A stretch of DNA of 22,690 nt from a virus, in the IMG/VR virus record IMGVR_UViG_3300044955_000078, positions 1-22,690 of that record; one strand, written 5' to 3'. How positions within the stretch are numbered: position 1 is the stretch's first letter; each line of letters begins with the position of its first letter. Below are positions 1-22,690 of this stretch, one piece after another. The notes under the pieces were generated by a model. It was not told the origin of the DNA and made no database searches. It saw only the letters and a list, made by a program, of their open reading frames with translations. A program made the position numbers and the translations under genes.

Positions 1-1
1 C

Positions 2-511
2 ACTACTGACGTAGCTGGTATCTGTCGTGACCTTACCCGTTCGATCATGCGTTCTGCTAAAGGCGCTTGGGTTATCGGCCAGTCGAAGGTTCACGCTCTT
101 GTCGGTGACGACTTCTTTGACGCTCTGATTACTCATCCGAATGTTGAAAAGTTCTGGACCAACTGGACTGCGGCTGCTGAGCTGCGCGGCGTTGACCCGT
201 TCTCCGAATTCACCTTCGGCGGCATCGTCTTCACCAACTATCGCGGATCGGATGATAACTCCGAGATTGCAATCGCGGTGAACGAAGCCAAGTTCTTCAT
301 CGAGGGCGGCGACGGTATCTTTGTGAAGGCAATGGCACCTGCTGACGAGTTCATGCCCTACGTGAACACGCCAGGTCAGTCGGTCTATGCCGTGCAGGAA
401 CTTGACAGTGCATTTGCGGCAACCCCGCGCTTTGCCAAGTATCATGTGCACGCCTATCCATTGTATTACTGCCAGAAGCCTAACACGCTTCGTCGCGGCA
501 CCCTGACCTAA
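2..511 (+). CDS. Major capsid protein, C-terminal part (lambda gpE-like)
   Basis: The reading frame is open from base 2, so the gene begins before the window and only its last 169 residues are present. It would form the icosahedral shell of the head. The C-terminal part contains a segment reading PADEFMPYVNTPGQSVYA, which matches the pattern seen near the end of lambda gpE-type (Phage_cap_E) capsid proteins, where a conserved Pro-Ala-Asp stretch precedes a Val-Asn-Thr-x-Gly-x-x-x-Tyr motif. An internal ATG at 47 is not a likely start because the frame is open upstream and no ribosome site precedes it. The stop at 509-511 lies 24 bases before an intrinsic terminator, so capsid transcripts can end separately from the genes that follow. 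The fold is inferred from this motif and from the position among head genes. Confidence 0.8.
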   Translation, partial: TTDVAGICRDLTRSIMRSAKGAWVIGQSKVHALVGDDFFDALITHPNVEKFWTNWTAAAELRGVDPFSEFTFGGIVFTNYRGSDDNSEIAIAVNEAKFFIEGGDGIFVKAMAPADEFMPYVNTPGQSVYAVQELDSAFAATPRFAKYHVHAYPLYYCQKPNTLRRGTLT

Positions 512-535
512 CCGTTAGGTTTTGAATGAGATTGG

Positions 536-562
536 ACGGGGCTGTTATGGCCCCGTTTTTTT
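536..562 (+). terminator. Intrinsic terminator after the capsid gene
   Basis: A perfect 7-bp stem (ACGGGGC/GCCCCGT) with a 7-base loop (TGTTATG) is followed at once by seven T residues. It lies just downstream of the capsid stop codon. Its 15-base core, GGGCTGTTATGGCCC, recurs exactly in the terminator of the sliding clamp gene on the other strand. Confidence 0.85.
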
Positions 563-588
563 ATGCAGTGGCCGCCCACCACGTGCGC

Positions 589-611
589 TGTCAACACTTT
601 TCTGCTACAAT
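589..611 (+). promoter_or_regulatory. Candidate promoter with extended -10
   Basis: TGCTACAAT (603-611) is a good extended -10 element lying 30 bases before the start codon at 642 and after the capsid terminator. The -35 region is weak. A TGTCAACACTTTT block (589-601) just upstream is nearly repeated before the tail tube gene at 7777-7790. The promoter would restart transcription of the late genes after the terminator. Confidence 0.4.
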
Positions 612-641
612 CAACAACAAATCACACATGAGGCATACCTA

Positions 642-989
642 ATGGCTACTATCGCTGCAACCTCCCTTACTTCCATTGATCCTGTAACCGTCACAGAAAC
701 CACTCTGACAGGTACAGACACATTCGTTTATGATCCAACAAAGACGCAATACCTGATCCTGCGCAACGACACGGCGGGCGCACTGACACCAAACATTGAC
801 GGCGACGGCGCAACAACGCAATACGCTCTCGGGATCGGTAATGTTGATCTGTCGGGCGGCTATACGTTCGCCTCAATCGCGGCTGGCGCTACAGTTGTTG
901 TCGATCTTGCAGACATCAAGGCTTACCTCGCAGGCACTATCTCAATGACTGGCGGCACTGGTATTGTCGCGTCACTGCTGGAGGTGTAA
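642..989 (+). CDS. Small virion protein, probable capsid decoration protein
   Basis: A 115-residue protein rich in Thr, Ala, Gly and Val, with almost no Cys or Trp and an alternating beta-strand pattern throughout. This fits a small all-beta head decoration or head fibre protein. The ATG at 642 is preceded by GAGG at a suitable distance; a TTG further upstream (522) would read through the terminator and is rejected. It follows the capsid gene, the usual place for a decoration protein, and the separate terminator and promoter between them would allow it to be made at its own level. The family is not recognised with certainty, so the role is inferred from size, composition and position. Confidence 0.6.
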   Translation: MATIAATSLTSIDPVTVTETTLTGTDTFVYDPTKTQYLILRNDTAGALTPNIDGDGATTQYALGIGNVDLSGGYTFASIAAGATVVVDLADIKAYLAGTISMTGGTGIVASLLEV

Positions 990-992
990 GGA

Positions 993-1094
993 ATGGCGTT
1001 AGAGACAGTCAACGTATCGGTAAACGCATCGACGTATACAGCTATCGGAACAAACACTGGCATTATCGCCGCTTGGTGGGAGGAAAGACCCTAA
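993..1094 (+). CDS. 33-residue peptide, possible remnant of a virion gene
   Basis: ATG at 993 has an excellent ribosome site (GGAGGTG, overlapping the end of the previous gene) and starts 3 bases after its stop. The peptide begins MALETVNVSVNASTYTAI and ends in WWEERP. The beginning resembles the start of small beta-rich phage head proteins, but the frame stops after 33 residues, right before the antisense SleB-like cassette. It may be a genuine micro-protein or the 5' end of a gene cut short when that cassette was acquired. Good translation signals make expression likely; the function is unknown. Confidence 0.5.
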   Translation: MALETVNVSVNASTYTAIGTNTGIIAAWWEERP

Positions 1095-1102
1095 AAGCAC
1101 AA

Positions 1103-1124
1103 AGACCCGCGCAACGGCAGGTCT
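1103..1124 (-). terminator. Probable intrinsic terminator of the antisense SleB-like gene
   Basis: Read on the minus strand, an 8-bp stem (AGACCTGC/GCGGGTCT, one G-U pair) with a 6-base loop is followed by TTTGTGCTTTT. It lies about 110 bases past the stop of the minus-strand hydrolase gene and just past the end of the plus-strand micro-ORF, so it would stop antisense transcripts before they enter the head genes. Confidence 0.6.
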
Positions 1125-1232
1125 CTGGCAGATATGGATCACCTCGCTTTCATAGTTGAAGGTTGGTCATCATGTCCTCTGCTGTTGCCGTTACGTGGGT
1201 TTAGGTTAGCTTGGCGTGACGTTGCGGTCAAT

Positions 1233-1625
1233 TTACGGATAAGGCGTCTCATTCGTGTAATAGCAGTTGCCCCCGATGCATCCATCAAGCTGATACCCGT
1301 CAACCCAATACTGAGGCTTGCCTACCGTGTGAAAATGCGTGCTAGGAATATCCAGCCCAACGCCTGACATTTCGTTCAGCGCCACCACCTGCGCAACATT
1401 CCATGCCCATTGATCGGGTGCCGCTGTGGGGTTGGGCGGTTCTGCTGTTGTGTACCATGGGAACGCGCCTGATGCGATCACCTCACAAGCCGTATTAGGG
1501 TAGCGCGGATCATCCGCACGGTTCATGACAACGGCGACGACAGCGGCCATTGCGTCGGGCTGCGTGTAGTGTTCTCGTGCTTCGTGCCATGCTGCTAGGG
1601 CTAGGCAGGTTAGGGTGATGGTCAT
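1233..1625 (-). CDS. SleB-like cell wall hydrolase, antisense to the head genes
   Basis: A 130-residue protein matching the SleB-type cell wall hydrolase pattern (Hydrolase_2) across nearly its whole length: LAAWHEARE (the Glu is the expected catalytic residue), VVMNRADDPRYPNTACEVI, an Ala-Phe-Pro-Trp segment, and a THFHTVGKPQYW motif close to a Cys-x4-Cys tail. Known members cleave the glycan backbone of peptidoglycan. The family's usual Gly after EAR is replaced (EAREH). There is no convincing signal peptide; the hydrophobic start is part of the first domain helix. It lies opposite to all surrounding virion genes, with its own promoter (1650-1678), a GGAGGA ribosome site and a terminator, so it looks like an independently expressed insert. 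It could add a second lytic activity, help entry, or act at a different time from the main endolysin at 14806. Confidence 0.8.
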   Translation of the reverse strand: MTITLTCLALAAWHEAREHYTQPDAMAAVVAVVMNRADDPRYPNTACEVIASGAFPWYTTAEPPNPTAAPDQWAWNVAQVVALNEMSGVGLDIPSTHFHTVGKPQYWVDGYQLDGCIGGNCYYTNETPYP

Positions 1626-1649
1626 TTGGTGTATCCTCCGTTTAGCTAC

Positions 1650-1678
1650 ACCCTAGCCGCCCCTTATTCGCCTGTCAA
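1650..1678 (-). promoter_or_regulatory. Sigma70-type promoter of the SleB-like gene
   Basis: On the minus strand, TTGACA (1678-1673) and TAGGGT (1655-1650) are separated by exactly 17 bases, about 25 bases before the start codon, with GGAGGA as ribosome site between. The same layout (TTGAC-, 17 bases, TAG---) precedes two other minus-strand genes in the window. Confidence 0.65.
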
Positions 1679-1717
1679 TACCTAATACGCTATCCTAAGC
1701 GCAAACAAGGAGCTACC

Positions 1718-2194
1718 ATGGCATACGGCACAAACGCAGGGCTGACAGCATACGCGACTAGCACAGGGCGCACGGTGACGGGCGATCCTGATGTGTTGCG
1801 TCTGGTGGCCAGTAATTACCTAGATGGGCTATACTGGGATCGCTACATTGGCGCTCCGGTTGATACCTATGGCGATGCGTGGCCCCGAACGGGCATCACT
1901 GGTGTTACGGGTGTTCCTGAGCGCGTAGAGAACGCGACGTATGAATCGGCGTTGCTGTATGATGCGGACCCTAACGCGCTATCTAGTGGGTCAGTCAGTA
2001 ATAACGGCAGCGGTGCAATCGCGCAAGAGAAGGTAGACGTTATCAGCGTGTCCTACCACGCGCCCATGAATGACGACAGCATGGCAGATGACACGGTGAT
2101 TGATAACGCCCCACGGTATAGCACTGTGGAGGCTTATCTAAGGCCGTTCCTGCGGTCTGGGTGGGGCGCAAACGTAGCGGCATTTGTGGTATGA
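1718..2194 (+). CDS. Head completion/adaptor protein (DnaT-like fold family)
   Basis: A 158-residue protein with the pattern of the phage family often annotated as DnaT-like: an N-terminal GLTAYATSTGRTV segment, a YLDGLYWDRYIG helix, a WPRTGITGVTGVPERVENATYE core and a C-terminal YLRPFLRSG segment. Despite that label, its place directly after head genes suggests that it is a connector component joining the portal ring to the tail. AAGGAG lies 6 bases before the ATG. The stop overlaps the start of the next gene by 4 bases (ATGA at 2191-2194), indicating translational coupling. The family match is good; the adaptor role is inferred from gene order. Confidence 0.7.
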   Translation: MAYGTNAGLTAYATSTGRTVTGDPDVLRLVASNYLDGLYWDRYIGAPVDTYGDAWPRTGITGVTGVPERVENATYESALLYDADPNALSSGSVSNNGSGAIAQEKVDVISVSYHAPMNDDSMADDTVIDNAPRYSTVEAYLRPFLRSGWGANVAAFVV

Positions 2195-2544
2195 GCCTAC
2201 GCAACCGAATGGCGTCTGTTAGCGACCGTCTGATAGCTAAATATGGTGATGAACAGCAGTTTGTAACTATCGTATCAACCCCAGGCGCAACTGAATTCGA
2301 TGTGCCGACGCTGACGCAAACAGAAACCACCGTTAATGCCGTCGTAACAGGCGTGCGACAATGGGAAACTAGCGAGACAGTCACAGCGTCTGATCTTGGG
2401 GTGCTGGTTGGGGGCGGCGCTACGATTGCGCAGGTTGGTGACATTATCAAGATTGATGACGAGAACTACACCGTCATTCAAGTGAAGAAAATCCTAGCGG
2501 CTGGTCAAGCGTCTGCTGTGAAGTATTTTGTGAGGGCAGGATGA
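2191..2544 (+). CDS. Probable head-tail connector (head closure) protein
   Basis: A 117-residue protein with an N-terminal helix (SLRNRMASVSDRLIAKYG) followed by beta-rich sequence ending in a compact VGDIIKIDDENYTVIQVKKI segment. This order, a short helix followed by a small beta barrel with a loop-x-IGDxI-like strand, is typical of phage head closure and stopper proteins. The ATG at 2191 overlaps the previous stop in ATGA and is preferred to a GTG at 2161. It in turn overlaps the next gene by 4 bases (ATGA at 2541-2544). The assignment depends on position and fold pattern, not on a specific motif. Confidence 0.5.
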   Translation: MSLRNRMASVSDRLIAKYGDEQQFVTIVSTPGATEFDVPTLTQTETTVNAVVTGVRQWETSETVTASDLGVLVGGGATIAQVGDIIKIDDENYTVIQVKKILAAGQASAVKYFVRAG

Positions 2545-2786
2545 AAACTAAGAGCGATCCGCAGCTTCGGAGAGATATTAACGATCTGCAAGAGAAGTTG
2601 AAGGTCGAAAGAAAGCGCGTTGTAGAGCTTGAAAGCCAGCCGCCAAAAGAGGTGGTTAAGGAAATAATCAAGGAAGTGTCTAGCGTTGAAGTGCGGCGCG
2701 TTGAAGTTCCGGTGATTAAGTACGTGAAGTGCCCAAAGCAGGCTGCAATCATCAAGGAACTTCGCGCTAAACTGGCGGCCAAATAA
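2541..2786 (+). CDS. Small coiled-coil protein of unknown function
   Basis: An 81-residue, highly charged protein with a leucine-spaced helix over residues 8-35 (LRRDINDLQEKLKVERKRVV), a central strand-like stretch rich in Val and Glu (KEVVKEIIKEVSSVEVRRVE), and a second helix at the C-terminus. It has a single Cys and no hydrophobic segment. It is coupled by ATGA to the gene upstream and by TAATG to the next, placing it in the group that leads to the tailspike. It could be a linker, chaperone or assembly factor for the spike. The family is not recognised. Confidence 0.55.
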   Translation: MKTKSDPQLRRDINDLQEKLKVERKRVVELESQPPKEVVKEIIKEVSSVEVRRVEVPVIKYVKCPKQAAIIKELRAKLAAK

Positions 2787-3274
2787 TGGGTATCCTTATT
2801 TCACAAGGTGGGCCGGTTGTCGGAACTGGTGCGCTAAAGCCGACTGTGTGCGCTACGTTTATCTATGATGTAGACTATGAGATAACGATCCAATGGAAAG
2901 GTGAGTGTGTGGCTATCGAGACAGCGTGTATTGCGAATAAGGTGTTCTGCGTACCGCGTGGAGATTACCGCCGTATTATTGTGAACGTAACCGACGAAAA
3001 TGGCGATGCGCTGGACATTTCCAGCTTTTCTGCAATCGAGTATGTGCTTGCGTCTGACGTGAATACTGCCCCGGTTGTGAGCAAGTCGCTAGGGTCAGGT
3101 ATTGTTATTGGAGGTGATAACGCGTCTTTCGTGATTACGTTGACTGAGGCTGACACTGCTTTGGTACCGCACGACTATGCTTATCAAGAATGCCGCCTTT
3201 CCAATGGATCTGAGGGGCAAACTATTTTCGCGGGGTTCTTTCGTTCCCCGGATACTATCTTGGGGACTGACTAA
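2786..3274 (+). CDS. Probable tail fibre/spike adaptor (BppU-like domain)
   Basis: A 162-residue protein. The N-terminal 50 residues are hydrophobic and beta-like with three Cys residues. From about residue 58 there is a domain starting GDYRRIIVNVTDENGDALDI, followed by YVLAS, VSKSLGSGIVI, FVITLTEADTALV and YAYQECRL segments. That series is the usual course of BppU-type N-terminal beta domains, which dock receptor-binding proteins to the baseplate or tail. The gene starts on the TAATG junction with the coiled-coil gene and ends next to the spike gene, which supports an attachment role for the spike. The domain call rests on sequence pattern only. Confidence 0.55.
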   Translation: MGILISQGGPVVGTGALKPTVCATFIYDVDYEITIQWKGECVAIETACIANKVFCVPRGDYRRIIVNVTDENGDALDISSFSAIEYVLASDVNTAPVVSKSLGSGIVIGGDNASFVITLTEADTALVPHDYAYQECRLSNGSEGQTIFAGFFRSPDTILGTD

Positions 3275-5581
3275 ATGACTAAGCTTACCACGTGGCAGGC
3301 GACAATTCAGGATGATGATACTGGTGCGGCTATTGTCTCGCCTGTTGTTACTATTCGCCTAGGTGGTCCAGCAGGTACGCTGGCTGATCTGTTTGACATT
3401 GCTGGGTCTCCGCTTGGGGTTAATCCTGTAACTGGGGGTCTTGACGGGTTTGTGCAGTTTCAGGTGCGTCCCGGTCGTTATTGGGTGCAGGCAGCAGATG
3501 GAGGTACGTTCTCCAATGCTTGGTATATTGACGTCATGCCGGAAGAGGGGCTTAGCTGGGAAACTCGATCTGAGTTTGTGACTGATTGGGCGGCTGGTAT
3601 GAACTTGCCAGACGGTACTGTTGTTTCCGCTGGTGGCGTGCAGTATGAAATTGATAGCACGGCAACTGCAATTAGTGATCTTGTTGGGGTTAAGCCGTTT
3701 GGTCGCTATATGATCGACCATTGGGGAGAGAATACAACCCCCGGCACGACTGATATGACCGCAGCGTTGCAGGCGGCGGTTGATTACGTAAAGGATAACA
3801 CCGGCCTGATTTACGGGCGGGGAGAATACCGCATCACTGATACCATCGACCTATTTGAAGATCGTGGCACGTCGACGCAGCGGCAGTGGGGCATCGAAGG
3901 CGACTGGTCCGAGATCTTGGTTTTCATCAACGACATTCAGGACCATTCGAAGGCTCTGTTTGACGCTAAGGGCAACGGAACCCGGCGCTGGGTCCGCAAA
4001 GTCCTGCGCAACTTCAGCATCGACAGCAGCAGCGTCAACGGGACTGCCATGCCGTTCCGCCTTGGAGACATTAGCGGCTCTCTGGTCGAGAACATCAGGA
4101 TGAACCGGGTTCCCAACACGGTCATTTCCGCAGATGGTATGGCTAACGACCGCTGGAAGAACGTCATTAGCTACGGCGGCGGATATCCGTTGATCTTCGC
4201 AGACACATCTATCGCTACCGTGTCCGGGACTGTCGGGACCAATACGCTTACCGTCGCGGGGTACACCGCCACAGCTGGGCTGATCGGTAAGATTGTCAAC
4301 GTTGAGGGCGGGACGGTTCCCGGCCAATACACGGTTACGGCGGTTCCAGACCCCAGCACCCTAACAGTGACCCCGGCCCTTGAGGTCACGTATTCCGGCG
4401 CGGTGCCTATCTTTGTGCCACAGGTTAGCGGCACATCGGCGGGGTTCACGGCCACTGCGGATTGCGACTGCTTTGATGCGGAGATGATCGGCATCCCGCT
4501 TTGCATCCGGCTGGACAACAGCAATGACGTTTACCGAGGCGTCGTGACTGCTGTTCCTGCGGCTAACCAAGTGACGTTCGACACGGCTTTCCCGGTCACG
4601 TTCTCTGATGCGTATATCGCTAGCCCGGTGATCGACATGAACGGTTCGGTTACAGAGCAAAACGACATCATCTTGGAGAACCTTCATATCGAGGATTATT
4701 CTGGTGTCGGCATCTATGCTAAGGATATTACCAAGGGTCGCTTGCCTGACTTCAAGACCCATGGATACACCGGATCTGATGCGGATAGGCTGACAATTGC
4801 GTCTATGTGGCTGCAAGACTGCGAAATGGTTGCTTATGGTCTACTTGAATCAGACGCGCGTGGGCCTGAACGGATTTTCTTTTCTGACCAATCCGGCAGA
4901 ACAGCGCGGTTCCCGGACTTGCAATGTGCCTTGAAAGCCAACGCTTCCATCTTCACGCTGAATAGCTTTAGCGGTAATGGTGCGGTGGTGGGTGGAGATA
5001 TTGCAATCACCGGCACCGACCGTAAACGCTGGAATATCGTCAACGATGCCAATTCAGTTAGTCGGTTCGCCCTAATGGGCGTGGTCGAGGCGGCGGGGGA
5101 AGAGACAGAAGTAGTCGGATATATCCCTGAGAACACGCGGCTAGGAATAACTTCTGGTGTGCCTTTCTATGAGGATGGCAATTGGACGCCAAAAGTGGCA
5201 GATGCGAGTACTGGCGGCAATGAGGCTACAATCTCTGGTCAGCAGTTTGGTAGGTATGTCAGGATTGGCAATCAAGTCACGGTTTGGATGTCTGTTGCGA
5301 ATATCGACAAAACAGGGTTAACTGGCGTTAACGATGTGTGGATTACAGGTCTTCCTTTTACGTCGACATCAAACGGCGCGGATTTCTTCTCGGGCGCGCT
5401 AGTTTCGGATGATTTGACATTCTCGGGTGATAGTCCTATCCCGTATCTGCAAAGCTCGGCAGGTGGGTTTAGACTGGCCGAGAATGTAAGCGCATCAAGC
5501 AAGGATTTCATCACTGTGAATGATCTGAACGCTACATCTACCAACCTTAGAGTGACATTGACATACGCAACATCTGAATAA
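3275..5581 (+). CDS. Tailspike/receptor-binding protein, parallel beta-helix
   Basis: A 768-residue protein. Residues 1-90 form a beta-rich head (ending VRPGRYWVQAADGG) likely to attach to the particle. A conserved spike entry motif follows (HWGENTTPGTTDMTAALQAAVDYV, near residue 150), equivalent to the usual G-x-x-G-D-G-x-x-D-D-T-x-A-x-Q start of pectate-lyase-like right-handed beta-helices. The middle is rich in Asn, Gly, Val and Thr, as in beta-helix coils, and holds an inserted beta domain (about residues 310-420). The last 130 residues (from NWTPKV, with YVRIGNQVTVWMSV and ITGLPF) match a C-terminal fibre-tip domain common in phage receptor-binding proteins. Enzymatic (depolymerase) activity is possible but no catalytic residues can be picked out. 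Its position between head completion and MuF-like genes is unusual. Confidence 0.8.
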   Translation: MTKLTTWQATIQDDDTGAAIVSPVVTIRLGGPAGTLADLFDIAGSPLGVNPVTGGLDGFVQFQVRPGRYWVQAADGGTFSNAWYIDVMPEEGLSWETRSEFVTDWAAGMNLPDGTVVSAGGVQYEIDSTATAISDLVGVKPFGRYMIDHWGENTTPGTTDMTAALQAAVDYVKDNTGLIYGRGEYRITDTIDLFEDRGTSTQRQWGIEGDWSEILVFINDIQDHSKALFDAKGNGTRRWVRKVLRNFSIDSSSVNGTAMPFRLGDISGSLVENIRMNRVPNTVISADGMANDRWKNVISYGGGYPLIFADTSIATVSGTVGTNTLTVAGYTATAGLIGKIVNVEGGTVPGQYTVTAVPDPSTLTVTPALEVTYSGAVPIFVPQVSGTSAGFTATADCDCFDAEMIGIPLCIRLDNSNDVYRGVVTAVPAANQVTFDTAFPVTFSDAYIASPVIDMNGSVTEQNDIILENLHIEDYSGVGIYAKDITKGRLPDFKTHGYTGSDADRLTIASMWLQDCEMVAYGLLESDARGPERIFFSDQSGRTARFPDLQCALKANASIFTLNSFSGNGAVVGGDIAITGTDRKRWNIVNDANSVSRFALMGVVEAAGEETEVVGYIPENTRLGITSGVPFYEDGNWTPKVADASTGGNEATISGQQFGRYVRIGNQVTVWMSVANIDKTGLTGVNDVWITGLPFTSTSNGADFFSGALVSDDLTFSGDSPIPYLQSSAGGFRLAENVSASSKDFITVNDLNATSTNLRVTLTYATSE

Positions 5582-6612
5582 TGGCAAATCTAGACCGAAC
5601 GCTTAGAGATATTGAAAAGAAGTACGGGCCGCGTGTTGCCCGTGCTTTCTCTGATGCCGTTCGTGATTTGCGGGACAGCGTTACGTTGCGGCGTGTAACT
5701 GATGCATTGGATGCGGGCGATATCGCTAGGGCGTTAGATGCATTGAATATTGATGAGGCTGCTTTTAGCGGATTGCGGCAGTCACTCATGGCGGCATTTG
5801 CGGAGACTGGCACGGCATTGGTGGCGGCTGTTAAGTTTGATCCGCCGGGTGAGACACGCGCCGTTGTAAGGTGGAACGTAGGCGATCCAGAAGCCGTTAG
5901 AGCGCTGAATGAGTGGCTTGGTACCAAGATCACACAGATCACTGAGGACACGCGACAAGCGGCCAGAACGGCGCTGTCTGAGGGCTTTGCTAAGGGTCAG
6001 GGGCCGAGGCAGATAGCGCTTGATGTCGTTGGGCGTATTGGACCTAATGGTCGTCGAACTGGCGGCGTGTTGGGGCTTAGCGGTCAGCAGGAACGCTGGG
6101 TCTCAAATATGCGTGAATACTTGCGGAATGGTGATCTGCAAGCTGTCTTGCGCATGTCTAAGCGGGATCGTCGCTTTGATCGCACTATCCTAAAAATGTT
6201 GCGCGAAGGTAAAACTCCAACTGAGGCGCAAATCCAAAAATGGACTGGGCGGTATGCAGATCGTCTATTGAAGCTTAGAGGCGATACGATCAGCCGCACA
6301 GAGACAGCCGCAGCGGTTGAGCAGGGCCGCTTTGATGGGTTTCGGCAGGGCATGGAGGCTAAGGGGTACCCGCCTCAGTATGCCGTCAAGGAATGGCGTC
6401 ACGGCGGCGGTGGTATGCGTCCAAGGGTTCAGCACGTAGCGGAAAACGAAACTGAGGTTAGGGGGCTGGATACGCCATTTCGCATGCCAGACGGAACGCT
6501 GTTACAGTATCCGCATGATCCTAATGCGCCAGCTAAGCACGTCATTAACTGTACTTGCTCGTTGCTGATTAGGATGGATTGGGCAAGGATGAGGCGTGAT
6601 GGGATCATTTAG
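5581..6612 (+). CDS. MuF-like minor head protein
   Basis: A 343-residue protein with features of the phage Mu gpF head morphogenesis family. There is a helical N-terminal half; a central segment containing EGFAKGQGPRQIALDVVGR; a RGDTISRTETAAAVEQGR segment, which is the family's typical R-x-E-x-x-x-A motif; then KEWRHGG, RPRVQHVAENETEV and a final HVINCTCSLLIRMDW with the conserved N-C-x-C end. Such proteins are few per head, sit near the portal and may be ejected with DNA. It begins on a TAATG overlap with the spike gene. The gene usually lies between portal and capsid; here it lies downstream of capsid and spike, so the order has been rearranged. Confidence 0.85.
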   Translation: MANLDRTLRDIEKKYGPRVARAFSDAVRDLRDSVTLRRVTDALDAGDIARALDALNIDEAAFSGLRQSLMAAFAETGTALVAAVKFDPPGETRAVVRWNVGDPEAVRALNEWLGTKITQITEDTRQAARTALSEGFAKGQGPRQIALDVVGRIGPNGRRTGGVLGLSGQQERWVSNMREYLRNGDLQAVLRMSKRDRRFDRTILKMLREGKTPTEAQIQKWTGRYADRLLKLRGDTISRTETAAAVEQGRFDGFRQGMEAKGYPPQYAVKEWRHGGGGMRPRVQHVAENETEVRGLDTPFRMPDGTLLQYPHDPNAPAKHVINCTCSLLIRMDWARMRRDGII

Positions 6613-7033
6613 CGATCAGGTATTGAAGTTCAACGCTGAGGCTAAGGAGAACTCATCTCTGATCCTGCGCACTGCCGTTGACAGCCTGCATAAAGAGATT
6701 GCGCGGCCAAAGTCTGTTGGCGGTAACTTGCCGTTTGATACGGGTAATCTTGGCAGGTCTATCGAGGTCAGCACGGTTGCTTTTCCAGATGTCGATCAGA
6801 CGGAAATTGAGTACGGCGCGCAAGATGTATCATTCACTATCAACGGTGTGGAATTTGGCGATCCGGTTTACATCGGTGTCCGCGCTGTTTATGGGCCTCG
6901 TATGAACTATGGTTTCGTCGGTCAGGACAGTCTAGGCCGCAACTACAATCAATCTGGTAACTATTTTGTTGAGCGAGGGGGGCAAATGTGGCCATCACTA
7001 GTCAAGGAAGCAGAGGCGCAATATGGCGAGTAA
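6599..7033 (+). CDS. Neck/tail completion protein (HK97 gp10-like)
   Basis: A 144-residue protein with a helical N-terminus (FSDQVLKFNAEAKENSSLI), then LPFDTGNLGRSIEV, the hallmark of the HK97 gp10-like family in which a Thr-Gly-x-Leu-x-x-Ser/Arg element precedes the beta domain. A VYGPRMNYGF segment and a C-terminal NYFVERGGQMWPSLVKEA helix complete it, also typical (family ends in W-x-x-x-V-x-E-A). It joins head and tail. The ATG at 6599 is preferred; a GTG directly before it (6596) could also serve. It overlaps the MuF-like gene by 14 bases and the tail terminator gene by 11. Confidence 0.8.
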   Translation: MGSFSDQVLKFNAEAKENSSLILRTAVDSLHKEIARPKSVGGNLPFDTGNLGRSIEVSTVAFPDVDQTEIEYGAQDVSFTINGVEFGDPVYIGVRAVYGPRMNYGFVGQDSLGRNYNQSGNYFVERGGQMWPSLVKEAEAQYGE

Positions 7034-7439
7034 CGATGCAGAAATTTGGGCTGCTGTTAGGGATTATTTCAACGACTATCCTAGCTTGCCTAGTGATGTG
7101 GTTTATCCGGGCGACACTTTCAATGACGTTGACCCTCTAGCACCGTACATCATCATTGATGACTTGCGATATGATCCAGCGCGTATTTATTGGCAAGGAC
7201 CAAACTGGCGCACTGGCTCTTTGATGATTATGGTTATGGTCCCGTTACAGTGGACATATACGCAGAGAATTGAATACGCAGGCAAGATCACTGACTATTT
7301 CGCAGAGGATAGCGTGATGCAGTTTGGTGATGTGACGTTGCGTGTAGCACAACAGCCCACCTTGTCACAGGCGGGCTATCGTGATGGTTCGCATTATCGG
7401 TTGCCGGTGCGTGTGGATTGGGAGGGCTTTGTTGGTTAA
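7023..7439 (+). CDS. Tail terminator protein (DUF4128-like)
   Basis: A 138-residue protein of the size and pattern of phage tail terminator proteins, which cap the finished tail tube and attach it to the head. There is an N-terminal helix (DAEIWAAVRDYFNDY), a PYIIIDDLRYDPARI strand pair, a GSLMIMVMVPL strand, a helix (YTQRIEYAGKITDYF), and a final strand pair ending LPVRVDWEGF. It sits between the neck protein and the tail tube genes, the standard place. Its TAA stop (7437-7439) is offset by one base from the stop of the facing minus-strand peptide gene (7436-7438). Confidence 0.75.
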   Translation: MASNDAEIWAAVRDYFNDYPSLPSDVVYPGDTFNDVDPLAPYIIIDDLRYDPARIYWQGPNWRTGSLMIMVMVPLQWTYTQRIEYAGKITDYFAEDSVMQFGDVTLRVAQQPTLSQAGYRDGSHYRLPVRVDWEGFVG

Positions 7440-7546
7440 TTGATACACCACAAAGCTATATCAACGCCAAAACCGATTGCCAGTCCTCCGATAAGGCCGA
7501 CAAGCACGCCAAGCCAAAGGGCGATTGCTAGGTTTAGGTCAGTCAT
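7436..7546 (-). CDS. 36-residue membrane peptide, antisense
   Basis: A short frame starting MTDLNLAIALWLGVLVGL and ending ALWCIN. Almost all of it is one hydrophobic, glycine-rich transmembrane helix (about residues 6-34), with a single acidic residue near each end. Its ATG overlaps the TGA of the gene before it on the minus strand (ATGA, 7546-7543), a standard coupled junction, which strongly supports translation. Its stop is interlocked with the stop of the plus-strand tail terminator gene. Small phage membrane peptides of this kind can block superinfection or alter the host membrane, but nothing in the sequence settles the role. Confidence 0.6.
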   Translation of the reverse strand: MTDLNLAIALWLGVLVGLIGGLAIGFGVDIALWCIN

Positions 7547-7719
7547 GCTTCAAGCCTTTCCTTGATCTTATTGCAATGCGTATGTGTCCCTTCACACACG
7601 AAATTCTTAAACTCGTGATCTTTGCCATACCACGTATCGCTGCGAGTAACGATTGACCACAATTCGCATGGCGCGTGTCGTCCTTTTCGTATCTCATATC
7701 TTACATGGTGATTCTTCAC
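7543..7719 (-). CDS. 58-residue protein of unknown function, antisense
   Basis: A small basic protein (about 58 residues) with three His-rich clusters and two Cys: it begins VKNHHVRYEIRKGRHAPCEL, contains WYGKDHEFKNFVCEGTHTHC, and ends in a charged helix. Several Cys/His pairs hint at metal binding. The GTG at 7719 is chosen because AAGGAG lies 8 bases before it; the ATG at 7740, seven codons upstream, has no ribosome site. A sigma70-like promoter lies directly upstream. It is coupled to the membrane peptide downstream, making a two-gene antisense unit inserted between tail terminator and tail tube genes. The family is not recognised. Confidence 0.6.
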   Translation of the reverse strand: MKNHHVRYEIRKGRHAPCELWSIVTRSDTWYGKDHEFKNFVCEGTHTHCNKIKERLEA

Positions 7720-7747
7720 GCCAATAACTCCTTCATCCATACGTGAT

Positions 7748-7777
7748 TTGCAACGTCTACGTCACTCAGGGTATGAT
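7748..7777 (+). promoter_or_regulatory. Candidate plus-strand promoter for the tail tube gene
   Basis: TTGCAA (7748-7753), an 18-base spacer and TATGAT (7772-7777) lie 30 bases before the tail tube start codon. This promoter overlaps the minus-strand promoter almost completely, so the two would compete for polymerase. Confidence 0.45.
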
Positions 7778-7782
7778 GTCAA
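7754..7782 (-). promoter_or_regulatory. Promoter of the antisense two-gene unit
   Basis: On the minus strand, TTGACA (7782-7777) and TAGACG (7759-7754) are 17 bases apart, leading to a short leader, AAGGAG and the GTG start at 7719. The layout matches the promoter of the SleB-like gene. Confidence 0.55.
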
Positions 7783-7807
7783 CAACTTTTAACAACATGG
7801 GTGCAAC

Positions 7808-8284
7808 ATGGCAAACACACCGAATTTCAAGGGCGGCAAGGTTTCGATTTGCGCCACTGCTCAAGACGATGATCTGAACCAAGCTGGTTTTGAAGCTCTG
7901 ACATTTGTCGAGGCTGGAAAGGTGATCGAGCACGCTAATATCGCAATCTCCACCGGGGACAGCGCGCAAAACTACTGGGGCCATGGTGTTACGCAGCACC
8001 AAAAAGGCCACGTTGATGTGGGCGGCGCTAGTGTGATGTTTGGCTATGATCCTGATGATACTGGGCATGATGCGTTTGACACTGCTGCCGCAAGCCGTAG
8101 CAGCTTTGCGGTCAAGATTGAGCTTGATGATAACCCGAACGGCGTAACGAATACTATCGTCTACACTCGCGGTTATATCACTTACCCGGAATATCAGTTT
8201 GGCGAAGGTGAGGCGTTCTTCAACAAAACGTTCAACACCATGTACAATCAGCTTCCGATTGTCGTAAAGCCGACTGACGTTTAA
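7808..8284 (+). CDS. Major tail tube protein
   Basis: A 158-residue protein in the usual place for the tail tube subunit, between the tail terminator and the tail assembly chaperones. It is beta-rich with a start (NTPNFKGGKVSICAT) and a series of strands seen in major tail proteins, and ends with an FFNKTFNTMYNQLP segment. No strong Shine-Dalgarno sequence precedes the ATG, which is odd for a protein needed in hundreds of copies; the leader is A-rich instead. Assignment is from size, position and strand pattern. Confidence 0.7.
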   Translation: MANTPNFKGGKVSICATAQDDDLNQAGFEALTFVEAGKVIEHANIAISTGDSAQNYWGHGVTQHQKGHVDVGGASVMFGYDPDDTGHDAFDTAAASRSSFAVKIELDDNPNGVTNTIVYTRGYITYPEYQFGEGEAFFNKTFNTMYNQLPIVVKPTDV

Positions 8285-8308
8285 TCCAAGCATAAGGGGG
8301 AATTTCAC

Positions 8309-8755
8309 ATGGCGATTGCAGATCGTTTCTATCGCAATGGGCGCAATCAGGAATTTGAGTTTGAGCTTTTGGACTTGGACGGGGAGCCTTCCGGTCTGAA
8401 AGTTTGGCTCATGGATATGGAGTGCGACGCGGCGGTCGAGGTTGACAATCAGTACAACGCGAAAACCACTGACGTAAACCTGCGCTATATCAAGGTTGAT
8501 GGCGACAACGTGACTAGCGATGTGCCCGAAGGTAAGCGCGGTGAGCTTTGGCAGGATCGCGCGCATGACAAGTATGTTGCGTGCATTAGCCGTTGGGACT
8601 TTAATGGTGAGGGGTTGTTCTCTGATGATGAGCCTGACCCTGAGTGCAATTATGAGAACAAGTCTAAGTTTTTGCGCATTCCAAATGTGGGCCAGCAGGT
8701 AGTCAAGAGGATTGACGAGATCTCGGGTTTTACCAAGCCCTCCAAGAAGGGCTAA
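8309..8755 (+). CDS. Tail assembly chaperone (gpG-like)
   Basis: A 148-residue acidic protein directly before the frameshifted second chaperone frame and the tape measure gene, the standard place for lambda gpG-type chaperones. Contains QEFEFELLDLDGEPSGLKVW, a beta region, and a C-terminal helix (RIPNVGQQVVKRIDEISGF). A strong ribosome site (AAGGGGG) precedes the ATG. Seven codons before the stop lies the slippery heptamer G GGT TTT in the correct frame (8725-8731), so a fraction of ribosomes would move to the -1 frame and make the long form. The protein is expected to coat the tape measure and recruit tube subunits. Confidence 0.8.
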   Translation: MAIADRFYRNGRNQEFEFELLDLDGEPSGLKVWLMDMECDAAVEVDNQYNAKTTDVNLRYIKVDGDNVTSDVPEGKRGELWQDRAHDKYVACISRWDFNGEGLFSDDEPDPECNYENKSKFLRIPNVGQQVVKRIDEISGFTKPSKKG

Positions 8756-9105
8756 CTTCCCACATTGAAAGCCATGTGTTCTGGGACGTGCCGGGATGGG
8801 ATGGCGAGACTAGGCGATCTGTTGTTGGTATTGCTGGCGCACCAACTCCGCACGTGGAGCCGCCAGAACACGGCAAATACCTCACTGGGTACTTCTGGGG
8901 TATACGTGGGTTCCTAAGCAGTCATGATGAGGTCGTTAGGCCATCGCTTGTGCGTGAATGGTCTGAGTGGTCCGGTGTTTCGCTGTCGCGTCGCGAAGAA
9001 GGTATAATCTACGCGATGGATCGCGCATTTCGCAAGGCTATGCCTGACGCAATCAAGTTCCATGATGCACGGCGCGAACATAAGCGCAAGATGGAAGGCA
9101 AGTAA
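8309..9105 (+). CDS. Tail assembly chaperone long form (gpGT-like), -1 frameshift product
   Basis: Joined at 8309-8731 and then 8731-9105 by a -1 shift on GGGTTTT, giving about 265 residues: 141 from the first frame and 124 from the second. The second frame is open from 8716 to 9105 and overlaps the end of the first. A GTG inside it (8776) has no ribosome site, so separate initiation is unlikely. The T-like part contains FWDVPGWDGETRRSV, a tryptophan-rich region and a basic C-terminal helix (FHDARREHKRKMEGK). In lambda, gpG and gpGT have 140 and 279 residues, so the sizes agree well. The long form would link the tape measure to tube subunits. Confidence 0.8.
8725..8731 (+). promoter_or_regulatory. 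Programmed -1 frameshift slippery site
   Basis: GGGTTTT is a canonical X XXY YYZ heptamer in frame with the first chaperone gene (codons GGT TTT). Slippage by one base gives GGG TTT and continues into the second open frame. It lies eight codons before the first-frame stop, within the short overlap of the two frames (8716-8755). Confidence 0.8.
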
Positions 9106-10817
9106 TGGCTGTTGCACGTCTAGGTTATGAGATTGATAGTTCTGGGGCGGTCGTTGCTGAGCAGAACCTAGATGATATGGCGGCGGCTGCTAAGCGGGCT
9201 GAGGTTGGGTCTAAGCGGCTAACAGGTGGTGCTGGTGCAGCGGGTAAGGCTATTAGCGGTGTTACATTTAACGCGCGTATGCTTGTGCCGCAGCTTTCGC
9301 AGATTGGTCAGCAATTCACGGCAACGGGACAATTGGGTCAGGCTATTGCTGTGCAGGCTGCTGATATTGGTTTGGCGTTTGGCGTTGTTGGTACTGTTAT
9401 CGGTACTGTTGCTGGTGTTGCGTTGCCTAGCTTGATTGATGCTCTCTATGATGGGGAAAGCCAAGCTGACAAATTCGAGGCGCGACTAGATAGCCTAAGC
9501 GGAATGATGGAGGGTCTTAATAGCAGCAGCGATATGCTAGAATGGTCGATGGATGAGCTGACAGAAAAGTTTGGACATCAGGCAGAGGTTGTTAGGGGTC
9601 TTATTGTAAATCTAGCTCAGTATCGTGTTTCTATTGCTCAGAATGATCTTAGAGAATTTGGGGACATGGCTAGAATTGCCACAGAACAATTCTCAGGTCT
9701 ATCAAGGTCTGCGGCATTAGTTGCGCAAGAGATTGAGTACCTGAACCAGCAAGATACTGCATTCTCAAGATCGCGCATTGCGGATCTTACCAAGCAGATA
9801 GCAAATGAAGCTGCTGAGATGGGTGAGCAATTCGGAATTACTGCCGATGAGGCGATTTTGCTTTCCGATGCTTTCGCTCAATTGGGCGCTGCCGGGACGA
9901 CTGAGCAAGTAAACCAAGAGCTTATTGACTTAAATGAGTTGATGAAAGAACTTGGCATCAGTACGGAAATGATACCTGATGAATTGGAGCAAGCAATTGC
10001 AAAGATGTCAGAATTAGGCATTTTGTCTGCTGAACTTGCAGAGACCATGCGTCAGGTCGCCATTAACTCTAGCTTTGCGCCGGGTCTTAACCCGAACATG
10101 CCTGTTTCATCATTGCTGCCTCCTCGCCAACGTGATCGCGGCGGTCGTGGAGGTGGTGGATCCCGTGTTGATGAGTTTGCGCGAGACCTTGAACGTCTGC
10201 GCGAAAGCTTACGAACAGAACGTGAAGTGGTTGACGAATGGTACGCGCAACAGCAGGAAATCCTTGCTAACCGTCGCGCTATGGAAATCCTTGGTATTGA
10301 GGGGCATAATCAGGCCAAGTTGCGGCTTGAGGAGGAGTATCTTGACAGGCTGCGCGGTATCAATCAGGGGTACCAAGGTTCTGCTCTCGATCAAGCGCAA
10401 ACATTCTTCGGTGACATGGCTTCTGCTTTGCAAGGTGGTAATGACAAGATGATTGCGGCGGCGCAAACGTTTGCGTCTATTGAGGCTCTTATCAATGCAT
10501 ACAGAGCCTACAACCAAGTGATCGCCGACCCGACGTTACCTTGGTTCGCTAAGATACCTGCTGCCGCTGGTGTTCTTGCTGCTGGCCTTAGGACTGTTTC
10601 GTCTATTAAGTCGCTGGGTGGAGGATCGTCAGGCACATCAGCAACGGCAGGAGTAACGGCCTCAACACCGACATCCGCACCACAGCAAACACGCGCCATC
10701 ATCAGCCTGCAAGGGGGCCGTAGCCGGTTCACTGTTGAAGAGATTAACGACATTACACGCCAATTGCAGGAGCAATCCGATGATGGCGTAATTATTGAGG
10801 GGTTCACGCGCGCATGA
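9105..10817 (+). CDS. Tape measure protein
   Basis: A 570-residue, largely helical protein placed just after the chaperone pair. It starts LGYEIDSSGAVVAEQNLDDM, typical of tape measure N-termini, and has a long hydrophobic segment near residues 77-113 (IGLAFGVVGTVIGTVAGVAL), a central coiled-coil part, a Gly/Arg-rich linker (RDRGGRGGGGS) and a second weakly hydrophobic segment (IPAAAGVLAAGLRTV) near the C-terminus. Tape measure length sets tail length; 570 residues is short for the group, so the tail should be relatively short. Starts on a TAATG overlap and ends in an ATGA overlap. Confidence 0.85.
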   Translation: MAVARLGYEIDSSGAVVAEQNLDDMAAAAKRAEVGSKRLTGGAGAAGKAISGVTFNARMLVPQLSQIGQQFTATGQLGQAIAVQAADIGLAFGVVGTVIGTVAGVALPSLIDALYDGESQADKFEARLDSLSGMMEGLNSSSDMLEWSMDELTEKFGHQAEVVRGLIVNLAQYRVSIAQNDLREFGDMARIATEQFSGLSRSAALVAQEIEYLNQQDTAFSRSRIADLTKQIANEAAEMGEQFGITADEAILLSDAFAQLGAAGTTEQVNQELIDLNELMKELGISTEMIPDELEQAIAKMSELGILSAELAETMRQVAINSSFAPGLNPNMPVSSLLPPRQRDRGGRGGGGSRVDEFARDLERLRESLRTEREVVDEWYAQQQEILANRRAMEILGIEGHNQAKLRLEEEYLDRLRGINQGYQGSALDQAQTFFGDMASALQGGNDKMIAAAQTFASIEALINAYRAYNQVIADPTLPWFAKIPAAAGVLAAGLRTVSSIKSLGGGSSGTSATAGVTASTPTSAPQQTRAIISLQGGRSRFTVEEINDITRQLQEQSDDGVIIEGFTRA

Positions 10818-11605
10818 TCTATATTGAAAGCGGTGCTGCAAATACTGATGTGCCTGTTGTGTTGTATGACAATATTCTTCTGGACGGTACATTGACTGGA
10901 ATCGAGGCGACTGGGTTCCCTAAGGAAAACGCAGTCACAGGATCTACATGGGATTATTGGCAAGCGCCTGACGCGACAACTAGGAGCATTGGCGTTGATC
11001 TGTCATCGCAGACTTTTGCAAACTGCTTGTTCGTTGATGCGCATGACATTGCTACAGTAGGTGCCGACATCAAAGTGCAATACAGTACTGATGGTGGATC
11101 TGTATGGCAAGACGCGTCTGATTGGTACACGCCGACAGACAATACACCTATCATGATCTTGTTTAGCGGAGTTTCTGGTAACTCTTGGAGGATGCAGACT
11201 AGAAATGGCCCTCCTAAGATCGGCGTCATCATGCTAGGTGACAAGCTTCCGTTCGAATACGGAATGGAGGACATGGTGTCTTTCCGTCACGGCGAGCGAA
11301 CTGAGGTTATGGGCGGCAACTCTATCGGCGGTCAATTTCTAGGCCAGAAGATCAGACGAAAAGGTGGCAACACTAGCTTTAGCTTCCCGTGGCTAACTGC
11401 TGATTGGGTCAACAACGACATGGCTATGTTTGAGGCGCACTATAACGAAGGTAAGCCTTTCGGAATGGCGCTGCGCCCGTCATACGATGCTGACGAATTG
11501 GCATATTGCTGGCGTCCTGATGGTGGTGGTGAGTTGAGGCCGCAATACCAGATGAAAGGCGTTTCGTTTTCCATGAATATGCAGGTTGATTACTATGTCT
11601 CGTGA
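10814..11605 (+). CDS. Distal tail protein-like tail tip component
   Basis: A 263-residue protein coded between tape measure and hub, where distal tail proteins lie. The N-terminal part includes WDYWQAPDATTRSIGVDL and VQYSTDGGSVW, an all-beta carbohydrate-binding-like pattern. The C-terminal part includes GERTEVMGGNSIGGQFLGQ and a final beta segment (MKGVSFSMNMQVDYY). It starts at the ATGA overlapping the tape measure stop. It would form the ring that starts tail tube assembly and holds the hub. Called from position and strand pattern; no catalytic motif is seen. Confidence 0.6.
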   Translation: MIYIESGAANTDVPVVLYDNILLDGTLTGIEATGFPKENAVTGSTWDYWQAPDATTRSIGVDLSSQTFANCLFVDAHDIATVGADIKVQYSTDGGSVWQDASDWYTPTDNTPIMILFSGVSGNSWRMQTRNGPPKIGVIMLGDKLPFEYGMEDMVSFRHGERTEVMGGNSIGGQFLGQKIRRKGGNTSFSFPWLTADWVNNDMAMFEAHYNEGKPFGMALRPSYDADELAYCWRPDGGGELRPQYQMKGVSFSMNMQVDYYVS

Positions 11606-13355
11606 ACCGATTGTTTGGGTTGAAATTGACGTAGATCAATGCACGCTGACGTATGGCAATTCGCCGTGTACTGCTGTTCTAGGAACTACTGGTGAGCGCA
11701 AATGCTTCAACACGTTCAAGACATGCCAAGACGTTGACAACTATGCTCTTGGCAGCCTAACTTATAAGTTCTACATGCCGCAATCCAATCTGCCAAAGGA
11801 GGCGGGTGTATTTCCGTGCTTGCAATCGGTCAGTGAGAGCGTAGGCGAGGTCAATATCGCTGGCACCAATCCAGACGTCAAGGGGCTTGGTAAGAGAGAG
11901 CGGATCACGTTCACATGCAAAGACTTCCCATATGGGGATCAGTACACCGACAAATACGCATCAGAGCGCGTTTCAGGGGCGGCTCAGTCTAGCGGCATTG
12001 GCTATAACCCTGCAGACAGAGGTACGTTCTTTGGGAAGCTGAGGGCGCGATGGCCCTATTACGCTGGGCGTGCTTGCCGGGTGAATGAGGCATACTATGA
12101 CGATGGTGTTTTAACTGAGGTTATTACACGTCACTATGTCCTGACCGATATGGAAATTGACATCCAGTCTGAACAATGCACGTTTGAAGCCAAGGACATT
12201 CTAAGCGTTGCAGATGACGATAATGCCGTTTGCCCTGCCGTGAATAATGGTGAACTTGCTGCTGGGATCGGAACCGGACTTGATGCTTTTGACTTGACGC
12301 CTGCCGGTATTGGTAATGAGGAATACGAAACCAGCGGTCGTATCATCATCGGTTCTGAAATTATGTCATTCACGAGATCCGGTGATACAATCACACCTGT
12401 TGCGCGCGGCCTGAATAACACGGAAGTAGCGTCGCATTCCGCTGGGGATAGCGTACAGCAGACATTCTATGTTGAGCGACGCCGCATCGAAAAGGTGATA
12501 CGTGACATTCTGCGTGATTACGGCAATGTGCCTAGCGCGTTCATTCCGTTTGCTGACTGGACTGCGGAGGCTGACAGATGGGCAGGATCGCTTGACCTTA
12601 CAGCAGAGATCACAAAACCTACTGGGGTCAACAAGCTAATCAGCGAGATCGTGCAGCTTGGCGTTTCGGTTTGGTGGAACAGGCAGGCGCAGGAAGTCGG
12701 GTTCAAGGTTAACCGTCCGCCTGACGAAGATACTGTGTATGAGTTTAGCGACCACGCTAATATCAGGTCAATTGATATTGATGACCGTGATGATAAGCGG
12801 CTGACGGATATTTACTTCTACACCGACATCAAGTCACCGACGCAATCTGTCACTGATGGTGATAGCTATAACCGTGTCCGCGCATTGGTAGACGTTGATG
12901 CAAGAAGTGATAATGAGTTCGGTGACAGCAAAATTAGGCAGATCTATATGCGTTGGTTAGGGGCCGGAAACGAAAGCCTAATCCGTATTGTTGGTAAGCG
13001 CCTATTGAACCGTTTTAGGTGGTCTCCTGCGTTCTACACGTTCCGAGTTACGTATGATCCCAACTTGGAATTGACGGACGTTATTCGTGTGAATTCGCGT
13101 ATTCACCAAGACGAAACAGGAGAAAACCAAACCAAGCTAATGCAGGCTGTGTCAATCAAGTACGACAAGCCTAAGCATGAAATGGTGGTAACGGCTCAAA
13201 CGTATCAGTTTGATCAGAAGTATGCGCTAATTGCACCTAACTCAACACCTGTTTACACTAGTGCAACCGATGCTGAGAAAGCGAAATACGCGTTCTTTGC
13301 TGATGATGTAACTGGCAAACTATCTGATGGGTCTGATCCGTATGTGTTCTCTTGA
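11595..13355 (+). CDS. Tail hub protein with a four-cysteine N-terminal motif
   Basis: A 586-residue protein following the distal tail gene, in the position of the central hub. Near residues 15-45 are four Cys in a C-x8-C-x11-C-x6-C array (between DQCTLTYGNSPC and KCFNTFKTCQDV), similar in spirit to the Cys-bound iron-sulphur site of lambda gpL and related hub proteins; a metal site here is an inference. The rest is beta-rich and includes a segment typical of tail proteins (IGSEIMSFTRSGDTITPVAR, about residues 245-265), then YVERRRIEKVIRDILRDYG and a C-terminal tail region. The ATG at 11595 overlaps the preceding gene by 11 bases; a TTG at 11586 is less likely. Confidence 0.65.
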   Translation: MSREPIVWVEIDVDQCTLTYGNSPCTAVLGTTGERKCFNTFKTCQDVDNYALGSLTYKFYMPQSNLPKEAGVFPCLQSVSESVGEVNIAGTNPDVKGLGKRERITFTCKDFPYGDQYTDKYASERVSGAAQSSGIGYNPADRGTFFGKLRARWPYYAGRACRVNEAYYDDGVLTEVITRHYVLTDMEIDIQSEQCTFEAKDILSVADDDNAVCPAVNNGELAAGIGTGLDAFDLTPAGIGNEEYETSGRIIIGSEIMSFTRSGDTITPVARGLNNTEVASHSAGDSVQQTFYVERRRIEKVIRDILRDYGNVPSAFIPFADWTAEADRWAGSLDLTAEITKPTGVNKLISEIVQLGVSVWWNRQAQEVGFKVNRPPDEDTVYEFSDHANIRSIDIDDRDDKRLTDIYFYTDIKSPTQSVTDGDSYNRVRALVDVDARSDNEFGDSKIRQIYMRWLGAGNESLIRIVGKRLLNRFRWSPAFYTFRVTYDPNLELTDVIRVNSRIHQDETGENQTKLMQAVSIKYDKPKHEMVVTAQTYQFDQKYALIAPNSTPVYTSATDAEKAKYAFFADDVTGKLSDGSDPYVFS

Positions 13356-13364
13356 GGTGAAATA

Positions 13365-13907
13365 ATGGCAACATATGTAACGCCAGTAGCCAGCCAGACA
13401 GACCCAGACGCGCCACTAACATCTGATCTTGCCAAGCGGTGGGACAATAACCTAGTTGCGTTTTATGAGCTGGACGCCACCGCTCCTAAAATGAAAGTGA
13501 GCGTTGAAGCTGATAGTGCTGGGTCTATTGTTGACCCTACTGTTATTGATGGGCTTGGCAACTTCAATGGTGTGATCCTAGAAGGATTTATCGGCAGCGT
13601 AGGCTCTGGCGGAGCCTGCGATATTCAGGTTGCGCTGTCTGATGATGGCGTAACGTATGCTGCCGCGACAACTATTATCAGCATTGGCGTGTCTGGCGTA
13701 TTTAACGGCACCTTTAAGACGTATATCAACCTAGCGGACGGTGTAATGCGTGGCGCGTGGCAGGGTTCTACCACGGACCCGAAGGCTGGTTCTATCGCCG
13801 CTACGTTGGTAGGTGGCGGTGCTAGTGTGTCGCATGTGAGGGTGACGGCTTCAAGCGCAACACATGACGTTTACACCATTGGGCAGCGCGTCGGTGAAAT
13901 CATATGA
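13365..13907 (+). CDS. Small tail-associated protein
   Basis: A 180-residue protein with GAGGTGA ahead of its ATG. It starts ATYVTPVASQTDPDAPLTSD and has a helix (LAKRWDNNLVAFYEL) followed by an all-beta domain rich in Gly, Ser and Val, the composition of a small fibre or tip protein. The start resembles short proteins found after hub genes in related phages. Its last codon overlaps the first lysis-region membrane gene (ATGA at 13904-13907). Function is inferred from position and composition only. Confidence 0.5.
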   Translation: MATYVTPVASQTDPDAPLTSDLAKRWDNNLVAFYELDATAPKMKVSVEADSAGSIVDPTVIDGLGNFNGVILEGFIGSVGSGGACDIQVALSDDGVTYAAATTIISIGVSGVFNGTFKTYINLADGVMRGAWQGSTTDPKAGSIAATLVGGGASVSHVRVTASSATHDVYTIGQRVGEII

Positions 13908-14203
13908 TTTTTGCGCCTGACGATTTTCGTGATGCGCCATACACGGCTGGCCTTAACCAGATGGGTCATGTGGTGTTTGGCGCGGCTCTATGTGTGGCTT
14001 TCGGATGGGTGATCGCCGCACTACTGTTTGTTGCGTGGGAGATGATACAGCTAAAATACGGAGGCGCACGTAAGCACGACTATTATCAAGACTGCATGTT
14101 CTGGGCTGCTGGTGTGTATCTAGCAGGCTCAGAGTGGTTGCCGGTTGTCGCGGTGTTGATGGGTGGCGCATGGATGGGGGTCACATGGCTACTGAGAAAG
14201 TAA
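13904..14203 (+). CDS. Small membrane protein of the lysis region
   Basis: A 99-residue protein with about three hydrophobic segments (residues about 20-45, 66-78 and 80-97), including MGHVVFGAALCVAFGWVIAA. A charged loop (KYGGARKHDYYQDC) lies between the first two. It is coupled to the gene before it by ATGA and overlaps the next gene by 19 bases. It opens a run of membrane proteins leading to the endolysin, so a holin, antiholin or related role is possible. No recognised family. Confidence 0.55.
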   Translation: MIFAPDDFRDAPYTAGLNQMGHVVFGAALCVAFGWVIAALLFVAWEMIQLKYGGARKHDYYQDCMFWAAGVYLAGSEWLPVVAVLMGGAWMGVTWLLRK

Positions 14204-14604
14204 GTCACGAATGGGTTTATCACAATAGCATTGACAGGTACCGACCTGTCTTTATGGCCATGCAGTTTTCGCTGTTCTTCATCGGAGTGCTGTTCTGGAT
14301 TGACGCTATGACGGATGGGGATGGATTTAGAGAGGAAACGTGGGGATGGTTGGCGTATTCGTTTCCTGCTGTTGGATGGGCTTTCCTGAATATGGCAACA
14401 TCCGCGATTACCATGATGGGGCTTATGCGTCCTGTTAGAAACTGGATGATTGTTTTCGGGTCATCTAGTCACATTGCACAGTTTCTAGTGCTGTCTTATT
14501 CTGCTACCATGTGCGGTGGGGTGTTTGTGATCGGGCTTTATGCTAGCGTTTTCTTCTTGCCTCTTAACTTGTGGATGCTCCTAGAGGCATTAAGGCGTGA
14601 CTGA
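14185..14604 (+). CDS. Small multi-helix membrane protein of the lysis region
   Basis: A 139-residue protein with four hydrophobic helices (about residues 22-40, 54-78, 84-104 and 110-132), including FFIGVLFWIDAM, YSFPAVGWAFLNMATSAIT and VFVIGLYASVFFLPLNLWML. The ATG at 14185 is chosen (GGGGGT upstream); an upstream frame exists from 14134 but has no better start. It overlaps the next gene by 8 bases. Its repeated hydrophobic segments and position suggest an accessory lysis or membrane-remodelling role. Not recognised. Confidence 0.55.
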   Translation: MATEKVSHEWVYHNSIDRYRPVFMAMQFSLFFIGVLFWIDAMTDGDGFREETWGWLAYSFPAVGWAFLNMATSAITMMGLMRPVRNWMIVFGSSSHIAQFLVLSYSATMCGGVFVIGLYASVFFLPLNLWMLLEALRRD

Positions 14605-14806
14605 ATTATTGCTTGAAAAGATAATGGCTACTTACGGGGTTCCTGTTGGGTTCGCCGTTTTTATGCTATACCAGATATGGAAATCGCCTAGCCGTGAAGA
14701 TCCGACCAAGAAAATACTAGAGCGCCTTGACGATATCAAGGAAACTCAGATTGACCACGGGAATAGGTTGACGCGCGTTGAAACTATTGTGGAGGAGCGA
14801 AAGTAA
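14597..14806 (+). CDS. Small protein with one membrane helix and a coiled coil
   Basis: A 69-residue protein: one N-terminal membrane helix (MATYGVPVGFAVFMLYQIW, residues about 10-28), then a basic stretch and a C-terminal coiled coil (ILERLDDIKETQIDHGNRLT). This resembles the accessory holin-like proteins found with endolysins (the XhlA group has the two parts in the other order). It starts at a GTG overlapping the previous stop; an ATG at 14624 is a possible alternative. It ends on a TAATG junction with the endolysin gene, so it is probably translated together with it. Confidence 0.6.
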   Translation: MTELLLEKIMATYGVPVGFAVFMLYQIWKSPSREDPTKKILERLDDIKETQIDHGNRLTRVETIVEERK

Positions 14807-15378
14807 TGGCTGCATGGAATTGGGAAGATTGCCTAGCGCATACAAAGATTAGCGAAGGCGGATACGTCAATGATCCAGTTGATCCTGGTGGCGAGACGAA
14901 ATACGGGATTAGTAAGAGATCATATCCGCATTTGGATATCAAGGCTCTGACGTGGAAGCAAGCCGCTGACATATACCGGCGCGACTACTGGGACGCTGTA
15001 AGCGGAGATGATCTGCCGTCTGGGCTGGATCTGGTGGCGTTTGATGCTGCTGTGAACAGTGGTGTATCGCGCGGTGCTAAGTGGCTGCAACGTGCCTTGG
15101 GTGTAAAGCAAGACGGACGTATTGGACCACAGACGATCAAGGCGGCGTTGGAATGTGACGACGTGGAGGTCATTACGAAAGCGTGCGGATATCGGTTGGA
15201 GTTTATGCGTGGGCTAAAAACGTGGTATCGATACAAGAACGGATGGACTGCGCGTGTAAACGGGGTTCAGTCGGAGGCAATCCGCATGACTAAGGCTGAT
15301 TTCAGCGAACCAAAGAAACGCGGGTTTGATCTGATTGGATGGCTGGTGAAGTTGATTGTGGGGATGTTTAAGAGATGA
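14806..15378 (+). CDS. Endolysin, GH108-type muramidase
   Basis: A 190-residue protein. The N-terminal domain carries the GH108 signature SEGGYVNDPVDPGGETKYGI, with the catalytic Glu at about residue 17. The second part (about residues 85-165, with VAFDAAVNSGVSRGAKWLQRAL and DGRIGPQTIKAAL) is a peptidoglycan-binding type 3 domain that usually follows it. The enzyme cuts the glycan strands of the host wall to release particles. No N-terminal signal is seen, so it would need a holin. Unusually, it ends in a hydrophobic helix with basic residues (FDLIGWLVKLIVGMFKR), which could be an amphipathic membrane-active tail. It overlaps the next gene by ATGA (15375-15378). Confidence 0.9.
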   Translation: MAAWNWEDCLAHTKISEGGYVNDPVDPGGETKYGISKRSYPHLDIKALTWKQAADIYRRDYWDAVSGDDLPSGLDLVAFDAAVNSGVSRGAKWLQRALGVKQDGRIGPQTIKAALECDDVEVITKACGYRLEFMRGLKTWYRYKNGWTARVNGVQSEAIRMTKADFSEPKKRGFDLIGWLVKLIVGMFKR

Positions 15379-15554
15379 GAGAACTGAACCGACTGCTGCG
15401 GCACGTATTCGCTCCATTGGTTGCTTGGCTTGTTGCTGCTGGGTATCTGCCTGAGTACATGCAATCAGACGTTACTGAGGCGCTAGTGCTAGTAACTGCG
15501 TTTGCTATCCCATACGGCATTAGCTGGTGGCGTGATGCTATCCGGGGTTCTTAA
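15375..15554 (+). CDS. 59-residue two-helix membrane protein, holin candidate
   Basis: Starts at the ATG overlapping the endolysin stop (ATGA). It has two hydrophobic helices: residues about 11-26 (VFAPLVAWLVAAGYLP) and about 35-50 (TEALVLVTAFAIPYGIS), separated by a short acidic turn, with a basic N-terminus and a Trp-Trp-Arg end. This size and topology fit a small class II holin. It overlaps the next gene by 20 bases. It is too short for many gene finders. Two holin-type genes side by side suggest that one may act as antiholin. Confidence 0.65.
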   Translation: MRELNRLLRHVFAPLVAWLVAAGYLPEYMQSDVTEALVLVTAFAIPYGISWWRDAIRGS

Positions 15555-15894
15555 TTGGTTCCTTGGCGGTGGATTATCTGGCATCGCACGCGAATTGCGC
15601 GGCGCGTATCGAGATCGTCTAAACGCCACCAACGACGCTGATAGGATCGCAGCAGATGAGCGCATCGCTATAGCTGAGGCTCGTGTGGAGGCTATGCGTG
15701 TTGGCGGATTGGCTAGTGTGGTTCGGGCTGCGTGGGCGTTGCCGTTTGTGGTATACAACGCCAAGCTAGTGATGTGGGACAAAGTGCTAGGATTGGGCAC
15801 CACTGATCCTCTGTCTGCTGAATTGTACTATGTGCAGATGGTTGTGATTGGGTTTTATTTTTTGACTAGCACTGTTGACAGGCTGCGGCGTTGA
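15535..15894 (+). CDS. Holin of the gene-transfer-agent (3TM) type
   Basis: A 119-residue protein matching the GTA_holin_3TM pattern: a hydrophobic start (GVLNWFLGGGLSGIARELRG), a polar helix rich in Ala, Asp and Glu (ADRIAADERIAIAEARVEAM), then two more hydrophobic segments (SVVRAAWALPFVVYNAKLVM and YYVQMVVIGFYFLTSTVDRL). This family is found next to endolysin genes in rhodobacterial gene transfer agents and in alphaproteobacterial phages, which supports both the lysis role and the host assignment. ATG at 15535 is chosen; a GTG at 15532 is an alternative. It would open the inner membrane for the endolysin. Confidence 0.75.
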   Translation: MLSGVLNWFLGGGLSGIARELRGAYRDRLNATNDADRIAADERIAIAEARVEAMRVGGLASVVRAAWALPFVVYNAKLVMWDKVLGLGTTDPLSAELYYVQMVVIGFYFLTSTVDRLRR

Positions 15895-15935
15895 TGCTAT
15901 CTAACCATCACTGAAACCAAATAGGAGGAACGATC

Positions 15936-16004
15936 ATGGGTATCTTTGCAGTAGTGTGGTTTATCGCTGTGCTTGATAACTCCCTGCGCGCAGCAGGTAT
16001 GTAA
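15936..16004 (+). CDS. 22-residue hydrophobic peptide
   Basis: A frame of 22 codons (MGIFAVVWFIAVLDNSLRAAGM) with a perfect AGGAGG 8 bases before its ATG. The first half is hydrophobic, enough for a short membrane helix. It follows the holin gene by 41 bases. The strong translation signal argues for expression, but the length makes this uncertain; it may also act as a leader peptide for the structured stretch that follows. Confidence 0.4.
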   Translation: MGIFAVVWFIAVLDNSLRAAGM

Positions 16005-16338
16005 GAATATGGGGCGCTGCTTTGGTGGCGCTCCTAAATAGCGGGGCGTAAGTAGCACAGCGGCTGCGCGGATTGATTTGATCACCAGTCTGTAAAGTTT
16101 GCCAAGTTCGGTCTGCAATGTCCGACCCCGCGCCAATAACCGCTCTTTTGTGGTGTGTGTCGTCACTGACCGACGAACTGGTTACATGTGACTTGCAAGC
16201 GGCACGCACCTCATGAGCGCGGTAAAGCGGTGTAAGTCTGTAGCGTGCTAAACGCATCCGTCTGCATCGCGCTCAAGTAACACCCCTCGTTTGCGTTCTG
16301 GTGGGTGTATAAAGATCAGAACAGATACGCGTAACTAA
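16005..16338 (+). other. Gene-free, hairpin-rich stretch ahead of the late terminator
   Basis: No convincing coding frame is present on either strand. Several hairpins can be drawn: a 7-bp stem at 16011-16034 (GGGGCGC/GCGCTCC), a long-range pair GCGGGG/CCCCGC closing about 90 bases (16041-16131), GTCAC/GTGAC near 16163-16193, GCACGC/GCGTGC near 16203-16249, ACACCC/GGGTGT near 16280-16308 and GTTCTG/CAGAAC near 16295-16323. The stretch ends at a strong terminator. It could be a long 3' untranslated region or encode a non-coding RNA. No tRNA was found. Confidence 0.4.
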
Positions 16339-16367
16339 ACCCGGCAACTTGCGCTGGGTCTTTTTTT
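16339..16367 (+). terminator. Strong intrinsic terminator of the late block
   Basis: A 7-bp stem (ACCCGGC/GCTGGGT, one G-U pair) with a 7-base loop (AACTTGC) is followed by C and seven T residues. It is the likely end of the virion and lysis transcripts. Confidence 0.8.
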
Positions 16368-16394
16368 GCCATATCGTCACAGCATGGGGTTTTG

Positions 16395-16466
16395 GCGGCG
16401 TTGTGTCCCCCTTTGCTGGGTTTGGTCCCTCCTCCTGCCATTCTCAGCGCCTTAAGACAACGCCGC
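16395..16466 (+). repeat. 10-bp perfect inverted repeat in the leader of a small gene
   Basis: GCGGCGTTGT (16395-16404) and ACAACGCCGC (16457-16466) are exact reverse complements 52 bases apart, just before the AGGAGG of the gene at 16485. They can form a stable hairpin in the RNA or serve as paired protein-binding sites. No function is shown by the sequence alone. Confidence 0.5.
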
Positions 16467-16484
16467 TTTATCAGGAGGCTTGAC

Positions 16485-16685
16485 ATGATGGTGGGCCTGT
16501 GGTTATCTGATCTTAGCCGACTAACTTGCCACTACATCACAGGCGATAATGAAAGCTGGTGCAGCAAGGCTTGGCGGCTATATCATAGGCATTGGTTCTG
16601 GCGCGCATGGGTGTGTGTTTTCGGATTTAGCCATTGTCACAAATCTTATGAGTATCATTCCCAAAGGAGGGATAGAAATGTTTAA
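16485..16685 (+). CDS. 66-residue Cys/His/Trp-rich phage protein
   Basis: AGGAGG lies 6-7 bases before tandem ATG codons at 16485. The protein contains DNESWCSKAWRLYHRHWFWR (residues about 21-40) and FGFSHCHKSYEYH (residues about 46-58). A similar W-C-x-x-A-W-R ... H-C-x-x-S-Y layout recurs in small proteins of unknown function near lysis or packaging genes in phages of Gram-negative hosts. Four Cys and six His suggest a metal site. It overlaps the secreted protein gene by 8 bases, so the two are probably translated together. The function is unknown; a longer upstream frame in the same phase has no ribosome site. Confidence 0.65.
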   Translation: MMVGLWLSDLSRLTCHYITGDNESWCSKAWRLYHRHWFWRAWVCVFGFSHCHKSYEYHSQRRDRNV

Positions 16686-16956
16686 GTATGTAATTGCTGC
16701 AATGATTGCTGCAACGCCTGCACTAGCTCAGACAGGACCGAACTGCGCATCCACCAAAGATGTGTACGAAATCCTAGACCAGCGTTTTGGCGAAAGTCGA
16801 ACATTCGTCGGCGTTGCTCAGAATGGACTGATTGAAATTTTCTCAAATCATACGACCAACACATGGACGATGATCGCAACAACGCCTAATGGCGTATCTT
16901 GTATTATCGCTGAGGGTAAGGGGTTTGAAACAATTCCATACGGCGACCCCGCCTAA
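16678..16956 (+). CDS. Secreted periplasmic protein, 92 residues
   Basis: AAAGGAGGG lies just before the ATG at 16678. The first 17 residues are a classic signal peptide (MFKYVIAAMIAATPALA) with cleavage expected after Ala-Leu-Ala. The mature protein of about 75 residues has two Cys (residues 23 and 75), likely a disulphide, and includes QRFGESRTFVGVAQNGLIEI and NTWTMIATTPNGVSCIIAEG. The pattern (Arg-Phe-Gly-Glu-Ser/Thr-Arg ... Thr-x-Thr-Trp-Thr ... Gly-x-x-Cys) resembles small exported proteins common in Alphaproteobacteria and some of their phages. A phage-coded exported protein may alter the envelope or exclude other phages; this is inference. A frame extending upstream to 16549 is rejected. 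Confidence 0.65.
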   Translation: MFKYVIAAMIAATPALAQTGPNCASTKDVYEILDQRFGESRTFVGVAQNGLIEIFSNHTTNTWTMIATTPNGVSCIIAEGKGFETIPYGDPA

Positions 16957-16957
16957 T

Positions 16958-16986
16958 TTGCACACATCACAATCACAAGCTAAACC
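16958..16986 (+). promoter_or_regulatory. Candidate promoter overlapping the next terminator hairpin
   Basis: TTGCAC (16958-16963), a 17-base spacer and TAAACC (16981-16986) would start transcription near 16993, inside the terminator hairpin and after most of its 5' arm. Such transcripts could not form the hairpin, leaving the AGGAGG of the gene at 17015 free. Confidence 0.35.
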
Positions 16987-17014
16987 TCTTAGTGTAACGC
17001 TAGGAGGTTTTTTT
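16982..17014 (+). terminator. Intrinsic terminator whose stem contains the next gene's ribosome site
   Basis: A 12-bp stem with two G-U pairs (16982-16993 with 16999-17010) and a 5-base loop runs into seven T residues ending right before the ATG at 17015. The 3' arm contains AGGAGG (17002-17007), the ribosome site of that gene. Transcripts from upstream would stop here or, if read through, hide the ribosome site. Confidence 0.75.
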
Positions 17015-18226
17015 ATGACCGACACTAAACAAGAACAGATTGAAGCAGCTAGGCTAAAGGCAGAAGGTCTAACGCGGGCGCAGATTGCTGATCGCATGGG
17101 GCTGAGCGCTAGGCAGGTAAAGTCACGTCTGGCGGCTGCGGCAAGGTGGGATCGCTTGCCTAGCAATGTTCAAGAGCGATTGGCATCAAGGGGGTATGAT
17201 GATATCCGTGGCCTAAAGGACGGATGGATTATTGATCGGCGCGAGGACGGCACAGGGGAGAGCCTGCGGTTCGTTTTGGGTGACGATGAGTTGCCGATTG
17301 AAAGCGCCATTGACGATGCGTGTGACCGCTTGGTGGAAAGATCTCCTGTTGTTGCCTTGCCTAAATATCTAGGTGGCGAAAACCTCATGGTGATTAGTCC
17401 AGCCGATATCCACATGGGAAAGTTGGCAGAGGCGCTTGAAACTGGCGATGCATACGATATGGAGATAGCAGAGCGGCGCACCAAGGAAGGCGTAAAGGGT
17501 CTTCTTGAGATCGGCCAGAAGTGGGGCCTAGAGGCCATCACAATCAACACGGGCAACGATAGCCTGCACGTTGACAACAACAGAGGCACCACCACCAGCG
17601 GAACGCCGCAGTCAACGACTGGATCTATTTTCAGCATGTTTGACGCCATGTTTGATACGTGGGTTTGGGTAATCGAGACCGCGGCTGAGTACGCCCCTGT
17701 TCATGTAGTGTTTGACCCATCTAATCACCCTTGGGTTACGGACTGGATGCTCAATCGTGCTGTAATGGCTTGGTTCAAGAATGATGAGCGCGTAACCTTT
17801 GACGTTGATATGAATGACCGTCGCCACCGTAAATATCAAGTCTATGGGTGCAACCTAATTGGATACTCTCATGGGGATGGCGCGAAAGAGAAAGACCTAC
17901 CAAACCTAATGCAGTATGAATGCCGTGAGTGGTGGGGCAAGACACAACGAGGGTACTGGATTATTAAGCACAAGCACCACAAGGACGCCAAGACTGTTGG
18001 TTTAAGTGGTTATCAGCAGGAAAAGGATCACCCCGGCGTGACCGTTATTAAGTCTGGTGATACTGATCTATCCAAGAATGTGTCTGTTGAGATTGTTAGA
18101 TCGCCAAGCGGGACAGACGGTTGGCATGATCGTAATGGATATGTTGGAGCAATTAAGGCCGTCGAGGCGTTTATCTTCAACAGTGAGCGTGGGCAGGTTG
18201 CGCGCTTCACCTATCCGTTTTATTGA
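17015..18226 (+). CDS. Helix-turn-helix metallophosphoesterase
   Basis: A 403-residue protein. Residues about 5-45 form a helix-turn-helix (LTRAQIADRMGLSARQVKSR). From residue 124 there is a calcineurin-like phosphoesterase domain: D131-x-H133, G180-N181-D182, then N238-H239, H286-G-D288 and a final H319-x-H321 pair. Family members in phages have the blocks GD/GND, GNHD and GHxH; here GNHD reads SNHP and GHxH reads KHKH, so the metal ligands (Asn, His) remain but flanking residues differ. A GTPQ motif, usual in this phage branch, is present (residues 196-199). It probably binds DNA and hydrolyses a phosphodiester; the substrate is unknown. ATG at 17015 is chosen for its AGGAGG; upstream residues in frame would cross the terminator. 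Confidence 0.8.
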   Translation: MTDTKQEQIEAARLKAEGLTRAQIADRMGLSARQVKSRLAAAARWDRLPSNVQERLASRGYDDIRGLKDGWIIDRREDGTGESLRFVLGDDELPIESAIDDACDRLVERSPVVALPKYLGGENLMVISPADIHMGKLAEALETGDAYDMEIAERRTKEGVKGLLEIGQKWGLEAITINTGNDSLHVDNNRGTTTSGTPQSTTGSIFSMFDAMFDTWVWVIETAAEYAPVHVVFDPSNHPWVTDWMLNRAVMAWFKNDERVTFDVDMNDRRHRKYQVYGCNLIGYSHGDGAKEKDLPNLMQYECREWWGKTQRGYWIIKHKHHKDAKTVGLSGYQQEKDHPGVTVIKSGDTDLSKNVSVEIVRSPSGTDGWHDRNGYVGAIKAVEAFIFNSERGQVARFTYPFY

Positions 18227-18242
18227 TTTGGAAAAGGAGGGC

Positions 18243-18392
18243 ATGAATATGCGCGGTGAATTTGGAGACGTATCGTATAGCGTGGATGATGGATACCTAA
18301 TCCTGCACACAGACGCTGGTGACGTGATGATTGGGCCAGAAGAATTGGAAGAATTGGCAGAGGTGATTAAGGAGGTGTTGGAGGATGAGTGA
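18243..18392 (+). CDS. 49-residue acidic protein
   Basis: AAAAGGAGGG stands just before the ATG at 18243 (a second ATG at 18249 is possible). The protein has a beta-hairpin-like start (FGDVSYSVDDGYLILHTDAG) and an acidic C-terminal helix (EELEELAEVIKEVLEDE). It lies 16 bases after the phosphoesterase gene and overlaps the DUF3310 gene by 8 bases, so the three are probably one unit. Its acidic helix could mimic DNA or contact a host protein, but no family is recognised. Confidence 0.6.
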   Translation: MNMRGEFGDVSYSVDDGYLILHTDAGDVMIGPEELEELAEVIKEVLEDE

Positions 18393-18621
18393 CTGCTGCG
18401 GTTATGACAGGGAAGAGATTGAGGAAGCACTTGGGGTGCAGGTAGGGGGCGACCACTACAAGACAAAAGCAATACAGCCGGTGCAATACTGCATGGCTAA
18501 TAACATCGGGTTTATGGAAGGTTCCGTTATTAAATACGTGACCAGATGGCGCGATAAGGGTGGCGTAGAAGATCTAAAGAAGGCGCGGCATTTCTTGGAT
18601 ATGCTGATCGAGGCGCAGTGA
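18385..18621 (+). CDS. DUF3310 family protein
   Basis: A 78-residue protein with the whole DUF3310 signature: GGDHYKTKAIQPVQYCMANN, then FMEGSVIKYVTRW, and DLKKARHFLDMLIE at the end. These proteins are common in phages beside nucleotide and DNA metabolism genes, and some are annotated as nucleotide kinase-like, but no activity is established. AGGAGG lies 9 bases before the ATG. The stop overlaps a GTG start of the next gene (GTGA at 18618-18621). Confidence 0.85.
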   Translation: MSDCCGYDREEIEEALGVQVGGDHYKTKAIQPVQYCMANNIGFMEGSVIKYVTRWRDKGGVEDLKKARHFLDMLIEAQ

Positions 18622-18797
18622 CCAACGCCCGACGCCGCCGCCTACTATGCCTAGCAAAATCCCCTAACGCTTGGCATAAACGATGGTATTCGCAATATTG
18701 CATCCTGATCGGTGAAGGGCTTGTAGGTTGGTCAATGGGCACGGCTTATCTCACAGACGCAGGTCGTGAATGGTTGCGCCGGAATGAGGGAGAGTGA
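18618..18797 (+). CDS. 59-residue small basic protein
   Basis: A frame starting at a GTG that overlaps the DUF3310 stop (GTGA), with AGGCGC nearby as a weak ribosome site. The start is strongly basic (TNARRRRLLCLAKS), followed by an aromatic segment (WHKRWYSQYCILIGEG) and an end reading LTDAGREWLRR, a pattern seen at the end of small winged-helix-like phage proteins. DNA binding is possible. Translational coupling supports the call; the start codon is uncertain. It is the last plus-strand gene before the convergence point. Confidence 0.55.
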   Translation: MTNARRRRLLCLAKSPNAWHKRWYSQYCILIGEGLVGWSMGTAYLTDAGREWLRRNEGE

Positions 18798-18819
18798 AGG
18801 CTATTGTTGCCTTCACTCT
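18791..18819. terminator. Hairpin between convergent genes
   Basis: A perfect 11-bp stem (AGAGTGAAGGC/GCCTTCACTCT) with loop TATTGTT sits between the plus-strand stop (18797) and the minus-strand HNH stop (18822), overlapping the former. It lacks a good T tract on either side (TTATCATG on plus), so it may terminate weakly, or act with another factor, or protect RNA ends. Confidence 0.5.
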
Positions 18820-18821
18820 TA

Positions 18822-19355
18822 TCATGTGCGATTTTTACCATGGTCGCATGCAAATCCGGCCTCACTCCGGGCCTTCGCGACAGCAACAGCCGCTGCCGTC
18901 GGGCAGTTATAATAACCTAACTCATGGTATCGGTTATTTTTTCTGTACCCGGCCCTCCACTTTCCGCTTCTTTTATCAAAGCTGACACCAGTAAAGCCGC
19001 TAGTATTTGTACTGTACATACCTCTATTTCTGCAATTTGTCGAGTGATCAACAGACCTTAGATTTTCAATCCTATTGTCGTCTCGGATTCCATTAATATG
19101 GTCAATAAAACCATCGGGCCATTCACCATAGTGCAGGCACCACGCTACACGATGCGCTTTAAAGTGACTTCCTTTAATTTGACCTACCAAATATCCAGCA
19201 CTGTTTTTGCGATTAAACGCGGCACGACCAGCATATTGCCCGTTGAACCAAGAATTTCCATCGCGAGGTAGCCAAGTAAGCTCCCCGCTGTTTTTATTGT
19301 AAGAAAGAATATCTGACACCATTTCTGGTGGGAAACTCCCCTCTTTCTTTGTCAT
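18822..19355 (-). CDS. HNH homing endonuclease with AP2 DNA-binding domain
   Basis: A 177-residue protein. Residues about 54-110 form an HNH_3 nuclease core: KAHRVAW with His68, then FIDHINGIRDDNRIENLRSV giving Asp85-His86, Asn88, Asn94 and Asn98. Residues about 119-166 (SGFTGVSFDKRSGKWRAGYR onwards) are an AP2-type DNA-binding domain. Free-standing homing endonucleases of this build cut phage DNA lacking the gene and spread by repair. It has its own promoter and AAAAGGAGAT ribosome site and is separated from the clamp gene upstream by a terminator, as expected for a mobile insert. The likely target is a related phage at or near the clamp gene, which is an inference. Confidence 0.9.
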   Translation of the reverse strand: MTKKEGSFPPEMVSDILSYNKNSGELTWLPRDGNSWFNGQYAGRAAFNRKNSAGYLVGQIKGSHFKAHRVAWCLHYGEWPDGFIDHINGIRDDNRIENLRSVDHSTNCRNRGMYSTNTSGFTGVSFDKRSGKWRAGYRKNNRYHELGYYNCPTAAAVAVAKARSEAGFACDHGKNRT

Positions 19356-19379
19356 ATCATATCTCCTTTTCCTACCCCA

Positions 19380-19408
19380 ACACTACACACCCCAATCCAC
19401 CCCGTCAA
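19380..19408 (-). promoter_or_regulatory. Promoter of the HNH gene
   Basis: On the minus strand, TTGACG (19408-19403), 17 bases and TAGTGT (19385-19380) lie directly after the T run of the clamp terminator and 25 bases before the HNH start codon. Same layout as the promoters at 1650 and 7754. Confidence 0.6.
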
Positions 19409-19409
19409 C

Positions 19410-19438
19410 AAAAAAAATGAGGGCCATAACAGCCCTCA
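19410..19438 (-). terminator. Intrinsic terminator of the sliding clamp gene
   Basis: Read on the minus strand, TGAGGGC/GCCCTCA with loop TGTTATG is followed by eight T residues, 27 bases after the clamp stop codon. The loop and inner stem are identical to those of the capsid terminator at 536-562. Confidence 0.85.
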
Positions 19439-19464
19439 CTTTTGCCGATGTTGATTGCCGATGT

Positions 19465-20559
19465 TCACACCCGCATTGGCATCAATGCGCCCACAAACTC
19501 CGGGCATTCATCAAACCGCACCAACGCCACATCCATAGGGCCACTCAAACCCAAGCTAACCATGCCGCCCTCTGCCTGTGCCATAAAGTCCGCAGTGAAC
19601 GCCGAGTTAAACCCAATGTCCAAAGGTTCGCCATCGTACTCAACGGACACAGCGCTAACGGCCTCCCCCACATCGCCGCGACCACTAAGCGAACACTCAT
19701 CGCCCGACACAGACAATTTAACAGCTTTTGACCGGGCATCAGCAACCGCTGCAACGCTACCAGAAGCAGCGCTAAACTCCTTAGCGTCAACCTTCATTGT
19801 GGCTTTAATGGATGACGGAAAGACACGCGCGTAATCCGGGAACGTACCGTCCACCACCTTGGAAGTGATAGAGAATCCATCTCCAGTGACGCGCAACTTG
19901 GTCTCACTTGTTTCAAGCTTAACATCGCCATTAACGTGGTCCAGCATCTTAGCCAAGCGGTCAACGGTTTTGCGCGGGATGATAACGCCAGCCACCGTCA
20001 CGTCGCCAGCGTAGGTCATCTTTGCAATACGCGCACCATCCGTTGCAACAGCGATAAGGTCGCCAACCTCATCATTGTGCATATAGACGCCGTTCAGATA
20101 GTAGCGTGTTTCCTCAGTAGACATTGCAAACTTGGTTTTGTTCAGCAGGTGCAGGAAGTCCGCCGCGTCGATCTGTGCCGTGTGGGTGTACTCATCATTA
20201 CCAAGCTTCGGGAAGTCATCAGCAGGAAGTGTTTGCAGGTTGAACTTGGACCGCCCCGCCTTAATGCTGAGAACAGATCCGTCATATTCCAACGCCACCA
20301 TAGCTGACTTTGGTATCCGTTTGACGATAGCCTCAAACGGCTTGGCCGGAACAGTGCATTCACCTGGTTCGCCCACATCAATATCCGCGATAGTCACCGC
20401 TTCAATGTCAAGATCTGTCGCCATTGCCGATACGGTATTGTCCGCGTTTGCAGTCAGCTTGATATGACCCAAGATCTGGATTGTGTTTTTCGCCTCAACA
20501 ACGCTTGTGGGGCTGTTGATTAGGTTGGCGAGTTGGGGTTGTTCTAGGGTAAGTTTCAT
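19465..20559 (-). CDS. dnaN: DNA polymerase III beta-type sliding clamp
   Basis: A 364-residue protein, close to the usual length of bacterial beta clamps (about 370), with all three repeats. Marks include a start like MKLTLEQPQLANLI, the phrase FAMSTEETRYYLNGVYMH at the second domain boundary, a GTFPDYARVFP segment, and the terminal MPMRV typical of the family. As a ring dimer it would tether a DNA polymerase to the template. GGAGG precedes the ATG, which overlaps the stop of the upstream gene (ATGA). Phage-coded bacterial-type clamps are uncommon; a phage polymerase or the host polymerase III could be the partner. Confidence 0.92.
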   Translation of the reverse strand: MKLTLEQPQLANLINSPTSVVEAKNTIQILGHIKLTANADNTVSAMATDLDIEAVTIADIDVGEPGECTVPAKPFEAIVKRIPKSAMVALEYDGSVLSIKAGRSKFNLQTLPADDFPKLGNDEYTHTAQIDAADFLHLLNKTKFAMSTEETRYYLNGVYMHNDEVGDLIAVATDGARIAKMTYAGDVTVAGVIIPRKTVDRLAKMLDHVNGDVKLETSETKLRVTGDGFSITSKVVDGTFPDYARVFPSSIKATMKVDAKEFSAASGSVAAVADARSKAVKLSVSGDECSLSGRGDVGEAVSAVSVEYDGEPLDIGFNSAFTADFMAQAEGGMVSLGLSGPMDVALVRFDECPEFVGALMPMRV

Positions 20560-20786
20560 TGTTGGGCCTCCAGTTTCATCTTCATAATCTTTGACTTGCG
20601 GCGATCAAGTATTGGACCATACTGGTTAACGCCAAAACCCTCACTGAACCACTCACGCATAGCGCGCCCATACGCATCACACCATGCAAAGCAGTAATTC
20701 ATGGTCAATACGTCCTCAGTCTTTTTAGGCTCACACCCAACCACTGCGATATATTCGCGTTCTCTTGCTGTCCATTTTCGTGTCAT
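20556..20786 (-). CDS. 76-residue protein of unknown function
   Basis: A basic, aromatic-rich small protein starting MTRKWTAREREYIAVVG, with MNYCFAWCDAYGRAMREWFS in the middle and a basic helical end. There is no membrane segment. GGAGG lies 8-9 bases before the ATG, inside the end of the ThyX-like gene. It overlaps the clamp gene by 4 bases, so clamp translation probably depends on it. It could assist the clamp or replication, but no motif shows this. Confidence 0.6.
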   Translation of the reverse strand: MTRKWTAREREYIAVVGCEPKKTEDVLTMNYCFAWCDAYGRAMREWFSEGFGVNQYGPILDRRKSKIMKMKLEAQQ

Positions 20787-20788
20787 GA

Positions 20789-21553
20789 TTAGACCTCCAG
20801 ATCAGCACGCCACTGGTGCCATTTAGTGAAGTTCCGACAACCCGGCCCATTATCAGGATCAGGCCGCGCGATTTGTTCAAACGGGCTAGCATGTAACGGA
20901 TCGCCTGTCAACTTATCAAATACCCGCAACGCACGTTCAGCCGTCATAGGCTTGCCGTCAACTGTTTTGTAGCTGGTGGATGCGCAACATGCAGATGAAA
21001 CACGCTTGTCACCATTGCGGCCAACATACGGGGTGTGCCATTCATTGTCAGACAAGTGATCAGGTTCACTCCCCGCCATAGCCTCCCGCATAGCCCGTGC
21101 AAGCGCCTGAATTTCAGGCTGTGCGTCTGGATGATCTCGCAAGGCAAAGAAGTTATCCCATTCCGTAGCTGTCACAAGCACGTTGATATGCTGGAACGGT
21201 TCAAGGATGCGGTTGACGATTTGTTTGTGGTAGCCTGCTGCGGCAAGCAGTTGTGCGTTATAAACAGCCTCATCTCGTGCCGCCATCCATGCGTATTCAC
21301 CTCGTGGCAATTCTTCACCCGCCTGCATACCCTTCTGCTCAGCACCCCAATGCACAGGCATAGCAGGATCGTCAATAACATCTTGGATCATGCGTTCAAC
21401 AGGGATGGCGCGGCTACTACTAGCATTGCGACTAAAAACCCTATGCGTCATGAACTCTGAGTGAATAAAACGTGGGTATCGTAGCTGCATCGTTGTGATG
21501 CGTGGGCATCCGTCTGCAATGCTGTCTGCTATCACCTTTGCTGTTATTGTCAT
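20789..21553 (-). CDS. thyX: ThyX-like flavin-dependent thymidylate synthase
   Basis: A 254-residue protein of the phage branch of ThyX. Residues 36-48 read THRVFSRNASSSR, matching the R-H-R-x7-S signature except that the first Arg is Thr; H37, R38 and S46 are kept. The surrounding LRYPRFIHSEFM and the later HQWRADL-like end also fit the phage branch. Canonical ThyX makes dTMP from dUMP with methylenetetrahydrofolate, FAD and NADPH. The altered signature leaves open a variant reaction. It lies with ribonucleotide reductase and clamp genes, consistent with nucleotide supply for replication. It overlaps the short upstream frame by 4 bases. Confidence 0.8.
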   Translation of the reverse strand: MTITAKVIADSIADGCPRITTMQLRYPRFIHSEFMTHRVFSRNASSSRAIPVERMIQDVIDDPAMPVHWGAEQKGMQAGEELPRGEYAWMAARDEAVYNAQLLAAAGYHKQIVNRILEPFQHINVLVTATEWDNFFALRDHPDAQPEIQALARAMREAMAGSEPDHLSDNEWHTPYVGRNGDKRVSSACCASTSYKTVDGKPMTAERALRVFDKLTGDPLHASPFEQIARPDPDNGPGCRNFTKWHQWRADLEV

Positions 21554-21654
21554 CGATACGTATCTCCCTCCTCGATATATCCCATTTCTTTCAACTTCTG
21601 CCGCTCCTCAGACGCGCGCCATGCATACTTCACGAGCCTCCTCCAGCGCCTCAT
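21550..21654 (-). CDS. Possible 34-residue coupling ORF
   Basis: A short basic frame (starting MRRWRRLVKYAWRASEERQK) overlaps the end of the DUF551 gene and, by ATGA, the start of the ThyX-like gene, filling the 54-base gap between them. A GTG at 21633 with GGAGGAGG upstream is an alternative start. It may serve only to carry ribosomes to thyX. No family is recognised and it may not be a stable protein. Confidence 0.35.
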   Translation of the reverse strand: MRRWRRLVKYAWRASEERQKLKEMGYIEEGDTYR

Positions 21655-21982
21655 TCCGGGCCGCTGCGAGGATGCTGTCTGCACCGGGTTCAATGTTGGT
21701 CCACAGCTCGGGACATAGCATGTGATCAACCTCGTATGCTTCCCAGCCAAATCCACAGCGTTCCGCTTTGCCTGCGGTCCACCACATGACAAGGTACGCC
21801 TCCCGGTCGTCGCATCCACCTGAATACGTCAGGATCGGCGTCCCATCCTTTGGCGCCGTCTCGATAGGTTGCCACACCGGCACCGCGCCCTTGATCAGTT
21901 CAAGGATGGCGTCGGCTGCTTCCTTAGGGTGATGGTTGCGGCGTTTGCGGATAGTATCCTCAATCTGTTCTCTAAGTTCCAT
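21608..21982 (-). CDS. DUF551-containing protein
   Basis: A 124-residue protein. Residues about 36-95 carry the DUF551 pattern (VWQPIETAPKDGTPILTYSG, then a Met-Trp-Trp stretch and GFGWEAYEV). The end is a charged helix (ARNEALEEAREVCMARV). DUF551 proteins are frequent in phages and have no established activity. The ATG at 21982 overlaps the preceding stop by one base (TGATG); a TTG one codon earlier is less likely. Confidence 0.75.
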   Translation of the reverse strand: MELREQIEDTIRKRRNHHPKEAADAILELIKGAVPVWQPIETAPKDGTPILTYSGGCDDREAYLVMWWTAGKAERCGFGWEAYEVDHMLCPELWTNIEPGADSILAAARNEALEEAREVCMARV

Positions 21983-22122
21983 CAAAATACTACCTCATCA
22001 TCCTTAAACATCGCCACACTGTTAGGCACAATGCGGCCTTGATCACCATAAACCCATAGCGCCTCTTGTGTCGTAAGTAAACCCGCCGCGTGTAGGTCTG
22101 CGCTTAGTTGTGGGGTCATCAT
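21982..22122 (-). CDS. 46-residue protein of unknown function
   Basis: GGAGGG stands just before tandem ATG codons at 22122 and 22119. The peptide begins MMTPQLSADLHAAGLLTTQE and ends MFKDDEVVF. There is no membrane segment. It lies directly after the terminator of the reductase gene and is joined to the DUF551 gene by a TGATG overlap, so it is the first gene of a new transcription unit leading to thyX and dnaN. Not recognised. Confidence 0.6.
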   Translation of the reverse strand: MMTPQLSADLHAAGLLTTQEALWVYGDQGRIVPNSVAMFKDDEVVF

Positions 22123-22131
22123 TCTTCCCTC

Positions 22132-22169
22132 CAAAATAAAAGACGCCCCATCATTACAACGGGACGCCT
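22132..22169 (-). terminator. Intrinsic terminator of the ribonucleotide reductase gene
   Basis: On the minus strand, a 9-bp stem (AGGCGTCCC/GGGGCGTCT, two G-U pairs) with an 11-base loop is followed by TTTATTTT. The T run ends just before the ribosome site of the gene at 22122. Confidence 0.75.
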
Positions 22170-22180
22170 AGCGGTGTCAA
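22151..22180 (-). promoter_or_regulatory. Candidate promoter overlapping the reductase terminator
   Basis: On the minus strand, TTGACA (22180-22175) with an 18-base spacer leads to TAATGA (22156-22151), which lies in the loop of the terminator hairpin. RNA started there would lack the 5' arm of the hairpin and so would pass the terminator. The -10 match is modest. Confidence 0.4.
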
Positions 22181-22195
22181 GCTGTTATTTGCGGG

Positions 22196-22690
22196 TCAAG
22201 TCAGATCAACAATCTCACAAATTCCACCAGTACATGCCATTGTTTGACTGCCTTTTGTCGTATCCTCGCGCTCATACTCTGCAAGCCCGGTCCAGTCAAT
22301 CGCATCAGGCATAATGGCAAGCATAGCCTCATACTCTTCACGCGTGCAGTCCTGATATGGTGCCTGCTGATAGGTGTGATCTGAGTAAGGCAAGAAGCTA
22401 ATACCGCTCACCTCATCAAAGTGCTTGTACACCCACGCGCCAACTTCAAGCCATTCATCATCACGAACAGATACAGTCACAGATGGCTTATGCTCACACC
22501 AGTGGCGCTGATACGTTAGCCAAAACTCTAGCTGTTCTAGCGCCGTCATATCGTTGCGAGTTACCGCGCCATCTGGCGACTTCATGGGGAAGCTGAAAAC
22601 AGTTGTGGTGTCAGGCTTCATTACGTCAGGCTCATTAGGAATGCCCTGCGCCTTCATGAATTCCGTCAACGGGTCTTTGTTGTCTCCACG
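22196..22690 (-). CDS. Class II (adenosylcobalamin-dependent) ribonucleotide reductase, C-terminal part
   Basis: The last 164 residues of the enzyme; the frame is open to the window edge. It closely follows the end of monomeric B12-dependent ribonucleoside-triphosphate reductases: TVFSFPMKSPDGAVTR, LEFWLTYQRHWCEHKPSVTV, DEWLEVGAWVYKHFDEVSG and ISFLPYSDHTYQQAPYQD, with a terminal ACTGGICEI holding the two redox-active Cys that reduce the active site. It makes deoxynucleotides for phage replication without needing oxygen. An internal ATG or TTG near 22669 is not the start. Recognition is firm. Confidence 0.92.
   Translation of the reverse strand, partial: RGDNKDPLTEFMKAQGIPNEPDVMKPDTTTVFSFPMKSPDGAVTRNDMTALEQLEFWLTYQRHWCEHKPSVTVSVRDDEWLEVGAWVYKHFDEVSGISFLPYSDHTYQQAPYQDCTREEYEAMLAIMPDAIDWTGLAEYEREDTTKGSQTMACTGGICEIVDLT

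Follow-up and report, generated by a model that had tools for sequence, protein, structure and literature searches.

Two short open reading frames run against the direction of the late genes in the tail region of a virus record of 22,690 bases (the whole stretch analysed, here called the window), and they raise the question of whether they are genes and, if so, what genes of this kind do inside a late operon. The structural genes of the window follow a siphovirus-like order (head morphogenesis, neck, tail terminator, tail tube, tape measure), and both frames lie on the minus strand within the 368-base gap between the tail terminator gene (7023..7439, plus strand; PF13554, phrog_179) and the tail tube, or major tail protein, gene (7808..8284, plus strand; phrog_158). 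Elsewhere in the window, an HNH/AP2 homing-endonuclease-type gene (18822-19355, minus strand) is flanked by kinase-like and polymerase clamp genes.

Two coupled genes in an exchangeable slot

The ORF of the first frame spans 7543-7740 and would give a protein of 65 aa from the ATG at 7740 or of 58 aa from the GTG at 7719, the latter positioned 8 nt behind a ribosome-binding site, AAGGAG (7733-7728, minus strand). The 58-aa product (7543..7719, minus strand) is a Cys/His-containing protein with the core NFVCEGTxxYC. Its stop codon overlaps, as ATGA, the start of the second frame, which encodes a 36-aa membrane peptide (7436..7546, minus strand; hydrophobicity 2.5 over 19 residues). The two coupled frames described in a sequence-only reading of this DNA are thus both present, and the coordinates bear out the one-base offset that it noted between the stop of the peptide (7436-7438) and that of the facing tail terminator gene (7437-7439), which have a TTAA palindrome in common. 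The same overlap of stops recurs in several relatives with unrelated genes; we regard it as a by-product of an insertion that is flush with the tail terminator gene.

Comparison with related phages indicates selection on both frames at the protein level. Relative to the window, the 36-aa frame of the 49.8-kb relative G001 (= L003) differs at 12 codons, 9 of them by synonymous changes only (P about 4e-4 for the synonymous excess, with a 25% null), and that of another relative, L004, shows three synonymous changes and no others. Judged from these substitutions, the peptide is under purifying selection. In G001 (L003:9665-9739, minus strand) a TGA at codon 25 would shorten it to 24 aa, with the transmembrane stretch retained; substitutions cluster around this TGA. 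For the 58-aa frame, five other phage records contain homologues that are 33-60% identical at the protein level. On this comparative evidence both antisense frames are real genes. Neither product has any match in PADLOC or Pfam, and in NCBIfam and PHROGs no match reaches significance (best E for the peptide 1.2-1.7); these four collections connect neither of them by sequence with a known protein of exclusion or defence.

The flanks of L004 are 86-94% identical to the window, and in place of the soluble gene this relative carries an unrelated 99-aa gene (with a weak match to PHROG 2827), while the promoter region, the AAGGAG and the 36-aa gene are retained. The borders of the swap coincide with the ribosome-binding site, common to the swapped genes, on the right-hand side and with the start codon (ATG) of the peptide at the opposite end. 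As the soluble gene is exchanged and the peptide stays, the two are not an obligate pair, and the functional two-gene unit of the sequence-only reading is not supported. A toxin-antitoxin system, which calls for an obligate cognate pair, does not agree with this swap either, and elsewhere a homologue of the 58-aa gene has different neighbour genes. The block 7543-7850 (308 bp) has 2 differences between the window and G001, against about 30 expected, apparently a sign of recent exchange. A second block near the slot (7251-7400), with zero differences from G001 over 150 bases amid DNA that is about 10% divergent, likewise appears to have been exchanged recently.

The sequence-only reading had proposed comparing related phages for presence or absence at this site, and at the 113 junctions where both border genes are present we found empty, filled and swapped sites: 93 have gaps of no more than 110 bp, and about ten have promoter-bearing antisense inserts of unrelated genes. 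Their contents differ. L021 and L106 have proteins that carry a short helical tail and look SH3-like by eye, and L025 and L124 have proteins of the KYY type. In L038 a soluble 55-aa and a 52-aa membrane protein form a pair with the same ATGA and stop overlaps; L116 has four small genes, one of which encodes a membrane protein, and in L119 and L125 there is a 25-aa remnant similar to the end of the gene in L004. That the slot can also be filled without the promoter element is seen in L036/L105, where it holds an antisense lipoprotein gene. Two further antisense genes lie next to tail tube genes in other settings. One is an 84-aa gene with a TTGACA promoter (L023:1991-2245, minus strand), for which the upstream gene is tape-measure-like and not a tail terminator, i.e. 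either the gene order differs or the contig is rearranged; the other is an M48 peptidase-like lipoprotein gene with a PDZ match, just upstream of a distant tail tube gene (L006:8663-9712, minus strand).

The layout of the slot and the exchange of its genes can thus be read directly from the sequences compared. As in morons, extra genes stand at a place that in relatives is empty or differently filled, and the variation in presence and content agrees with the earlier view of an added accessory unit with what appears to be its own promoter. One might instead suppose that the product that matters is the RNA, i.e. that a leftward transcript damps the tail terminator and upstream late genes and that the peptides are secondary. 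The convergent arrangement, with no terminator ahead of the tail terminator gene and the slot flush with its stop, would suit such a regulator; however, the insert varies freely in sequence and length, and the synonymous bias of changes in the peptide, the protein-level conservation of the 58-aa product and swaps that are exact to the ribosome-binding site all point to selection on protein, which makes a regulatory antisense RNA very improbable.

A promoter-like element beside the tail tube gene

On the minus strand the window has a perfect -35 hexamer, TTGACA (7777..7782), followed 17 nt on by a weak candidate -10, TAGACG (7754..7759), which reads TATnnn in most relatives; a promoter scan with T required as the sixth base passed it over. 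A minus-strand TTGACA no more than 110 bp from the tail tube start is present at 10 of 10 non-redundant antisense-insert sites (a group from which the L036/L105 lipoprotein insert, having no TTGACA element, was left out) versus 1 of 76 empty sites (Fisher P 3e-12). The insert is therefore adjoined by a conserved TTGACA-N17-TAnnnn, a putative promoter of its own as expected of a moron. A transcription terminator of its own is missing, with 0 terminator-like sites and no intrinsic terminator in 7000-8400; the broader definition of morons in present use does not require one (PMC6316719).

In the 1.29 Mb of loci retrieved, the fuller pattern TTGACA-N16-19-TA-N4-9-GCAAA has 12 occurrences, all of them on the minus strand and no more than 50 bp from a tail tube gene, against 0-2 matches in simulated sequence, a specificity that is partly built in, since the motif, the GCAAA part included, was drawn from the same sequences. 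Less dependent on the choice of motif are the TTGACA count given above and the comparison of the following bases, nnnTA being found after TTGACA in 11 of 12 cases here versus 6% of 574 others (P 2e-12). Whole records of slot phages contain exactly one copy of the element each, and in four bacterial genomes (about 15 Mb) it has 8 matches and the reversed pattern 6, i.e. background. The perfect -35 and the conservation of the element among relatives are consistent with the claim of a separate promoter, but its description as simply host-type is not supported, as the element appears specific to the slot.

On a tree of tail tube proteins, which are often only 34-44% identical among slot phages, the sites with the element are clustered but do not form one clade, and at least three gains or losses are forced; an origin of the promoter sites in a single clade is thus not borne out. 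Three empty slots (L039, L041, L053) still have GCAAAT, a TTGTCA-like -35 and a GATAAT-like rightward -10 upstream of the tube gene, perhaps a relic left after loss of an insert.

Read on the plus strand, the element has the form TTGCnn-N17/18-TAnnnT and ends 30-49 bp before the start codon of the tube gene. In the window this corresponds to a candidate -35, TTGCAA (7748..7753, plus strand), whose complement gives the conserved GCAAA, and a candidate -10, TATGAT (7772..7777, plus strand), TAnnnT being present here in 11 of 12 elements. The element can hence be read as a face-to-face promoter pair whose members overlap, the minus half for the insert and the plus half, which is the less certain, for the tail tube gene. 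Because the rightward -35s are weak (TTGCnn), the symmetric element could also be an operator for a regulator. A related proposal is that it serves as an operator or recombination site instead of a promoter pair, the inserts being passengers of recombination. The near symmetry of TTGACAnnnTA ... TAnnnnGCAAA, the repeated exchange of inserts and the 308-bp block, nearly unchanged within 10% divergent DNA, are all compatible with this proposal, but the -35, the 17-nt spacing, the TA of the -10 and the downstream ribosome-binding site fit a promoter in every case, and the right-hand border of the swap lies at the ribosome-binding site and not within the element. We therefore consider an operator or recombination site improbable and prefer the promoter reading.

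The 58-aa protein family and the life style of slot phages

The first searches with the 58-aa protein retrieved no relative other than a near-copy in G001. A first homologue was then found with a degenerate DNA pattern, and the alignment of these two sequences retrieved the others, so that the family has homologues in L159, L160, L161, L162 and L163, with an invariant core NFVCxGTxxxC. With the six sequences the AlphaFold pLDDT of the 58-aa protein rises from 54.6 (single sequence) to 89.7, and the predicted fold is beta-beta-beta-alpha, i.e. three strands and one helix. A Foldseek search with this model gave no match in the PDB (best E 1.3), and its matches in BFVD (best E 0.03; TM-scores of 0.65-0.76 in some cases) are all small phage proteins without a name, so no function follows from its structural neighbours. 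The sequence search of the PDB was empty, annotated phages contained no relative of the protein or of three of its homologues, and 385 alphaproteobacterial genomes yielded zero relatives with a profile that does detect the phages containing the family. A match on a Halomonas plasmid falls inside a transporter-like ORF and was rejected as due to chance. On the strength of these alignments, the 58-aa protein is a member of a real, previously undescribed phage family.

The homologues occupy varied positions, described here with gene names assigned by eye. In G007, whose own slot has an SH3-like gene, the homologue is a neighbour of the genes for ThyX and the polymerase clamp. The L161 copy comes after helicase genes, and a small lipoprotein-like gene is coupled to it by an ATGA overlap; the L159 copy adjoins a macro-domain-like gene. 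In L162 the homologue is again antisense to structural genes, between those for the major capsid and the connector, is preceded by TTGACG-N17-TATGTG and is followed by a 117-aa gene. That homologues lie among replication and nucleotide genes speaks for expression of the family early in infection.

Neither G001 (49.8 kb) nor G007 (54.5 kb), the two longest slot records, contains an integrase, a serine resolvase or a convincing repressor; PF00589, PF00239 and a convincing HTH_3 are absent from the records of G000, G001 and G007, which may be fragments. An integrase is present in G016, G017, phiLM21 and RHph_TM3_3_3, and the corresponding sites are empty or of another type. G001 encodes a primase-polymerase, ribonucleotide reductase, ThyX, dUTPase and a polymerase clamp. 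The gene content of these possibly incomplete records favours a virulent slot phage and not a function in lysogeny. G001 also carries an ectoine synthase gene in its nucleotide-metabolism region (L148:7859-8227, minus strand; PF06339, E 5e-37), possibly an auxiliary metabolic gene for osmotic stress, as well as adjacent ParB-N-like and DUF3440/PAPS-reductase genes (L148:7345-9423, minus strand), which we take to resemble the IbrA/IbrB type of pair.

The sequence-only reading had offered superinfection exclusion or host takeover as the function. In the former case the membrane peptide, acting alone or together with the soluble protein, would block DNA entry or the assembly of a competitor, in the manner of a prophage-type defence such as JBD26 Tab or HK97 gp15, the latter being a membrane protein encoded by a superinfection exclusion moron of a temperate phage and likened here by description. 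The peptide is indeed constant across the L004 swap, the antisense orientation and the apparent promoter are exactly as in Tab, and other slots also carry membrane protein or lipoprotein genes (L038, L116, L036). However, slot genes elsewhere mostly encode small soluble proteins, PADLOC gives no match for either protein of the window, and the two longest slot phages have none of the three lysogeny functions listed above, which makes exclusion by a prophage unlikely. Takeover of the host would fit better, and superinfection exclusion by the constant peptide is the less likely reading.

Proposed role and known parallels

We consider the two genes most probably to be a moron in antisense orientation that occupies a slot of the late tail operon open to different inserts and encodes small early proteins directed at the host. 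From the conserved promoter-like element by the tail tube gene, which points leftwards into exchangeable small genes, host RNA polymerase would start at a sigma-70-like promoter before the late genes come on. The small proteins made early would then act on targets in the host, the soluble one in the cytoplasm and the peptide in the inner membrane; both the timing of expression and this action on the host are what we infer from the sequences. Later, rightward transcription through the slot would oppose the antisense message and shut it down, and past the insert the opposing promoter would help the tail tube gene to be transcribed again. More tentatively, and with the odds somewhat against it, the slot could be a plug-in site built on a dedicated face-to-face promoter pair, with an early leftward start, a rightward relaunch and an automatic switch-off by late transcription. 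If true, virulent phages run early genes from inside a late operon. The slot would in any case be a test case for how antisense accessory genes are kept within late operons without harming tail production, and its position-specific element can be used to find small accessory genes missed by gene callers, one junction per phage.

Another insert in this type of operon occurs in Paracoccus phage Pkon1, which belongs to a related phage type and has an antisense HipB-like/RelE-like pair (L013:7021-7626, minus strand). As in the window, there are two accessory genes on the minus strand, here between head and tail genes, but the junction used is the one after head morphogenesis, and the toxin-antitoxin genes are unrelated to those of the window.

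Antisense morons as a kind are already known. The pid gene of P22 is one, located in the late region, and relatives of P22 have no insert or other inserts at its site; it differs from the present case in being a single gene of a temperate phage, with a Rho-independent terminator and a known effect on the host, the derepression of dgo, and the parts of the report consulted here describe no promoter shared across distant phages (PMC3573128). Tab of Pseudomonas phage JBD26 is similar in its arrangement, as a small (83-aa) minus-strand protein encoded in a late operon with its own promoter, but its gene sits between the terminase genes and is paired with a plus-strand anti-Tab, and Tab is a soluble blocker of tail assembly that is expressed from the prophage (PMC10884400). 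Compared with these systems, and as far as the literature was searched, what looks new is a fixed slot in the tail region, with a promoter-like element common to distant phages and exchange of the genes behind it, together with the first description of the 58-aa phage protein family and its compact predicted fold.
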